Shown: positions 1 to 64,000 of the stretch, piece after piece | Position numbering within the stretch: the first letter of the stretch is position 1 | Layout of the letters: the number at the start of each line of letters is the position of its first letter | Assembly (NCBI RefSeq): GCF_017921895.1 | Contig: NZ_JAFIDN010000010.1 | Coordinates: 62,001-126,000 of the forward strand | DNA from: Natronogracilivirga saccharolytica | GTDB taxonomy: Bacteria; Bacteroidota; Rhodothermia; Balneolales; Natronogracilivirgulaceae | DNA: 64,000 nucleotides | Reading direction: 5' to 3' | Translations under genes and position numbers: made by a program | Notes under the pieces: model-generated | Told to the model about the DNA's origin: nothing | Database searches by the model: none | The model's input: only the letters and a program-made list of their open reading frames with translations

Positions 1-746
1 GCTTGTGCGCGGCAATCAAGCACCGGTACAACGTTGACCCTGTGCCTCATCTGATTTGCAAGGGGTTCACCAAAGAAGAGACTGAGGATGCACTGATCGA
101 GTTGAATTACCTGGGCATTGAAAATGTACTTGCCATTCGTGGTGATGATCAGGGATACCAGAAGCCGGTCCAGAAGTCGCGCGGCATCAACGAATATGCC
201 GTTGACCTGGTTCAGCAGATCAAGCGCATGAACAGCGGGGTTTATCTTGAGGATCTTATGGATGCCGAGTCAACCGATTTTTGCATCGGAGTGGGCGGAT
301 ACCCCGAGAAGCACATCCAGGCTCCGAACATGGAGTATGATATTGCCCGCCTGAAGGAAAAGGTGGAAGCCGGTGCTGATTACATTGTCACCCAGATGTT
401 TTTTGACAACACGGCTTATTTCCGGTTTGTGGAAATGTGCCGGGATGCCGGAATCACCGTTCCCATCGTACCCGGACTCAAAGTACTTACAACGCCCAGG
501 CACCTGCAGTCGCTGCCCCAGTTTTTTCATCTTTCCATCCCCGCACCCCTGACCAGGGAAGTAAGCGAAAACCCTGACAGGGCACGTGACATCGGGGTTG
601 AATGGGCAGTGAAGCAGTGTCGCGAATTGCTTGATTATGGTGTTCCCGGCCTGCATTTTTACGTGATGGGCAACCCCAAGCCGGCAACCAGAGTTATCGA
701 TCAGCTTGATATTGTGCCGGTCAGCGCTGTATCATCAAAAAAATAA
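1..746 (+). CDS. metF: Methylenetetrahydrofolate reductase, 5' end outside window
   Basis: Reduces 5,10-methylene-THF to 5-methyl-THF with a flavin, supplying the methyl group for methionine synthesis. The visible 247 residues hold the family's conserved blocks: NVLAIRGDD near residue 42, GVGGYPEKH near 97, the EAGADYIVTQMFFD strand near 122-136, and the C-terminal GLHFYVMG near 218. Length in the family is about 290-320 residues, so roughly 50-70 N-terminal residues lie upstream. The reading frame is open to the window edge and the first in-frame TTG at position 3 is internal, not the start. It ends 39 bases before the next gene on the same strand. Identification is firm; upstream context is unknown. 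Confidence 0.95.
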   Translation, partial: LCAAIKHRYNVDPVPHLICKGFTKEETEDALIELNYLGIENVLAIRGDDQGYQKPVQKSRGINEYAVDLVQQIKRMNSGVYLEDLMDAESTDFCIGVGGYPEKHIQAPNMEYDIARLKEKVEAGADYIVTQMFFDNTAYFRFVEMCRDAGITVPIVPGLKVLTTPRHLQSLPQFFHLSIPAPLTREVSENPDRARDIGVEWAVKQCRELLDYGVPGLHFYVMGNPKPATRVIDQLDIVPVSAVSSKK

Positions 747-785
747 ACTCCGGACGACGAATTTTTTACACATTTACCACTATTT

Positions 786-1250
786 GTGACGCCCCGGTTT
801 TCAAGAATTGCATGCTTGCTGTTAGTAACGGGATGTGCATGGATCATGGCATCCTGCAGCACACCCCGGCACACAGCCAATCCGGAAGCCCGGCTCATTG
901 AAGAGTTCAGGAAATGGGAAGGTACGCCGTATCGGCTGGGTGGTGATTCCAGAAGCGGCGTCGACTGCTCGGCATTTGTCCGCATTGTGATGCGGGATGC
1001 TTTCGGTATTTCCATTCCCCGGACGACCCGCGAACAGTTGCAGGCGGGACGAAGAGTCCAGCCAAGAGCCGCGCGGCTCGGCGATCTTGTTTTTTTCCGG
1101 ACCGGCCGCACCACATATCATGTCGGCATCATGATGCGCGGTGATTTTTTCATGCATGCCTCCACCACACGCGGAGTCACGATCGACCGTCTGCAGGAAT
1201 CCTACTGGCAGGAGCGGATGATTCAAATCCGCAGGTTCAGCGGCAGATGA
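786..1250 (+). CDS. NlpC/P60 cell-wall peptidase lipoprotein
   Basis: Small (154 aa) secreted peptidase of the NlpC/P60 family, which cleaves peptide stems of peptidoglycan. The N-terminus is a lipoprotein signal with a cysteine at residue 24 (WIMASC). The catalytic set is visible: Cys61 in GVDCSAF, His112 in YHVGI and a polar third position at His124 (FMHAS). The single-domain size and lipobox match the Spr/NlpC (MepS-like) subgroup, which acts as a D,D- or D,L-endopeptidase in the periplasm. The start is a GTG at 786; no in-frame ATG would keep the signal peptide. It is convergent with the DCC protein, with only about 23 bases between the stop codons. Exact bond specificity cannot be read from sequence. 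Confidence 0.88.
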   Translation: MTPRFSRIACLLLVTGCAWIMASCSTPRHTANPEARLIEEFRKWEGTPYRLGGDSRSGVDCSAFVRIVMRDAFGISIPRTTREQLQAGRRVQPRAARLGDLVFFRTGRTTYHVGIMMRGDFFMHASTTRGVTIDRLQESYWQERMIQIRRFSGR

Positions 1251-1273
1251 GTTGCCTATGGCATCACTCAGTA

Positions 1274-1711
1274 TCACTCATTGCTGTTATCATCACTGAA
1301 CTCAAGGAATCGCTCTTTGATACCCGGTTCGGGAACCCGGCATTCCGTCCTCTTTCCGAACCAACCGTAGCGGCGACGGGCGATGACATTGTAAATGAAA
1401 TCTCTTGCCGGACGTGGTATAACGACCATTACCCGAAGCAGCCTGATGCTTCCGCGCAGGTATCGCACAAGCTGCAGCACGGCATCCGATCGTTCATAAA
1501 CCTTGCCGTTGTCAATCAGGATAACGGTGTCCATCTTGTCAGGATGGTACCCGGCAGACTCCAGCAGTGACCTGCCGGCGCCGGACTGAAGCGGTGCGAA
1601 TCTGATTCCGGCATCAGGATCCCGGTCTATAATGATATTCACCCATTTGTTGCAAAGGTTGCAAAAACCATCAAAAAGTAATACCGGTTTTTCTTTTGCA
1701 GCTTGTAACAT
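1274..1711 (-). CDS. DCC-family (DUF393) thiol-disulfide oxidoreductase-like protein
   Basis: The protein carries the hallmark FDGFCNLCN motif near residues 14-22, the D-x-x-C-x-x-C signature that names the DCC family, followed by VNIIIDRDP and RFAPLQS, both typical. About 145 aa, the normal size. The family is annotated as predicted thiol-disulfide oxidoreductase, but its role is unproven. I choose the ATG at 1711 because GGGAG sits 7 bases upstream; a GTG at 1729 would add six residues without a better ribosome site. No operon partner is visible: it is convergent with the NlpC lipoprotein and divergent from the receiver protein. Confidence 0.85.
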   Translation of the reverse strand: MLQAAKEKPVLLFDGFCNLCNKWVNIIIDRDPDAGIRFAPLQSGAGRSLLESAGYHPDKMDTVILIDNGKVYERSDAVLQLVRYLRGSIRLLRVMVVIPRPARDFIYNVIARRRYGWFGKRTECRVPEPGIKERFLEFSDDNSNE

Positions 1712-2038
1712 GGTTACACTCCCGGCCACCGGTTATGATATAAATACCAGTAAATTAGAAATTTGGATATTTTCTGTAAGAAAGTGGGGCGTCACTATTT
1801 TTCAAGAGCTTTCAAAATCGTAAATTAGTCAATTATCAACACACTATATGACTGCAATGAACCCTGATCAGGATTAAAAGGGCAAGGCAACAAAAAAACC
1901 GGTTTATTGATGCAGCTCAATAAACAGACTGTCTTGTTGGACTTGATTGTATGAGTTTTTCTTCAAGATCAACATCTTTTATCTCCGTGCCGTTGCATTG
2001 CAAAAGTATTTACACATTCCGATTAACTGTAGCGTTTC
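1712..2038. other. AT-rich intergenic region, divergent promoters presumed
   Basis: 327 bases between the divergently read DCC protein and the receiver protein. I see no reading frame worth keeping. The only clear structure is the perfect 9-bp hairpin at 1902-1925, listed separately. Promoters for both flanking genes should lie here but I found no convincing match to a known consensus. Confidence 0.5.
1890..1925 (-). terminator. Terminator-like hairpin reading leftward, no gene in front of it
   Basis: GTTTATTGA (1902-1910), a 6-base loop, and TCAATAAAC (1917-1925) form a perfect 9-bp stem. Read on the - strand it is followed by CGG and a run of seven T, the layout of an intrinsic terminator. 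The nearest - strand gene is the TauE exporter, whose end at 2429 is 500 bases away across the + strand receiver gene. It could end that transcript, end a small antisense RNA, or be chance in AT-rich DNA. Confidence 0.4.
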
Positions 2039-2419
2039 ATGTCTGACAGTAAAAAAATTATTCTTGTTGAAGACGACTTCATCATTGGCATGCTGCTGGA
2101 AAAACAGATCCAGCGCATGGGGTTTGAAGTTGCTGCCAAAGTGGACAGTGGGGAAGAAGCCGTTACCAGGGTCAAAGAAGAGAATCCGGAGCTTGTGCTT
2201 ATGGACATCAAGCTGGTCGGTGATATTGACGGAATTGATGCAATGGAGCAGATCCGGCAATTTTCCGATGTGCCTGTGATCTATCTGACCGGCAATGCTG
2301 ACAGCAATACCCGCGCGCGGGCCGAAAAAACCGGGCCGGAAGGATATCTGATCAAGCCTGTCGACATGAAAGTTTTGCGCCAGAAAATTCTGAAAATCAT
2401 GAACGGACAGCAGACGTAG
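2039..2419 (+). CDS. Stand-alone receiver-domain response regulator
   Basis: A 126-aa protein that is only a CheY-like receiver domain. The acidic pair E11-D12 (VEDD), the phosphoacceptor Asp56 (VLMDIKL), the Thr of VIYLTGN and the Lys of YLIKP are all present, so it should be phosphorylatable. There is no output domain, so it presumably acts by protein contact or as a phosphorelay intermediate. The DIKL-GDIDGIDA stretch after the phospho-site is the variant common in single-domain receivers paired with PAS/hybrid kinases in this group. No cognate kinase lies next to it. Convergent with the TauE gene, with 9 bases between the stops. Confidence 0.92.
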   Translation: MSDSKKIILVEDDFIIGMLLEKQIQRMGFEVAAKVDSGEEAVTRVKEENPELVLMDIKLVGDIDGIDAMEQIRQFSDVPVIYLTGNADSNTRARAEKTGPEGYLIKPVDMKVLRQKILKIMNGQQT

Positions 2420-2428
2420 ACTTCATCT

Positions 2429-3244
2429 TCAGAACAATCCATAAAGCAGACGCAAAGCAACAAACAGGACCAGTATCCCGAAAAAGATCTCGATCGTTCT
2501 GAGCCGGAACACATCCAGCAGCCATACACCGTAGCGGGCACCCACCACTCCTCCGGCAAGAAGCGGCAAAGCGGCTCCGAAATCCACATACCCCCAGTGC
2601 AGACCTGAAAAACCTGCAGAACCCGGAGCAATCATCCCCAATTGAATCCAGCCGGCAAGTGTGATAATGACTATGGCCATGGAAGAAATGCTCACCACCT
2701 TCTTGAATCCGAATGCCAGAAAAATGGACATGGCGGGAACCAGTATGAGTCCGCCGCCAACTCCGGCCAGTGCCGCAAGCATGCCGGCTGAAAAACCGAT
2801 GGATACTCCGTGATACCACCTCATGGGAAGCACTTCGCGTCCGGCATCCAATGGAGAATCTTTCTTTTTTTTCAGAAAATGATAAACCGAATAAAAAAGG
2901 ATGATGGAAAAAAAGATGATAAACTCACGTTCGCTGTAATACGTCGAGGTGGCGATAATCCGGCCGGCATAGGTGCCGGCAACCCCGAATGCTCCCACCA
3001 TCAGCCCTTCTTTGGGATACACGTTTCCCATCTGCATATGCTTCACGCTGCTGCTCAGCGATGTGACGAAGTTGCAAAACAGGCTGGTCGCGATGGTCCA
3101 GACCACCGGATCCGGAATGCCGGACTTCTGAAACAGAAACAACAGCACGGGGGCAAAGAGGATACCTCCCCCAAGACCGAGTAATCCGGCAATCAGTCCG
3201 GCAAGTATGCCTGCCAATAGTAATAGGAGAATTGTGATAACCAT
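2429..3244 (-). CDS. TauE/SafE family membrane exporter
   Basis: About 271 aa, almost entirely hydrophobic, with the eight or so membrane segments and the duplicated glycine-rich motif of the TauE/SafE (formerly DUF81) family: LAGLIAGLLGLGGGILFAPV near the N-terminus and LAALAGVGGGLILVPAM in the second half. Members export sulfite, sulfoacetate or other small organosulfur anions; the substrate here is not readable. An upstream in-frame extension of 33 residues is polar and does not resemble the family, so I place the start at the ATG at 3244. Divergent from mutS2, whose start is about 140 bases away. Confidence 0.88.
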   Translation of the reverse strand: MVITILLLLLAGILAGLIAGLLGLGGGILFAPVLLFLFQKSGIPDPVVWTIATSLFCNFVTSLSSSVKHMQMGNVYPKEGLMVGAFGVAGTYAGRIIATSTYYSEREFIIFFSIILFYSVYHFLKKKKDSPLDAGREVLPMRWYHGVSIGFSAGMLAALAGVGGGLILVPAMSIFLAFGFKKVVSISSMAIVIITLAGWIQLGMIAPGSAGFSGLHWGYVDFGAALPLLAGGVVGARYGVWLLDVFRLRTIEIFFGILVLFVALRLLYGLF

Positions 3245-3384
3245 AAATACTTTTAGAGCACAAAAGATAACGGTGCATGGCCTGATTTGAAAATTTGATA
3301 TGACCGGTGCCGGAAATGCTTCGTATCTTGCGTTTTCTCTCAACGGAAACAGAATTTCGGATTATCCAGAAACAGTGATTTTTT

Positions 3385-5772
3385 ATGTCCTTGCCGGTTT
3401 TTGCTCTTGACAAGCTGGAGTTTCACAAAATCAGGGCGACCCTCGCTGAATATCTCTCCACCCCCTCCGGCAGTGACATTGTTGCCGGACGGACACCTGT
3501 TGCCGATACCGGCGCGGTTGTCAAACGATTGCGCGAGTCCGGCGAAATGCTGCGGCTGCTGGAATCGTCAGAACCACCGCCGATCCAGACCTTGCAAGAT
3601 ATTTCGGATGCACTTTCAAAATCCCGTATTGAACGATTTCTTCTTGACGGCATCACCCTTTCTCGCATTGGGAAATGGGCCGTGTCGGCACGCACGCTGC
3701 GATCTTTTTTTTCGGGGAAACAGGAAGAAGCGCCTGCACTCTGGGAAACAGCCGGCCAGCTGACTACCCTGAAGGATCTTGAGCGGCGGATCACAAATGT
3801 GGTGGATGACAAGGGCGAAATCAGGCCCGATGCCAGTCCGGAACTGGCCAGAATCAGCAGGCAGATAAACAATCTGAAACAGCAGGCCAGGAATGCGCTC
3901 AACAATATCATGCGTCGTGGCAAAGAGTCGGGCATTGCCGGAGATGACGAAATCACCCTGCGTGGAGGGCGGCTGGTTATCCCCGTTAAGTCCGAGCACA
4001 AAAGAAAAGTCAAGGGATTCATTCACGATACGTCGGCAACCGGCCAGACCGTCTACATCGAACCGGTAGAGGTTTTTGAGAAAAACAATGAAATCCGCGA
4101 GCTGGAATCTTCGTGGAAGAGGGAAGTTGAGCGTCTGCTTCGTGAAGTGACCGGGGAGGTTGGAGCACATTCTGACCCCCTTTCCTGCAACACCGACCTG
4201 ATCGGCTATATCGATGCCTGCTATGCAACGGCCCGGCTCGGGCAGCGATGGCAGGGCACCATTCCCGAGATTACCGGCGATGGTTACCTTTCGCTGAAGG
4301 AATGCCGCAACCCGCTGCTCCTGCTGAAGTTCAACAACCTGAAAGAGGGAAAGAAAAATGTGGTTCCGCTCCATCTGGAAATGGATCCTGATGAAAAAGG
4401 GATCATTATTACGGGTCCCAATGCCGGCGGGAAATCGGTGACCCTGAAAACATTCGGACTCACGCTCGCCCTCGCCCAGTTCGGAGTTCCCGTTCCTGCG
4501 CTTGAAGGAGCGCGTCTGCCATGTGTAAGCGGACTCTACATGGATATGGGTGATGAACAGTCGATTGACAATGACCTCAGCACGTTCTCATCCCGGCTCT
4601 ACTGGATGAAACAGGTGCTCCAGCAGTCAGATCCCGGAAGCTGGGTACTGATCGACGAGGCCGGAAGCGGCACGGATCCGGATGAAGGTACGGCCCTGGC
4701 TCAGGCGTTCCTTGAGCAGCTGGCCTCAAAGGGCGTGCGCTGTATTGCCACCACACACCACGGAGCGCTTAAAACCTTTGCGCATGAAACACTGGGCTGG
4801 AGCAATGCCTCGATGGAGTTCGACCAGAAGACACTTTCGCCGACATACCGGTTCCGCAAAGGCATCCCGGGAAGCAGCTACGCTTTTGAAATCGCCGAGC
4901 GGCTGGAACTTCCCGAAGAGATGACGCGCCGGGCGAGGGCATGGGTTGGAAGCGGAAAGAACAAAATGGAGTCACTGATTCTGAGCCTGGAGCAGGAGAG
5001 TCAGGAACTTGAAGAACGGAAAAAGTCACTTGAGAAGCAGGAACAGTCCCGCAGAACGGCCAAAGAAGAGCTGGACAAACGGCTGGCTAAAGTTCAGCAG
5101 GAACGGGATGCCATCCGCTCAAAGGCTGTAGAGGAAGCCGGGATGCTGCTGAGTGATGCCAACCGCAAGATCGAAGAAGCCATACGTGCCGCTACCGAAA
5201 AGGACAAGGCGCTCCTTAAAGAAAAAAGAGAGGCTGTGAGCGATTTGCAAAAGGAGGTCCAAAAACGCGGAAAGCGAAAAAAGCTGAAACGGCGTCAACC
5301 GGATGAGCCGAAAAAACCTCCGCAACCCGGTGACAGTGTGCGTCTGATTGACAGCAACACAACCGGCGAACTGATCGAAGTCAGCGGCAGCAAGGCCATT
5401 GTCAATGCCAACGGATTTCGCCTCAAAACCCGTTACGACAATCTCGAGCGAACGGAAAAACAGCAATCCCGGAAAAAATCCGCCGGTTATAAACTGACCT
5501 CACCGGGATCCGGCCCGGAGCATGCACAGCCGTTTTCACACTCCCTGGACATCCGCGGCAAGCGCGGAGATGAAGCGGTAAGAGAGGTGACCCGCTATGT
5601 TGACGAAGGGCTTTCCCGCGGAATGGAACAGCTCATGATCATTCACGGAAAGGGCGACGGCATTCTTCGCAAACTGGTCCATGAACACCTGGGTTCGCGC
5701 GGCGATGTTAAGCATTTTGAGGCGGCTCCCATCGAAGAGGGCGGTGACGGGTGCACATACGTCTATTTGTGA
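3385..5772 (+). CDS. mutS2: Endonuclease MutS2 (MutS-like ATPase with Smr nuclease domain)
   Basis: 795 aa, the usual size. The order is: N-terminal MutS core and clamp (1-320), ABC ATPase (about 325-520) with Walker A GPNAGGKS, Walker B VLIDEAGSGTDPDEG and the TTHHGALK switch, a long charged coiled coil (about 525-630), a KOW-like linker, and a C-terminal Smr domain (about 715-795) with the conserved LDIRGKRGDEA and HGKGDGILR motifs. MutS2 proteins bind branched DNA and restrain recombination; in other bacteria they also split collided ribosomes. No mismatch-recognition domain I is present, which separates it from MutS. Start ATG at 3385. Convergent with the small membrane protein downstream. 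Confidence 0.96.
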   Translation: MSLPVFALDKLEFHKIRATLAEYLSTPSGSDIVAGRTPVADTGAVVKRLRESGEMLRLLESSEPPPIQTLQDISDALSKSRIERFLLDGITLSRIGKWAVSARTLRSFFSGKQEEAPALWETAGQLTTLKDLERRITNVVDDKGEIRPDASPELARISRQINNLKQQARNALNNIMRRGKESGIAGDDEITLRGGRLVIPVKSEHKRKVKGFIHDTSATGQTVYIEPVEVFEKNNEIRELESSWKREVERLLREVTGEVGAHSDPLSCNTDLIGYIDACYATARLGQRWQGTIPEITGDGYLSLKECRNPLLLLKFNNLKEGKKNVVPLHLEMDPDEKGIIITGPNAGGKSVTLKTFGLTLALAQFGVPVPALEGARLPCVSGLYMDMGDEQSIDNDLSTFSSRLYWMKQVLQQSDPGSWVLIDEAGSGTDPDEGTALAQAFLEQLASKGVRCIATTHHGALKTFAHETLGWSNASMEFDQKTLSPTYRFRKGIPGSSYAFEIAERLELPEEMTRRARAWVGSGKNKMESLILSLEQESQELEERKKSLEKQEQSRRTAKEELDKRLAKVQQERDAIRSKAVEEAGMLLSDANRKIEEAIRAATEKDKALLKEKREAVSDLQKEVQKRGKRKKLKRRQPDEPKKPPQPGDSVRLIDSNTTGELIEVSGSKAIVNANGFRLKTRYDNLERTEKQQSRKKSAGYKLTSPGSGPEHAQPFSHSLDIRGKRGDEAVREVTRYVDEGLSRGMEQLMIIHGKGDGILRKLVHEHLGSRGDVKHFEAAPIEEGGDGCTYVYL

Positions 5773-5791
5773 CTATCCTGAAGTGAAGCAT

Positions 5792-6007
5792 CTACAGATG
5801 CAGCGGATTGATTCCGATCAGCCACAAGATAACGAGCAGCACCAATGCCCAGATCGACATCAGCAGAATCTTCATGGTGATCAGGATAATCGCCTCCCTG
5901 CTTTTCATTGTGGCCGGAATACCGTATCCCAGCCGGTACATCATCCACCGGGAGCCGACGGATGCCGTCAGAAAAATCAGAAGCAAAACAATCAGGTCAG
6001 TAAGCAT
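5792..6007 (-). CDS. Small two-helix membrane protein, unknown function
   Basis: From the ATG at 6007 this is a 71-aa protein with two predicted membrane helices (about residues 3-18 and 42-66) around a short polar loop containing RLGYGIPATMKSREA. I do not recognise a family. The open frame continues upstream to a TTG at 6136 that overlaps the stop of the outer-membrane protein gene, which would add 43 residues including two copies of a YEPGDA repeat. That extension is encoded by a near-perfect direct DNA repeat (see findings) and may be 3' untranslated sequence. Downstream partner of the Omp85-like gene on the same strand, so probably cotranscribed. Confidence 0.55.
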   Translation of the reverse strand: MLTDLIVLLLIFLTASVGSRWMMYRLGYGIPATMKSREAIILITMKILLMSIWALVLLVILWLIGINPLHL

Positions 6008-6132
6008 GTATCCCGTGGTTAAAAAAGTTTTATCGCCCTGTTTAAAAACTGCATCACCCGGTTCATAAATTGCATCGCCCGGTTCATAATCAATTCTGAT
6101 GAGAAAGCGTCCAGATGCATCCGCCGGCAGGA

Positions 6133-7374
6133 TCAAAACATGTATCCGATATTTGCATAAATCCGGTACATTTCGTCGGAGAATCCTACATCAAGCCGCA
6201 GAATGAAATCAGGTGTGAGTACTGATCCGGCAACACCAAATCCGAACGTGCGGTGATAATCATTGAATATATCATCAAGGGCATCCCCGTCATCGAAATG
6301 AAAGACCCGGCCGGCATCGTGAAATCCATGAACTCCGATCCGCAAAGCCCATGGATGGTACTGGTATACCCAGGTGCGGAGTTCGGCATTGTAAAACAGG
6401 GCTGCATCGCCGCGAAACCGGAACTGGGGATAGCCTCTCAGCGTATATTCATCGCCGAGATGGGGGAATTCCCAGAACGGAATGGATCCGAAAGCCCGGG
6501 ACCCGGCCATCCGCAGAGCCAGAACCGGATAGAAATAGGGTACCGGAAGGGTGACATACTGACGCACATCTCCGGACAAAGTGGCCATGGGGTAGTCGCT
6601 TAAAAGCCATGGCGACGCCCAGTCAAACGAAATTTCTGCGCGGTTACCCCGTGTTGCGGCAGCTTCACTGTTGCGGTTCTCCCACAAAAGTCCCGTGCCG
6701 ATCGTGTTCATCCAGCCGCCGTCACTGCCTCTGGGGCGTTCATTCCCCGAGCCCAGAAGGTTGTCATCAGCAATATCCGGATCCTGATAGCTGAAGGAAA
6801 TTGTACCTTTCAGGTCCAGTCGTCCACCCCTTCTGCCTCTCTGGTAAAGATTGTAGCGCGACGACCATTCCGCTTTCAGGCGGATGACATCATAAAAGTA
6901 GTACTGATCATCCCATTTGTCATCATCAAAAGGTGTCCGGTTGCCGATGCCGAAATAGTTTTCGTTGGGATAGCGTTCGCCGTGCAGCATCCAGAACGAG
7001 CGTATGGAGCTTCCGAACGTTTCCGTCATATCATGCCTGATGCGAAAATCCAGCAGCCCTTTTGTTGAAGCCTGTACCCTCACCTCGGTCATGGATTCAT
7101 AAGGAACGGCAAGCGGATGGTACCGGAATCTGGTGTATATGGCGGAACCAAGGAATCCCACATCGGAGGCATAAGCTGCCGCAGGCAGGATGGCGGTAAC
7201 GACCGTATCTCCGGGTATTTCTTCCGGAAGTGTCATTGTTTGCGCAGCAGCCGGCCGGTTCATCATGAAGCAACTGATAATCACTGCAAACAGCGCAAAG
7301 TAATATTTGGAAAAGGGAAATCGCAAACCGGCAAGGGGGTTTTGGAAGAATAAAGCAGCAACGGCGTTCTGCAC
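6133..7374 (-). CDS. Omp85/BamA-like outer-membrane beta-barrel protein
   Basis: 413 aa with a signal peptide ending near RPAAAQ (about residue 45) and then alternating aromatic/polar strands throughout. The region DEYTLRGYPQFRFRGDAALF near residues 308-327 is the Omp85-type motif ([LV]RG[FY]), and the chain ends in phenylalanine (IGYMF), the outer-membrane assembly signal. No POTRA domains precede the barrel, so it is a short surface-antigen-type member rather than BamA. Function is unknown; related short barrels occur with lipid or metal handling genes. The start given is a GTG at 7374; other non-ATG starts are possible. Transcribed away from the FecA-like receptor gene. Confidence 0.8.
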   Translation of the reverse strand: MQNAVAALFFQNPLAGLRFPFSKYYFALFAVIISCFMMNRPAAAQTMTLPEEIPGDTVVTAILPAAAYASDVGFLGSAIYTRFRYHPLAVPYESMTEVRVQASTKGLLDFRIRHDMTETFGSSIRSFWMLHGERYPNENYFGIGNRTPFDDDKWDDQYYFYDVIRLKAEWSSRYNLYQRGRRGGRLDLKGTISFSYQDPDIADDNLLGSGNERPRGSDGGWMNTIGTGLLWENRNSEAAATRGNRAEISFDWASPWLLSDYPMATLSGDVRQYVTLPVPYFYPVLALRMAGSRAFGSIPFWEFPHLGDEYTLRGYPQFRFRGDAALFYNAELRTWVYQYHPWALRIGVHGFHDAGRVFHFDDGDALDDIFNDYHRTFGFGVAGSVLTPDFILRLDVGFSDEMYRIYANIGYMF

Positions 7375-7715
7375 GATGCCTCACAGACTGCCTCCTGAGC
7401 AGACAGGTCACATTTCAGGCCTGTAAAATATAACGTTTTGCGCGTTTTACCGCTTGCGCAAATCCACATTTCATTGCGCGTGTCCCGCAGTGCTTCAACT
7501 GCGATGAATTTTGGCGGAGCCAACCCGCAGTGATGCTTATTTAGATTTAGTACAAATAAAACTTGTACATATCACCATCGATTCCTATTTTCAACAATCA
7601 GCATTATCAAATGCTTATGGCCGGGCTAAAGTTACAGACGCAATAATCCCTGCCGCCTTCCGAATACATTATTTCTGTCCGCATCCATCAGATACATATC
7701 CGAACCGGAATCTCC
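7375..7715. other. Divergent intergenic region with an inverted repeat
   Basis: 341 bases between the divergent genes for the Omp85-like barrel and the TonB receptor. No credible gene. TTTGCGC (7437-7443) and GCGCAAA (7456-7462) form a perfect 7-bp inverted repeat with a 12-base spacer, about 65 bases before the barrel gene's start. It could be an operator, for example for an iron-type regulator, but it does not match a consensus I know. Confidence 0.45.
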
Positions 7716-10109
7716 ATGTTTATTACTCTACTGACTTTTCTGTTTGCATTTTCGGCAACCCCGCAGGCCGGGCCGACCGGAACACTTGAGGGTACCGTAA
7801 CGAATAACAACAACAATACCTTGCCTCATGCTCATGTGGCACTTCCCGATATAAACAAAGGCACGATAACACGCCGTGACGGAAGTTTCTCCATATCAGA
7901 TGTTCCGGCCGGGGAGTACCGGGCAGTCATCAGCCACGTCGGATATGATGCGTTTGAAAAAAAGGTTGCCATCAGCGAAAATGAACGAACCCGCATTGAG
8001 GTCCGGCTTAAGGCCAGCTATGAAATGCCACAGGTAGAAATTGTGGGACGAAGCCCGGAGCGGATGGTCCGCATACCCGGTTCGGCTTCCCTTGTTACTG
8101 CGGAGAGGCTGGAACAAATTGAGCCCTTGAGCGGAACGGAGGTACTGCGCCAGGTGCCCGGCATTCACTCTGTTGATCACGAGGGGATGGGGCTCCGGGC
8201 GAATATCGGGATCCGGGGACTGGATCCGGACCGCAGCCGCAACGTCCTGATGCTCGAGGACGGCATTCCCGTTGCTTTGGCACCTTATGGGGAGCCCGAG
8301 ATGTATTACACACCTGCCATAACCCGGATGGAATCCGTTGAGGTTATCAAGGGTAGCGGCGCAATTAAGTTTGGCCCGCAAACTGTTGGAGGAGTTATAA
8401 ATTACATCACGCCGGACCCGCCGCCGGAACCGGAACTGACCGCTTACATTACCGGCGGCGAGAGAGGTTATTTTACCTCGAGGCTGGGCTATGGCAACAC
8501 CTACGGCAATTCCGGTTTTCAAATCACCTGGCTGCGCCGCCAGGGAGACAACATCGGTCCGCTGAATTTCCATCTCAATGACCTGAGTGCAAAATGGAAA
8601 CTGGTACTCGGTGACAAATCCGTACTTGGTGCAAATCTGAGTATTTACGATGAGCAATCAAATTCAACATACGTCGGTATGAGTCAGCCCATGTACGAAA
8701 GCGGCCGGTATCACTTCACCGACCTGGCTCCTGATGACGAACTGGATATCCGCCGGTATTCCGCCAACCTGACACATGATTACTTTTTCAGCGACAATGT
8801 CCGCCTCAGAACCTCCGCCTATGCCTACACCACCAGGCGAAACTGGTCACGGCAGGACTTCGACAATCAGCCTGTTGACGGCAGGCAGTACAGCAGGGTT
8901 GTCGGCAATGAGGATGAACCTTTTGGCGCCCTTTGGTTCAGAGAAACAACCGGCAATCGCAACAGAGAATTCGAGGTCATTGGAATAGAACCGAGATTCA
9001 GTGCGCGTTACTACACCGGGGAGTTCCGGAATGAACTGGATGCAGGCTTCCGGTATCTGTATGAGCGGGCATTTGAACAGCGGGTAAACGGCTCCATCGA
9101 CAGTCCCAAAACAGGTGATATCCGCGATGATGAAATACGTACCGGCTATGCAGCCAGCGGATTTGTCCAAAACCGTTTCTATGCCACAGACAGGCTTACT
9201 TTTACACCCGGGATCAGAGTAGAGTATTTTCAGTACGAAAGGGATATCATGCGCAACAATTTTGAGGATGTATCCCGCACGTCATCAGATGAGACGCTGG
9301 CCTTTATTCCGGGGTTCGGGGTCAATTATCAGCTGGGTCATCTTTCCTCCTTGTTTGCAGGCGTGCACCGCGGGTTTAGTCCGCCAAGAGTCAAAGATGC
9401 CATCACCCCCGCCGGTGACAGTGAAGAGCTTGAGGCTGAATGGAGCTGGAGCTATGAAGCCGGATTCCGGCTTTCGCCTGCCCGCTACCTTTCATCCGAA
9501 GTCACCACGTATTACATGACATTTGAAAATCAGATCATACCGGTTTCCGAGTCTGCCGGCGGACAGGGACTGCCCAATGCAACCGGGCTGACAAACGGTG
9601 GTGCCACTGAGCATTATGGTCTGGAATTTTTGGTGAGGTTGACTCCATTTATAACCGAAGAAACAGGAATTACACCTGAGTTTGAAATCGGCGGCACCTG
9701 GAGCAGGGCATCCTTCAGTGAAGACCGGTTTGTTTCATCTGATGGTGAAATCGTTAATGTCAAAGGAAACGAACTGCCCTATGCACCGGAATGGTCCGGC
9801 TTTTCACAGCTGTCCATGCGTCACGAAACCGGTGTTTCCGGCTACATTAAAGCAACATATACAGGGGAGCAGTTCGGTGACGTTCTGAATCGCACCGGGC
9901 CGACCGGTAACGGGCGCGAAGGAATGCTGGACAGCTATACGGTACTTGATGCCGGCCTGCGCTACCAGCTTCCCTTTGATTACGACTCATCCGTTTCGGT
10001 AACCATACGCAATCTTACCGATGAGCGCTACATATCATCCCGCAGGCCGCAGGGTATCCGCATGGGATTGCCGAGGATGATCACTTTCGGAATCGACTTG
10101 AAGATATAG
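7716..10109 (+). CDS. TonB-dependent outer-membrane receptor, FecA-like
   Basis: 797 aa. A short signal peptide is followed by a carboxypeptidase-regulatory-like beta domain (about 25-110: GTLEGTVTNN, DGSFSISDVPAGEY), then a plug domain (about 115-235) and a 22-strand type barrel. The plug holds NVLMLEDGIPVALAPYGEPE, characteristic of the ferric-dicitrate receptor FecA group, and GSGAIKFGPQTVGGVINY. It should import an iron chelate or similar large ligand using TonB energy, but ligand identity is inferred only from the plug. No FecI/FecR sigma pair is seen, and the N-terminus lacks the signalling domain that such pairs use. Start ATG at 7716. Confidence 0.9.
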   Translation: MFITLLTFLFAFSATPQAGPTGTLEGTVTNNNNNTLPHAHVALPDINKGTITRRDGSFSISDVPAGEYRAVISHVGYDAFEKKVAISENERTRIEVRLKASYEMPQVEIVGRSPERMVRIPGSASLVTAERLEQIEPLSGTEVLRQVPGIHSVDHEGMGLRANIGIRGLDPDRSRNVLMLEDGIPVALAPYGEPEMYYTPAITRMESVEVIKGSGAIKFGPQTVGGVINYITPDPPPEPELTAYITGGERGYFTSRLGYGNTYGNSGFQITWLRRQGDNIGPLNFHLNDLSAKWKLVLGDKSVLGANLSIYDEQSNSTYVGMSQPMYESGRYHFTDLAPDDELDIRRYSANLTHDYFFSDNVRLRTSAYAYTTRRNWSRQDFDNQPVDGRQYSRVVGNEDEPFGALWFRETTGNRNREFEVIGIEPRFSARYYTGEFRNELDAGFRYLYERAFEQRVNGSIDSPKTGDIRDDEIRTGYAASGFVQNRFYATDRLTFTPGIRVEYFQYERDIMRNNFEDVSRTSSDETLAFIPGFGVNYQLGHLSSLFAGVHRGFSPPRVKDAITPAGDSEELEAEWSWSYEAGFRLSPARYLSSEVTTYYMTFENQIIPVSESAGGQGLPNATGLTNGGATEHYGLEFLVRLTPFITEETGITPEFEIGGTWSRASFSEDRFVSSDGEIVNVKGNELPYAPEWSGFSQLSMRHETGVSGYIKATYTGEQFGDVLNRTGPTGNGREGMLDSYTVLDAGLRYQLPFDYDSSVSVTIRNLTDERYISSRRPQGIRMGLPRMITFGIDLKI

Positions 10110-10204
10110 AACTTGATTGCAGATTCAGATATGCTTCAGAGATTTAAGTCTGATTTGAAAATTCATCGCTGATTCAGAAATGCAATTCCGGTTCAGTGAT
10201 GCAG

Positions 10205-10237
10205 GCCCTGACTGGAAGGTGCAAATCCATTCAGGGC
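10205..10237 (+). repeat. Imperfect hairpin in the receptor-ligase spacer
   Basis: GCCCTGA (10205-10211), one mismatch, TGGA, a 9-base loop, TCCA, and TCAGGGC (10231-10237) give an 11-bp stem with one mismatch. It lies 96 bases after the TonB receptor stop and 160 bases before the acyl-CoA synthetase start. No T-run follows, so it is not a classical terminator; it may be a 3'-end stabiliser or operator. The rest of the 10110-10399 spacer holds only loosely repeated GATTCAG-like words. Confidence 0.4.
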
Positions 10238-10399
10238 TAATCTCCTGGCAATCCTTGCTGGCAAAGACCGGCATTCAAAGAACATTCGCATCAGCCGGTC
10301 AGGATTCTGCTTTCAAATATTCGGTTGAAATGATACTTTTGAGTTGTGGGGAAGCCCTCGGCAGCCATTATATTTACCGTCATTTCAACTGCTACTATT

Positions 10400-12139
10400 A
10401 TGAATTCATCGATATCCTATTTTGAAACCAGGAACATCACTTCGATACAGGACATGCTGCTTCAGTCGGCGCAGCACTATTCCAAACGCCGTGCCCTGAC
10501 GGATTTTAATCCGACGCCGATTTCTGAAGTCAGCTATGAAGAGCTGCTTCGCAATGTTCAGGTGTTCGGTACCGCCATGAAAAAGCTCGGACTCAAAGAG
10601 CGTTCGCATATTGCCGTTATTGGCGAAAACCGCGTACAGTGGTGCATCGCCTATCTTGCGGCGGTGTGTTACAACTATGTGGTGGTGCCCATAGACAAAA
10701 ACCTCAGCAAGACCGAGGTGCTCAACATTGTACACGAATCTGACGCCGGCGCCATCGTCTTTTCCGGCGGGATGAGCTCCCACTTCGAAACCGCCCACAG
10801 TGCGCTGAAAAAAGTAAAGCACTACATCCACATGGATCTGGAACAGCAGCAGGGTGATTTCCTCTCCATGACGGCCATGATGAATGCGGTTCCACGGGAT
10901 AAAGTTCAGGATATGCCGGGAATCGACCCTGAGGCGATGAGCATCATCGTATTTACTTCCGGATCCCTGGGCAGGGCCAAAGGCGTGATGCTGTCCCAGA
11001 AAAATATCGCGGCCAATCTGATGGGCATGGTGAAAATGGTCCGGCTCTATCCGGAAGACCGGTTCCTGTCTGTGCTGCCCATTCACCACACCTATGAGTG
11101 CACCTGCGGTTTTCTGTGTCCGCTGTACAAGGGTTCTGCGGTTTATTATGCGCGCTCACTCAAAACAGTGGTCGAGGATCTCCAGAAGAGCAAAGCCACC
11201 ATCCTGCTTGGCGTTCCGCTTCTCTTTGAAAAAATGTACAAGAACATCCGCAAGGGAATTCAGGAAAAAGCGGCAACGCGAATGATGGTGCCCCCGATGG
11301 TAGGCATCGGAAAAACGCTGAAAAAACTGGGCTGGAAGGATGCGCCCAAAAAACTGTTCGGGTCGCTGCATCAGAAATTCGGCGGACATATCCGGCTTTT
11401 TATTGCAGGCGGGGCCGCTCCTGATCCGCAGATTGCGGCCGGACTCCGGCATCTGGGCTTTACATTTCTGCAGGGATACGGCCTCACCGAAACGGCTCCC
11501 ATTCTGGCTCTTAACCGCATCGAAGCCTTCAAGGATGAAGCAGCGGGACTGCCTCTGCCGGGAGTCAACATCCGGATTCATGAGCCGGATGAAGAGGGGG
11601 TCGGTGAGGTGATTGCCAAAGGCGATAATGTCATGATCGGGTACTACAAGAATGACCAGGCCACCCGTGAAAGCTTCACCAGCGACGGCTGGTACCGCAC
11701 CGGCGATCTCGGATTTGTTGATGATGACGGATTTCTCCACATCAGCGGCCGCAAAAAGAATGTGATCATTGCCGCCAATGGAAAAAATGTCTTCCCCGAA
11801 GAGCTGGAAGACTACCTTAACCGCAGTCCGCTCATTCAGGAATCCATGGTATACGGCGAGCCGCACAGCGGATACAATGAGCGCATTGCAGCTCAGGTCG
11901 TCGTGGATGGTGAGGCGCTGATCGCACGTGCCGAATCAAAGAAAAAGGAAATAACCAGGGACTGGATACAGAAAGTCATCCAGAAGGAAATCGACAAAGT
12001 GAACAAGCAGGTATCTGCCTACAAGCGGATCCAGAACGTGATCGTCCGCGAGGATGAATTTGCCAAAACCACCACTCAGAAAATCAAAAGGTACATGGTG
12101 GGCAAAGATCCGAGTCCGGTCAGCACCGAAGAGCACTGA
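10400..12139 (+). CDS. Long-chain fatty-acid-CoA ligase (AMP-binding), copy 1
   Basis: 579 aa from the ATG at 10400; an upstream in-frame ATG at 10346 adds 18 hydrophobic residues not seen in the family. Two-step enzyme: fatty acid + ATP to acyl-AMP, then to acyl-CoA. Family marks: the P-loop region near residue 190 (here FTSGSLGRAKGV, with Leu where most members have Thr), QGYGLTETAP near 375, YRTGDLG near 447 and the GRKKNVI hinge near 468, plus the C-terminal lysine motif TTQKIKRY. The FAA1/FadD15-like subgroup fits best. It is convergent with a second, related ligase, so the two are not an operon. Chain-length preference is unknown. Confidence 0.9.
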   Translation: MNSSISYFETRNITSIQDMLLQSAQHYSKRRALTDFNPTPISEVSYEELLRNVQVFGTAMKKLGLKERSHIAVIGENRVQWCIAYLAAVCYNYVVVPIDKNLSKTEVLNIVHESDAGAIVFSGGMSSHFETAHSALKKVKHYIHMDLEQQQGDFLSMTAMMNAVPRDKVQDMPGIDPEAMSIIVFTSGSLGRAKGVMLSQKNIAANLMGMVKMVRLYPEDRFLSVLPIHHTYECTCGFLCPLYKGSAVYYARSLKTVVEDLQKSKATILLGVPLLFEKMYKNIRKGIQEKAATRMMVPPMVGIGKTLKKLGWKDAPKKLFGSLHQKFGGHIRLFIAGGAAPDPQIAAGLRHLGFTFLQGYGLTETAPILALNRIEAFKDEAAGLPLPGVNIRIHEPDEEGVGEVIAKGDNVMIGYYKNDQATRESFTSDGWYRTGDLGFVDDDGFLHISGRKKNVIIAANGKNVFPEELEDYLNRSPLIQESMVYGEPHSGYNERIAAQVVVDGEALIARAESKKKEITRDWIQKVIQKEIDKVNKQVSAYKRIQNVIVREDEFAKTTTQKIKRYMVGKDPSPVSTEEH

Positions 12140-12290
12140 TGACAGCATGCGGAGCCACGAACAAGCAGTCAGGAGCCGGAACTGCGACCATGAGCCCCTG
12201 CACCTGACTTCAGCTAAAGATTACATCGTATGTAAACCCCGCAAGGGATAACTGATCCGTCACGGGCTTACTGCGCAATACAACACTTAC

Positions 12291-14054
12291 TCAGTCATCA
12301 CTGACATAGAGGTAGCGTTTTATCTTTTGCGTGGGTGTTTTCTCAAAAGGTTCGGCCTGTTCGTAGACCTCTGCAAGTTTTGCGAAAGATGCTACGCTGG
12401 CATTGGTTTCATTACGGATGTCAACCAGGAGTTTCTTGATGAAACTCCTGATTTCGGCCTGTGACAGTCCTTTTTCCTCAAACTCTTCATCGAGTTTCTC
12501 GTAATTCAGGTGGACCCTGGCGACGAGACGGTTGTTCTGCTTGTAGACTATCGACTCCAGCACATAATCGGACCGGTGCAGAACGGATTCGATGCCTTCG
12601 GGATAGATATTCTCGCCGCTGGGACCCAGAATCATGTTTTTGAGGCGTCCCCGGATGTAGAGATAGCCGTCCTTATCGAATGCTCCGAGATCTCCTGTTC
12701 GCAGCCATCCGTCTTCAGTTATCGTTTCTGCGGTAAGTTCGGGATCGTTGAAATAGCCTTTCATGACATTGGGTCCGCGCACCAGGATCTCACCATCATC
12801 CATCTTCTTTCGGGTAATGCTGGCCGCTGAATTCTCGCCATTTTCGGCACTGCCGTCATGGTTATTACGGTCATAATCAATGCGGACCTCAACTCCTGGC
12901 ATCGGTTTTCCGACTGAGTAAAGCCGGGTTTCTCCCACATTGGCAGCGGCAGCCATGGGCGCGGTTTCCGTAAGACCGTATCCCACAGCGTAAGGGAAGC
13001 CGGCTTCTTCCATAAACTCTTCCACTTCGGGAGCGATGGATGCCCCGCCAATGGCAAAAATCCTGAGTGCACCGCCAAAGGTCTTCATCATTTTCCGTCC
13101 GGCCTTGCGGTGGATCATCTTTCGGATTGCAGGAATTTTGTATGCGGTGCGGATGGCCCGGTTCTTCTGAATTTCCGGCATGATCCGCCCCTTGTGCATT
13201 TTTTCAATGATCAGGGGAACCGACAGCATGACCGTGGGCCGGACCTGTTTGAGCGCAGGCAGGAGCACCGGAGCTGTCGGGGGCTTGCTCACGTAATATA
13301 CCGCAGCTCCGATCATCATCGGCATTACCAGTCCCACCGTACATTCATACACATGCGGCAGCGGCAGAATCGACAGCAGCCGCTCGGTTTCATCGACCTG
13401 AACTACATTCTCAAGCGACATCGCATTGGATACGATGTTTCTGTGGGTGAGCACCACACCTTTGGAATGGCCGGTGGTCCCCGAGGTGTAGATTATGGAT
13501 GCGGGTTCATCTTCTGCCACGTTGACCGACGAAATGCCGAATTTCTGCAATGCCATGTGCTTTATGCGACGCAGTTCCCGGCTTCCTTCAGCATAGAGCT
13601 TGCGAACACGGTCCTTGCTCCAGTCCGGCGACACAACAGACAGGTTGTCCGTCAGAATAACTGCATTCAGGCTTCGCAGATCAAACTCCTCAACCTTGTG
13701 GTACAGTTTTTCGGATACAAACAAGGCACAGGCACCGGAATGGCGTATGATGTGATGAATTTCCGAGGGATGAAAATCGTTGAGAATGGGTACGGCGACA
13801 GCCTTGAGCGATGTAATTCCGAAGTAGGCGACAGGCCAGTTCGGACTGTTTTCGCTCAGAATAGCCACGCGGTCACCCGCTTCAACTCCGCTTTCACGAA
13901 GATAGGAGGCAACTCTGGATACTTTTTCTCCCATCTCCTTGTATGTTGTCGGTTTTTCACCTGCATAGCCCAGGGCCGGCCGGTCCGGAAAATTTGTAAT
14001 CGTCCGTTTCAGTAGTGACGGCAATGTTTTTTCTTGAAGCGGTTTGAGTTTCAT
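12291..14054 (-). CDS. Long-chain fatty-acid-CoA ligase (AMP-binding), copy 2
   Basis: 587 aa from the ATG at 14054; the frame extends 42 residues further upstream, but those do not resemble the family. Same fold and reaction as the neighbouring ligase. Motifs: canonical P-loop IIYTSGTTGHSKGVV near 185, GYGLTETAPM near 365, RTGDLGAFDKDGYL near 455, GRLKNMI hinge near 475, and terminal TPTQKIKRYLY. It has a polar insertion of about 20 residues near 410-435 (NNHDGSAENGENSA) not found in its neighbour. The two convergent ligases share general architecture but are clearly diverged, so this is an old duplication or independent acquisition. Its start region faces the protoporphyrinogen oxidase gene. 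Confidence 0.9.
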   Translation of the reverse strand: MKLKPLQEKTLPSLLKRTITNFPDRPALGYAGEKPTTYKEMGEKVSRVASYLRESGVEAGDRVAILSENSPNWPVAYFGITSLKAVAVPILNDFHPSEIHHIIRHSGACALFVSEKLYHKVEEFDLRSLNAVILTDNLSVVSPDWSKDRVRKLYAEGSRELRRIKHMALQKFGISSVNVAEDEPASIIYTSGTTGHSKGVVLTHRNIVSNAMSLENVVQVDETERLLSILPLPHVYECTVGLVMPMMIGAAVYYVSKPPTAPVLLPALKQVRPTVMLSVPLIIEKMHKGRIMPEIQKNRAIRTAYKIPAIRKMIHRKAGRKMMKTFGGALRIFAIGGASIAPEVEEFMEEAGFPYAVGYGLTETAPMAAAANVGETRLYSVGKPMPGVEVRIDYDRNNHDGSAENGENSAASITRKKMDDGEILVRGPNVMKGYFNDPELTAETITEDGWLRTGDLGAFDKDGYLYIRGRLKNMILGPSGENIYPEGIESVLHRSDYVLESIVYKQNNRLVARVHLNYEKLDEEFEEKGLSQAEIRSFIKKLLVDIRNETNASVASFAKLAEVYEQAEPFEKTPTQKIKRYLYVSDD

Positions 14055-14228
14055 ACGAATATGTGTTTTCAAAAAGTCAACAAAGTCAACTATGTTCAGT
14101 AATAATACAGGTGTTTGCAAGTCCGGTTGTTTCGAGCAAAAATAACCAAATATCCGGCATCCCCGAAAAAAACCTGTCAAGTTTTGAAAAATGGCTTACC
14201 TTCGACGCATAACAACTTTTTTTAACCT

Positions 14229-15674
14229 ATGGCCCGAATTGGAATCATCGGCGCAGGGATCAGCGGACTGACCCTCGCTTTTTTACTGCAGAATAAAGGA
14301 CATTCCGTCACGGTTTTTGAACGGTCCGTGCAGCCCGGCGGCGCTCTGAGAACTACCCGGACTGCTGACGGATGGAGCGCCGAATGGGGGCCGAACACCA
14401 TTATTGAATCATCCGGCAGGATCAAATCGCTGATTTCCATGCTGGACCTTGAAGACCGCCGCGTCTATCCGGATGATCTTGCGAAAAAAAGGTATATCGT
14501 CAGAAACGGCAGAATGATTGCCGTTCCGGGCTCACTGGCGGAGCTCATCCGCACGCCATTGCTGAGCCGGTCCGCCAAGATGCGCATTCTTCGCGAACCG
14601 TTCCGCGGCCGCGGCAACAGCACGGATGAAACACTGGCGGATTTTGTCCGGCGACGTCTGGGTGAAGAGTTTTTGAAATGGCCCATTGACGCGCTTGTCG
14701 GGGGTATTTATGCCGGAAATCCGGAGCTGCTCTCGCTTCGGCACGCTTTTCCGCGGCTTGCACTGCTCGAAGAACAGCACGGCTCGCTGATATGGGGCCA
14801 GCTGAGGGGCGGCATCAGGCAACCGGCCGGATCGGATGAGATACCACGCAACAAAGCAGCCATTTTTTCTTTCGATGATGGCCTGCAGGTTCTTCCGGAA
14901 GCTATAACCCGTAAGCTTGGCGATGCTGTTGTTACGAATGTATGGCCTACGGAGATCAGCACCCCGGAAATCAGTACCACGGATATCAGAAACCCGGCGA
15001 ACACATCCGACGGGCGGTCGGCCCGATGGCAATTATCCTTCCGGGAAAATCACAAAAAGGGGGCGGATCTCACAACCCGGTCGTTTGATGTCCTGATCTA
15101 CTCCGGAACGGCATATGGTCTCAACGATATCAAACTTCCGGACTCCCTTTCAAAAGAAATCCGGGCGGTGACAGAAATTCCGCATCCGCCTGTAACCTCG
15201 CTCACACTTGGCTTCCGGCGTGATGATGTTGCACATCCGCTGGATGGTTTCGGAGTGCTAGTACCCGGCGTGGAGGGATTTTCCGTCCTCGGCACACTGT
15301 TCACCTCATCCCTGTTTCCCGACCGTGCTCCCGACTCCGGACATGTCACCCTGACGACATATCTGGGCGGCACACGTCAGCCCGAAATTGCCGGAAAGGA
15401 TGAAGATGAACAGGAGCAGCTGGTTACCGGTGCACTTGACCGCTTGCTTGGACTTCGGGGAAAACCGCGTTTTCGTCACAGGGTGCACTGGCCCAAAGCC
15501 ATCCCGCAATTTCAGACCGGACACCAGCAGTTTCTCGACCGCATAAACCGCGCGGAGAGTGAGCATCCCGGATTTTACATGTCGGGCAATTATCGCACCG
15601 GCATTTCCGTCGGCGATACCATCAACGCCGCTTTTGATCTTGCAGACCGAATCCATCATAAACACCAGGATTAA
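14229..15674 (+). CDS. hemY: Protoporphyrinogen oxidase, O2-dependent HemY type
   Basis: 481 aa flavoprotein that oxidises protoporphyrinogen IX (or coproporphyrinogen III) by six electrons with O2. The N-terminal Rossmann motif IGAGISGLTLAFLL and ERSVQPGGALRT bind FAD; WGPNTIIE near 57, the SLRHAFPRLALLEEQHGSL block near 170-185 and the C-terminal MSGNYRTGISVGDTI near 450 are diagnostic of this oxidase and separate it from other amine-oxidase-like flavoproteins. Since a ferrochelatase (protoheme route) gene lies in the same region, the protoporphyrin reaction is the likelier one. Followed after only 3 bases by a nucleotide-sugar-epimerase-like gene, so the two are probably cotranscribed. Confidence 0.9.
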   Translation: MARIGIIGAGISGLTLAFLLQNKGHSVTVFERSVQPGGALRTTRTADGWSAEWGPNTIIESSGRIKSLISMLDLEDRRVYPDDLAKKRYIVRNGRMIAVPGSLAELIRTPLLSRSAKMRILREPFRGRGNSTDETLADFVRRRLGEEFLKWPIDALVGGIYAGNPELLSLRHAFPRLALLEEQHGSLIWGQLRGGIRQPAGSDEIPRNKAAIFSFDDGLQVLPEAITRKLGDAVVTNVWPTEISTPEISTTDIRNPANTSDGRSARWQLSFRENHKKGADLTTRSFDVLIYSGTAYGLNDIKLPDSLSKEIRAVTEIPHPPVTSLTLGFRRDDVAHPLDGFGVLVPGVEGFSVLGTLFTSSLFPDRAPDSGHVTLTTYLGGTRQPEIAGKDEDEQEQLVTGALDRLLGLRGKPRFRHRVHWPKAIPQFQTGHQQFLDRINRAESEHPGFYMSGNYRTGISVGDTINAAFDLADRIHHKHQD

Positions 15675-15677
15675 TCC

Positions 15678-16505
15678 ATGACTCATCACAGAATAAGTAT
15701 ATTAGGATGCGGCTGGCTGGGCTTTCCGCTGGCGCAACAGCTTGTTGCAAATAACCATTTTGTGCGGGGCAGCACTACCACAAAGGAAAAAATCCCGCTG
15801 CTTGAGGAGTCGGGTATCGAACCCTATTTCCTGACGCTTGATCCGCGCCTGAGCGGTGACGATATCACCTCTTTTTTCGATGTGGACACGGTTGTGCTGA
15901 ACATTCCGCCGCCACGGGTTGACAACCGCGTCGCTGTCTTGCAGCAGCAGGCCAATGAGCTGATCTCCTATCTGAATGCCTCACCTGTAAAACGCGTGAT
16001 CATGGTCAGCTCTACCGGCGTCTATGGATTCAAAAACCAGGATGCCGATGAAAATGACGCGCATCCGGCTGAAACGGAAAACGGCAAGGGACTGGTTGCA
16101 ATGGAGCGGATGCTGATGCAGGGCCTGAACGCGATAGTTGCCATAGTACGCATGGCGGGGCTGATCGGGCCGGACCGCCATCCCGGCCGCTTCATGGCAG
16201 GCAAGGAAGTAGAGGGCAATGGCGAAGAGCCTGTAAACCTGATTCATCAGGATGATGCCATCGGTGTCGTCGGCGCCCTGATCCGGCAACCGGAAATTTC
16301 CGGCGTATTCAATGCCTGCGCCCGGGAGCATCCCACCCGACGGGAAGTTTATGTAAACGCGGCTGAAAGCCTGGGTTATGAGCCGCCGGTATTTCGCGAT
16401 TCGTCACCCCGACCGTGGAAACGGATCATCAGCAAAAAAATCCGCGAAACAACCGGCTACAGCTTTGCATATGACGATCCGGCATCTCCGGATTTATTCA
16501 GGTAG
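15678..16505 (+). CDS. NAD(P)-dependent epimerase/SDR-like protein, YeeZ type
   Basis: 275 aa, extended short-chain dehydrogenase fold. The N-terminal ILGCGWLGFPLAQQL binds the dinucleotide, and VVLNIPPPR followed by VIMVSSTGVYG is typical of the YeeZ/YbjT-like branch. Members resemble nucleotide-sugar epimerases but the classical YxxxK active-site pair is degraded, and their reaction is unknown. Starts 3 bases after the hemY stop, suggesting coexpression. Its 3' end overlaps the convergent MFS gene by 8 bases. Confidence 0.82.
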   Translation: MTHHRISILGCGWLGFPLAQQLVANNHFVRGSTTTKEKIPLLEESGIEPYFLTLDPRLSGDDITSFFDVDTVVLNIPPPRVDNRVAVLQQQANELISYLNASPVKRVIMVSSTGVYGFKNQDADENDAHPAETENGKGLVAMERMLMQGLNAIVAIVRMAGLIGPDRHPGRFMAGKEVEGNGEEPVNLIHQDDAIGVVGALIRQPEISGVFNACAREHPTRREVYVNAAESLGYEPPVFRDSSPRPWKRIISKKIRETTGYSFAYDDPASPDLFR

Positions 16506-17763
16506 CAGGTTTTCTCCGGTACAGTTTCCAGCCAATCCAGATTGTGATGCACAAAGCCAGCGCTGTGGCAAAAAACGGGAGAAACACAAGCACTCCGAAG
16601 AGAAAACCGCCCCATGTCGGACCGATAGCCCGTCCCAGCCCTGAAAGTCCCTGGGCCAGGCCCATCATGGCCCCGTAACTTTCTGTTCCGGCCTCCTTTG
16701 AGATCAGACTGTTTATTGTCGGTAGGTTGAGGCTGTGTCCCAGCGCCATAACTCCAAGAAAAACCGTCAGCATGGAGACGGATTGCGACAGAGCGATGGC
16801 AGCAAAGCCCAGTGTCATCAGAATATTTCCGGTAAAAAACAGGCCGGTTTCTGAGAACCAGCGGCTCAGCGGCCGGATCAGCCCGCCCTGGACAACAACA
16901 GCAATGACACCGATGTAAAAGAACTGCATGCCGACCTCTTCGGGCCGCATATCGAGGATTTCTTCGGCAAACAGAGGAAATGCGCTGTAGAGACTGGCCT
17001 GGCCGAATGAAAGAAGAAATGCGGCTCCGAGTAAAAACAGAATGGGTCCGCCGGTGGCTTTTTGCTGCGCCGAGAGCTTTCGCCAGAATTCAGGCATGAA
17101 GACGCTCGGGCGTGATGCTGTTTCAGAGGCGGGTTTTTCACCGGGTGCAGAGCGCTCGACGGTTTCCGGCAGAAAAAACATTACGAGCAGAAAACTGCAG
17201 AATGAAAGAAATGCCGCAAAAAATCCGGGCAGGCCGAAACGCCGGACTTCCATCCATTCCGCAAATCCTGTCATGCCGGTTGCCGCAACCCACTCCTGCA
17301 GTGACGGGTGGATGAGTCCGGATGCCAGAGCGGGCCCCAGAACAAAGCCGATGCCGAAGGCGGCTCCGATGAGTCCCATTCCTTTGGCGCGGTCTTTATC
17401 TGTGGTGACATCGGCAATGTAAGCCTGGGCGGTTGCGATGTTTCCGCCCATGACACCGGCGACAAGCCGGGACAAAAACAGCACAAAAAGCGATTCGGCA
17501 AAACCGAACATGATGTAAGCCGCCACCGCCCCGGCAGTGCTCAGCAGCATGATGGGACGCCGGCCGATCCGGTCGGACAAGCTGCCCCAGATGGGTGAAA
17601 ACACCAGCTGCGCCACGGAGTAAATACTGTAAAGCAGGCCGATGACAACCGGTGTTGCCGCAAACTCCCGTGCATAAAACGGAAGCAACGGCAATACCAG
17701 GCCAAAACCGATCAGGTCAATCAGTACGACCAGAAATACCGTGGCGAGTGAGCCTTTTTTCAA
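16498..17763 (-). CDS. Major facilitator transporter, TetA-like
   Basis: 421 aa, 12 membrane segments. The motif between helices 2 and 3 reads GSLSDRIGRRPIMLLS, and helix 5 has GIGFVLGPALAS, placing it in the drug:proton antiporter group with 12 helices (Tet-like). The substrate is not readable. Its first codon is a TTG that overlaps the hemL stop (TTGA), so translation is likely coupled to hemL; the location raises the possibility of exporting a porphyrin intermediate or toxic amino-ketone, which is inference only. C-terminus overlaps the convergent epimerase gene by 8 bases. Confidence 0.85.
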   Translation of the reverse strand: MKKGSLATVFLVVLIDLIGFGLVLPLLPFYAREFAATPVVIGLLYSIYSVAQLVFSPIWGSLSDRIGRRPIMLLSTAGAVAAYIMFGFAESLFVLFLSRLVAGVMGGNIATAQAYIADVTTDKDRAKGMGLIGAAFGIGFVLGPALASGLIHPSLQEWVAATGMTGFAEWMEVRRFGLPGFFAAFLSFCSFLLVMFFLPETVERSAPGEKPASETASRPSVFMPEFWRKLSAQQKATGGPILFLLGAAFLLSFGQASLYSAFPLFAEEILDMRPEEVGMQFFYIGVIAVVVQGGLIRPLSRWFSETGLFFTGNILMTLGFAAIALSQSVSMLTVFLGVMALGHSLNLPTINSLISKEAGTESYGAMMGLAQGLSGLGRAIGPTWGGFLFGVLVFLPFFATALALCITIWIGWKLYRRKPAT

Positions 17764-19067
17764 CGGGTCTCACCGGTTTTGTTCATGGATGCCAGCGCCT
17801 TGTCAGCAGCATCGATGGTTCGCTGAATCACCGCATCGTCGTGCTTGTGGGAGACAAACCAGGCCTCAAAAGCCGACGGCGGAAGGTAAACGCCTTCTGC
17901 AAGCATGCTGTGGAAGAACCGGGAGAAAAATTTCGTGTCGGTTCGGCTGACATCGGCAAAGCTTTCTACCGGACCTTCGCAGAAAAAGAAGCCGAGCATG
18001 GATCCCACGCGGTTGTTTGCCACGGTGATGCCGTGTTTTTCAAAGACCTCAAGCATTCCGTTTTCCAGCTTTGCCGATTGCGCTTCGAGGTCGTCGTAGA
18101 TATGCGGATTCTTTTTGAGCTCACCAAGGAGGGCAAGTCCGGCGCTCATGGCCACGGGATTGCCCGAAAGCGTCCCGGCCTGATAGACCGGGCCATTGGG
18201 CGAAACCACGCTCATCACCTCGTCGCTTCCGCCAAAAGCCCCCACCGGCATTCCGGCTCCAATCACCTTGCCGAAAGCCATCAGGTCGGGCTGCACGCCG
18301 TAACGCTCCGTCGCACCGCCCGGTGCCACGCGGAAACCGCACATCACTTCGTCGAAAATGAGCAGTACCCCGTGTTCATCGCACAACTTGCGCAGTCCTT
18401 CCAGAAAACCTTTTTTGGGAGGCACACAGCCCATATTGCCGGCAACGGGTTCCAGAATAATAGCTGCCACCTCATCCCGGTTCTCTTCCAGAAGCTTTCT
18501 GACACTGTCGATGCTGTTGTAATCAGCTGTCAGCGTATCCTTTGCGGTACCGGCGGTTACACCGGGACTGCTGGGCTGTCCAAGAGTCAGCGCACCGCTG
18601 CCGGCCTTGATGAGAAATGCATCACCGTGTCCATGGTAGCATCCTTCAAACTTGATCACCTTGTCACGGCCGGTATATCCGCGAGCCACGCGGATGGTGC
18701 TCATGGTGGCTTCGGTTCCGGAATTGGTCATGCGGATTTTATCCAGTCCCGGCACCAGGCTGCACACAAGTTCGGCCATCCGGTTTTCAATAACGGTGGG
18801 TGTTCCGAATGAAGTGGAACCCAGTGCGGCATTCCGGACCGCCTCAACCACCGCCGGGAAGGCGTGCCCGAGGATCATCGGTCCCCATGAACCAATGTAG
18901 TCGATGAGTTCATTGCCATCCTCATCATACATGAAAGCACCTTCGGCTTTTTTCATGAAAAGGGGTGTTCCGCCCACTCCCTTGAATGCTCTTGCAGGTG
19001 AATTCACGCCGCCCGGGATAAATTTTCCGGCCTCTTCAAAATATTTCTGACTGTTGGGATATGGCAT
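17760..19067 (-). CDS. hemL: Glutamate-1-semialdehyde 2,1-aminomutase
   Basis: 435 aa PLP enzyme that converts glutamate-1-semialdehyde to 5-aminolevulinate, the second step of the C5 tetrapyrrole route. The PLP lysine lies in MAFGKVIGAGMPVGAFGG near residue 270, the FDEVMCGFR aspartate near 247 contacts the pyridine nitrogen, and SGTEATMSTIRVARGYTG near 125 is family-typical. Full length, ATG start at 19067. Separated from the other - strand heme genes by an RRM gene and a + strand lipoprotein, so it has its own promoter. Its partner enzyme HemA is encoded 6 kb away in the same block. Confidence 0.96.
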   Translation of the reverse strand: MPYPNSQKYFEEAGKFIPGGVNSPARAFKGVGGTPLFMKKAEGAFMYDEDGNELIDYIGSWGPMILGHAFPAVVEAVRNAALGSTSFGTPTVIENRMAELVCSLVPGLDKIRMTNSGTEATMSTIRVARGYTGRDKVIKFEGCYHGHGDAFLIKAGSGALTLGQPSSPGVTAGTAKDTLTADYNSIDSVRKLLEENRDEVAAIILEPVAGNMGCVPPKKGFLEGLRKLCDEHGVLLIFDEVMCGFRVAPGGATERYGVQPDLMAFGKVIGAGMPVGAFGGSDEVMSVVSPNGPVYQAGTLSGNPVAMSAGLALLGELKKNPHIYDDLEAQSAKLENGMLEVFEKHGITVANNRVGSMLGFFFCEGPVESFADVSRTDTKFFSRFFHSMLAEGVYLPPSAFEAWFVSHKHDDAVIQRTIDAADKALASMNKTGETR

Positions 19068-19178
19068 AATAATTGGATGGATTTATTTAAAAAGTATGTC
19101 CGTTTAATGAAGCCCAAGGATACGAAAAATATTGAATAAAATGGAGCACTTACAGCCCGGACAGGAGACAACACGAAT

Positions 19179-19235
19179 ATGACTTTTTCCGTTTGCGGAG
19201 TCTGCGCTGACTGTTGCCATTCTGTGGGGGAATAG
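19179..19235 (+). CDS. Possible 18-residue cysteine-rich leader peptide
   Basis: ATG at 19179 to TAG at 19235, encoding MTFSVCGVCADCCHSVGE: four cysteines (6, 9, 12, 13) and a histidine in a CxxCxxCCH array. AGGAG lies 11 bases upstream (19163-19167). It precedes, by about 120 bases on the same strand, the start of a CusF-like copper-binding lipoprotein. Short cysteine-containing upstream frames that control copper genes by translation are known in proteobacteria; I infer a similar leader role by analogy only. Such a short frame can arise by chance. Confidence 0.25.
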   Translation: MTFSVCGVCADCCHSVGE

Positions 19236-19287
19236 GATTTTTAGATGAATGGCAGGTCAGGTTTCGTTGTTCAGAATGCAATGTCAC

Positions 19288-19308
19288 ACATTTCATTTCC
19301 CGAAATGT
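19288..19308. promoter_or_regulatory. Inverted repeat before the copper-binding lipoprotein
   Basis: ACATTTC (19288-19294) and GAAATGT (19302-19308) form a perfect 7-bp inverted repeat with a 7-base spacer, about 47 bases before the lipoprotein ATG. It could be an operator or an mRNA hairpin between the leader frame and the gene. No known consensus is matched. Confidence 0.35.
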
Positions 19309-19354
19309 ATTTTCAATTGATAACAGGATTATTAATCAAACAACAGCCGGAAAT

Positions 19355-19738
19355 ATGCAACGACTGACAACGGTAACCGGCAGCATACTGATACTGATGC
19401 TGCTTCTGCTTTCATGCAACGACAATGATGCGGCTCTGCCGGATGACGAGATTCATCAGGATGACATCTATGAAGTAAAAGGGCGGTATCTGAGTACCGA
19501 TATGCGCGGGGAATCCATTTCGGTGGTACATGAAGAAATCCCGGATGTGATGAATGCGATGCGGATGAGCTTGCGGATTTCTGATCCGTCTGATGCCGAA
19601 GAGCTAGAAACCGGCGATGTCATCCGGTTTGAGATGGTCCGTACAGAGTCGGGCTGGTTTGCGCGGGAGATTGAGGTGCTTCCGCCTGACACCGAACTGG
19701 ATCTTCCTGATGACCTGCATGGAGTCGGGGTGGAATAA
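19355..19738 (+). CDS. CusF-like copper-binding lipoprotein
   Basis: 127 aa from the ATG at 19355. Residues 1-21 are a lipoprotein signal (LLLLSC, Cys21). The mature part is one small beta-barrel domain, about residues 38-110: YEVKGRYLSTD opens it, then VVHEEIPDVMNAMRMSLRI holds His59, Met69 and Met71, the His/Met/Met set that binds Cu(I) in CusF and in the CusF-like domain often found beside SCO1 proteins, followed by LETGDVIRFEM. Periplasmic copper carrier or buffer is the best reading. No efflux pump or SCO1 gene is beside it. An in-frame extension to 19214 is unlikely because it would bury the signal peptide. Confidence 0.72.
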   Translation: MQRLTTVTGSILILMLLLLSCNDNDAALPDDEIHQDDIYEVKGRYLSTDMRGESISVVHEEIPDVMNAMRMSLRISDPSDAEELETGDVIRFEMVRTESGWFAREIEVLPPDTELDLPDDLHGVGVE

Positions 19739-19810
19739 CTGCAATGGACTCCCGGATGATGATTGTTCTGATGGCCTGATGGCTGGCAAAAAATAACGGC
19801 CTGATCCTTG

Positions 19811-19909
19811 ATAAATCCTTGCCTGATGGCAGTTAAAACCTGATCTGATAAGTAAAGCTTGCTCTGATGAATAAAGCCCTGCCTGAAGGATAAAGCCCTG
19901 CCTGAAGGG
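19811..19909. repeat. Degenerate ~20-base tandem repeats after the lipoprotein gene
   Basis: The unit ATAAAGCCCTGCCTGAAGG occurs twice back to back (about 19871-19909), with weaker copies at 19811-19829 (ATAAATCCTTGCCTGATGG) and about 19848-19868. Upstream, from 19770, CTGATGG words recur. The array runs straight into a terminator hairpin. It looks like local slippage expansion in non-coding DNA. Confidence 0.6.
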
Positions 19910-19910
19910 T

Positions 19911-19944
19911 AAAAAAACCCGGCTGATTGCTCAGCCGGGTTTTG
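19911..19944. terminator. Bidirectional intrinsic terminator
   Basis: AAACCCGGCTGA (19915-19926), loop TTGC, TCAGCCGGGTTT (19931-19942): a perfect 12-bp stem. The - strand side is followed by a run of seven T and ends the RRM gene, whose stop is only a few bases away; the + side is followed by TTTT and can end the lipoprotein transcript. Confidence 0.9.
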
Positions 19945-19948
19945 AATT

Positions 19949-20230
19949 CTAATAGCGGTTGTTGCCGCGGAACCCGTTGTTTTCTTTTCGGGGGCGCGCC
20001 TTGTTGACAACAAGGGCACGGCTCATGAATTCGGCCTCGTGCAAATCGTCGATGGCACTTTCTGCCTCATCATTGCTGTCCATATCCACAAAACCGAAAC
20101 CGCGTGAGCGTCCGGTCTCACGGTCAGTGATAATCTTTGCGGAACTCACATCGCCGTACTCGGCAAAAAGGTCCAGGAGTTGATCTTCATCTGTTTTAAA
20201 GCTGAGATTGCCAACATAAATCGTCGTCAT
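19949..20230 (-). CDS. RRM-domain RNA-binding protein
   Basis: 93 aa from the ATG at 20230 (a TTG three codons upstream is less likely). One RNA-recognition motif fills the protein: RNP2 IYVGNL at residues 3-8 and RNP1 RGFGFVDM near 46-53, with the aromatic residues that stack on RNA bases intact, then a short basic, glycine/asparagine-rich tail (RKENNGFRGNNRY). Such single-RRM proteins are common in cyanobacteria and Bacteroidota, are often cold-induced, and act as RNA chaperones. It has its own promoter and terminator, so it is a monocistronic insert between hemB and hemL. Confidence 0.93.
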   Translation of the reverse strand: MTTIYVGNLSFKTDEDQLLDLFAEYGDVSSAKIITDRETGRSRGFGFVDMDSNDEAESAIDDLHEAEFMSRALVVNKARPRKENNGFRGNNRY

Positions 20231-20283
20231 AGTAATCAATTAATTTTATTTAAGGGTTATGTAACTTGGCAATTTCAACGGAA

Positions 20284-20313
20284 CAAATCTGAAGAACTAC
20301 GGAAAATAATCAA
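20284..20313 (-). promoter_or_regulatory. Bacteroidota-type promoter of the RRM gene
   Basis: Read on the - strand: TTG (20313-20311), a 19-base spacer, then CAGATTTG (20291-20284), one mismatch from TAnnTTTG. This is the -33/-7 layout used by the primary sigma factor in Bacteroidota. It would start the RNA near 20277, leaving a leader of about 45 bases before the RRM start. Confidence 0.5.
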
Positions 20314-20383
20314 CATTATCTATTCTACTCTGAACGGCCAATCCGCTTAAATTACGAAAATTATAAACCAGTAACTAAAAATA

Positions 20384-21400
20384 TTATTTCTGGCTTTCAC
20401 GAAGCAGCCTGACCGCCTTTTCTGCCCAGTACGTTGCAATCACATCGGCGCCCGCACGCTTGCAGGCCAGCAGGCTTTCCAGCATGGCGGCCTCCTCATC
20501 GAGCCATCCCTTTTCGGCAGCTGCTTTAATCATGGCATACTCGCCGCTCACATTGTAAACCGCTACCGGCACGCGAACCGACTCCCGCACTGCTCTGACC
20601 ACATCAAGATACGGCAGACCCGGCTTTACCATAACCATATCGGCCCCTTCGCCTTCATCCATACGGGCTTCCCGGACCGCCTCCCGGACATTGGCCGGAT
20701 CCATCTGGTATGTTTTTTTGTCACCGAATCCCGGGGCAGATTCAAGCGCATCACGGAACGGACCATAAAAGCCGGAGGCATACTTGGCACTGTAGGCCAG
20801 AATGCCGGTATCCGGAAACCCGTTGGCTTCCAGGGCCAGGCGAATCTCACCGATCCGTCCGTCCATCATGTCCGATGGTGCCACGTAATCGGCACCGGCC
20901 CGGGCGTGGCTGACCGACATCCGCGCGAGCACATCAACCGTTTCGTCATTCACTATCCGGCCGTCACGTACAACACCGTCATGCCCGTAGCTGGAATAGG
21001 GGTCCAGAGCCACATCCGTCATAACAGTAAGTCCGGGTACGGCCTCTTTGATGCGTTTTACCGCCATCTGCATCAGCCCGTTTTCATTCAGCGCCTCCGT
21101 ACCCTCATTGTCCTTTTTGGCATCCGGTACCATGACGAACAACAAAATGGCGGTGATTCCAAGCTCATGCCAGGATGCCGCCTGATGAACCGCAAGATCC
21201 AGTGACAGCCGGTGATAATCGGGCATGGAGCTTATCGGCTCTTTCACTTCGGCACCTTCGGTTATGAACATGGGTGCGATGAAGTCGGATGCGGACAACC
21301 GGTGCTCGGCAAGCATGGTGCGCCGGCTTTGCTGATAACGGTTTCTCCGGCCTCTGGAAAGGGGAAATCCGGACGGAAAATGATTCTCTGTCGGTGTCAT
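20384..21400 (-). CDS. hemB: Delta-aminolevulinic acid dehydratase (porphobilinogen synthase)
   Basis: 338 aa; condenses two 5-aminolevulinates to porphobilinogen. The Schiff-base lysines lie in ILAYSAKYASGFYGPFRD (near 205) and VMVKPGLPYLD (near 258). The metal-site loop reads TDVALDPYSSYGHDG near residue 128: the three zinc cysteines of the yeast/E. coli/animal type are replaced by Ala and Asp, as in the plant and Pseudomonas enzymes that use magnesium. Start ATG at 21400. A 170-base gap to hemF upstream suggests it may have its own promoter although it lies on the same strand. Confidence 0.96.
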   Translation of the reverse strand: MTPTENHFPSGFPLSRGRRNRYQQSRRTMLAEHRLSASDFIAPMFITEGAEVKEPISSMPDYHRLSLDLAVHQAASWHELGITAILLFVMVPDAKKDNEGTEALNENGLMQMAVKRIKEAVPGLTVMTDVALDPYSSYGHDGVVRDGRIVNDETVDVLARMSVSHARAGADYVAPSDMMDGRIGEIRLALEANGFPDTGILAYSAKYASGFYGPFRDALESAPGFGDKKTYQMDPANVREAVREARMDEGEGADMVMVKPGLPYLDVVRAVRESVRVPVAVYNVSGEYAMIKAAAEKGWLDEEAAMLESLLACKRAGADVIATYWAEKAVRLLRESQK

Positions 21401-21570
21401 ATCTGGTTGCCTGGTCGGTTTTGAAAGCTTATTGGTTAGACGGTTGATTCGTAGGAACGCCTGACGGATATACGCTTTATGGATTTATGATTTATGGAAG
21501 CTTTGCGGATGTACTGCGGGACGGACCGGTGGATGCGGGTCGTCCGGTCATACTGCGCCGCAACGCCGTA

Positions 21571-22482
21571 TCAGACCCAGTCGCGGGGCTTTCTGAGTAC
21601 CTCTGTCGTTTCGGCTTCCCGGCTTCCCGGTTCGGGGGTGACATTGTAATCCCACCGGACCCTGGGCGGCAGGCTCATCAGAATGGACTCGGTCCGGCCG
21701 CCGGTTTTAATCCCGAAAAGGGTACCGCGGTCATGAATCAGGTTGAATTCCACATACCGGCCGCGCCGGAGCTCCTGGAAATAGCGCTCGGGCTCTCCCC
21801 AGGGGGTTTCCCTTCGCCGTTCAATGATGGGAAGGTAGGATGACAGGAAGGCATCGCCGCATGCCCTGGTCATTTCATGCCAGAACGCAAGATTCTGCGA
21901 TTTTTCTGATCTGAGATAATCAAAAAAAATTCCGCCGATGCCCCGCACTTCTCCGCGGTGTTCATTGTAGAAATACCGGTCGCAGGCCTTTTTGAACCGC
22001 GGATAGAGATCAGGATGAAACCGGTCACAAGTAGTTTTATAGGACTGATGAAAGTGGCGTGCATCTTCTTCGAAGATATAGTAGGGGGTCAGATCCGCAC
22101 CACCGCCAAACCAGGAATCCACCGCTTCGCCGCCTTCCTTCTCATACAGCTCGAAAAAACGGAAATTGGCATGCACGGTCGGGACCATCGGACTTTCCGG
22201 ATGCAGCACAAGTGACAATCCGCAGGCATAAAACTGTCCCTGGTCCACATCAAATCGTTTGCGGATCAGTTCCGGAAGTTCGCCGTGAACCGTGGAAATG
22301 TTGACACCTCCTTTTTCAAACAATCCGCCCTTTTCAATCACGCGTGACCTTCCGCCGCCACCGCCCTCCCGTGTCCAGAGATCCTCACGAAAACGGGCTT
22401 TGCCGTCAGCAGATTCGAGGGAGGTGCAAATCCGGTCCTGTGCTGAATGGATCCAGCTGGTGAAGGATTCTTTGATGTTCAT
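21571..22482 (-). CDS. hemF: Coproporphyrinogen III oxidase, aerobic
   Basis: 303 aa, O2-dependent enzyme that decarboxylates two propionates of coproporphyrinogen III to give protoporphyrinogen IX. Family blocks visible: GGGGRSRVIEKGGLFEKGGVN near 38-58, VHANFRFFE near 102, WFGGGADLTPYY near 122, and the C-terminal RRGRYVEFNLIHDRGTLFG near 240. Standard length. Starts 5 bases after the hemE stop, so it is in the same operon. Presence of this oxygen-requiring form matches the HemY-type oxidase nearby and points to aerobic heme synthesis; no HemN is seen in the window. Confidence 0.96.
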   Translation of the reverse strand: MNIKESFTSWIHSAQDRICTSLESADGKARFREDLWTREGGGGGRSRVIEKGGLFEKGGVNISTVHGELPELIRKRFDVDQGQFYACGLSLVLHPESPMVPTVHANFRFFELYEKEGGEAVDSWFGGGADLTPYYIFEEDARHFHQSYKTTCDRFHPDLYPRFKKACDRYFYNEHRGEVRGIGGIFFDYLRSEKSQNLAFWHEMTRACGDAFLSSYLPIIERRRETPWGEPERYFQELRRGRYVEFNLIHDRGTLFGIKTGGRTESILMSLPPRVRWDYNVTPEPGSREAETTEVLRKPRDWV

Positions 22483-22487
22483 GGAGG

Positions 22488-23516
22488 TCAGGAGGTTTCG
22501 TAGGATTTCACGGCATCCACAAAAGCGCGGGCATGGTCAACCGGTATGTTCGGCAGTATGCCGTGACCAAGATTGACGATATAGCGGTCTTTGCCGAAAC
22601 GGTCGATCATCCGCTTCACCTGGTTCCGGATCACAGGAACGGGTGAGAGCAGCCGGCTCGGGTCATAATTCCCCTGGAGGGTCGCCTCGCGCCGGGTGGC
22701 TTTCCGCGCATATTCCGGACTCACAGTCCAGTCTATGGAAATGGCTGCGGCACTGGTGCGCCAGGCCAGCCGTTCAAGGGCGTACCACGCTCCTTTGGCA
22801 AAAAGGACTACCGGGGCGCCTTTCACCTCTTCGGTAATGCGCTTGAGGTGCGGCATGCAAAACAGGTTGAAATCATCGGGTCCGAGCAATCCGGCCCAGC
22901 TGTCAAAAACCTGAACGGCATGCACGCCGGCCTCAATCTGGGCGTTCAGGTAATCGATGATCACATCAGCCAGGACAGAGAGTAAATGATCGGCAGCTTC
23001 GGGGTGCTCATAGCAGAACGCTTTGGCAGCAGCAAAGTCTTTGGAACCGCGACCTTCGATCATATAACAGAGAAGCGTCCAGGGAGCGCCGGAAAACCCG
23101 ATCAGCGGAACACGTCCGTTCAGGCGTTCATTGGTTGCCCGTATGCCCTGCATGACATACTGCAGCTTTTCCAGCGCATCGGCTTTTGTGACTGCCAGCG
23201 CCTGTTCTTTTGATGTGATGGGGTTGTCCAGAACAGGCCCGACCCCCGGCTTCATTTCGATATGCCATCCGAGGGCACGCGGGATTACAAGAATATCCGA
23301 GAATAAAATTGCCGCATCGGGACCGATTTCATCGATGGGCAGGCAGGTGATTTCGGCTACAAGTTCCGGTGTTTCGCAGCGCGTGAAAAAGTCGTATTTC
23401 TTCTGAAGCTCCAGATAGGAAGGGAGGTAGCGGCCGGCCTGGCGCATCATCCAGACAGGCGGGCGGGGCACAGACTGCCCTGCAAGTGCTTTAAGATACA
23501 AAGTGTTTTCAATCAT
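22488..23516 (-). CDS. hemE: Uroporphyrinogen decarboxylase
   Basis: 342 aa; removes four acetate carboxyls from uroporphyrinogen III to give coproporphyrinogen III. Diagnostic N-terminal signature PPVWMMRQAGRYLPSY at residues 19-34, catalytic Asp in ILFSDILVIP near 73, GFSGAPWTLLCYMIEG near 138 and the C-terminal VNLGHGILPN near 317. Full length, ATG start. It lies 5 bases after hemD on the same strand and 5 before hemF, a tight operon. Confidence 0.97.
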   Translation of the reverse strand: MIENTLYLKALAGQSVPRPPVWMMRQAGRYLPSYLELQKKYDFFTRCETPELVAEITCLPIDEIGPDAAILFSDILVIPRALGWHIEMKPGVGPVLDNPITSKEQALAVTKADALEKLQYVMQGIRATNERLNGRVPLIGFSGAPWTLLCYMIEGRGSKDFAAAKAFCYEHPEAADHLLSVLADVIIDYLNAQIEAGVHAVQVFDSWAGLLGPDDFNLFCMPHLKRITEEVKGAPVVLFAKGAWYALERLAWRTSAAAISIDWTVSPEYARKATRREATLQGNYDPSRLLSPVPVIRNQVKRMIDRFGKDRYIVNLGHGILPNIPVDHARAFVDAVKSYETS

Positions 23517-23521
23517 AATCT

Positions 23522-24388
23522 TTATAATACGAGTTTTATCATCTCGCTAAAAGCTGCTTCCGGGGCAACGAGCGGCTCTCTTCCGGTTTCCTCCCGCACA
23601 GCTCTGGCCGTTGTTTCGCCGACAGCAACGGGCTTCCAGTCACCATCGGGCAGCCCGTAAAGCCTGCGGAACCCCGATACCCCGTTGGGACTGAAAAACA
23701 GGATGGCGTCGGCTGACTCGCGGACAGGTTCGGGATCAGTAACGGGATATCCCTGATAGACCTCCAGTTCCGTCAGGATGATGCCGTTTTCATGGCAGAC
23801 ATCGCGCAACTCATGGCGGCGGTTGACCGAACAGAAGTGCACGGCATTCCGGATGTTATCACGGACGAGCATCCGGGCCAGGTCATGCCCGTTGTGCTTT
23901 TCTGACATCCGGATGTTCCGGGCGCCGAAAAGCCTTCTCGCCTCCTGCTCTGTTTTATTGCCCACCACATAGAACCGCGGCAGTGGAATATCCGCATTCC
24001 CGCCATCTTCGGCTGCATCGTCCTTCGTGGAAGCATCCTGCGATATGCCGGGGTATCTGCCCGATTCGACCAGTTTTTTCCAAATACGCCACCACCCTTC
24101 TGCGCCGCGCCGGCTGGTAAAAACCCAGACCCGCTGCAGCGGATTTCTTATGACGGGAGTGATGTTGGATTCCGGCGGAGTGATCCATCGGTAATTCCAT
24201 GCCGGGTAATACACCAGCCGGACATTCTTGTCCCTGACAGCCTCTTGATCTCCCGGAGAGGGCGGCCGTGTAGAAATGACCGTCTTTTTTCCTGTCTCTT
24301 CTGGTTTTTCCTGTGATACCACAACCGTCACCTGCTCAGTTAGTAATATTTCCAATACGTTTTGAATAGTTATCCGGATGCCCTGCAA
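23522..24388 (-). CDS. hemD: Uroporphyrinogen-III synthase
   Basis: Closes and inverts ring D of hydroxymethylbilane to give uroporphyrinogen III. The family is poorly conserved; support comes from KTVISTRPP near residue 35 (usual start of domain 1), WVFTSRRGAEGWW near 88, AILFFSPNGVSGFRRL near 227 and WKPVAVGETTARAV near 252, and from position between hemC and hemE. 288 aa from a TTG at 24388, about 30 residues longer at the N-terminus than usual; no ATG is available and the true start may be a GTG or TTG further in. A central insertion (about 117-135, DASTKDDAAEDGGNAD) is also unusual. Confidence 0.85.
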   Translation of the reverse strand: MQGIRITIQNVLEILLTEQVTVVVSQEKPEETGKKTVISTRPPSPGDQEAVRDKNVRLVYYPAWNYRWITPPESNITPVIRNPLQRVWVFTSRRGAEGWWRIWKKLVESGRYPGISQDASTKDDAAEDGGNADIPLPRFYVVGNKTEQEARRLFGARNIRMSEKHNGHDLARMLVRDNIRNAVHFCSVNRRHELRDVCHENGIILTELEVYQGYPVTDPEPVRESADAILFFSPNGVSGFRRLYGLPDGDWKPVAVGETTARAVREETGREPLVAPEAAFSEMIKLVL

Positions 24389-24406
24389 CCACCTGCTATT
24401 ATAACA

Positions 24407-25393
24407 TCACAACGCACCCGGCGAATTCCTGCCTTCCCGCAAATCCCGTATCAGTGTGTCCGCCCCGCGCCCGAGCGCCTCATCAGCCGCCCTCCTGCCA
24501 AGGTCCCCCGCTTTTTCCCGATCCTCACTCATCTCAAAAGCAATCAGCCCCGATCCGTCAGGATACACCGTGTTCACTTTCAGATGCACCTTTCTGCCGC
24601 GGATCTCCGCAAATGCTCCCACCGGCGCGCTGCATCCGCCCTCAAGTGTGTGCAGCACATCCCGTTCGATGCCGGTGCAAAGAGACGTATCCGGATCATC
24701 AACCGGCAAAACCGCATCCTTTATCCGCTCATCTTCCGACCGGACCATCACCGCCATCGCTCCCTGGGCCGGCGCGGGCAGCATCCAGTCGATCTTCCAG
24801 GCAATGTGGTGCTGCAGCCCCAGTCTTTTGAGTCCGGCGGCCGCAAAAATGGCCCCGTCCCAGTCACTTTCGGCAACTTTTCGCAGCCGGGTCTGAATGT
24901 TGCCACGGATATCCCTCACCCGGAAATTCGGGTAACGGGCCAGCCACTGGCCGATCCGCCTGTTGCTGCTGCTGGCAACAACTCCCCGGTATTCCGGATC
25001 ATCGGGAAACGAAGGCCGGTTATTTCCGCTTTTCTGCCTGCAGGCAGCGCCCCCGGAGGCACTTTCGCGGGATACAAACACATCCGAAACATCCTCGCGC
25101 CGGCTGACAGCCCCCACCTTCAGCCCGTCCGGCATGCGAGTGGGAATATCCTTGAAGGAATGCACAGCCAGATCAATCCCGCCGCTGAGCAGGGCATCGT
25201 CAAGCGCCTTGGTGAAAACCCCTTTCCCGCCCATCAGCGGCAGCGGGGTGTCAAGAACCCGGTCGCCCTCGGTTTTGATATAGTGCAGTTCTGCAGGCCA
25301 GCCGTTTTCCAGCAGAATCTCCCGGACGTACCTTGCCTGCCAGGTCGCGAGAATACTGTCTCTTGTACCTATGCGAAGCGGCTCAGTTGTCAA
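24407..25393 (-). CDS. hemC: Hydroxymethylbilane synthase (porphobilinogen deaminase)
   Basis: 328 aa; links four porphobilinogens head to tail on a dipyrromethane cofactor. The cofactor cysteine is in LEGGCSAPVGAF near 253; the catalytic aspartate is in VHSFKDIPT near 80. The usual TSSLRR motif reads ASSSNRR, keeping both arginines, and about 15 extra residues precede it (ASGGAACRQKSGNNRP). PAVGQGA appears as PAPAQGA. Starts with TTG and overlaps the hemA end by 11 bases, so translation is coupled. Ends 18 bases before the proposed hemD start. Confidence 0.95.
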   Translation of the reverse strand: MTTEPLRIGTRDSILATWQARYVREILLENGWPAELHYIKTEGDRVLDTPLPLMGGKGVFTKALDDALLSGGIDLAVHSFKDIPTRMPDGLKVGAVSRREDVSDVFVSRESASGGAACRQKSGNNRPSFPDDPEYRGVVASSSNRRIGQWLARYPNFRVRDIRGNIQTRLRKVAESDWDGAIFAAAGLKRLGLQHHIAWKIDWMLPAPAQGAMAVMVRSEDERIKDAVLPVDDPDTSLCTGIERDVLHTLEGGCSAPVGAFAEIRGRKVHLKVNTVYPDGSGLIAFEMSEDREKAGDLGRRAADEALGRGADTLIRDLREGRNSPGAL

Positions 25394-26654
25394 GGTCAGA
25401 CTCCGGCTCCAGTTTGAACATGGAGTTTACAAGGCGGGTGATTTCCTCAGGGGCTTCGTGATTGTCCTTCAGATGGTCGATGGAGTGCGCCATGATTTTG
25501 TTCACAATACGGCGGGTCAGATGCTCGACATCTCCAAGGGAGGAATCAGGCAGTTTTGCCCGGAATTTTTCGATCTCCCGGCTGCGGATATCATGGAGCT
25601 TGTCATTCAGCGCGCGTATGGTGGGTACCACCTTCTGCTCTGAAAGCCAGATCCGGAAATTTGCGATCTCTTCATCGATGATCGCTTCTACTTTGGGGAT
25701 GTTGCGTTCCCGGCGACGGTATGCCTCGTCGGTGGTGTCGTTGAGCCGGTCCATATTCACCAGTTCGATATTGGGATGCTGCTCTGCGGCCGGATCAATA
25801 TTGCGGGGAACGGACAAGTCCAGCATCACAACTTTTTTATCGGTTCCCTCAAGATCAGTAAGCTGCTCGGGTCCGATGACCGGCTTGTCGGCTCCGGTTG
25901 CTACAATGACGAGATCAGCTTTCCCCATTTCGATGTTGATCTCCTCGAGTCCGGCAACCGGAAGCTGAAAGCGATCTCCGAGGTTTTCTGCCCGTTCTCG
26001 GCTGCGGTTGAGCAGGGTTACATTGCGGGCACCCATCGATATAAGATTCTTGCAGGTGATTTTCCCGATTTTTCCGGTTCCGACCAGAAGTATGTTTTTG
26101 TCCTTGAGTGACTTGAGCCTCTTTTGGGCAAACTGAACGGCGGCATAGGCCGTTGTTGCGGCTCCGCTGGCCAGATCCGTTTCGGTTCGTGACCGTTTGT
26201 GCGTTCTGAGGACAAACTGCATCAGCCGGTGGAGCATGGCATCGGCCATACCCAGGGAGTGCGTATATTCGTAGGCCTCTTTTACCTGCTTGACAATCTG
26301 CAGGTCACCTAATATCTGGGCATCCAGTCCGACGGTCACCCGCAGCAGGTGGCGGACCGACTCTTCGCCTTCTTTTAAGAAGCCGTACTGATCAAACTCC
26401 TCCCTGCTGCCATCACTGTGTTTGACGAGCAGTTCGACCAGTATCCCGGGCGTGTTATTCCGGGCAAATATTTCTGTGCGGTTGCAGGTGGAAACAATGA
26501 TCACATCCCTCAGTCCGAGAACACGGGCATCCTCCAGAAACGCCTCTTTCTGTTCCCCGGAAAGGCTGAACCTCTCCCTGAGAGCAACGTCGGCTTTCCA
26601 GTGATTGATTCCGATTGCGGAAAATTCAGTGATCTGCGGAGTAATTTCGTTCAT
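25383..26654 (-). CDS. hemA: Glutamyl-tRNA reductase
   Basis: 423 aa; reduces glutamyl-tRNA to glutamate-1-semialdehyde with NADPH, the committed step of the C5 route. The nucleophilic cysteine is in IVSTCNRTEIFA near residue 57. The NADPH domain has LLVGTGKIGKITCKNL near 190, and the C-terminal helical dimerisation domain covers about 320-420. ATG start at 26654, 25 bases after the hemH stop, so hemH, hemA, hemC, hemD, hemE and hemF form one transcription unit. In other bacteria this enzyme is controlled by heme through its N-terminus; no such feature can be judged here. Confidence 0.97.
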   Translation of the reverse strand: MNEITPQITEFSAIGINHWKADVALRERFSLSGEQKEAFLEDARVLGLRDVIIVSTCNRTEIFARNNTPGILVELLVKHSDGSREEFDQYGFLKEGEESVRHLLRVTVGLDAQILGDLQIVKQVKEAYEYTHSLGMADAMLHRLMQFVLRTHKRSRTETDLASGAATTAYAAVQFAQKRLKSLKDKNILLVGTGKIGKITCKNLISMGARNVTLLNRSRERAENLGDRFQLPVAGLEEINIEMGKADLVIVATGADKPVIGPEQLTDLEGTDKKVVMLDLSVPRNIDPAAEQHPNIELVNMDRLNDTTDEAYRRRERNIPKVEAIIDEEIANFRIWLSEQKVVPTIRALNDKLHDIRSREIEKFRAKLPDSSLGDVEHLTRRIVNKIMAHSIDHLKDNHEAPEEITRLVNSMFKLEPESDLDN

Positions 26655-26679
26655 TCCGTTCTAAAATAGTATATATCCT

Positions 26680-27813
26680 TCACGAAACCGATAATGATTG
26701 CCTGGTTTTTTCGGGCTGCTCCGAAGTGCCCGTAATATGCTGGATTTTTTTTGAAATTTCATCCTGCAAAGCTGCCAAAAAATCAGGATGATCGTTCAGT
26801 CCCTTGCTCACCACAAGTTTATCGACGTGCTTGTTTTGTTCTTCCAGTTCTTCACGCAATTCGATATCGAGCTCATGTGCTGTTTCGATGTGGTCGGTCA
26901 CGAATGCAACGGGGATGAGTATCATATGTTTTATGCCGTAGTCAATCAGGCGGAACACCAGGTCTTCGGTGTTGGGCTGGGTCCATTTTGACGGTCCGAC
27001 ACGGGACTGATACCCCAGCCAGTGTGTTTCATGGTAATTGCGCATCTTCATGATGGCATCGACGGTTTCTTCGATATGCTGCGTGTAGGGGTCTCCTTTT
27101 TTCACCTCACTCAGAGGGGTTCCGTGCGCAGTAAATACCAGATGCACCTTGCTGCGCTCCTTTTCAGTGAAATCTTCCCGGAGACGCTCGTCGATGCGCT
27201 GATTGAGGGCCGACAGGTAGCTGGGATTCAGATGATACTGTCCCACAAGATACTCCTGCCAGCCGGGCTGCTTGCTGCCGGCCGGACGGCTGTTGCGGAT
27301 GGTTTCCCAGTTGCGGAAACTGCTTCCGGTTGTTGTGTATGAAAACTGCGGATAGAGCGGCAGCAGGACCAGGTGCTCGATGTCATCATTCACGGCCTCC
27401 TCGAATACGTCGTAATCGAAGGGGACCCAGTACCTCATGGCGGTATACACCTTGACGAAGTGATCAGGCCAGCTGTTTTTGAGCATTTTTTCCAATTCGC
27501 GGCGCTGCAGCTCGGTCAGTGAATTAATCGGCGAGCAGCAATCGGACACCACCTTGTTTTGCCTGTTGGGACAATACTTGCTGCCCCGGCATCCTTCAGG
27601 ACAAGCATTGATGTCACGATACTTTTCAGCTACTCCCTTGTAGCGGAATTTTGCAATTATCTTTGCAAGGCGGCTTTGAAAACGCCCGCCGCCGATGTTG
27701 ATGATATCCTGATCTCCGAACAGGTTTTCAAGAAAACTTCTGACGGCCGGCTCTGAAGTCGGTCCGCCCAGGTTCAACAGTACAACACCAATTCTTTTTC
27801 CGCTTTTGCTCAT
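26680..27813 (-). CDS. hemH: Ferrochelatase with internal cysteine cluster
   Basis: 377 aa; inserts Fe(II) into protoporphyrin IX. Typical marks: VVLLNLGGPTSEPAVRSFL at 10-28, VFTAHGTP with the metal-site histidine near 220, and ILIPVAFVTDHIETAHELD with the catalytic glutamate near 310. Between residues 68 and 94, where most ferrochelatases read directly into a GG-SPL loop, there is an insertion with cysteines 71, 75, 81, 92 and 93. Ferrochelatases with a [2Fe-2S] cluster held by four cysteines in such an internal segment are known (Myxococcus xanthus type). First gene of the hem operon; interlocked inverted repeats lie 50-75 bases upstream. Confidence 0.95.
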   Translation of the reverse strand: MSKSGKRIGVVLLNLGGPTSEPAVRSFLENLFGDQDIINIGGGRFQSRLAKIIAKFRYKGVAEKYRDINACPEGCRGSKYCPNRQNKVVSDCCSPINSLTELQRRELEKMLKNSWPDHFVKVYTAMRYWVPFDYDVFEEAVNDDIEHLVLLPLYPQFSYTTTGSSFRNWETIRNSRPAGSKQPGWQEYLVGQYHLNPSYLSALNQRIDERLREDFTEKERSKVHLVFTAHGTPLSEVKKGDPYTQHIEETVDAIMKMRNYHETHWLGYQSRVGPSKWTQPNTEDLVFRLIDYGIKHMILIPVAFVTDHIETAHELDIELREELEEQNKHVDKLVVSKGLNDHPDFLAALQDEISKKIQHITGTSEQPEKTRQSLSVS

Positions 27814-27865
27814 TTACAGCTGCCTGCGATTATGTGATTTTTATTACAGCCGGCGTTTATCCCAA

Positions 27866-27889
27866 ATGATTGCCGGACAATCATGTCCG
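27866..27889. promoter_or_regulatory. Interlocked inverted repeats upstream of hemH
   Basis: ATGATTG-CCGGA-CAATCAT (27866-27884) is a perfect 7-bp inverted repeat; overlapping it, CGGAC-AATCAT-GTCCG (27874-27889) is a perfect 5-bp one. The pair sits 53-76 bases before the first gene of the hem operon, in a good place for an operator or overlapping a promoter. A separate TCCGTT-TAT-AACGGA repeat lies at 27935-27949. Regulator unknown. Confidence 0.4.
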
Positions 27890-28029
27890 AAATTATACAG
27901 GAATCCGGTTTCTGATAGTTTTTTGAGAACACGCTCCGTTTATAACGGATGTCCGGAGCTGCCCCCGGGTTTATCCGCATTTATGACAGACAGTAAAGAT
28001 AAGAAAAACACGTAAAAAATACAGAATTC

Positions 28030-29493
28030 TTACCCTGTTGAGTGAACTGATTCGGACCCGGTATCCTGCGGGGTTTCCCGGTTCTTCATTTGCACACTTT
28101 CTGATGATTTCAGCACAAAAAAGAACCTGCTTCCTTTGCCCACTTCGCTTTCCAGCTGAATATCACTGTCATGAGCCTTCAGTATGCCCTTCACAACTGA
28201 GAGGCCGAGGCCGGTTCCGCCCTTGTCGCGTGAACGCGCCTTGTCGGTCCGGTAAAACCGGTCAAACAGCCGGCCCCAGTGCGCCTCGGGAATACCAATA
28301 CCGGTATCGCTTACCGATACCTCCACGAGGCCATTGTTTCTGGAATATGTAACCGAAATGGTTCCTTCGTTTGTGAACTTGATGGCGTTGGATATCAGAT
28401 TCTCCAGCACTTGCTCGATTTTTCCCGGATCGGCATAGACCATGCATGAATGGGTGTCATATTCAAGGGAAATACCCTTGCTCCTGGCCGAATACTGATA
28501 CCAGTCGACAACATCCTGAACAATGTCGGCAAGATCGGCATGCCCGGGTATCACGAACTTTTCATCAGAATCGAAACGCTGAAGGGTCATCAAATCCTTG
28601 AACAGCCGGCCGATGCGCTCGGCCTGACTTCTCAGGTTCCGGACATACTTGCGGCGTTTTTCCTCATCGAGGCCGGGCAGTTCAAGCATTTCCAGCGATC
28701 CCATGATGGTATGGAGCGGATTGCGCACTTCATGGGTAATATCGGCAAAAAACTGCCGCTGTTTTTCATTAAGCGCCTGAAGCTGCTGGTAATCGGAGCG
28801 CAACTTTTGCGCCATTTCATTGACCGATGCAGCCAGGGTTCCGATTTCATCCGACCGGTTCATGCGGATGACATGTTCGGTATCACCCTTGGCGACACGT
28901 TCCACATCCCGGGTCAGACGGAACAGCGGCCTGGCCATGTAATGCGCAATGAGAATGCTGAATATCAGAATGAATAAAATGGAGAGCAGCAGGCCGATGT
29001 AAATAATCTGGCGTATATCGGCTATGGGCTGAAAAACCTGGGAGCGGGTCTGGTTGATAACAAAAAAACGGGCTTCATTGCGGCTGTTCGGGATGGTGGC
29101 GTAGACACGGATTCTTTCATCGTCCGGTTCGTTAATGGTTCGCAGCTGGTCATCCCCTTCCAGCAGGCGGCTCACTTCGCGGGGATGCAGGTGAAGATGG
29201 GGCGAACGTTCAGACCCCGCTGGATAGGCCGCAAGAATGGATCCGCCGGAATCATACAGGGCAATCTGGTAATCCGTAGCCCGGCCCACCCGCTCGAGCT
29301 CGTCCTGCAGACCCACACCGTCAGGCAGGAACTTGAGCGTGTGCATCATCCAGTAGCCGTCGTTTTCCATGTCGTCGACCGCCTGTTCCAGCATGTAAGC
29401 CCTGATGTAATAAAAGGCGTAGAGACTGCCGGCAGTCACGGTAATAACCAGAATGACGGTAAGCGCCCAGGCCAGTTTGGAACGGATGTTCAT
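28030..29493 (-). CDS. Sensor histidine kinase, membrane-bound
   Basis: 487 aa. Two membrane helices (about 8-30 and 163-185) bracket a periplasmic sensor of about 130 residues; then HAMP (about 186-238), a HisKA dimerisation domain with phospho-acceptor His254 in FFADITHEVRNPL, and an ATPase domain with N-box LISNAIKFTNEG, DTGIGIP and GGTGLGLSVVKG. The signal is unknown. Its ATG overlaps the stop of the preceding response regulator by one base (TGATG), so the two are translated together. The stop at 28030 is about 215 bases from hemH on the same strand, with no clear terminator between. Confidence 0.94.
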   Translation of the reverse strand: MNIRSKLAWALTVILVITVTAGSLYAFYYIRAYMLEQAVDDMENDGYWMMHTLKFLPDGVGLQDELERVGRATDYQIALYDSGGSILAAYPAGSERSPHLHLHPREVSRLLEGDDQLRTINEPDDERIRVYATIPNSRNEARFFVINQTRSQVFQPIADIRQIIYIGLLLSILFILIFSILIAHYMARPLFRLTRDVERVAKGDTEHVIRMNRSDEIGTLAASVNEMAQKLRSDYQQLQALNEKQRQFFADITHEVRNPLHTIMGSLEMLELPGLDEEKRRKYVRNLRSQAERIGRLFKDLMTLQRFDSDEKFVIPGHADLADIVQDVVDWYQYSARSKGISLEYDTHSCMVYADPGKIEQVLENLISNAIKFTNEGTISVTYSRNNGLVEVSVSDTGIGIPEAHWGRLFDRFYRTDKARSRDKGGTGLGLSVVKGILKAHDSDIQLESEVGKGSRFFFVLKSSESVQMKNRETPQDTGSESVHSTG

Positions 29494-30194
29494 CAGGTGA
29501 GAGCAAGTTCTTTGTTCAGGCCGTACCCCATGCCACGGTATGTTTTTATCAGTTCACCGTCATCTCTGAGCTTGAGACGCAGGTTTTTGATATGGACATC
29601 CACCGTGCGGTCGAACACGTATTTTTCTTCGTCGGTGATGTATTCCAGAATCTCCTGGCGGGTGTACACCCGTTTGGGATTTTCAAAAAAGAGCTTCAGC
29701 AACTTGAATTCGGTGGTGGTGAGCTCGATTTTTTCGCCGTTTTGCCAGGCTTCCATACTGTCGGACGTGATGTAGACATTGCGGTAGGCCAGCCAGTTGC
29801 CTTTTTCCCTGGGACGCCTGCGCAGCATCGATTCCACATGCGCCTTTACCAGATTGAGACTGGCAGGCTTGGGAATGTAATCGTCCGCCCCCAGGTCAAG
29901 ACCGGCGATTTCATCTTTTTCCTTATCCTTGGCAGTCAGAAAGATGACCGGCACATCACTTAATACCGGATGGCTCCGCAGATACTGGCAGATTTCGTAG
30001 CCGTCTTTTTCGGGAACCATGATATCCAGAATAGCCAGGTCGATAGACTGGGCATGCTCATCAATAAGCTTCAGGGCGCGATTGCCCTCCATGGCCAGCA
30101 GCACTTCGTATCCATGCATTTCGAGATAGTTTGAAAGCATGTCTGCCGGTTCGGCTTCGTCTTCGACAAGTAAAATGGTACGCTTGAAATTCAA
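29493..30194 (-). CDS. OmpR/PhoB-type response regulator
   Basis: 233 aa. Receiver domain 1-122 with acidic pair E11-D12, phospho-acceptor Asp57 (LAILDIMVPEKDGYE), and the lysine of YIPKPASL; winged-helix DNA-binding domain about 135-230 with TTTEFKLLKLFFENPKRVYTR and the VDVHIKNLRLKL recognition helix. Transcription factor partner of the overlapping kinase gene. The start is a TTG at 30194; no ATG fits. GGCACC-N6-GGTGCC (30221-30238) about 30 bases upstream is a perfect 6-bp inverted repeat that may be its own binding site or chance. Confidence 0.93.
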   Translation of the reverse strand: MNFKRTILLVEDEAEPADMLSNYLEMHGYEVLLAMEGNRALKLIDEHAQSIDLAILDIMVPEKDGYEICQYLRSHPVLSDVPVIFLTAKDKEKDEIAGLDLGADDYIPKPASLNLVKAHVESMLRRRPREKGNWLAYRNVYITSDSMEAWQNGEKIELTTTEFKLLKLFFENPKRVYTRQEILEYITDEEKYVFDRTVDVHIKNLRLKLRDDGELIKTYRGMGYGLNKELALT

Positions 30195-30359
30195 AATCGG
30201 ACGTTATTTTCCCCGGATTTGGCACCTGTGCCGGTGCCGTTTCCGGATTGATGTGATCAGATGGAAGTAAATCGAATATCCAGACTCATAAAATGTTGAA
30301 ATATAAGAAAAAAACATAATTGCGTCTGCAGGCATTGCGCCTGAGGACCGGTTCAGATG

Positions 30360-30668
30360 CTAACGCCTGTGCTTGCGGCTGCGCCTGCGCCATTGAACGA
30401 AGTGAAACCCCACAAAAATGATGAAGATAGCAGAAAAGAGAAAAAGGTAATCAAAGAGCAGCTGCTCCGGGTGTTCGCGGACATCAGGCCACGCATCCAG
30501 AAGGAACATCTCCACGGCCAGAATGATAAGAGGAAGCAGCACGGCCAGCTTCAGGCTTTCGATAAAAATGTAATTCCATTTTTTTTTCTCACCATTATTG
30601 TCGTCTTCCTCCGCTGAAACCGCCGCGTCATCCGGTTTCTCCTCATCCCATGGTTTATTCCAATCCAT
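30360..30668 (-). CDS. Small membrane protein next to a DUF58 gene, unknown function
   Basis: 102 aa: an acidic N-terminal segment (WDEEKPDDAAVSAEEDD), two predicted membrane helices (about 37-57 and 72-92), and a strongly basic tail (WRRRSRKHRR) that should stay in the cytoplasm. No family recognised. It starts 25 bases after the DUF58 gene stop on the same strand, so the pair is probably one operon; DUF58 proteins are often encoded with small or large membrane proteins of the BatA/BatB type. Confidence 0.7.
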   Translation of the reverse strand: MDWNKPWDEEKPDDAAVSAEEDDNNGEKKKWNYIFIESLKLAVLLPLIILAVEMFLLDAWPDVREHPEQLLFDYLFLFSAIFIIFVGFHFVQWRRRSRKHRR

Positions 30669-30693
30669 AAATATTGAATCAATGATAATTGTG

Positions 30694-31614
30694 CTACATC
30701 AGCCGCCTTCGCTTGTTCAAAAAGGCCAGCAGAGCATAATCAAACGGATCCTGCGTATCAACTTCTTCATAAGAAATATTGGCGTCACTGCAGGTAATCC
30801 TGAAATTTTTGGTGTATTCCTTCATTTTTTTCTGATAATCCTTCCGGATCTGCCGGGGAACCACATCCATTTCCCCTCCCGTTTCAAGATCGCTGAACAC
30901 ATACCGGTCATCGGGAAAATCCAGTTCACGCTCGCTGCGCTTTTCCAGAAGATGAAACAGAATAACCTCATGCTTTTTGTGACGCAAGTGTTTAAGCGCC
31001 GAAATCAGCTCATCCTGTTTCTGGACATTTTCGAAAAGGTCGGTCAGAATAATTACAAGGCTTCTGCGGTTGATCCGCTCTGCAAGCTGATGAATGGCTT
31101 CCGCCGAGGCCGTCTGCCTCTTCTGCGGGACATCCCCGTCGTAGGTATCCAGTATCTGCTCCAGGTTTTTGTAAAGATGAAGCAGGTGTCCGTACGATGA
31201 TTTTGCCGGAATGATCTCCCCGATTTCCCTGTCGAAAGCGGCCAGCCCGCATCCGTCACGCTGACGATGAAGCATATAAGCCATGGCCGCACCCAAATGC
31301 ACCCCGTAGCGGAGCTTTGACCAGTCCGCAAAATACCGGAACTGCATGGAACTGCTCACATCCATCAGCATGTAGCAGCGCAGGTTGGTCTCTTCTTCGT
31401 ACTGCTTGACGAAGTAACGTTCCCTTTTCCCGTAGACTTTCCAGTCCAGATGCTTCAGATCGTCACCGGGATGATAGGGCCGGTGTTCGGCAAACTCCAC
31501 ACTGAAACCGAAAAACGGACTTTTATGCAGGCCGCTGATGAATCCCTCCACAATCTGTCTGGCTTTTATTTCCAGTGGAGTAAGACGGTTTAGCAATTCG
31601 GGGGATAGCAGCAT
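30694..31614 (-). CDS. DUF58 protein (VWA-like, MoxR-associated family)
   Basis: 306 aa from the ATG at 31614 (MLLSPELLNRL, the usual family start); a GTG at 31659 would add 15 residues. Diagnostic stretches are FSVEFAEHRPYHPGDDLKHLDWKVYGK near 50-76 and a MIDAS-like MDVSSSMQF near 97. DUF58 proteins resemble von Willebrand factor A domains and usually work with a MoxR AAA+ ATPase in protein maturation or envelope stress. No MoxR gene is visible within the window, so its partner is elsewhere or absent. Divergent from the DDAH-like gene. Confidence 0.88.
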   Translation of the reverse strand: MLLSPELLNRLTPLEIKARQIVEGFISGLHKSPFFGFSVEFAEHRPYHPGDDLKHLDWKVYGKRERYFVKQYEEETNLRCYMLMDVSSSMQFRYFADWSKLRYGVHLGAAMAYMLHRQRDGCGLAAFDREIGEIIPAKSSYGHLLHLYKNLEQILDTYDGDVPQKRQTASAEAIHQLAERINRRSLVIILTDLFENVQKQDELISALKHLRHKKHEVILFHLLEKRSERELDFPDDRYVFSDLETGGEMDVVPRQIRKDYQKKMKEYTKNFRITCSDANISYEEVDTQDPFDYALLAFLNKRRRLM

Positions 31615-31726
31615 AACGGATATTATTTTTTTGGAATCTCTGCAAAAAAAGGACAACACTCAAACTTCTTCAAAGTTTTTTTATTTTGGTGAGTTCCAGA
31701 AACTGTAAATATTCATACTGCCGATT

Positions 31727-32623
31727 ATGTCATCTATCATAACCAAGCCGGATGAACTCAGGGATGCATTGAAAAATGCCGATAACATGCCGCTGCCTGA
31801 TCAGGTGCTCATGGTGACTCCGGACCATTTTTCCGTTGATTATATCATCAACCCGCATATGGAAGGCAATGTCGGAACCGTGAACCCGGAAGCCGCCCGG
31901 TGGCAATGGGAAGTGGTTCGGGATAAGTTTCGCCATCTGGGGCTTAAAATGCATGAAATCACCGGTCAGCCGGGCCTGCCGGACATGGTTTTTTCAGCAA
32001 ATCAGAGTCTGCCCTATGTCGACTCCAAAGGGCACAGGCACGCCTTGATGAGCATCATGCACTCTGATCAGCGCAAGGATGAGGTGCCGTTTTTTGAGCA
32101 GTGGTACCGCCAAAACGGCTATGAAATCCACTACCTCAATCCGCAGGAGATCAATGATTTTGAAGGTATGGGCGATGCGATCTGGCATTTCAAAAAACGC
32201 CTTTTATGGGGGGGATTCGGGTACCGGTCTTCTCGAAAGGCCTATGAGCATATCTCCCGGACCCTTGACGTTCCGGTGGTCATACTGGAACTAATTCACC
32301 CTTCGTTTTATCATCTTGACACCTGCTTCTGTATCCTGAACAGTGACTCTGTGCTGATATATCCTCCCGCCTTTACAAAGGACGGACTTGAACTGATACA
32401 TACGGCTTTTTCCAATGTCATCGAGGCACCGGAAAAGGAAGCGGAAGAGCTGTTTGCCTGCAATGCAAGCTGTCCGGACGGCCGGAAAGTCATCATCCAG
32501 AAAGGATGTAATGAAGTTAACAAGGCACTGAAAAAGCTCGGTTTTGCATTTCTGGAGGTGGATACTTCGGAATTCCTGAAAAGCGGCGGCAGTGTTTTCT
32601 GCATGAAAATGCTCTTGTGGTAA
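31727..32623 (+). CDS. DDAH/arginine-deiminase-like guanidino hydrolase
   Basis: 298 aa of the amidinotransferase/dimethylaminohydrolase superfamily. The substrate-binding DMVFSANQSLPY near 86, the general-base His in HPSFYHLDTCF near 195 and the nucleophilic Cys in KSGGSVFCMKM near the C-terminus (about residue 293) are all in place, so it should be active. Members release citrulline or ornithine from arginine derivatives; the exact substrate cannot be told. The AbgT transporter follows after 57 bases on the same strand and carAB are 2 kb downstream, a context that would fit arginine/citrulline/carbamoyl-phosphate metabolism. Confidence 0.85.
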   Translation: MSSIITKPDELRDALKNADNMPLPDQVLMVTPDHFSVDYIINPHMEGNVGTVNPEAARWQWEVVRDKFRHLGLKMHEITGQPGLPDMVFSANQSLPYVDSKGHRHALMSIMHSDQRKDEVPFFEQWYRQNGYEIHYLNPQEINDFEGMGDAIWHFKKRLLWGGFGYRSSRKAYEHISRTLDVPVVILELIHPSFYHLDTCFCILNSDSVLIYPPAFTKDGLELIHTAFSNVIEAPEKEAEELFACNASCPDGRKVIIQKGCNEVNKALKKLGFAFLEVDTSEFLKSGGSVFCMKMLLW

Positions 32624-32680
32624 CCGTGCGGAAAGTTTACTGATCCCGTCAAAATGAACACAGCAATCTGTTTGGAGTAA

Positions 32681-34366
32681 ATGAGTAAAAAAATCGGAGC
32701 CCCGCCCAAAAAGAATGACTGGTTTACCCGTTTTCTTGATGTTGTTGAATGGCTCGGGAATCTTCTTCCCCATCCCGTAACACTATTTGCGCTGTTTGCC
32801 ACCGGTGTGATTCTTATCAGCGGACTTGCCGAGTTTCTCAACTGGTCTGTTCCCGATCCTCGCCCGGAAGGTGCCGAAGGACGCTCTCCCGACGGAAAAA
32901 TTCAGGCTATCAGTCTGCTGAACGGTGACGGTCTGCGGATGATACTTGAAAATCTGGTCACCAACTTTACGGGTTTTGCCCCGCTTGGGGTTGTACTGGT
33001 GGCCCTGCTCGGTGTAGGCGTCGCCGAGCATTCAGGACTGATAAGTGCGGTCATCCGCGGGATCGTTCTGAAAGCGGCATCGGTCAAACCGATGACCCTC
33101 AAGACAACCGAAAACCTCACGCTGCCGGAAAAAGTCAGCTATTATCTGATGCGGCCTTTTGCGCTGATTCTGGATCCGAAAATACTGGTTACCGTCGCCG
33201 TTGTGTTTACCGGCATTGTTTCAAACACCGCTTCCGAGCTGGGATATGTCGTCCTGGTTCCTCTCGGGGCCGTTGTATTTCTTTCTCTGGGACGGCATCC
33301 GCTTGCCGGACTTGCCGCGGCATTTGCCGGTGTTTCCGGCGGATACAGTGCCAACCTGCTGCTGGGAACCATAGACCCCCTGCTTGCTGGACTCACTCAG
33401 GAAGCTGCACAGCTCGTTGACCCGGGTTACATGGTCCACGCCGCTGTCAACTATTACTTCATGTTCCTCAGCGTGTTTTTGATCACCTTTGTCGGCACAT
33501 GGGTAACCATTAAGATTGTCGAGCCCAAGCTCGGGCCCTATGATCCGGACATCGCCCTGGAGGATGTCAGCGATGAACAGTCCATGGAGCCGCTTTCATC
33601 CACCGAAAAAAGGGGACTGCTCTGGGCCTTCATCACCTTTGCAGGACTCCTGGGCATACTTGCCCTTGGTGTTGTTCCTGAAAATGCCGTCCTCCGCAAT
33701 CCGGAGACCGGTGAAATACTCAACTCTCCGTTCCTGAACGGAATTGTGGCCATAATTTTTGTGGTATTCATGGTTCCGGGTTTCGTTTTCGGATGGGTTA
33801 CGGGCTCCATGAAATCAGACCGGGACATCATTGACGGGATGGCAAAATCCATGTCCACGCTCGGCCTGTATATTGTGATCGTCTTCTTTGCCTCGCAGTT
33901 TGTTGCCTTTTTCGGATGGACCAACCTTGGCCAGATTGTAGCTGTTACCGGAGCGACATTTCTTGATAACATTGGTTTAACCGGGCCGCTCGTATTCGTG
34001 GGCTTCATTATGGTTTCGGGTTTTGTGAACCTCATGCTGGGGTCGGCATCAGCGCAATGGGCGGTAACCGCACCCATTTTCGTACCCATGCTTATGCTCA
34101 TCGGATACAGTCCGGAGGTCATTCAGGCAGCTTACCGCATCGGTGATTCGGTGACCAACCTGGTGACGCCAATGATGAGCTATTTCGGTCTGATCCTGGC
34201 CTTTGCCAACAAATATGACAAAAACCTGGGTATCGGCACGATTATCAGCACCATGCTGCCATACAGCCTGTTCTTTTTCATCAGCTGGGTCATTCTGTTT
34301 TACGTGTGGGTATTCGGATTCGGCATGCCTGTCGGCCCCGAAGCGGCAACCTACTACAGTCCCTGA
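32681..34366 (+). CDS. AbgT-family transporter
   Basis: 561 aa, about 9-11 membrane helices. N-terminal FLDVVEWLGNLLPHPVTLFALFA, FAGVSGGYSANLLLGTIDPLLAG near 220 and IGDSVTNLVTPMMSYF near the C-terminus are typical of the AbgT family, whose members take up p-aminobenzoyl-glutamate or, in other cases, export sulfonamide-like antimetabolites. Direction here is not readable. The insertion after helix 1 (VPDPRPEGAEGRSPDG) is normal for the family. GGAG lies 4 bases before the ATG at 32681. Followed at 120 bases by a DUF5989 micro-protein. Confidence 0.93.
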   Translation: MSKKIGAPPKKNDWFTRFLDVVEWLGNLLPHPVTLFALFATGVILISGLAEFLNWSVPDPRPEGAEGRSPDGKIQAISLLNGDGLRMILENLVTNFTGFAPLGVVLVALLGVGVAEHSGLISAVIRGIVLKAASVKPMTLKTTENLTLPEKVSYYLMRPFALILDPKILVTVAVVFTGIVSNTASELGYVVLVPLGAVVFLSLGRHPLAGLAAAFAGVSGGYSANLLLGTIDPLLAGLTQEAAQLVDPGYMVHAAVNYYFMFLSVFLITFVGTWVTIKIVEPKLGPYDPDIALEDVSDEQSMEPLSSTEKRGLLWAFITFAGLLGILALGVVPENAVLRNPETGEILNSPFLNGIVAIIFVVFMVPGFVFGWVTGSMKSDRDIIDGMAKSMSTLGLYIVIVFFASQFVAFFGWTNLGQIVAVTGATFLDNIGLTGPLVFVGFIMVSGFVNLMLGSASAQWAVTAPIFVPMLMLIGYSPEVIQAAYRIGDSVTNLVTPMMSYFGLILAFANKYDKNLGIGTIISTMLPYSLFFFISWVILFYVWVFGFGMPVGPEAATYYSP

Positions 34367-34487
34367 TTTCGGCTTATCCGGCATTGATTAAGGAACCGGA
34401 TGCAGTTTTTCAAAATTCAATTTCAGTAATTCCAATTTTTGGTTATTTTTAGGAGAATGTAACAGAATGATCTGAACACCCTTTGCA

Positions 34488-34646
34488 ATGGGAAAAATTG
34501 GCATACTACGTGAGTTTTGGGAGTTTCTCCGCATACGCAAGAAGCTCTGGCTGGCGCCCATTGTTTTCATTCTGCTTCTGTTAGGACTGTTAATAGTAGC
34601 AACCAGCAACACGGCACTGGCACCGTTTATTTATGCCTTGTTCTGA
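34488..34646 (+). CDS. DUF5989-type micro-protein (52 aa)
   Basis: Starts MGKIGILREFWEFLRIRKK and ends TSNTALAPFIYALF: a basic, amphipathic N-terminal helix followed by one membrane helix (LAPIVFILLLLGLLIV). This matches the small DUF5989 family, found widely as a 50-odd residue protein, often beside carbamoyltransferase/SGNH-type genes of unknown role. The frame is short but intact, has biased codon use and sits between the transporter and carA genes. No strong ribosome site is visible, which is common in this lineage. Confidence 0.72.
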   Translation: MGKIGILREFWEFLRIRKKLWLAPIVFILLLLGLLIVATSNTALAPFIYALF

Positions 34647-34820
34647 GTTTATGACACACCATCCAGATGCAACTCCTTTTTTAAAAATATCCGGCTCTGG
34701 TTTTTTCAGTGTCGGATTTTTTTTGGGTATTTCATCCGGGATGTGCGGCCGTTTTACTCCGGTATCACGGCATGAATCAGAACACCTGCCAGGCTCCATC
34801 GCAACCCACAACCAGGACTG

Positions 34821-36047
34821 ATGCATCAAACGACCAGAAAAAAGAAAGCCATACTTGCACTGGCTGACGGGACGGTAGCACACGGACACGCCATCGGATT
34901 TCACGGCATCACCGGCGGCGAACTCTGCTTCAACACCAGCATGACCGGATACCAGGAGATCTTCACCGATCCGAGCTATCACGGCCAGCTGATGATGATG
35001 ACCTATCCCCACATCGGCAACTACGGTGTCTCCTCCCGCGACGATGAGGCGCACAAGGTGATGATTTCCGGCCTTATTGTCCGCGACTTCTCGCACCATT
35101 ACAGCAATACCATGGCCGATGGTGATCTTGATGAATACCTCAACCGCAACAAGATCGTCGGAATCACCGGAGTGGACACCCGCAAGCTGGTACGGCATAT
35201 CAGGCGCAAAGGAGTGCTGAATGCCGTTATATCCAGTGAAAGCGAGGATGAAAAAGCGCTGGTAGAGCAGGCGGTGCAATGGCCGTCAATGGTCGGACTT
35301 GAGCTGGCGTCGCGGGTGTCACGGAAAGAGCCGCAGACATACAAGCCCGATCAGTTCCGGGACTACTTTCCGAGGATATCACAAAATACTGAAGATGGTC
35401 TGCTTGACCATCCCACCGATCCGGATGCCACAGGCTACCGGCAGAAAAATCCCAAAACGCTGTACAAAGTTGCTGCGATAGATTACGGCATCAAGCAGAA
35501 TATCATCAACAGTCTTGTCCAGCGCGGGTGCATGCTGCGCGTTTTTCCTGCCAAAACAGATTTTAAAGAAATACGTGACTGGGGACCCGATGCCTTCTTT
35601 TTCTCAAACGGCCCAGGTGATCCCAATCCGATGGATTACGCCCTTGAAACCATCCGGGAAGCAAAAAAGACCGGCAAGCCGATGTTCGGTATCTGCCTGG
35701 GTCATCAGCTGATGGCCATGACCGAAGGCATGCGGGTGATCAAAATGCTGGTAGGCCATCGCGGCGCCAATCAGCCGGTCAAAAACCTGCATCGTGATCA
35801 TGTTGAGATCACTACGCAAAATCACGGATTTGCCGTAGATCCGGAGTCGGTGACATCCGATGTCGCGGAGATCACGCACCAAAACCTCAACGACGGTACA
35901 CTCGAAGGGCTGGATTTCAAGAATTTTGACGGATTCGGCGTTCAATATCATCCCGAGGCCTCACCCGGTCCGCACGACTCCTCCTACCTGTTCGACCACT
36001 TCGTCGACCGCATCCAAAAACACAAAGAAAAAAACGGGTCAGCATAA
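34821..36047 (+). CDS. carA: Carbamoyl-phosphate synthase small (glutaminase) subunit
   Basis: 408 aa. Hydrolyses glutamine and passes ammonia to CarB, giving carbamoyl phosphate for pyrimidine and arginine synthesis. N-terminal domain: [28 protein letters not shown]-terminal class-I amidotransferase: nucleophile Cys in [10 protein letters not shown] near 292, and His-Glu in [11 protein letters not shown] near 375. Full length. One base separates its stop from the carB start, so the subunits are translationally linked. No pyrimidine- or arginine-type attenuator was seen upstream. Confidence 0.97.
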
Positions 36048-36048
36048 C

Positions 36049-38880
36049 ATGCCGAAACGAACTGATATCAACACCATTTTATTGATAGGATCAGGTCCGA
36101 TCGTCATCGGTCAGGCTTGCGAATTTGATTATTCCGGTACACAGGCCTGCCGCTCCCTGAGAGAAGAAGGCTACCGTGTTGTGCTCATTAATTCGAATCC
36201 GGCTACCATCATGACCGATCCGTCCATGGCCGATGCCATTTATATGAAACCGATGACAACCGATTCCATCAGGGAGATTGTTGAAATCGAGAACCCGGAT
36301 GCGGTGTTGCCGACAATGGGCGGACAAACGGCACTGAACCTGGCCAGAGACCTGCACCATGAAGGCTACTGGAAAGAGAAAGGCATTGAGATCATCGGTG
36401 TGGACATCGATGCGATCGACATCACCGAAGACCGGCAGCAGTTCCGGGACCTGATGGAGGATATCGGGATCGATCAGTGCCGCAGCCGAACGGCTAAGTC
36501 GCTGCTTGACGCCAAGGAGATTGTCCTTGAGCTGGGCGGATTGCCTGTGGTGATCCGGCCCTCGTTTACGCTTGGCGGGACCGGCGGCGGCATCGTCTGG
36601 ACCGAGGAGGAGTTTGAAAAGAAGGTGCTTCGCGGGCTTGAACTCAGCCCGATCCACGAAATCCTGATCGAAGAATCCATTTACGGATGGAAGGAGTATG
36701 AGCTGGAGCTGCTGCGCGACAACAACAACAATGTGGTGATCATCTGCTCGATTGAGAATTTCGATCCGATGGGGGTGCATACCGGAGACTCCATCACCGT
36801 GGCACCAACGCAAACCCTTACCGACAAGCAGTATCAGCTGCTCAGGGATGCCGCCATCCGCATGATGCGCTCCATTGGCACATTTGCGGGAGGCTGCAAT
36901 GTGCAGTTCGGGATGGAACCCGGAACCGACCGGCTGGTGGCGGTCGAAATCAACCCGAGAGTCAGCCGCTCATCGGCCCTGGCATCGAAAGCCACCGGTT
37001 ATCCGATCGCCAAAATTGCATCCAAACTGGCTGTCGGCTACAACCTTGATGAGCTTCAGAACCAGATTACAAAGACAACATCCGCATGTTTTGAACCGTC
37101 GCTCGACTATGTCGTGGTGAAAGTGCCGCGGTTCAACTTCGAAAAATTCCCCGGTGTGGATGAAGAGCTGACCACGCAGATGAAGGCGGTGGGCGAGGTG
37201 ATGTCCATTGGCCGGACTTTCCCCGAAGCGCTTAACAAGGCCTGGCAGTCCCTTGAAGTCGGCCGCGGAGGCCTGGGAGCGGACGGATACGAGGAAATCA
37301 ACCGTGAAAATGTCCGCAAACGGCTGCTGAAAGCCTATTGGGACCGCAGCCTGCAGGTCCGCAATGCCTTCAAACTGGGCACGAGCATCGAGGAAATTCA
37401 CGATGTGACGAAAATCGACCACTGGTTTCTTGAAAAAATACAGTACCTCGTGCATCTGGAAAACCGCACCGAAGGGCAGACCATTTACAACATTGATGAA
37501 AAAGATCTCCGAGAGCTCAAGCAGGCCGGATTTTCCGACCGGCAGATTGCATGGTTGCTCAGCCAGAGTGATGTTGAAAATATTACGGAGAATCAGGTAC
37601 GGCAAAAGCGCGATGAGCTTGGCATCCGTGCCGTATTCAAGATGGTAGATACCTGCGCCGGTGAATTCCCCGCATCAACCCCCTACTATTACTCCTGTTA
37701 CGATGAGGAGAACGAGAGTGAGGTCAGCGACCGGAAAAAAGTACTGATTCTGGGCAGCGGTCCCAACCGGATCGGGCAAGGCATTGAGTTTGACTACACC
37801 TGTGTGCATGCGGTTTTTGCCGCGAACGACATGGGCTACGAAACCATCATGGTCAACTGCAATCCGGAAACGGTCTCAACGGATTTCGATGTAGCTGACA
37901 AACTCTATTTTGAGCCGGTTTTCTGGGAACATGTGTACAACATTATTCAGCACGAGAAACCTGAGGGTGTCATTCTGCAGGTGGGCGGGCAGACAGCACT
38001 CAAGCTGGCAAAGCGGCTGACCGAGCACAACATCCGCATTTTCGGCACACCATTTGAAATGATGGATCTGGCTGAAGACCGCGGCAAGTTTTCCGAGACC
38101 CTGCTGCGGCTGGGCATTCCGTTTCCTTCCTACGGCACTGCCTTTACAGCAAAAGAAGCGGTGGAAATAGCCAGCCGGATATCCTATCCGGTCCTGCTTC
38201 GTCCGAGTTATGTCCTTGGCGGACAAGGAATGTGCATTGCCGTAAAAGAAAGCGAGCTGGATGAGCACGTCCGGACTTTGCTAAAGACCCATCCGGAAAA
38301 CGAATTCCTTATTGACCACTTTCTCGAGGATGCCATCGAGGTGGATTTTGACTCCGTTTATGACGGTGAGCAGCTGCATATTTGCGGTATCATGCAGCAT
38401 CTTGAGCCGGCCGGGGTGCACTCCGGCGACTCAACGGCTGTGCTGCCCCCCTATTCGCTGAGCGACCGCGTCATCGAGACCATGAAAGAGTACCAGGTCA
38501 AGATCGCAAAAGCGCTCAATGTGCGGGGTTTCATCAACGTGCAGTATGCGGTCAAAGGCTCGGAGGTATACGTCATCGAAGCCAATCCACGGGCCACCAG
38601 GACCATCCCCTTTGTGGCCAAGGCCACTGGCCGCCCCGAGGCGGACATCGGTGTCAAGGTCATGCTGGGCGCCAAATTGAGTGAGTTCGACCTTGAATCA
38701 AAACTTGAGCATTTCGCAATCAAGGAACCGATATTTCCGTTCGACAAATTTCCGGAGGTAAAAAAAGAGCTGGGTCCGGAAATGAAATCGACCGGCGAAA
38801 CCATTTACTTTCTGAAAGACTTCAAAGACGAGCATTTCCGCAAGCCGTTTGAGTTCAAGAATATGTATCTTAGCCGGTAG
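36049..38880 (+). CDS. carB: Carbamoyl-phosphate synthase large subunit lacking the allosteric domain
   Basis: 943 aa from the ATG at 36049. Two homologous ATP-grasp halves are complete: the first opens with [21 protein letters not shown] and includes the GGTGGGIVW loop; the second opens with [21 protein letters not shown] near residue 560 and includes YVLGGQGM. After [17 protein letters not shown] the protein stops within 30 residues. E. coli CarB is about 1073 aa and continues into an MGS-like domain that binds UMP, IMP and ornithine; that domain is absent. The frame has no sign of a recent break, so this appears to be a real short form. The open frame upstream inside carA is not part of the protein. 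Confidence 0.96.
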
Positions 38881-38904
38881 AATGCTCACTTAATTACATC
38901 GGCA

Positions 38905-40092
38905 ATGCAGCAAAACAACCTGGTCATCGCCTTCGGCGGTGTTTCACCGGAGCACGAGGTATCCGTTCTCACGGCCATCCAGGCCGCCTCGGCCCTGAAA
39001 GACACAAAATGGAACCCCATTGCACTTTATATCACAAAAAGCGGACAGTGGCTGACCGGATCCCATCTGCTCGACCTTGAATCCTATAAAGACCTGAAAC
39101 AGTCACAGGAGAAAGGAATTCCCTGCCACTTCACCATATCCGACACGGGTAAAACCGAGCTGATCGCGCGCCCGGGCGGCCTTTTTTCGCGCGACAGCCG
39201 CATTCCGGCGGATGTCCTTTTGTGCGCTTTTCACGGTTCCGATGGTGAAAACGGGGCATTCCAGGGGCTCTGTGAGACCATGAACATCCCTTACACCGGC
39301 TCCGGAGTAACAGCCTCCGCCATCGGAATGGACAAACGGCTTGCCAAAGAGCTCTGCCGGCAGCACGGTATCCCGGTAGTCGACGACATCCGCATTACAG
39401 AAGAGAACTGGGTTGAAAACAAGCAAGACCTCATCGAAAAGTGTGAATCAGTGGGTTATCCCCTCTACGTCAAACCCGTCGCGCTCGGAAGCAGTATTGG
39501 TGTTCACCGGGCGGAAAACCGCAGTGAGCTTGATGATGCAGTGGAGGAGTCATTCCGGTATGATTCCGGCCTGCTCGTTGAGAAGGCTGTCCACCCCCTG
39601 ACAGAAATCAACTGCTCGGTACTGGGCGATGAAGACCATTTCAGGACAAGTGTCTGTGAGCAGCCGCTGGGTAAAGAGGAGCTGCTCTCGTTTGAAGATA
39701 AATACATGAGCGGAGAAGGTGAGGCAAAAGGAATGGCCTCAGCCAGCCGGAAGATCCCGGCCCCGGTTTCATCCGAAAAAACCGAAGAGATCCGCAACCT
39801 TGCAGGAAACATTTTCAGCATTCTGGGATGCGCCGGTGTGGCACGTCTTGATTTTCTTATGAATTCGGATACCGGCGAGATATTTTTTAATGAAATTAAT
39901 ACGATTCCCGGATCGTTTTCTTTTTACCTGTGGGAAGCAACGGAAATCGGATTCGATACGTTGCTGGAAGAGCTGATTTCTGTCGCACAGAAACGTCACA
40001 AGAAAAAAAACAGCCGCATACGGTCTCATGAAGTGAATTTGTTGAGTCAAAAGGCAATGAGAGGACTCAAGGGGATCAAGGGCGGCAAATAA
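38905..40092 (+). CDS. ddl: D-alanine-D-alanine ligase family enzyme
   Basis: 395 aa ATP-grasp ligase. N-terminal VIAFGGVSPEHEVSVLTAIQA, central LLCAFHGSDGENGAFQGLCE, SGVTASAIGMDK, PLYVKPVALGSSIGV and C-terminal FNEINTIPGSFSFYLWEATEIGF are family motifs; the catalytic Glu, Ser and Lys positions are retained. The C-terminal FSFYLWE replaces the common FTxxSMYPKL block and the chain is 30-40 residues longer than typical Ddl, marking a less studied subgroup. It should make D-Ala-D-Ala for peptidoglycan, but the second substrate could differ. 24 bases after carB. Confidence 0.88.
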   Translation: MQQNNLVIAFGGVSPEHEVSVLTAIQAASALKDTKWNPIALYITKSGQWLTGSHLLDLESYKDLKQSQEKGIPCHFTISDTGKTELIARPGGLFSRDSRIPADVLLCAFHGSDGENGAFQGLCETMNIPYTGSGVTASAIGMDKRLAKELCRQHGIPVVDDIRITEENWVENKQDLIEKCESVGYPLYVKPVALGSSIGVHRAENRSELDDAVEESFRYDSGLLVEKAVHPLTEINCSVLGDEDHFRTSVCEQPLGKEELLSFEDKYMSGEGEAKGMASASRKIPAPVSSEKTEEIRNLAGNIFSILGCAGVARLDFLMNSDTGEIFFNEINTIPGSFSFYLWEATEIGFDTLLEELISVAQKRHKKKNSRIRSHEVNLLSQKAMRGLKGIKGGK

Positions 40093-40120
40093 CTCACTTG
40101 CGCTTACGCTTACACTGTCT

Positions 40121-41719
40121 ATGTCTTTTTCTCCTGATACCCTTTCCCGATTATCCTCCGGATTCCCTTTCCGTCCGGTGACAGGCTTTGTTTTCCTGAT
40201 CCTCATTCCCGCACTGTGGCTTTCCTCATGCGGTCCCACCACCGAAACCATCGTTGTCGACAGGCAGGCACGCGCCGTGGAAGATGATGAAGAGGAAGAA
40301 GTAGTTGAAGAAGATGAACTCCGGGTACTGAAAATCGGTGAATCCAACCGAATCCGGAGCATGGATCCTCTTTTTGCAGTCAACACCGCCACCAAGCGGA
40401 TGATCCAGCTGAGTTACGAGGGCCTGGTGAAACTTGACGAGGAAGAAAACGCGGTTCCAGCGGCAGCTTCGCGGTGGGAAGTTTCTGATGATTCCCTCAC
40501 GTACACATTTTTCCTGCGTGACGATCTGTTTTTCCATGATGATGAAAGCTTCAGCCAGGGACGGGGACGAAAAGTAAACAGCAGGGATGTCAAGCGGGTG
40601 TTTGAACGCATGGCATCACGGGACGTTCCTCCCAACGCGGCCGAGCTGTTCATGGACAATATCCGCGGGTTCGAGTCCTATTTTCTGGAGCAGCGCGACG
40701 TCTATTTCGATGAGGACCGGCAGATTGATTCCATTTCCGGTATTGAAGCAAAAAATGATTCGACGATCGTCTTTCATCTTTCAGAGCAGGATCCGGCCTT
40801 TCTTTCATACCTCGCCACGCCCTACGCCGTAATATATCCCCGGGAACCATTCCGTTTTCGTGACGACGGCCTGCATTCCCACGCGGTCGGGACCGGGCCC
40901 TTCCGTTACAGCACCACCGTTGGCGACAGCATCCATATTTTCAACAGAAACGAATCCTTCAACAGAAAGGATGACGAGGGACGCACGCTGCCGCGGGCCC
41001 ACCGTGTCGAGCTTATGAGCGGTATCAGAGAAGCACACCTCTACAGCCATTTCAACCGCGGGGTTATCAATATCCTTCCCGATCCCGGACCCGGAAATAT
41101 CCAAAGAATGATCACCAGTGAGAATGAACTGAAAGATCCGTACCGTGACAAGTACAAGCTTCAGGCACAGGCCAACCCGGAGCCGCTGGTCATCCGGTAC
41201 AATCAGAACAATCGTTTCAATATCGGCCGGCCGGAAGCTGCCGCTGTACTGAGGCACGTGACCGGGGATACACTTTATAAAGAGCTCGGGGTTCCCTCAC
41301 TGGAGATTACCTATCAGGATGATGAGTACTCCCAGTCCAATATCGCAAGAGTCTTCAACAGATTCGGAGAAGATGCGCCAGACCGGCTTGTTTTTGCATA
41401 TCAACAGGATATACTGCCCAGAACACTGAGCGAAACCATTTATGACCTGATGGACGACAATCTCAGGGTGGACTTGATCCAGCGAAGGGTATTCAGCAGG
41501 GATATTTTTCTTTATCTTGACTACATCCCGGTATACACATCCGGACAGCAGCCGGAACGTCAGCCCCAGGAGGTCATGAGGCTGGAATCAGACCGCTATC
41601 TGCTGAAAGACAAAACCGTTGACAATGTCAAACTCAATACACTCAGCTGGTGGATGGATCTGACACAGGTCCGGAAAACAGCGGAACCAGCCGAACGGGC
41701 TGAAACGGCCGGACGCTGA
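40121..41719 (+). CDS. Oligopeptide-type solute-binding lipoprotein (SBP family 5)
   Basis: 532 aa. Signal peptide with lipobox LSSC near residue 37, then an acidic linker (EDDEEEEVVEEDE) and the family-5 binding fold: MDPLFAVNTATKRMIQLSYEGL, LTYTFFLRDDLFFHD, VNSRDVKRVFERM, VVFHL and AVGTGPFRY. Such proteins deliver peptides, nickel or opines to ABC importers, or act alone in sensing. No permease or ATPase gene lies next to it, so it is an orphan. The N-terminal domain is well conserved, the C-terminal half much less. Starts 28 bases after the ligase gene. Confidence 0.85.
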   Translation: MSFSPDTLSRLSSGFPFRPVTGFVFLILIPALWLSSCGPTTETIVVDRQARAVEDDEEEEVVEEDELRVLKIGESNRIRSMDPLFAVNTATKRMIQLSYEGLVKLDEEENAVPAAASRWEVSDDSLTYTFFLRDDLFFHDDESFSQGRGRKVNSRDVKRVFERMASRDVPPNAAELFMDNIRGFESYFLEQRDVYFDEDRQIDSISGIEAKNDSTIVFHLSEQDPAFLSYLATPYAVIYPREPFRFRDDGLHSHAVGTGPFRYSTTVGDSIHIFNRNESFNRKDDEGRTLPRAHRVELMSGIREAHLYSHFNRGVINILPDPGPGNIQRMITSENELKDPYRDKYKLQAQANPEPLVIRYNQNNRFNIGRPEAAAVLRHVTGDTLYKELGVPSLEITYQDDEYSQSNIARVFNRFGEDAPDRLVFAYQQDILPRTLSETIYDLMDDNLRVDLIQRRVFSRDIFLYLDYIPVYTSGQQPERQPQEVMRLESDRYLLKDKTVDNVKLNTLSWWMDLTQVRKTAEPAERAETAGR

Positions 41720-41942
41720 CCGGAAAGGGCAGATCACCAGCTCGAGACAGCCGTGTGCTTGTCAGGCCGCTCATCTGCTGACGTAAAAGAGCACTCCGTA
41801 AACCAAAAGCAACGGTATGCCGGATAAACCGGTGACCGGGTATTACCCAACACCGGCAAGAGGCGGAAGCGCACGCAAAATCCTTTTAAAATACCGTCAT
41901 AATGCGTATATTGAGGAGATTTATAAAAATTATTTCAAGCCC

Positions 41943-42818
41943 ATGAACCTGTCCCTGCACTTACACCCACGCAATCCGATGGCGGTCCAGACCGTCCGGG
42001 AGATGCTGGTGATTGCAGGGGAACTCGGGATACACATTCACCTGAGTAAAAGAGTACTTTCTGCGTTTCAGGATGATGCCGACCGCAAGTCCGTCACCGT
42101 ACATGAGACGGACCGTGCAACCATGGAAGCCGGTGATGCAGTAGCTGCCGTGGGAGGTGACGGCACGATGCTGAGTGCTGCCGGTCTTGCCAGGCCGATA
42201 CAGCGTCCGCTTCTTGGCATAAACAGCGGCAAGCTTGGTTTTCTGGCAAACATTCAGCGTCAGGATCTCAGCGTCGCACTGCATGATGTAGCATCCGGAA
42301 ATTACGAACTTGACACCAGGAATTTCATCGAAGCCGAATTCAGCAACGGAGAGATTCACTATGCCCTGAATGAATTCGTTTTTTCACGACACGGATCGGT
42401 TTCCATGATCACACTGTCTGCCGAATATGACGGTGAATTTATAAACCGGTACTGGGCCGATGGTGTCATCGTCTCATCCCCAACCGGTTCAACAGCTTAC
42501 AATTTATCCACGGGCGGACCCATTGTCGTCCCGCAAACCGATGTGATGGTGCTGACTCCAATCAGTCCGCACACACTAACAACCAGACCGCTGGTATTGC
42601 CCTGTGAAAAAGACCTGACAATCCGGGTCGATCCTGCAGATCAGAAAGTTTTGTTTTCAGGAGACGGGAACAACCATGACCTGCCTGCGGTCTCTCCGGA
42701 AGTAAAGATCCGGAAATCAGCGAGTATCATGCAATTGATCAAACTTTCAGGACAAAGCTATTTTGAGACCCTGCGTAACAAGCTTATGTGGGGTGCAGAC
42801 ATGCGTGATGAGCGTTGA
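41943..42818 (+). CDS. nadK: NAD kinase
   Basis: 291 aa from the ATG at 41943, which aligns HPRNPMAV with the usual start of the family; an upstream ATG at 41817 would add 42 residues with no family counterpart. Phosphorylates NAD to NADP. GGDGTMLSAAGLA near 70 is the phosphate-binding catalytic motif with its Asp; GINSGKLGFLA, ALNEFVFSRH and YWADGVIVSSPTGSTAYNLSTGGPI follow in the normal order. Cytoplasmic. Upstream neighbour is the orphan binding lipoprotein; mdh follows after about 48 bases. Confidence 0.95.
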   Translation: MNLSLHLHPRNPMAVQTVREMLVIAGELGIHIHLSKRVLSAFQDDADRKSVTVHETDRATMEAGDAVAAVGGDGTMLSAAGLARPIQRPLLGINSGKLGFLANIQRQDLSVALHDVASGNYELDTRNFIEAEFSNGEIHYALNEFVFSRHGSVSMITLSAEYDGEFINRYWADGVIVSSPTGSTAYNLSTGGPIVVPQTDVMVLTPISPHTLTTRPLVLPCEKDLTIRVDPADQKVLFSGDGNNHDLPAVSPEVKIRKSASIMQLIKLSGQSYFETLRNKLMWGADMRDER

Positions 42819-42866
42819 AATTATTTACCAACCAATCAAACCCCAAACCTTAAAAATTACAAGACT

Positions 42867-43817
42867 ATGAAAATTACTGTAGTTGGAGCCGGCGGCAACG
42901 TAGGATCAACCGTTGCCTTGACCATAGCTCAAAGAGATTTTGCAAAAGAAGTCATCGCCGTTGACCTGGAGATAAAAAAAGATGACAAATCCTTTTTCCC
43001 ATCCAAGGGCCGTGCCCTGGACCAGTGGCAGACAGCACCGGTACTCAACTTCGATACCCGTGTAAGAGGTACCGTTGATTATGAGGACACAGCCAATTCC
43101 GATATCTGTGTTATCACCGCCGGACTGCCGCGGAAGCCGGGTATGAGCCGGGACGACCTGCTCAGTGCCAACATGAACATAGTAAAAGATGTTACCGAGA
43201 AGCTGGTCAAGCATTCACCGGACACGATCATCGTAGTGGTATCCAACCCGCTTGACCTGATGACCTATGTTGCCTGGAAAGCCAGCGGACTTCCCGCCAC
43301 CAAAGTAATGGGTATGGCAGGAATTCTTGACACAGCCCGTTATCGTGCCTTCCTCGCCGAGGAGCTGAATCTTTCCCCGAAAGACATCCAGGCCCTCATT
43401 CTTGGCGGACACGGTGATTCCATGGTCCCCATGCCGCGTTACACCACGGTTTCCGGTATTCCTGTGACCCACTTTATCGGCAAGGAAAAGCTTGATGAAA
43501 TCATTGAGCGCACCAAGAAAGGCGGCGGTGAACTTGTAGGGCTGATGGGAACTTCGGCATGGTATGCACCGGGCGCTGCGGCAGCGCAGATGGTTGAAGC
43601 GATTGCCCTCGACCAGAACAGAATCTTCCCTTGTGCGGCTTACCTTGATGGTGAGTTCGGACTCAAGGATCTGTATGTCGGCGTGCCTGTCCGTCTGGGC
43701 CGCGAAGGCATCAAAGAGATCGTTGAGATTGATCTGAACGATGAGGAGCAGGAGCTTCTGAACACCTCGGCCGATCATGTAAGACAAGGCCTCGAAGATC
43801 TCAAGCGCCTTTCGTGA
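42867..43817 (+). CDS. mdh: Malate dehydrogenase
   Basis: 316 aa, lactate/malate dehydrogenase fold of the LDH-like MDH group. VVGAGGNVGSTVALTIAQRD binds NAD; TAGLPRKPGMSRDDLL carries the mobile loop with the substrate arginines, VSNPLDLMTYVAWKASG the next arginine region, and LGGHGDSMVPMPRY the catalytic His. The loop residue pattern (RKPGMSR) favours malate over lactate. The adenosine-binding acidic residue (VDLEIKK) favours NAD. A strong bidirectional terminator lies 57 bases after the stop. Last gene of the + strand block. Confidence 0.96.
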   Translation: MKITVVGAGGNVGSTVALTIAQRDFAKEVIAVDLEIKKDDKSFFPSKGRALDQWQTAPVLNFDTRVRGTVDYEDTANSDICVITAGLPRKPGMSRDDLLSANMNIVKDVTEKLVKHSPDTIIVVVSNPLDLMTYVAWKASGLPATKVMGMAGILDTARYRAFLAEELNLSPKDIQALILGGHGDSMVPMPRYTTVSGIPVTHFIGKEKLDEIIERTKKGGGELVGLMGTSAWYAPGAAAAQMVEAIALDQNRIFPCAAYLDGEFGLKDLYVGVPVRLGREGIKEIVEIDLNDEEQELLNTSADHVRQGLEDLKRLS

Positions 43818-43873
43818 TACTGAATGAGCCGGTCAGCGTCTGATGACGGCCGGTATATTTATGAAAAGATCTG

Positions 43874-43914
43874 AAAAAGCCCTGCCGGCATTGACGCTGG
43901 CAGGGTTTTTATTT
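43874..43914. terminator. Bidirectional intrinsic terminator after mdh
   Basis: CCCTGCCGGC (43880-43889), 6-base loop, GCTGGCAGGG (43896-43905): a 10-bp stem with one G-T pair, flanked by five A on the left and TTTTTATTTT on the right. Ends mdh on the + strand and can end the NYN gene on the - strand. Confidence 0.9.
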
Positions 43915-43992
43915 TACATTGCTTTCAGGGCGTCCTGAAACGGTCTGCACCAATTCAGTCAGCCTGGGACTTTGCTTCACAGGGCGCATGCA

Positions 43993-44799
43993 TCAGGGCG
44001 CAGATACCAGAACGATATTCTGGGCAACCAGTCCCTTGTCATTCTCGACAAGGTCAAATTCAAAGATCAACTCCCTGCTGGGGAGAAAACTGGTGTCAAA
44101 ATCGGCCTCAAATTGTGACACATGTGCAAAAACGGTACAATAGGGGGAATCCGGTGAGCGTGAATCCGTAATCCACAGTTTGTCATTGATCTTTGCCAGA
44201 TAGCGCATGAAGCCATAACCGTCGTTATGGGAAAAGTCATAGCAAACACCGCGTACTCGGGATCCTACCGAGCCCCATTCGTAAGGTGATTTTACGGGCA
44301 GCAGGCCGGGAATAACATATCCCGATACATAGAGATCGACCTGGCGTTTCAGCGCGGCATCCATGTTGTCAAAACCGATGAGCTCAACGCGGCACCCGTT
44401 ATCCTGCATGGCATTGACCAGCCGGGTGAATTTTTCATTATGGGTCAGCAGAACCATGCGGTCCAGCTCCCGTGCCTGGGACATGGCATCCACTGCCATA
44501 TCCACATCTACAACTCCCTGGGAGATAACTTCTCCGGTATCGGGATCAATAAGGCGGTCAACCGGGCGTTCGATAACCTTGTACTGAAAATCCCGGAGCA
44601 CTTCGCAGAATCTGGAAGTTTTTGCCTGGTAGTTTTCGTCTTCTTTGGCCCGGCTGCGGTCGTAAGCCAAATAGACGTTCAGCCGGGATGCTCTGCTGCC
44701 ATCTCTTCCGGCAAATTTTCTTAGGATATCGTAGCGCAGGCCATAACCACCATTCATTGTTACACTGACTGCGTCCACGTAGATGCCGTATTTACTCAT
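43993..44799 (-). CDS. NYN (LabA/PIN-like) nuclease domain fused to a cold-shock-like domain
   Basis: 268 aa. Residues 1-165 are a NYN/DUF88 domain: IYVDAVSVTMN with Asp9, NVYLAYDR, VDVDMAVDAM with Asp98/100/104, and LLTHNEKFTRLVNAM where most members have SGDSDF. Residues 182-266 look like an OB-fold cold-shock domain: GVCYDFSHNDGYGFMRYL (RNP1-like), TVFAHVSQF (RNP2-like) and the closing KGLVAQNIVLV. The acidic residues needed for metal-dependent RNA cleavage are mostly there. Best reading: an RNA-binding ribonuclease. AGGA lies 6 bases before the ATG. Single gene, between mdh and a flippase. Confidence 0.78.
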   Translation of the reverse strand: MSKYGIYVDAVSVTMNGGYGLRYDILRKFAGRDGSRASRLNVYLAYDRSRAKEDENYQAKTSRFCEVLRDFQYKVIERPVDRLIDPDTGEVISQGVVDVDMAVDAMSQARELDRMVLLTHNEKFTRLVNAMQDNGCRVELIGFDNMDAALKRQVDLYVSGYVIPGLLPVKSPYEWGSVGSRVRGVCYDFSHNDGYGFMRYLAKINDKLWITDSRSPDSPYCTVFAHVSQFEADFDTSFLPSRELIFEFDLVENDKGLVAQNIVLVSAP

Positions 44800-44893
44800 A
44801 AAAAATTCCTGAGGCTTAATGATTTAGTAAAAAATTGCGGAAATAGTAGCGATCGATTTATAGATAGCAGCTTTTTTATCCAAACCTGACTAC

Positions 44894-46441
44894 CTACACT
44901 TCCTGGCGTCTTTCAGCCATTCCAATAGTCACCAACAACAACAAACTTAATATAAACAAGACCATCTTTGCAAACAAAGGTTCAAAAAAATCAGTGGCAA
45001 AGCCATGGCCCAAAGCTACGACACTACCGGAAAATAACACAATTGCGACACTTTTTCCTATTTTATACGGTACTTTATAAACTGATTGCGTCAAAACGTA
45101 CATCAACATGGCCATGGACAGAAAACAAAACACGGCCACCCAAACGGCTCCCTGCATTCCGAATACCGGAACCAGCATCATATTGCCGGCCAGCGTGATC
45201 AATGCCCCGATAATGGTAATGCCTGACAGATGCCACATTTTTTCCCTGATAAATACACCGGCCATGAAATTCAGGAACCACCCCTGAAACCAGTAAGCAA
45301 GCAGAAGCCACGGGACAATGTAAAGACCCATCCAGTATCTTTCGTCAATCAGTGTTCCGTCGAGCACCGGTATGCGGATTTGCACTATTTGCTCCACAAA
45401 CAACCCGACACCGATGTAAACAACTGCAGCGGCAATGTTGAACCAGGTAAACACTTCAGCAAAGGTTTTCCGTGCATCATCACTGCCCGACTGCCTCATG
45501 AAAAACGGAAGCCATGCCATCCGGAACATCTGTACGGCAAGCAGCATAAAAACCGAAATTTTAATACATGCATTGAATATCCCGGTGATATCATCTGCAT
45601 TGTAATGTGAACCGTACAGCCGGTCGATCGTCGACTGAGGCATATTGTTTACGGCGAAACGACTGAGCACTTCATTAACCGCGTGGCTGATGCCTGCCGG
45701 AATGTAGGGAAGTCCGAACCAGAGTGCCCTTTTTATGACGGCAGTGTCCCACTTACCCTGATACATATGCCTGGTGAACCATGCCAGAATTATCATAGTA
45801 ACAAATGATGCGACGGCGTTGCTGACCAGGACAGCTTCAATCCCCCATCCTGCAAATACTACCAGATATACGTTCAGGCAGACGTTGATGATCACGTTGA
45901 ACAGCCGGATAAAAGCATAGGTGTACGATTTCCGGATAAGACGGAGTTCTGCAAAGGGCACCATGCACAGGGCGTCAAGCCAGAGAATGGCAAGCATGAG
46001 ATAAAACAGGTGCTCGCCGGACATGGTTATGAGTCCGGCCGTACCGGTCCCGGCGGCAGCTTGAATACCCGGATCCGAAGCGGCCGCGGCCTGTGCGGCT
46101 GATCCTTCCAGGCCGAGCAGCGGAGCCAGCAGTGGCATGAAAATCCAGGTTACCAGCACCAGCAGCGATGCCCCGCCGAACAAGCTCAGCTGAATGGTCT
46201 TGAACACGTTTCGCGCCTTCTCCCTGTCAGCACCATACCGCAGATAGGAAGACTCCATTCCGAATGTGAACAGTACATTCAGAAATACGATGGCCCCGAA
46301 GATAAGGCCGATTATTCCGTAGGCGGCAGGATCAAAATACTTGGTGTAAAACGGAACCAGCAGATAGTTGATGAACCGGGCGAGCACACTGCTTATGCCG
46401 TAGACGAGAGTATCTGAAAAAAGCTCGCGAAGTTTGCCCAC
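44894..46441 (-). CDS. Polysaccharide flippase, Wzx/MATE-like
   Basis: About 515 aa with 12-14 membrane helices. The N-terminus LVYGISSVLARFINYLLVPFYTKYFDPAAYGIIGL is the RfbX/Wzx polysaccharide-biosynthesis signature. Such proteins flip lipid-linked sugar units across the inner membrane. No glycosyltransferase genes lie around it, so it is an isolated flippase. I favour a GTG start at 46441, which follows the aroQ stop by 23 bases with AGG upstream; the ATG at 46510 would overlap aroQ by 47 bases. A polar loop (ASDPGIQAAAGTGTAG) near residue 120 is longer than usual. Confidence 0.82.
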   Translation of the reverse strand: MGKLRELFSDTLVYGISSVLARFINYLLVPFYTKYFDPAAYGIIGLIFGAIVFLNVLFTFGMESSYLRYGADREKARNVFKTIQLSLFGGASLLVLVTWIFMPLLAPLLGLEGSAAQAAAASDPGIQAAAGTGTAGLITMSGEHLFYLMLAILWLDALCMVPFAELRLIRKSYTYAFIRLFNVIINVCLNVYLVVFAGWGIEAVLVSNAVASFVTMIILAWFTRHMYQGKWDTAVIKRALWFGLPYIPAGISHAVNEVLSRFAVNNMPQSTIDRLYGSHYNADDITGIFNACIKISVFMLLAVQMFRMAWLPFFMRQSGSDDARKTFAEVFTWFNIAAAVVYIGVGLFVEQIVQIRIPVLDGTLIDERYWMGLYIVPWLLLAYWFQGWFLNFMAGVFIREKMWHLSGITIIGALITLAGNMMLVPVFGMQGAVWVAVFCFLSMAMLMYVLTQSVYKVPYKIGKSVAIVLFSGSVVALGHGFATDFFEPLFAKMVLFILSLLLLVTIGMAERRQEV

Positions 46442-46463
46442 AAAGGTTACCTGCCTTGATTTA

Positions 46464-46898
46464 TTACGATGTTTCCCGGTTTTCAAGAAGTGCCCGGACA
46501 GCCATGACATACCCGGAAAAACCGAAGCCGCTGATCATACCGCGGCACACTCCGCCGGTCAGTGAGGTATGCCTGAACGACTCCCGCGCATGAATATTCG
46601 ACAGGTGCACCTCGATTTTGTCCTGCGGAAGCAGTGTCAGGGCATCACGAAGCGATACCGAGGTATGCGTGAGTCCGCCGAAATTGACAATGATTCCGTC
46701 AATGCTTTCATCCCTGGCCGCGTGGATGCGGTCGATCAGCTCTCCCTCATTATTGCTTTGAAACAAGTTGAAGGTGACTTCAGGAAACGTTTCAACCAGA
46801 AGATCCATCAGGTCATCCTGCCCTCCGGAACCGTAGTGCTTCTTTTCCCGGTGTCCAAGCATGTTCAGATTGGGCCCGTGCAAAATCAGGATGTTCAT
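46464..46898 (-). CDS. aroQ: 3-dehydroquinate dehydratase, type II
   Basis: 144 aa; dehydrates 3-dehydroquinate in the shikimate route. MNILILHGPNLNMLG at the N-terminus, the catalytic Tyr in KKHYG near 22, the NFGGLTHTSVSLRDAL loop near 72-87 and IEVHLSNIHARESFRHTS near 95-112 identify the type II class. The usual N-A-A-Y of the third block is N-F-G-G here. The ATG at 46898 overlaps the HIT gene stop (ATGA), so the two are translationally coupled; an ATG-less extension to 46913 is not needed. Confidence 0.95.
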   Translation of the reverse strand: MNILILHGPNLNMLGHREKKHYGSGGQDDLMDLLVETFPEVTFNLFQSNNEGELIDRIHAARDESIDGIIVNFGGLTHTSVSLRDALTLLPQDKIEVHLSNIHARESFRHTSLTGGVCRGMISGFGFSGYVMAVRALLENRETS

Positions 46899-47299
46899 GA
46901 AGCAGACTCCCACTCCTTTCGGATGCGGTCGGACAATTCCTTCATCTGCTCATCCGGAACGGTAATGTTGTTTCCCAGGGCGACCTGCTGTTTTTTATCA
47001 TATATGGGGACAAGATGGATGTGGGCATGCGGCACTTCGAGCCCCTCTACGACGATGCCGGTCCGGATCGGAGAAAGCGCCCGGTCGATGGCATGTGCAA
47101 TCGATTTGGAAAAAACCATCATATCCCCGAGAAGTCCGTCATCCAGATCGAAGATGTAATCGGTCTCCTGCTTTGGAACTACAAGCGTATGACCTTTGCT
47201 GATGGGGCGGATGTCCAGAAAGGAGTAGAAAAGCTCATTTTCCGCAATTTTCCAGGACGGGATCTCGCCATTAATGATTTTTGTGAATACTGTTGCCAT
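46895..47299 (-). CDS. HIT-family nucleotide hydrolase
   Basis: 134 aa. The C-terminal HAHIHLVP (H-x-H-x-H) near residue 91 is the histidine triad; N-terminal FTKIINGEIPSWKIAENE and FLDIRPISKGHTLVVPK are typical of the HinT/Fhit-like branch that cleaves nucleoside phosphoramidates. Homologues are housekeeping proteins of loosely known role. First gene of a - strand unit with aroQ and probably the flippase; ATG at 47299. Confidence 0.94.
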   Translation of the reverse strand: MATVFTKIINGEIPSWKIAENELFYSFLDIRPISKGHTLVVPKQETDYIFDLDDGLLGDMMVFSKSIAHAIDRALSPIRTGIVVEGLEVPHAHIHLVPIYDKKQQVALGNNITVPDEQMKELSDRIRKEWESAS

Positions 47300-47472
47300 A
47301 GCGCTGTCGTTTTTGTAGTGGTTACATTATTCAACTGCAAGCTGACAGGTAATGTAATCACAAAGGAGCACAAATTCAGCTGCCGGAACAGACAGAGTCA
47401 CAGATTGTTCCGTATTTTTTCTTGAAATGGTAGTTGATACTGCTTATATTTGAAGTCTTTCGAAGTTCAGGC

Positions 47473-47545
47473 GAATCGGTAGCTCAGTTGGTAGAGCAAC
47501 GGCCTTTTAAGCCGTGGGTCGAGGGTTCGAGCCCCTCCCGATTCA
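47473..47545 (+). tRNA. tRNA-Lys (anticodon UUU)
   Basis: 73-base cloverleaf: acceptor GAATCGG pairs with CCGATTC, D-arm AGCTCAGTTGGTAGAGCA, anticodon stem ACGGC/GCCGT with loop CTTTTAA (anticodon TTT at 47506-47508), T-arm with GGTTCGAGCCC. CCA is not encoded. A hairpin plus T-run follows. Confidence 0.97.
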
Positions 47546-47554
47546 CTACCCCTT

Positions 47555-47600
47555 AAGCCCTTGCAGGTCAAACTCTTACAGACTTGCGGGGCTTTTTTAT
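47555..47600 (+). terminator. Intrinsic terminator of tRNA-Lys
   Basis: AAGCCC-TTGCAGGTC (47555-47569) pairs with GACTTGCG-GGGCTT (47581-47594) around an 11-base loop with one bulge and two G-T pairs, followed by TTTTTT. It also borders the stop of the convergent barrel gene. Confidence 0.8.
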
Positions 47601-47611
47601 TACCAAGCCCT

Positions 47612-48130
47612 TCAAAACGGAAGCCGCCCCCCGGCCGAAATGGCAAACTGATCAAACCCGTTAACCGATACTTTGGGCTCGATATAAAACAGGATCGTAT
47701 CGTAATCAAGCTCCAAACCGGCGCCTCCGTTGAATCCGAATTCACTGCCCTCGGTTACTTCGGGAGATGATCCGGCTATCGGGCGCTCGGAGCTCCAGCT
47801 CGCATAGTGACCGCCTCCCATCAGATAGAGCCGGAACATTTCCCCGTTGTAGAGATAAACGCCGGCATTGAGATTGACTTCATAAAATGACGGGCTTTGA
47901 TACTGCGGGTCGTTCACAAGATAGTAGGTAGCGTCTGCACCCACCCGGATTGCCGAAACAGGTATGTAATACGCGCTGAAATGGAGTCCGGCTTCGGCTT
48001 CATCGGTAACACTGGTGCCGTAAGTCGCTCCGAGTCCAAATTCATACTCTCCGCCCATCTTCTGGGAAAGTGCAGCGGCAGGAAGCATGATTATTACGGC
48101 GACGGAAAAGATTATTCTTTTGATTATCAT
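47612..48130 (-). CDS. Small outer-membrane beta-barrel protein
   Basis: 172 aa. Signal peptide (IIFSVAVIIMLPAAALSQ, cleavage near residue 23) then about eight amphipathic strands rich in Tyr/Gly, ending AISAGGRLPF with a terminal Phe, the usual outer-membrane signature. Resembles the OmpA-barrel-like/PorT-like family of Bacteroidota of unknown role. Full length. Convergent with tRNA-Lys, and 100 bases after the MgtC/DUF4010 gene on the same strand. Confidence 0.8.
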   Translation of the reverse strand: MIIKRIIFSVAVIIMLPAAALSQKMGGEYEFGLGATYGTSVTDEAEAGLHFSAYYIPVSAIRVGADATYYLVNDPQYQSPSFYEVNLNAGVYLYNGEMFRLYLMGGGHYASWSSERPIAGSSPEVTEGSEFGFNGGAGLELDYDTILFYIEPKVSVNGFDQFAISAGGRLPF

Positions 48131-48229
48131 GGCATGGAATGGGCTAAGTCGGAAATTTCCGGGATATTTTCAGCAGTCTGTACAGGCGGCATCATGAATC
48201 ACCGGCCGCCAGTATCCGGAGCAGAAAGA

Positions 48230-49477
48230 TCAGGCGAAAAGTATCAGAAGCAACGCCGCTACCGCAACAACACTGAATGCCGGCAACACGTGCCCGGCAA
48301 TCGTTTTTCCGCCTATCAACCGAATAATCGCAAATTTGAAAATCGTATTTGAAATCAATGCGGTAAGGATCAGCTTCCACCCCAGGGAAACCTCAATAGT
48401 CTGATTCTGAACTTTCTGAGACACCGAAAGTGTAATGGCATCCATATCCGCAAGTCCGGATATACCGGCGACGAGATAAAGTGCTTCAGATCCAAGATAT
48501 TCGGTTGTGGCTGTTATTACAAAAAGAATAGTTACGTAAACTGCCCCGAACGTAAGAGCGGTGCTCAGCTCACTGGGGTTGCGCTGTTCGGGCATGCTGT
48601 GTGAGCTTTTTTTCACCTGCCGGTATGCAAACCATGACACCCCCACCGATACCACGAACATAATCGCAACCGGCCAGATCATCTGATAGAAATAATCGGG
48701 TGCCATGACAAGAATTTCAATGGCGATGCGGGGATAGACCATGGCCGATGCAATAATGATCACCACAGCGGCATGCAGTGCGCCTGTCGGTGCTCTTGCC
48801 GTGATTTTCGAGTAACTGACCGTGGTTGCCGTACTCGAGATGATCCCGCCGAGCATTCCGCCCAGTGCGGTCCCGGCACGATCACCCATGAATTTGTACA
48901 CCAGATACCCACCAAGGCTGATTCCCGTGATCAGCACGACAAGCAGCCATGTCCGCTGGGGATTAAACACCTCGAACGGTCCGAAGGTCTGATTGGGCAG
49001 TATCGGCAGTATAATAAATGTGATCAGCACAAACTGCATGATCGCCTTGATATCTTTCTCATCAAGACGCGCCAGCGCTCCTCTGAGCTGAGGTTTGATC
49101 TGAAGAAGTATGGCCGTGCTGCCGGCAATGGCAGCCCCGATAATCCAGGGTCCCATGGTCAGATAGGCCCCGACACCAAACATCAGCAGCAGGGAAATTT
49201 CAGTGGTCATGCCAAATTCCGTACTGCCGCTTTTCATCTTCATGACGTTGCCGACCACGATGATGGTGATCACTCCGAGCAGGCCGAATCCAAGAATAAG
49301 CGGTGAGTACGCCTCTGCAAGATAGGCACTGATGGTCCCGAAAAGCGTAACAATAGCAAATGTCCGGAAACCGGCTATACGGGTGTCCTGGAGCTCCCGC
49401 TGCATCCCGACCAGAAGACCGAGAAGCAGCGAAATCCCAAGCGTCTGAAAAACCGTATAGAGCTCAGTTTCCTGCAT
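48230..49477 (-). CDS. MgtC-like/DUF4010 membrane protein
   Basis: 415 aa with about 12 helices. The N-terminal third (GISLLLGLLVGMQRELQDTRIAGFRTFAIVTLFGTISA) is an MgtC-type domain with the conserved arginine pair region; the rest is DUF4010. MgtC proteins matter for growth at low magnesium or inside hosts; the DUF4010 fusion is widespread but uncharacterised. The ATG at 49477 is preferred over a TTG at 49489. No obvious ribosome site, as for many genes here. Confidence 0.85.
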   Translation of the reverse strand: MQETELYTVFQTLGISLLLGLLVGMQRELQDTRIAGFRTFAIVTLFGTISAYLAEAYSPLILGFGLLGVITIIVVGNVMKMKSGSTEFGMTTEISLLLMFGVGAYLTMGPWIIGAAIAGSTAILLQIKPQLRGALARLDEKDIKAIMQFVLITFIILPILPNQTFGPFEVFNPQRTWLLVVLITGISLGGYLVYKFMGDRAGTALGGMLGGIISSTATTVSYSKITARAPTGALHAAVVIIIASAMVYPRIAIEILVMAPDYFYQMIWPVAIMFVVSVGVSWFAYRQVKKSSHSMPEQRNPSELSTALTFGAVYVTILFVITATTEYLGSEALYLVAGISGLADMDAITLSVSQKVQNQTIEVSLGWKLILTALISNTIFKFAIIRLIGGKTIAGHVLPAFSVVAVAALLLILFA

Positions 49478-49569
49478 CAGTGTTCGCAATTTTGTTGCTG
49501 AAACGTACCAATATAGGAAACTTGCGGCAGATTTTTTAAGTCGTTGATGTTTCCGTTTATGATTCTGCC

Positions 49570-51990
49570 CTAAAACGTAACCGTAACTCCGCCAAGAATG
49601 TGGCGCCCGGCCTGCGGGAAGTAATAATTCTCGCGGAACTCGTCTTCACCCGCAAAATAGCCAAAGGTATAGCCGTTGGATTCGTAGGTATGATCCAGGA
49701 TATTATTGACCATCAGCTGGAACCGCACGCTGCGAACCGTCTGAAGTCCGCCCCATTCCCATGAAAGCCGGATGTCGTTGACCCACCAGGGATCAATAGA
49801 ACGGCCGCTGTAGGATGTGTTGTCCAGATACTGCCGTCCGACATACCGCGAGTACCAGTCGATGCCGGCACTGCCCTGCTGCCAGCTCAACTGTGACGCA
49901 GATACAACTGCGGGTGAAAACGCAATGTCGGTATTCTCGTGGCGAATTTCATCCTGGCCGACAAACACCCAGTTTTCATCAAAACGGTCGATCCGTTCGA
50001 CAAACTCCGGAATCCGGTTCCGGCTCAGCGTCACATTCCCGTTCCACTGAAGCGACCGGCTGATGCGGAATGCCGCCTCCAGCTCGACACCTGCGCGGTA
50101 ACTTTCGGGAACATTGGTCCGGACCGGGTCCCCGACGTCGTTGATATCGCCGGTATTGATCAGCTGATTGTCATACCACATGAAAAACGCATTAAGCCCG
50201 AACTGCAGCCGGTCCCATCCTCCCCGGTAGCCGGCTTCTGTATTGTACAACGTCTCAAAACGGGGCTGATAGTTTTCCGTGGCATCCGTGAAATCACGAC
50301 GGACCGGCTCCTTGCTCGAAATTCCGAAATATCCGTACACGCGGCCAATCTCACCGAGATCATAGGTGATCCCGCCTTTCGGATTGACAAACAGAAAATC
50401 ATGAGTCTCGTCCAGGATACGCTGGTCATTGTTGATACCATCGAGCGTGTACCGGATGCCCCGGACCTGAATGTCACCAAAAGCGCTCAGCCTTTCGGTA
50501 AGGTCAATCATCGCTTTGGCATACAGGTTTCCGTCCGTTTTTTCTCCTTTGTTGTCATAATAGCGATCACCCAGTTCTGCCGGACTCGCCACTCTTGTCC
50601 ACACGATTTTCCCGAAGTGATCCCCGTCATAGTGGTTCAGTCCGCCGCCAAAGGTGAGCTGCCAGTTCTCTCCACCCTTGTAATCCACCGAAAACGTCGC
50701 ACCCGCGAAATGGTTGTCAAGCCAGCGCTGCCGCACCAGGTCCGTATTCTCTACCGTTTCCTGCCCGATCGAAACCGGCTGGAAACCGTAACTCGTCAAA
50801 GCGTCGCCCTCCCGGAATTCCTCATAATATCCGGCACCGCGGGTGTAATGAAGGGAAAGGTTGCCGGATAAGCGGTCCGAGATTTTGCGTGAATAATGAA
50901 GCTGGTAATGCGTCTGGGTGTAGTTGTCGGTCTGATCGTCATAGAAACGTGTCTCCCCGTCCGGCCCGGTGTACATTCCGGCCGGATTGAACCTGCGGTT
51001 TTCGTCAAGCTGGTCTTCATGAACACCGTACCAGGCCTGATAGGTCTCTTCCTGACCGGAGAAAACGTTCAGTTTGAGCAGGCTTTGATCGGTGTGCCTG
51101 GTGCCGGACAGGAAAAACGAGCGAAGGTCGGAAGATGCGCGGTCAATATATCCGTCGGACCGGATGGAGGACAGACGTCCATCAAAGGCCCAGCCATTGC
51201 TCATCAGTCCGGTACCCGTGCGGATGTTGTTCTTGAACGTATTGAACGAGCCGGCACTGCTGTTGATTTCTCCGTAGGGATCGGACTGCAGCGTGGTGGT
51301 CTGAAGGTTCACCGTGGCCCCGAATGCGGCGGGTCCGTGTGCCGACGTTCCGACTCCGCGCTGGATCTGGATCTGCTCTACCGATGATGCGAAATCGGGC
51401 ATGTTGACCCAGAAGACGCCGTGGGACTCGGAGTCATTCAACGGAATACCGTTGACGGTAACGTTAATTCGTTGCGGATCCACGCCGCGAATCCGCAGAC
51501 CTGTGTAACCAATACCTGCCCCGGCATCCGACGAGCTGATCACAGACGGACTCATTTCCAGCAGAACAGGGACATCCTGACCGAGATTTCGTTCCCGGAT
51601 CTCTTCGCGGCTGACGTTGGAATAGGTAACCGGCGCACGTTCATCGACCCGGAATGCTTCGACCAGAACTTCGTCACTGATGATGGTTGCCGGTACCAGG
51701 CTGATGTTTTTTTCACGCTTGCCGGACCAGTTCACCTGAACCTGAGCCGCTTCATAGCCAACGTAGCGGATTTCAATTGTGCCGGCTCCGTCTTCTCTGA
51801 GCTCGAGTTCAAATTCGCCCTGACTGCCGGATGTGGTTCCGTGATCCGTCTGGCTTTGAATGATGGCGGCACCCGGCAGCGGTTCACGGGTCTGGGCATC
51901 GCGAACGGTTCCGGTGATACTTTGTGCAAACGATGCGGAAGATCCCGCGACAAGTACAAAAGTGAAGAAAATCGTAATGAATGACTTCAT
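49570..51990 (-). CDS. TonB-dependent receptor, predicted thiamin uptake
   Basis: 806 aa from the ATG at 51990, preceded by the strongest ribosome site in the window (GGAGGAGCT). Signal peptide, carboxypeptidase-regulatory-like domain (about 22-110: SITGTVRDAQTREPLPGAAI), plug (about 125-235: PVLLEMSPSVISSSDAGAGIGYTGLRIRGVDPQRINVTVNG is split by its usual variable loop) and a barrel ending in GGVTVTF. A TPP riboswitch lies in its leader, so it should be shut off by thiamin pyrophosphate; the best inference is uptake of thiamin or a precursor across the outer membrane. No inner-membrane PnuT gene is adjacent. Confidence 0.88.
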   Translation of the reverse strand: MKSFITIFFTFVLVAGSSASFAQSITGTVRDAQTREPLPGAAIIQSQTDHGTTSGSQGEFELELREDGAGTIEIRYVGYEAAQVQVNWSGKREKNISLVPATIISDEVLVEAFRVDERAPVTYSNVSREEIRERNLGQDVPVLLEMSPSVISSSDAGAGIGYTGLRIRGVDPQRINVTVNGIPLNDSESHGVFWVNMPDFASSVEQIQIQRGVGTSAHGPAAFGATVNLQTTTLQSDPYGEINSSAGSFNTFKNNIRTGTGLMSNGWAFDGRLSSIRSDGYIDRASSDLRSFFLSGTRHTDQSLLKLNVFSGQEETYQAWYGVHEDQLDENRRFNPAGMYTGPDGETRFYDDQTDNYTQTHYQLHYSRKISDRLSGNLSLHYTRGAGYYEEFREGDALTSYGFQPVSIGQETVENTDLVRQRWLDNHFAGATFSVDYKGGENWQLTFGGGLNHYDGDHFGKIVWTRVASPAELGDRYYDNKGEKTDGNLYAKAMIDLTERLSAFGDIQVRGIRYTLDGINNDQRILDETHDFLFVNPKGGITYDLGEIGRVYGYFGISSKEPVRRDFTDATENYQPRFETLYNTEAGYRGGWDRLQFGLNAFFMWYDNQLINTGDINDVGDPVRTNVPESYRAGVELEAAFRISRSLQWNGNVTLSRNRIPEFVERIDRFDENWVFVGQDEIRHENTDIAFSPAVVSASQLSWQQGSAGIDWYSRYVGRQYLDNTSYSGRSIDPWWVNDIRLSWEWGGLQTVRSVRFQLMVNNILDHTYESNGYTFGYFAGEDEFRENYYFPQAGRHILGGVTVTF

Positions 51991-52091
51991 AGCTCCTCCA
52001 AATTTTTCGGATGATTCTTCAATTTGAAGGCGCTGTACAACAGGAGAGCTGCTTTCCGATGACAGACTGTAGTTAAAAAAAAGCTGCAATC

Positions 52092-52178
52092 GGTCAGGTT
52101 TCCCTACGCCGGTATTATCCGGTTCAGGTGATCGGGGTATGATCTCAGCTCGTGCGTACAAGCACCCCCAACCTGTAT
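52092..52178 (-). promoter_or_regulatory. TPP riboswitch (THI box)
   Basis: Read on the - strand from 52178: P1 arm CAGGTT, GGGGTGC, then GCTGAGATCATACCC, ACCTGAACCGGATAATACCGG and CGTAGGGAAACCTG closing P1. These are the conserved cores of the thiamin pyrophosphate aptamer (GGGGTGC, CTGAGA, ACCTGA, GATAAT-CC, CGTAGGGAA). A run of eight T (52082-52075 on the - strand) follows 10 bases later, suggesting control by termination, though I could not draw a clean terminator stem. The receptor ATG is 100 bases downstream. Confidence 0.93.
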
Positions 52179-52240
52179 GGTTGACAAGTGCATAATATAC
52201 GCATCATAATCACCTTAAGCCAGCGGTTTTTGCTTTCGGG

Positions 52241-52681
52241 TCAGACCGTTTCCGCTTTTGCCCTGGCATGCAGGAAAAAGGACAGGATCATCAGCAGGGT
52301 GGTGGTCCCGGCCGAAACAAGGCAGAAGATGCACAATGCTTCGATGACAAAAAACATGAGGTAGACCAGCCACAGGGAAAAGAAAAAGGCGGGAACCGTT
52401 ACGAATGGCAAATAGTAGAATACGGCTGCCTTGCGTATATCCAGCCAGGCGACACCGGCTACAAGCATGAGTGTGTAAAACAGCACGCCCATCAGTGCGA
52501 CGGGAACCGGACCGATTGTTGCGTATTCGCTGAGGGCCACTTCATCACAGCCCTCAATCACCGTGCAGGTAGGCACTCCGCCCAAATAATGTGAAGCTGT
52601 GAGATAAACCGCATCGGCAAAGCCGACAATTGCAATCACTACAAATGCAATCACCATATAGAACACGGAATCTTTGCTCAT
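52241..52681 (-). CDS. Vitamin K epoxide reductase family (VKOR) membrane protein
   Basis: 146 aa with four helices. It re-oxidises DsbA-type proteins using quinone. The loop cysteines are in PTCTVIEGCDEV near residues 38 and 44, and the CXXC that contacts quinone is LCIFCLVSA near 117-120; the conserved Ser/Gly region (GPVPVALMGVLFY) follows the loop. Starts 4 bases after the DsbA-like gene, so the two form an oxidising pair in place of DsbB. The next gene down is the THI-box receptor, unrelated. Confidence 0.92.
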   Translation of the reverse strand: MSKDSVFYMVIAFVVIAIVGFADAVYLTASHYLGGVPTCTVIEGCDEVALSEYATIGPVPVALMGVLFYTLMLVAGVAWLDIRKAAVFYYLPFVTVPAFFFSLWLVYLMFFVIEALCIFCLVSAGTTTLLMILSFFLHARAKAETV

Positions 52682-52685
52682 AATA

Positions 52686-53345
52686 CTACTGGTATGAAAT
52701 GATCAGATCCCGGTAATCATCCAGCGAACGGGGATTCTCGACAGCTTCGCCGTTAATGAACAGAGAGGGTACAGAGCGGACGCCCAGTTCCTGACCGTCT
52801 TCGTAATCCGCCTCGATACGATCGGAGAGTTCGGGATCCTGGAGGTCTTCATCCAGCTGATCCATATCCAGTTCAATGGAATCGGCAAACTGCCGGAAAA
52901 TGGATTCTGCGTCACCCCGTGACCACTGCTGCTGATTGATATAAATCAGGTCATGCATTTCCCAGAAAGCATCCTGACGTCCGGCGGCCTCGGCATAGCG
53001 CGAAGCAAGACGGGAGTGCTCGAAGTTCCTGAGCGGGAAATGTCGGTAGACAAACAGCACATCATCGCCAAGCTCTTCACTCAGCCGGTCGTCCATGGAA
53101 GCGTAGAACCGGCAAGCCGGACACTGAAAATCGCTGTATTTGACAACAATCACACCGGCGTCGGGATTGCCCTTGATCCAGTCATCCTGACGCGGTTCAA
53201 GAATTTCTTCGTTTACCGAATTGCCGGCACCCGCAGCAGTGGTTTCAGGCGCTGCAGATTCATCATCGGCCATCCGGAACATCACCAGTGTAACGGCAGC
53301 AAGTCCGACAACAAGTCCGCCCCAAAGCGCAAATCGTTTACTCAT
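52686..53345 (-). CDS. DsbA-like periplasmic thiol oxidase
   Basis: 219 aa. An N-terminal helix (about 7-22) anchors the protein in the inner membrane. Then a thioredoxin fold with the helical insertion of the DsbA/BdbD group: catalytic CPAC in YSDFQCPACRF near 75-78, the conserved VRSVPSLFING cis-proline near 193-197. It should insert disulfides in exported proteins, with the downstream VKOR protein as its electron acceptor. ATG at 53345; the gene pair looks like a two-gene operon. Confidence 0.93.
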   Translation of the reverse strand: MSKRFALWGGLVVGLAAVTLVMFRMADDESAAPETTAAGAGNSVNEEILEPRQDDWIKGNPDAGVIVVKYSDFQCPACRFYASMDDRLSEELGDDVLFVYRHFPLRNFEHSRLASRYAEAAGRQDAFWEMHDLIYINQQQWSRGDAESIFRQFADSIELDMDQLDEDLQDPELSDRIEADYEDGQELGVRSVPSLFINGEAVENPRSLDDYRDLIISYQ

Positions 53346-53398
53346 AAATAGTTGGTTAAATGGTAAGTAATGAATTCTAAAAGTACAAAAAAACGGGC

Positions 53399-55315
53399 TT
53401 ATTTAACTGAGGGTTTAATGTAAAACTCGCTTACTCGCAGTCGTATTGTTTCAGCCTCTTCATTTTCTCCCAGGCGTTCTTTAATATCGGCCCGGGCGGC
53501 ATGTGCTTTCCCGGCCACCCAGGAGTCCGGAAAGGAACGGGCTGAGCGGGTAAGCAGTTCAAGGGCGTCTTCAAACCCTGCGTCATGCTCCATCAGCCGG
53601 AGCCCCTCGCGATAATCCTCTTTCCATTTGAGAGCGACCTCATCCATACGGTCCGCTTCCTGAAAAACCTCAAACTCCGGAACACTGACTTTGCTGTTTT
53701 TTTCCAGGATTTCGGGTCGCCGCCGGCTGAAATACTCCTCCAGTGCCCGTACATAGCCCTCGGCCTCGAGCCGGTTGTAACCGGGATCTTTGAGGCGCTG
53801 TTCTTCTTCCGGATTGGTGAAAAAGGAGGCTTCGACAATGACGCCGGGAATGCCGTAGGAGTTTCGAAGCACATTGGTTCCTGCTGACGGAAAGATGGTG
53901 TGGTCGGAGACGACGCTTACCGGGGCTTCACCGCCGAAAAGGTGCCTGTTCATCTGCTTTCCCATGATTTCGGCCAGCTCGACCGAGGCCCGGTTTTCAC
54001 TGGCGTTGCCGTGGAAATAGACGATCGGAAAGTTGACTTCCGGATCGGCAGTGGCGTTGTGATGCACCGACAGGAAAACGTCGGCATCATTTTCAACAGC
54101 CAGCCGGGCGCGGTCCTCAAGTTCCACCTCAACATCCTCAGTGCGGGTCATCAGTACTTTTGCTTCCCGCTCTTCAAGCATTTCCTGCAGCTTGAGGGCC
54201 ACGCGGAGATTGATCCACTCCTCCCGCTCACCGGCTGGACCAACCCGGTAGTCGTCATAGTCAGCTGTCCCGCCATGTCCCGGGTCCACCGCCACGATGC
54301 GTCCCTTCAGCGGGTCACCGGCAATGGGTTTCGATGCCGTCCCGCGATCCGCCTTTCCGGATGTTCGTGATGTCATGTAGTTATACACCTTGCGCGAAAT
54401 TTCAGCCCCTGTCTGATGCCCGACTGCGTGTTCCGGCAAATCCTTGGACAGAACGACCAGCACGTAACGGCGTCCGTCCGGAAGGAAAACAATCCCCGAA
54501 TCGTGCGTGATTCCGGTGATCGAACCCGTTTTGTGCGCTACTTCCACCTCATCGGGCAGTCCGGCGGGGATCATGTTGCGGTAGTGCTGATCTTTGAGAA
54601 TGGAGATCACTTCCTCCCGGGCGTCTTCATCAAGAATGGCACCTTCGGCAAGACGCTGGTACATTACAGCCATGCCGCGGGCTGTGGTCTCATTGTTCAT
54701 TCCGGCCTCAAATGCGGGCATATCTTCCACACCGCGAAGCACGCGGATGCCGTCAGCACCGATTTTTTGCATCGTGCGGTTGACACTGTCGGCATTGACA
54801 TGTTCGATGACCAGGTTTGTGGCCAGGTTTCCGCTTCGCACGATCATGGAATAGACCAGTTCTCGAATGGCCATTTCCGAACCCAGGTGCTCATACAGGG
54901 CATCGCCACCGTCGCGGTCGATGCTCAGCTCATAGGTGCTGCCATCGGCTATGCTGACAAATTCGTTCTTGACGGGAAGCGTGTCATCGAGATCAAAACG
55001 GCCGTCCATTGCCTGACGGTAGACTTCGATCATGACCGGTGTCTTCATGGTGCTCGCCGCATGAAACCACTCGTCGGCATTCACAAAAACTGCCGAATCG
55101 GGCTCATCGACGTCGATGAATGCAACGCCGTAGGTTCCTTCGGAGCTGCTGATGAGGGTGCGGATGTGCTCCTCGAGCTCCGTGAGTGACTTCGGCGCAT
55201 CTTCACCGTTGGCGCCCTTTGCATCTTCGCTGCCATCAGCCGGATGGCAGGCCATCATCATCACCGGCATGGCTAAAGCAACGGCAATGCAGAGCGGATA
55301 TATAAAGGAGTTCAT
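53399..55315 (-). CDS. Lipoprotein fusing a class-A beta-lactamase-like domain to an Amidase_3 domain
   Basis: 638 aa. Lipobox cysteine near residue 23 (VMMMAC). Residues about 45-320 form a class-A beta-lactamase/transpeptidase-like domain: S88-TM-K91 nucleophile motif, SGN at 161-163, and KTG at 252-254. Residues about 338-525 form an N-acetylmuramoyl-L-alanine amidase: VDPGHGG with zinc His347, Glu near 366, SVHHNA His418, and VIVEASFF with the catalytic Glu near 488. The last 100 residues are helical, TPR-like. Both active sites are intact. Individually both families act on peptidoglycan or its analogues. ATG at 55315, 15 bases after the M14 gene. Confidence 0.88.
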   Translation of the reverse strand: MNSFIYPLCIAVALAMPVMMMACHPADGSEDAKGANGEDAPKSLTELEEHIRTLISSSEGTYGVAFIDVDEPDSAVFVNADEWFHAASTMKTPVMIEVYRQAMDGRFDLDDTLPVKNEFVSIADGSTYELSIDRDGGDALYEHLGSEMAIRELVYSMIVRSGNLATNLVIEHVNADSVNRTMQKIGADGIRVLRGVEDMPAFEAGMNNETTARGMAVMYQRLAEGAILDEDAREEVISILKDQHYRNMIPAGLPDEVEVAHKTGSITGITHDSGIVFLPDGRRYVLVVLSKDLPEHAVGHQTGAEISRKVYNYMTSRTSGKADRGTASKPIAGDPLKGRIVAVDPGHGGTADYDDYRVGPAGEREEWINLRVALKLQEMLEEREAKVLMTRTEDVEVELEDRARLAVENDADVFLSVHHNATADPEVNFPIVYFHGNASENRASVELAEIMGKQMNRHLFGGEAPVSVVSDHTIFPSAGTNVLRNSYGIPGVIVEASFFTNPEEEQRLKDPGYNRLEAEGYVRALEEYFSRRRPEILEKNSKVSVPEFEVFQEADRMDEVALKWKEDYREGLRLMEHDAGFEDALELLTRSARSFPDSWVAGKAHAARADIKERLGENEEAETIRLRVSEFYIKPSVK

Positions 55316-55330
55316 GATTTCTGATTTGAA

Positions 55331-56833
55331 TTAGCGGAAAATCAGGGCATTGCCGACATCCGGAACCGGCTCCATGACATCCACCACAAAGCCGTTGATA
55401 ACCACATAGGCCACTTCATCGCCGCGATAAAGCGCCAGATTGGCAACCCGTCCCATTTTTGGTCCTGCAGGCTGCCGTCCGCGCGGACCAATCAGGTTGA
55501 GCGGGAAATCCGTGTGGCGCCCTTCCGGGAGCTCTTCCACCCTGACAGCCGTGTATCCATCCCGCATGAGCGACACCGGATCGACCGCCGCCAGATCATC
55601 TTCGGTGGCAAAGGTATCGGGATACACCTTGCCCGAATCCACCCGGAGTCCGGAAGCGTCAAACTCCTCATAGCCGTCAAAGGTGGACAAGTCCCCGACT
55701 TCACTGATCGTGCCCCGTTTGTAAAAATCGGTGGCTCCGTTGATGTTGACTTCGGAGCGGTTGACAGCCAGATCAAGCTCAAATTCGTGCTCTTTGAACG
55801 GCATGGTCACATTCCGGAAGATGGCGCTGTGCAGGCGAAACCGGTTGGGCGGGATATCCTCGTACTGCTCGACAGTGTGAGATTCGTAGGTGGTACCGGC
55901 AATGGAGCGGAACGACTCCAGCAGAAGCAGATAGTTCAGTTTGCGTATGTACTGCTTTTCGGGATCGCCTTTCATTCCGCCGCTTTCAACCAGTATCGTG
56001 CTGGTCCCCCACTTCTGGATGTTATCGCCGAACGCCCGCGGCTCAAAGGTGTCTGAAAACGTCGCCACATGTCCGGGTATGAAATCCTGCAGCATCTCGT
56101 CAAGCCGTGCGATCAGTTTCATGCTGCGCTCCCTGACGGGATTGATGCTGCGCTCTTCATCGTAGGCCGGAGCCAGAAAGGCGATAATGGTGCTGTTGGG
56201 CGTATCACCGGCCGAGTATCTGATGCTCTGGTCGTGCAGATTGAACCCGAAATCGGCGTCAAGATCATCCCGGACCCGCTTCAGAATCTGCGACCCCGGC
56301 GACTGAAGCTGGAGCGCATCGCGGTTCATATCGATGCCGAATGCCGTGCGGCGCTGGTAGCGCTGGGCTCCGTCGGGATTCAGCATGGGAATGGCATGGA
56401 TGGTGATGTTCTCCAGGATTTCGCTGCGAAGATCGTTATGTACATCGTCTGCCGTGAAAAAATGAAACAAATCGAACAGCGCCATGGTTGCGGTGGGCTC
56501 GTTGCCGTGCATCTGCGACCACAACAGCACCGATGTGTCACCCGAGCCCATTTTCAGCCGATAAATATCGCGGCCTTCGGCAGACTCCCCCTCATGAATG
56601 AGATCGATATCCGGATGCTCACCGAATTTTTTGACAAGCGGCATGATATCATCGTGTTTGAATCTGCGGTGATTCAGCGAGGGTTCGCGATAGGCTTCAT
56701 AATCGTCATACATCGTCCGGGCAAAAGTGCCTGGATCGTCCCCGTCTCTGGATTCTGAACTCATAGGCATACTGAGAAGCATCAATAATGGCAAAAAAAT
56801 GATAAAGAGTCGTAAATTTAAGGATATCTTCAT
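55331..56833 (-). CDS. M14-family zinc carboxypeptidase, secreted
   Basis: 500 aa. Signal peptide (about 1-25). Zinc ligands are His-Glu in WSQMHGNEPTA near 108-111 and His in FGFNLHDQS near 199; MLNPDGAQRYQRRTAFGIDMNRD is the substrate-binding arginine/asparagine stretch, and a C-terminal Glu in ILVESGGMKG near 292 completes the site. The last 180 residues are a domain I do not recognise, containing two or three beta strands and ending near VINGFVVDVMEPV. Likely a periplasmic or exported peptidase. Begins the - strand unit with the fusion lipoprotein; divergent from the subtilase. Confidence 0.9.
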   Translation of the reverse strand: MKISLNLRLFIIFLPLLMLLSMPMSSESRDGDDPGTFARTMYDDYEAYREPSLNHRRFKHDDIMPLVKKFGEHPDIDLIHEGESAEGRDIYRLKMGSGDTSVLLWSQMHGNEPTATMALFDLFHFFTADDVHNDLRSEILENITIHAIPMLNPDGAQRYQRRTAFGIDMNRDALQLQSPGSQILKRVRDDLDADFGFNLHDQSIRYSAGDTPNSTIIAFLAPAYDEERSINPVRERSMKLIARLDEMLQDFIPGHVATFSDTFEPRAFGDNIQKWGTSTILVESGGMKGDPEKQYIRKLNYLLLLESFRSIAGTTYESHTVEQYEDIPPNRFRLHSAIFRNVTMPFKEHEFELDLAVNRSEVNINGATDFYKRGTISEVGDLSTFDGYEEFDASGLRVDSGKVYPDTFATEDDLAAVDPVSLMRDGYTAVRVEELPEGRHTDFPLNLIGPRGRQPAGPKMGRVANLALYRGDEVAYVVINGFVVDVMEPVPDVGNALIFR

Positions 56834-56947
56834 GGATTAAGGCTGCCTGAAGGTGTGGATTTCATCCCTGACCTCACAAATATATCGAATGAACGCTCTG
56901 TTCCCAAATACGGGTTGTTTTATTGATACCTCAATACCGTGTCTTTT

Positions 56948-59900
56948 ATGAATCACTGCCGGCCTCGTCCCACTTTCTGTGCGCTAATCATCGCCTTCTC
57001 GGCTCAGCTGCTGCTGTTCGCCGGCATTACGGCTGCAGAAGCCCATACCGGCGGCGACCGGGAGTATCTGCCCGGCCGGCTGATCGTCAAGATGGAGGAT
57101 GAGCAGACTTTTTTTCAGGAAATGCAGAAACGGGACACGCGCCATTCCAAAATACCGGATAATGGTCGGTCCGGATGGATTGCGGCAGCTGCTGACGGTC
57201 CGGAGCCCATGCTTTCAGTATATATGGAAGAATACGGAATGCGTGACATGCAGACGGTCTTCCGCAGGAATGCATCCGACGGACTGGGACGTCTGAAGCG
57301 GGCCGGATCCCAACCGGATCGTCTCCGGGAGCTGGCCGAGGGCCTGGAACGCACCTACATGATCAGCTATGCCTCGGATGAAGACCCGATGACACTGGCC
57401 GAAGAGCTGAGCCGGCTGCCCGGCGTGGTCTATGCCGAGCCGCATTTCGTACATGAAACCACCGGGAACATGTCCGAATCGGCCGGACAGATCCGGGAAA
57501 CCGTGACTGAATACATCCCCGATGACCCGAGAATCGGCGATGAAGGTCACGACTATTTCGGCTATCAGAGTTTTTTCGGTGCCTGGGCCCTGAGTCAGGG
57601 ATCATCCGATGTGGTCATCTCCATTGTCGACAGCGGCGTTTTTTATGACCATCCCGACCTGAGAAATAAACTTTGGCGCAACCCGGAACCCGGTCGGGCC
57701 GATGAGTTTTTCCGCTGGACCATCGAAAATGACACCATAGGCTGGAATTTCTGGGAAAGCGGCGATGTGTTTATCGGCGAGGAGCCCGAACAGAATGCCG
57801 ATCCGGTCGGAAATTACTCCACACACGGCACCCATGTCGCAGGAACCGCCGCGGCGGACACCGACAACGGCATAGGTGTTGCCGGCACCGGATTCAACGC
57901 CACCTTCATGCCGGTCAAGACAGGCGGCACCAGAGACTATCCCCGCAACATCGCCTTCGGTTATCATGGCATCCTTTATGCCGCAGTGAACGAAGCCGAC
58001 ATCATCAACTGCAGTTTCGGCGGTACCAGCTATTCCGAATTCGGGCGGGATGTGGTCGAATTTGCCACCGCATCGGGCTCGCTTGTTGTGGCAGCTGCCG
58101 GAAACAACGGAGAAGATGTGCTCTTCTACCCTGCCGCTTTTGATGACGTTCTGACGGTGGGATCCGTCCGGCGCCAGTATGACGATGTCATTTCCCACTT
58201 TTCCAATTACGGGTTTTATGTGGATGTATTTGCGATGGGCGAGGCGCTTTTGAGCACTTTTTTCGAGTACGATTCCGAAGAAGTGAGCTGGAACGCCACG
58301 TATCAGCGCAATACAGGAACATCCATGGCCGCACCGGTGGTGAGCGGACTTGCGGCGCTGATCAAGGCCGGAAATCCCGACTGGTCCCCGCAGCGCATCG
58401 CATCACAGATCCGTACCAATGCCCGCTCCATCAGGCAGACCAATCCCGAGGAAAAATACGAGCACCGGCTTGGCCGCGGACTGATCGATGCTCAGGCAGC
58501 GCTGGAAAACATGAAACCCGGCCTGCGGTTTGTTGATTTTGCTTTTGAATCCCCGGACGGTGACAAGCTCAATGCCGGCGAAAGCGGGTTTCTGACACTT
58601 CAGGCCGTAAATTTCGGCGAGAGCAGCGGCGGCATTGACGTCCGCATCACCCCGCAGCAGGACGGTCTGGAGCTGCAACCGGAAAGTCAGTCCACCGGAC
58701 AGGCCAAAACCGGCGACACCCTTTCCCTCACGTTCGAGATCACCATATCCGATGACTATCGTCTCGATGAAATCCCCCTTTTCCGGATCGACATGGAAGA
58801 CCCGGCGCTGGACTATGACGATTTTGCCATGCTGGAATACGAACGGCTTCTGTTTGATGTGCTTGACATCAATACCATCACGGCCTCGGTCTCATCCGAC
58901 GGAACCATCGGATACATGGATGCGCTGTCGGCGCGCGGCGGTGTCGGTTTCATCCCCGACGAGTACGATAATGTGCTGTTCGAGGGCGGATTGATGATTT
59001 CCGCAGAGCTTGAACGTGAGAATGCCGGACCGCACATCCCGGTTACTGTCAACCAGGTTCGTGACTCCACCGAAATCACACGCCACTTCCTTCCGGAAAA
59101 AAATCTCCGTTTTACGGCCCCGGGCAGTGTTTCCGACCTCGACGGCCTTGCCGAATTCCGCTCAACGGAACACCCTGTTGCCGACGCGCTTTCGGTCAGG
59201 ATGAAAACCTATGCATTTGCGGCGGAACCGCTTGACCAGTCGTTCCTGGTCACCTATGAAATTACCAACCGCAGCATGAACACCTATCACAACATGCATG
59301 TCGGGCTGTTCAACGACTGGGATATCCGTGAGGCAGACACCGACCGGACCGGCTTCATCGAGGAAGACAGTCTCATTTATGCCTATGACCCGGCAGGTCC
59401 GCCCTATGTCACGGCGGCTCAGCTTGGTGCGGTATCCAGCGCCTTTGCCATCGACAACACCTCGCCCATGTCATTGCCCGAGGCCGGTTCCCGCGAAGAC
59501 AGCCTGCGCTTCGGCATCTATTACCGGGAAGCCGAGGCCAATTATGACGGTTTTACAGATGCAGAAAAACGGCTCTCACTCACTGCGGGCACCGAACGCA
59601 CGACCATCGAAGACACGGATATTTCCATCGTGACCGGAACCGGTCCGTTCACTGTGGGTCCTTTTGGCCGGATAACGGTCGGATTTGTTTATGCCTGGGG
59701 GGAAGATGTTGATGACCTGCGCAGCCAGGTGGCCGCTGCTCGTGAGCTTCCGGACATAAGGGTCAGCCGCCCGGGGGAATATCGCCGCGAACGTGATGAG
59801 CCGGAGCGCGCCAAACTGTATCAGAACTTCCCCAATCCGTTCAGCAGCAGCACAATGATCGAGTTCTACATGACGGAGGAAGGACCGGCCGAACTTTCCG

Positions 59901-60067
59901 TTTACGACGTGCTGGGACGGCGTATCGCCACCATCTTCGACGGAGAAGCCGACCGGCAGATCAATCTGGTCGAGTTTAATGCCGGCAGACTGGGAAGCGG
60001 AGTCTATATCGTCGTTTTACGGGCCGAAGGCCGGTCTCAGGCCATTAAGATGACGCTGGTGAAATGA
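56948..60067 (+). CDS. Subtilisin-family (S8) protease with type IX secretion sorting domain
   Basis: 1039 aa from the ATG at 56948; a GTG at 56939 adds three residues. Signal peptide, propeptide-like N-domain (about 40-170), then the catalytic domain with Asp228 (ISIVDSGVFYDHPD), His293 (STHGTHVAGT), Asn386 (AAAGNNG) and Ser459 (GTSMAAPVVSG). A long beta-rich region (about 500-945) follows, and the last 80 residues (LYQNFPNPFSSST, ELSVYDVLGRR, GSGVYIVVL) are a Por-type A sorting domain, which is cut off during export by the type IX system. It should be released or held at the cell surface. The strong wobble-rich terminator at 60139-60188 ends the transcript. Confidence 0.95.
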   Translation: MNHCRPRPTFCALIIAFSAQLLLFAGITAAEAHTGGDREYLPGRLIVKMEDEQTFFQEMQKRDTRHSKIPDNGRSGWIAAAADGPEPMLSVYMEEYGMRDMQTVFRRNASDGLGRLKRAGSQPDRLRELAEGLERTYMISYASDEDPMTLAEELSRLPGVVYAEPHFVHETTGNMSESAGQIRETVTEYIPDDPRIGDEGHDYFGYQSFFGAWALSQGSSDVVISIVDSGVFYDHPDLRNKLWRNPEPGRADEFFRWTIENDTIGWNFWESGDVFIGEEPEQNADPVGNYSTHGTHVAGTAAADTDNGIGVAGTGFNATFMPVKTGGTRDYPRNIAFGYHGILYAAVNEADIINCSFGGTSYSEFGRDVVEFATASGSLVVAAAGNNGEDVLFYPAAFDDVLTVGSVRRQYDDVISHFSNYGFYVDVFAMGEALLSTFFEYDSEEVSWNATYQRNTGTSMAAPVVSGLAALIKAGNPDWSPQRIASQIRTNARSIRQTNPEEKYEHRLGRGLIDAQAALENMKPGLRFVDFAFESPDGDKLNAGESGFLTLQAVNFGESSGGIDVRITPQQDGLELQPESQSTGQAKTGDTLSLTFEITISDDYRLDEIPLFRIDMEDPALDYDDFAMLEYERLLFDVLDINTITASVSSDGTIGYMDALSARGGVGFIPDEYDNVLFEGGLMISAELERENAGPHIPVTVNQVRDSTEITRHFLPEKNLRFTAPGSVSDLDGLAEFRSTEHPVADALSVRMKTYAFAAEPLDQSFLVTYEITNRSMNTYHNMHVGLFNDWDIREADTDRTGFIEEDSLIYAYDPAGPPYVTAAQLGAVSSAFAIDNTSPMSLPEAGSREDSLRFGIYYREAEANYDGFTDAEKRLSLTAGTERTTIEDTDISIVTGTGPFTVGPFGRITVGFVYAWGEDVDDLRSQVAAARELPDIRVSRPGEYRRERDEPERAKLYQNFPNPFSSSTMIEFYMTEEGPAELSVYDVLGRRIATIFDGEADRQINLVEFNAGRLGSGVYIVVLRAEGRSQAIKMTLVK

Positions 60068-60138
60068 GCCGTTAATCCTGCCGTTATATGCGGCGCAGCC
60101 GTTTCCCCTGTGACAGCCTCGTTTGCTTGCTTTCCGGC

Positions 60139-60188
60139 TGCGTTACAAATTGAATTTCCGCAATGAATCGAATTTGTGATGCGTTTTT
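60139..60188 (+). terminator. Intrinsic terminator after the subtilase gene
   Basis: TGCGTTACAAATT (60139-60151) pairs over 13 bases, with three G-T pairs, with AATTTGTGATGCG (60171-60183) around a 19-base loop; TTTTTG follows directly. Confidence 0.6.
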
Positions 60189-60269
60189 GTTTCCATTCGA
60201 TCGGTTTAATAACTTAAGTCCGTTCCGCAGAGCGGTGTCACCCTAACCACTACTATTACACTTTTCCAT

Positions 60270-61868
60270 ATGCCATCAGATCACAGCAATCCCAGTCTTG
60301 AGATACGCCCGCTTTCACTTAAAGATTACAAGTCCGTCAAAGCGCTGCAGCTCAAATGCTTTCCCGACATGGAGCCTTACGAATACAGGCACTTCCGGTC
60401 CCAGCTCAAGCATTTTAATGACGGGCAGATGGGGGTTTTCTTCGACGGCAAGCTGATCGGATGCAGCAACAGCCTGATTCTTGACCTTGACGAGTACTCA
60501 GCGGACCACACCTGGGAAGAGATCGCAGACGACGGATTCATCCGGAATCACGACCCCGAGGGCGACACACTCTACGGAATAGAGGTTATGGTCGACCCCG
60601 AATACCGCGACATGAAAATCGGGCGCAGAATTTACGAAGAGCGGATGGAGCTGTGCCGGCGCCTGAATCTGCGCCGGATCCTGGTGGGCGGACGGCTGCC
60701 CAACTACCATAAACATCAGGACAAAATGGACATTTACACTTATGTCCGGTCTGTGATGAACAAAAAACTTTACGATCCGGTACTGACCTTTCAGCTTCAA
60801 AACGACTTTGTGGTTAAGCGGATCATCCGGGACTATCTGGAAGAAGACACCGATTCGTGCGGATATGCCGCGCTTCTGGAGTGGACCAACTTCGAATATC
60901 AGGCCCAGGAGCCTAAACAGCGCATCACATCAATGCCCGTTCGGCTTTGCTGTGTGCAGTACCAGATGCGAAAAATCTCCAGTTTCGATGAATTCGCCAC
61001 ACACGTAGAGTATTTTGTGGATGTCGCCTCGGATTACAAATCCGATTTTGTGCTGTTTCCCGAGCTGCTGACCACGCAGCTGCTCAGTTTCCACGAAGAG
61101 AAGCGGCCCGGACTTGCCGCCCGCGAGCTGACCACCTACACCGACAGGTACATCGAGTTTTTCCAGGACATGGCCCTGAGCTACAATATCAACATCATCG
61201 GCGGGTCGCATTTTACCCTGGAAAAGGACAACGTGTTCAATGTATCCTATCTGTTCCGGCGCGACGGCACATACGAGAAGCAATACAAAATTCACATCAC
61301 ACCCGATGAAAGTCTCTGGTGGGGAGTGCAGCCCGGTTCCATCCCGAAGGTATTCGACACCGACCGGGGCAAGATCGCCATCAACATCTGCTATGATGTC
61401 GAATTTCCGGAAATGGCACGATATGCCGTCGACAACGGAGCCAACATCCTTTTTGTGCCTTTCTGTACCGATGAGCGCCACGGATTTACCCGCGTGCGCA
61501 CCTGTGCCCAGGCGCGTGCCATCGAAAACCAGATTTACGTCGCCATGGCGGGAACCACCGGCAACATCCCTTCTGTTGAAAACATGGCGATTCAATATGC
61601 GCAGTCAGCCATTTTCACTCCGTCCGACTTTCCATTCAGCCGCGATGGCATTGCGGCTCTTTCGGATGAGAATACCGAGATGGTGGTACTGGCCGACATC
61701 GACACCGAAGTGCTCCGGCGATCACGGCACTCAGGTACCGTCATGCCGCTCAAAGACCGGCGCGGCGATCTTTACAGTGTCCAGTTCCGGGATCTGTCCG
61801 AGCACAGCCGGGTGATGCCCGACGATCCGCCGTTTGATCCCGAAGGCGATGAAGAAGAATTTGAATAG
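60270..61868 (+). CDS. GNAT acetyltransferase fused to a nitrilase-family amidohydrolase
   Basis: 532 aa. Residues about 10-200 are a GNAT domain (GIEVMVDPEYRDMKIGRRIYEE is the acetyl-CoA loop). Residues about 222-500 are a carbon-nitrogen hydrolase with the Glu265 (VLFPELL), Lys340 (KQYKIHITP) and Cys374 (INICYDVEFPE) triad. The fusion is known in the B. subtilis YhcX-type family; the substrate is not established. Cytoplasmic. ATG at 60270. The YpdA-like gene follows 17 bases later, so they may be coexpressed. Confidence 0.92.
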   Translation: MPSDHSNPSLEIRPLSLKDYKSVKALQLKCFPDMEPYEYRHFRSQLKHFNDGQMGVFFDGKLIGCSNSLILDLDEYSADHTWEEIADDGFIRNHDPEGDTLYGIEVMVDPEYRDMKIGRRIYEERMELCRRLNLRRILVGGRLPNYHKHQDKMDIYTYVRSVMNKKLYDPVLTFQLQNDFVVKRIIRDYLEEDTDSCGYAALLEWTNFEYQAQEPKQRITSMPVRLCCVQYQMRKISSFDEFATHVEYFVDVASDYKSDFVLFPELLTTQLLSFHEEKRPGLAARELTTYTDRYIEFFQDMALSYNINIIGGSHFTLEKDNVFNVSYLFRRDGTYEKQYKIHITPDESLWWGVQPGSIPKVFDTDRGKIAINICYDVEFPEMARYAVDNGANILFVPFCTDERHGFTRVRTCAQARAIENQIYVAMAGTTGNIPSVENMAIQYAQSAIFTPSDFPFSRDGIAALSDENTEMVVLADIDTEVLRRSRHSGTVMPLKDRRGDLYSVQFRDLSEHSRVMPDDPPFDPEGDEEEFE

Positions 61869-61885
61869 AAAATAACGCAACCATT

Positions 61886-62857
61886 ATGATCACGATTATC
61901 GGTGCGGGTCCCATCGGACTCGCCTGCGGAATTGCATTGAAGAAGAAGGACATCCCTTTCCGGATTATCGACAAGGGCTGCCTGGTCGATTCCGTGTTTC
62001 ACTATCCTACCAACATGACCTTTTTTTCCACCTCCGACCGGCTGGAAATCGGAGGGGTACCGTTCATTTCTCACGGCATGAAACCCACGCGGCGTGAAGC
62101 GCTGGAATATTACCGGCGTGTGGCGGAAAGCTACGAGTTGCCCTTGCAGCTGTATGAAGAGGTCACCGACATCCGCGGTGAGGACGGCGCTTTTACCGTA
62201 ACAACGGACAAGGGTACGTACGACAGCGAAAAAGTGATCATTTCAAGCGGTTTTTACGGCCGGCCGCACCGCATGAATGTTCCGGGCGAAGACCTTCCGA
62301 AAGTGAAGCATTATTACGATGAGCCCCATCCCTATGCGTTCATGAAAGTGCTGGTCGTCGGAGCCGGGAATTCGGCTGTGGATGTCGCCCTGGAGTCCTA
62401 CCGGTGCGGGTCGCAGGTATCGATGGTTATCCGCGAGCCGCAGATCAAGGAGACAGTCAAATACTGGGTCAAGCCGGATATAGAAAACCGGATACGTGAG
62501 GGCTCCATCCGCGCCTGGTTCAACTCTGAGGTAATCGAAATCCGGGAGGATGAAGCGGATATCCGGACGCCGGATGGTGTGATCACCATTGAAAATGACT
62601 ATGTGATGGCCATGACGGGGTACGAACCGGATTTTGAGTTGCTGAAACGCGCCGGTATCACCTTTCACGGCGATGAGCAGATTCCCTGGTATGATGAGCA
62701 GACGCAGCTGAGCAATGTGCCGGGGATTTATCTGGCGGGCGTGGTCTGTGGAGGACTGAACACCAGTAAATGGTTTATCGAAAATGCGCGGGTGCATGCC
62801 GATATGATCGCCGATGACATCGCATCTGCGGACCGTGTTTCGCGGTTGTCATCGTGA
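61886..62857 (+). CDS. YpdA-like FAD/NADPH oxidoreductase (bacillithiol disulfide reductase family)
   Basis: 323 aa with two dinucleotide folds: TIIGAGPIGLACGIALKKK for FAD and VLVVGAGNSAVDVALESYRCGSQ for NADPH. The YPTNMTFFSTSDRLEIG block near 41-57 and the VCGGLNTSKWFIENARVHA stretch near the C-terminus are specific to YpdA and separate it from thioredoxin reductase; it lacks a CXXC active site. Family members in Firmicutes reduce bacillithiol disulfide, so the organism may make bacillithiol. No bshA/B/C genes are in the window to confirm this. Confidence 0.85.
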   Translation: MITIIGAGPIGLACGIALKKKDIPFRIIDKGCLVDSVFHYPTNMTFFSTSDRLEIGGVPFISHGMKPTRREALEYYRRVAESYELPLQLYEEVTDIRGEDGAFTVTTDKGTYDSEKVIISSGFYGRPHRMNVPGEDLPKVKHYYDEPHPYAFMKVLVVGAGNSAVDVALESYRCGSQVSMVIREPQIKETVKYWVKPDIENRIREGSIRAWFNSEVIEIREDEADIRTPDGVITIENDYVMAMTGYEPDFELLKRAGITFHGDEQIPWYDEQTQLSNVPGIYLAGVVCGGLNTSKWFIENARVHADMIADDIASADRVSRLSS

Positions 62858-63008
62858 TTTTGTCTGCGACGCCATTCACAGCCTGAGATAACATGGAAAG
62901 AGCTCGATAGAATCAAAAAGGAATCGAAAAAGCCTGGTATAGAAAAGCAGGTGAAAAGGCAGGCTAAAGAAGAACATGGCAAGGGCAAAAATGCGGTTGA
63001 AATAAAAA

Positions 63009-63107
63009 GGGGTAAGCGACCTGCATCGCACCGCTACGACCTCCTGCCGCTGCTACCTTCCGGTCCTGACGGAGTTGAGAGGGAGCTGGTCGTGCAGGAC
63101 TTACCCC
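63009..63107 (-). ncRNA. ffs: Signal recognition particle RNA, small bacterial type
   Basis: About 99 bases on the - strand. The 5' GGGGTAAGTCCTGCACGACC pairs with the 3' GGTCGCTTACCCC region, giving one long hairpin. The conserved domain IV loop reads GTCAGGACCGGAAGGTAGCAGCGGCAGGAG in two blocks (63070-63041), with the GGAA tetraloop and the internal AGCAGC loop that bind Ffh. The RNA ends in CCTTTTTATTT. Sits between tRNA-Ala and the YpdA-like gene. Confidence 0.93.
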
Positions 63108-63130
63108 ATTTTCTGTCCTGAAGCCAGTCA

Positions 63131-63164
63131 AACAACAAAAAGGCCCATCCTGAAATGAGCCTTT
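63131..63164 (-). terminator. Intrinsic terminator of tRNA-Ala
   Basis: On the - strand, AAAGGCTCAT (63164-63155), 6-base loop, ATGGGCCTTT (63148-63139): a 10-bp stem with one mismatch, followed by TTGTTGTT. Confidence 0.75.
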
Positions 63165-63173
63165 GTTTGAGTG

Positions 63174-63247
<74 letters not shown>

Positions 63248-63472
63248 GAATTGCCATGACAGTAAAGAACATTTCAATGACAGAAAATAAAGATAACAAA
63301 TCCCCTTCCTCTATGCAATATCTTACAGCATTGCCAGGACAATTAATCACACACAACAATTAAAAATAACGGAGGGGGCCGCGGTTCCGTATTTACTTTT
63401 ACAGCAATTTTGATTTCTTTTTGTGTTAAATTACAGTGATATTTTTCATCCAATTTCAACCGGAGAACCCAC

Positions 63473-64000
63473 GTGAATATTCAGCGATTATCCCTGTTTG
63501 CCTTCCTTCTCATTTTCAGCCTGGCCATGACCCAGACCGGATGCCGGACTGCCGAAGAAGTGACCGAAGAACCCGACGAAACGGTAGACACTGACGGCGA
63601 CGGTGTTCCCGATTATGTTGAACTTGAAATAGGAACCGATCCCGAAAATCCTGACACCGACGGCGACGGACTCACCGACGGCGAAGAACTTTATGAGCAT
63701 AATACCGATCCTCTTGTTGCCGATACCGATGGTGACGGGCTGTCTGACGGCGACGAAGTGCTGGTTTACGGCACCGACCCGCTGAATCCGGATACCGACG
63801 GCGACGGCCTGTCCGACGGTGACGAAATTCTGCGATACCGCACCGATCCGCTCGACAGCGACAGCGATGATGACGGCCTGAGCGATTACGATGAAATTTA
63901 TGTCCATGGCACCGACCCCAACAATCCGGACACCGACGGGGACGGATTTACCGACGGACAGGAGATCGAAATGGGCACCGATCCGCTTGACCCCAACGAT
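63473..64000 (+). CDS. Lipoprotein with calcium-binding TSP3-type repeats, 3' end outside window
   Basis: 176 residues visible from the GTG at 63473, with GGAG 7 bases upstream. Signal peptide with lipobox MTQTGC near residue 24, a short acidic linker, then six tandem repeats of 21-23 residues of the form [20 protein letters not shown]. Each holds the DxDxDG core and the DxxE that bind Ca2+ in thrombospondin type 3 repeats. In this phylum such arrays usually precede an OmpA peptidoglycan-binding domain or a large surface protein. The frame is open to the window end, so length and remaining domains are unknown. Confidence 0.85.

Follow-up and report, generated by a model that had tools for sequence, protein, structure and literature searches.

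A predicted lipoprotein of Natronogracilivirga saccharolytica joining a class A beta-lactamase-like domain without Glu166 to a tailed Amidase_3 domain

The fused gene and its surroundings

The locus lies in a 64,000-nucleotide stretch of Natronogracilivirga saccharolytica DNA (hereafter the window) from a 3.75 Mb assembly of 49 contigs, whose nearest named relatives are Balneolaceae/Balneolales MAGs. There a single open reading frame encodes, in this order, a lipoprotein signal, a class A-like serine peptidase, an Amidase_3 domain and a helical tail (Table 1). Its extent and the completeness of both active sites were exactly as given in a preliminary description made from the sequence, and alignment bore out the further claim that S-x-x-K, SGN and KTG motifs stand in frame with a full Amidase_3 zinc site. 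The domain search proposed there recovered both Beta-lactamase2 (PF13354; residues 64-289, E = 6e-57) and Amidase_3 (PF01520; residues 341-526, E = 2e-33) in the 638-residue product, each far over the Pfam cut-off, and structure prediction with AlphaFold2 returned two confident domains, a low-confidence linker and a helical tail (mean pLDDT 89.6 for the whole protein, with most of both domains above 90). Linker residues 322-329 fell below a pLDDT of 50, indicating disorder, and the pTM of 0.59 fits two halves without a fixed orientation. The tail helices span residues 553-631 and form helical hairpins in the model; for this part, earlier labelled "TPR-like", Pfam returned no TPR match. The protein is predicted to be a lipoprotein from a plausible lipobox ending at C23; a clearer lipobox (LAAC) occupies the same place in two close relatives that carry the halves as two genes (L009 and L010).

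Table 1. Features at the fused locus, in window coordinates.
Feature	Position	Strand	Basis or remark
M14 zinc carboxypeptidase gene	55331..56833	-	15 bp upstream of fused gene
Fused gene, 638 aa, ATG start	53399..55315	-	ORF list, Pfam, AlphaFold2
Predicted lipoprotein signal peptide, residues 1-23 (VMMMA-C23)	55247..55315	-	Sequence inspection
PF13354 Beta-lactamase2 / PBP-A-like domain, residues 44-318	54362..55186	-	Pfam; PDB sequence, profile and fold matches
S88-T-M-K91 (SxxK: nucleophile and lysine)	55043..55054	-	Alignment of 37 sequences
S161-G-N163 (SxN motif)	54827..54835	-	Alignment; stand-alone relatives
R194-G-V196-E197-D198 omega-loop signature	54722..54736	-	V196 at class A Glu166 position
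K262-T-G264	54524..54532	-	Alignment; stand-alone relatives
Linker, residues 319-338	54302..54361	-	Junction comparison, low pLDDT
PF01520 Amidase_3 domain, residues 339-530	53726..54301	-	Pfam, PDB sequence search, alignment
Zinc ligand H347	54275..54277	-	Conserved in 89/90 aligned amidases
Zinc ligand E365	54221..54223	-	Conserved in 90/90 aligned amidases
Zinc ligand H418	54062..54064	-	Conserved in 90/90 aligned amidases
Catalytic E495	53831..53833	-	Conserved in 89/90 aligned amidases
Helical tail, residues 531-638 (RSFPDS motif)	53402..53725	-	Relatives' sequences, AlphaFold2
DsbA-like thioredoxin gene	52686..53345	-	Downstream of fused gene; ORF list, Pfam
VKOR family gene	52241..52681	-	Downstream; ORF list, Pfam

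The M14 gene and the fused gene are likely to share an operon. An M14 gene is kept beside the paired genes of three relatives (L008, L009 and L010), and homologues occur near the amidase in two further loci (L025 and L039); PDB matches of the M14 neighbour were weak, the best at 8e-6. The DsbA-like and VKOR genes (52241-53345) are likewise kept in close relatives and may be a pair for oxidative folding that has nothing to do with the wall enzyme. Elsewhere among related loci we observed an M15 D-Ala-D-Ala dipeptidase gene (L040), genes for DUF1611, enolase-superfamily and permease proteins (L007), NamZ exo-muramidase genes (L018, L022 and L073), Amidase_2 in 11 loci, and SusC-like and SusD-like genes in 18 and 11 loci, respectively, the last two being weak evidence since they are common in Bacteroidota. 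Taken as a set, the M14, M15, NamZ, Amidase_2 and SusC/SusD neighbours suggest peptidoglycan breakdown or salvage. The window's own genome also holds, at C9:66000-86000 (L145), a murein-recycling-like cluster in which a second PF13354 lipoprotein, reading KQG for KTG, is accompanied by three NamZ genes, GH3 (NagZ-like), AmiA-like amidase and GHL10 genes, a BadF-type kinase and a BT1/MFS transporter.

The two active sites

The SxN motif of the N-terminal half is SGN, as against the usual SDN of class A beta-lactamases, and AASTMK was present in all 31 stand-alone relatives recovered by order and phylum searches. The omega-loop glutamate, which the preliminary description could not clearly place, proved to be absent: Val196 fell at class A position 166, with E197 one residue later, in every alignment made (three MAFFT modes and hhalign against CTX-M-15, PER-1 and RAA-1, and HMM alignment to PDB chains). 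Across 21 sequences of the window clade the omega loop reads VLRGVED, in which R, G and D do not vary and V and E scarcely do, and this signature was found in 27/31 stand-alone relatives, one other (L114) having VIRGLYD and three being missed by the pattern.

Comparison with solved structures revealed PBP-A of Thermosynechococcus as the best match both in sequence (2j7v, 1.7e-26; profile 2.6e-39) and in fold (2j8y/2j7v, 8e-19, TMt 0.85-0.87). PBP-A is likewise a class A fold minus Glu166 with SxxK and KTG intact, although it differs from the window protein in having one catalytic domain, a TM anchor, SDN, a much shorter omega loop and a separate clade; it acts as a DD-carboxypeptidase and DD-endopeptidase without Glu166, and enzymes of its type are described as confined to cyanobacteria (PMC11189452). 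In our tree, which has long branches, the VLRGVED family and cyanobacterial PBP-A form separate starred clades, and CTX-M, PER and RAA are split from the other PF13354 rows by a starred branch (97/100). A second solved relative, LRA-5 (8eo5), shares with the N-terminal half the class A fold and a Val at position 166, but it is a single-domain protein with SDN, nearest to PER-type lactamases, and came from an Alaskan soil resistance screen; it was acylated by ceftazidime, and the wild type gave recombinants no resistance (PMC12777564). Both PBP-A (Leu158) and LRA-5 (Val166) are acylated by beta-lactams with inefficient turnover (PMC11189452, PMC12777564).

Because Val196 replaces Glu166 and the nearest solved structure, PBP-A, lacks the same Glu, the N-terminal half is probably PBP-like. 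It is most likely a penicillin-binding DD-carboxy/endopeptidase and not a lactamase, a function that we infer by analogy with PBP-A from the fold and the missing Glu166. Of the two activities raised in the preliminary description, beta-lactam hydrolysis is therefore disfavoured, its general base Glu166 being replaced by Val196 just as LRA-5 has Val166 and PBP-A Leu158, and D-Ala peptide trimming is the better reading.

In the C-terminal half, zinc ligands and the catalytic Glu were assigned through a motif alignment of 90 amidases. The fold and site are those of AmiA/AmiB/AmiC (PF01520), but the window amidase, which carries a helical tail and is joined to a DD-peptidase-like partner, lacks the roughly 30-residue insert that is autoinhibitory in those enzymes; the insert is missing between the second His and the catalytic Glu, which lie 77 residues apart versus 108 in the AmiC-like amidase of the same genome (L001). 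This absence disfavours an identity as a cell-division amidase. Amidases that stand alone in genomes of Bacteroidota, Sumerlaeota, Ignavibacteriales and the Xanthomonadales type also have the tail, which thus belongs to the amidase family itself; the family's stand-alone members are scattered patchily over distant phyla.

A candidate two-site murein hydrolase

The explanation that we regard as reasonably probable is a membrane-anchored murein hydrolase with two sites, a putative DD-peptidase and an amidase, acting in peptidoglycan breakdown or salvage. The bifunctional envelope protein envisaged in the preliminary description is supported by the anatomy, the repeated fusion or adjacency (below) and the gene context, the activities being putative. 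Ser88, activated by Lys91, would be acylated by a D-Ala-D-X peptide, and the N-terminal half would then remove a terminal D-Ala (as a carboxypeptidase) or open a D-Ala-mDAP cross-link (as an endopeptidase). The zinc amidase of the C-terminal half would cut the MurNAc-L-Ala bond and free the stem peptide, and the flexible linker may let both halves work on one and the same piece of murein. Acting alongside the putative operon's M14 carboxypeptidase, the fused protein could reduce murein to small peptides that feed salvage or catabolism. The folds and motifs of the two halves, the absent Glu166, the recurrent pairing and the murein-related context in relatives are established; that each half is catalytically active, that the two co-operate on a single substrate and that they serve salvage is what we infer.

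It is unlikely that such a two-site hydrolase serves instead to remodel the cell's own wall, in division or daughter-cell separation. Amidase and DD-peptidase functions co-operate in E. coli division (PMC9166362), but another amidase of the genome, L001, carries the long insert characteristic of division amidases, the neighbours at related loci look catabolic, and the patchy distribution of stand-alone relatives over distant phyla also speaks against it.

Quite doubtful is the reading of the N-terminal half as a true, divergent class A beta-lactamase with E197 (or D198) as base, fused to an amidase and protecting from beta-lactams. Matches to PF13354 and to NCBIfam class A are strong, though the curated NF033103 score of 118.9 bits stays below its cut-off of 200, and among the 21 sequences D198 never varies and E197 almost never; lying beside position 166, they could supply an alternative general base, which counts against a DD-peptidase. 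Against a lactamase, the solved relatives without Glu166, LRA-5 and PBP-A, are not efficient lactamases (PMC12777564, PMC11189452). Moreover, every alignment places E197 one residue away from position 166, SGN stands where SDN is expected, and the context is one of murein breakdown and not of resistance.

We consider it very unlikely that the N-terminal half is a sensor of beta-lactams or muropeptides, acylated on binding and controlling the amidase, with turnover at the serine site beside the point. Slow turnover would fit the loss of the deacylating Glu, and amidases are often regulated, but the low-confidence linker and the pTM do not indicate that the halves touch in any fixed way, and in related pairs the two are often separate secreted proteins.

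Junction, recurrence and wider meaning

Absence of the fusion from all relatives had been raised as a point that would speak against it; the same fusion, in the same order, occurs in a second species and assembly at 72% identity (L006), and fusions of the opposite order (amidase first) occur in another family of Balneolales. In four other relatives (L008, L009, L010 and L091) the two domains are encoded by adjacent genes, the beta-lactamase-like gene preceding the amidase gene. The amidases of L008-L010 start with a signal peptide of their own, which is gone from both fusions, and the linker occupies the site of the stop codon and amidase signal peptide of the two-gene relatives. The linkers of the two fusions differ. 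In L006 the linker consists of a short tandem repeat: the 683-residue ORF at L006:5959-8007 has, near residues 350-377, about three TEKPAEGHPK-like copies apparently grown from the amidase start EKPxAGDP. An assembly or sequencing artefact merging two neighbouring genes, to which the adjacency in close relatives and the fact that the fusion is known here from assembled sequence might point, has a nearly negligible chance of being right, because a second species is fused too and both fusions have lost the amidase signal peptide, which a frameshift error would not delete. A single shared fusion with the window and L006 as sisters was weakly rejected (p-AU 0.023, concatenated tree); on that tree, where the two are not sisters, the genes would have fused twice, or fused once and then split again.

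Looking further at the pairing, we found the tailed amidase linked to PF13354 proteins belonging to three distinct clades, and linkage state changed at least six times on the tree. The loci were retrieved with patterns of the fused protein, a bias towards linked copies that holds for the VLRGVED type and not for the remaining two clades, in which the beta-lactamase-like halves are only about 26-33% identical to the query. The first clade, VLRGVED, comprises the window group, L039 and L040 (adjacent genes in the reverse order, amidase first) and Parapedobacter (L007 and L058); the second, KPG-type, comprises Hymenobacteraceae pairs; and in the third, RYMMDF, the PF13354 domain follows the amidase within one fused protein in L070 (= L106), L104 and G104. 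Since the window genome holds only two PF13354 genes, chance adjacency on such a scale is unlikely. Most members of the window's beta-lactamase-like clade stand alone, which counts against a paired function, and no amidase match lay within 1.5 kb of that domain in 31/31 stand-alone loci checked. Several variants accompany these pairs. The Hymenobacteraceae loci (L011-L029, L052 and L055), a distinct clade, have KPG for KTG, SAIK as SxxK, and SDN or SEN. In Parapedobacter (L007:4354-6774 and L058:4396-6822), the amidase gene is immediately preceded by one that fuses a PF00144 serine hydrolase (with DUF3471) to a VLRGVED-type PF13354 domain. A Chitinophagaceae MAG (L062:3880-6903) encodes a 1008-residue ORF that joins a prolyl-oligopeptidase (S9) to the same tailed amidase.

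In the literature searched we found no description of a PF13354-PF01520 two-domain protein. PMC13104611 describes Chlamydia pneumoniae AmiA as amidase and DD-carboxypeptidase in one protein and a penicillin target, so the idea of a dual enzyme is itself not new; as described there, however, AmiA is a single amidase domain with internal PBP-like motifs, whereas the window protein has two complete, separate domains. More tentatively, and with somewhat less than even confidence, we propose that a large clade in Bacteroidota and Balneolota (AASTMK / S[SG]NLAT / VLRGVED / KTG), undescribed in the literature found, consists of class A relatives without Glu166 that are DD-peptidases of murein breakdown, and that members of this clade and of two others within PF13354 were repeatedly fused or coupled, in both orders, to one tailed amidase family as a true murein-dismantling enzyme with two active sites. 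If so, many Bacteroidota genes annotated as resembling class A beta-lactamases would be wall-peptide trimmers and not resistance genes, which bears on resistome annotation. Class A relatives without Glu166 would then exist outside cyanobacteria, offering material on the origin of beta-lactamases from DD-peptidases, and the fused protein would be a natural enzyme uniting two steps of murein breakdown.
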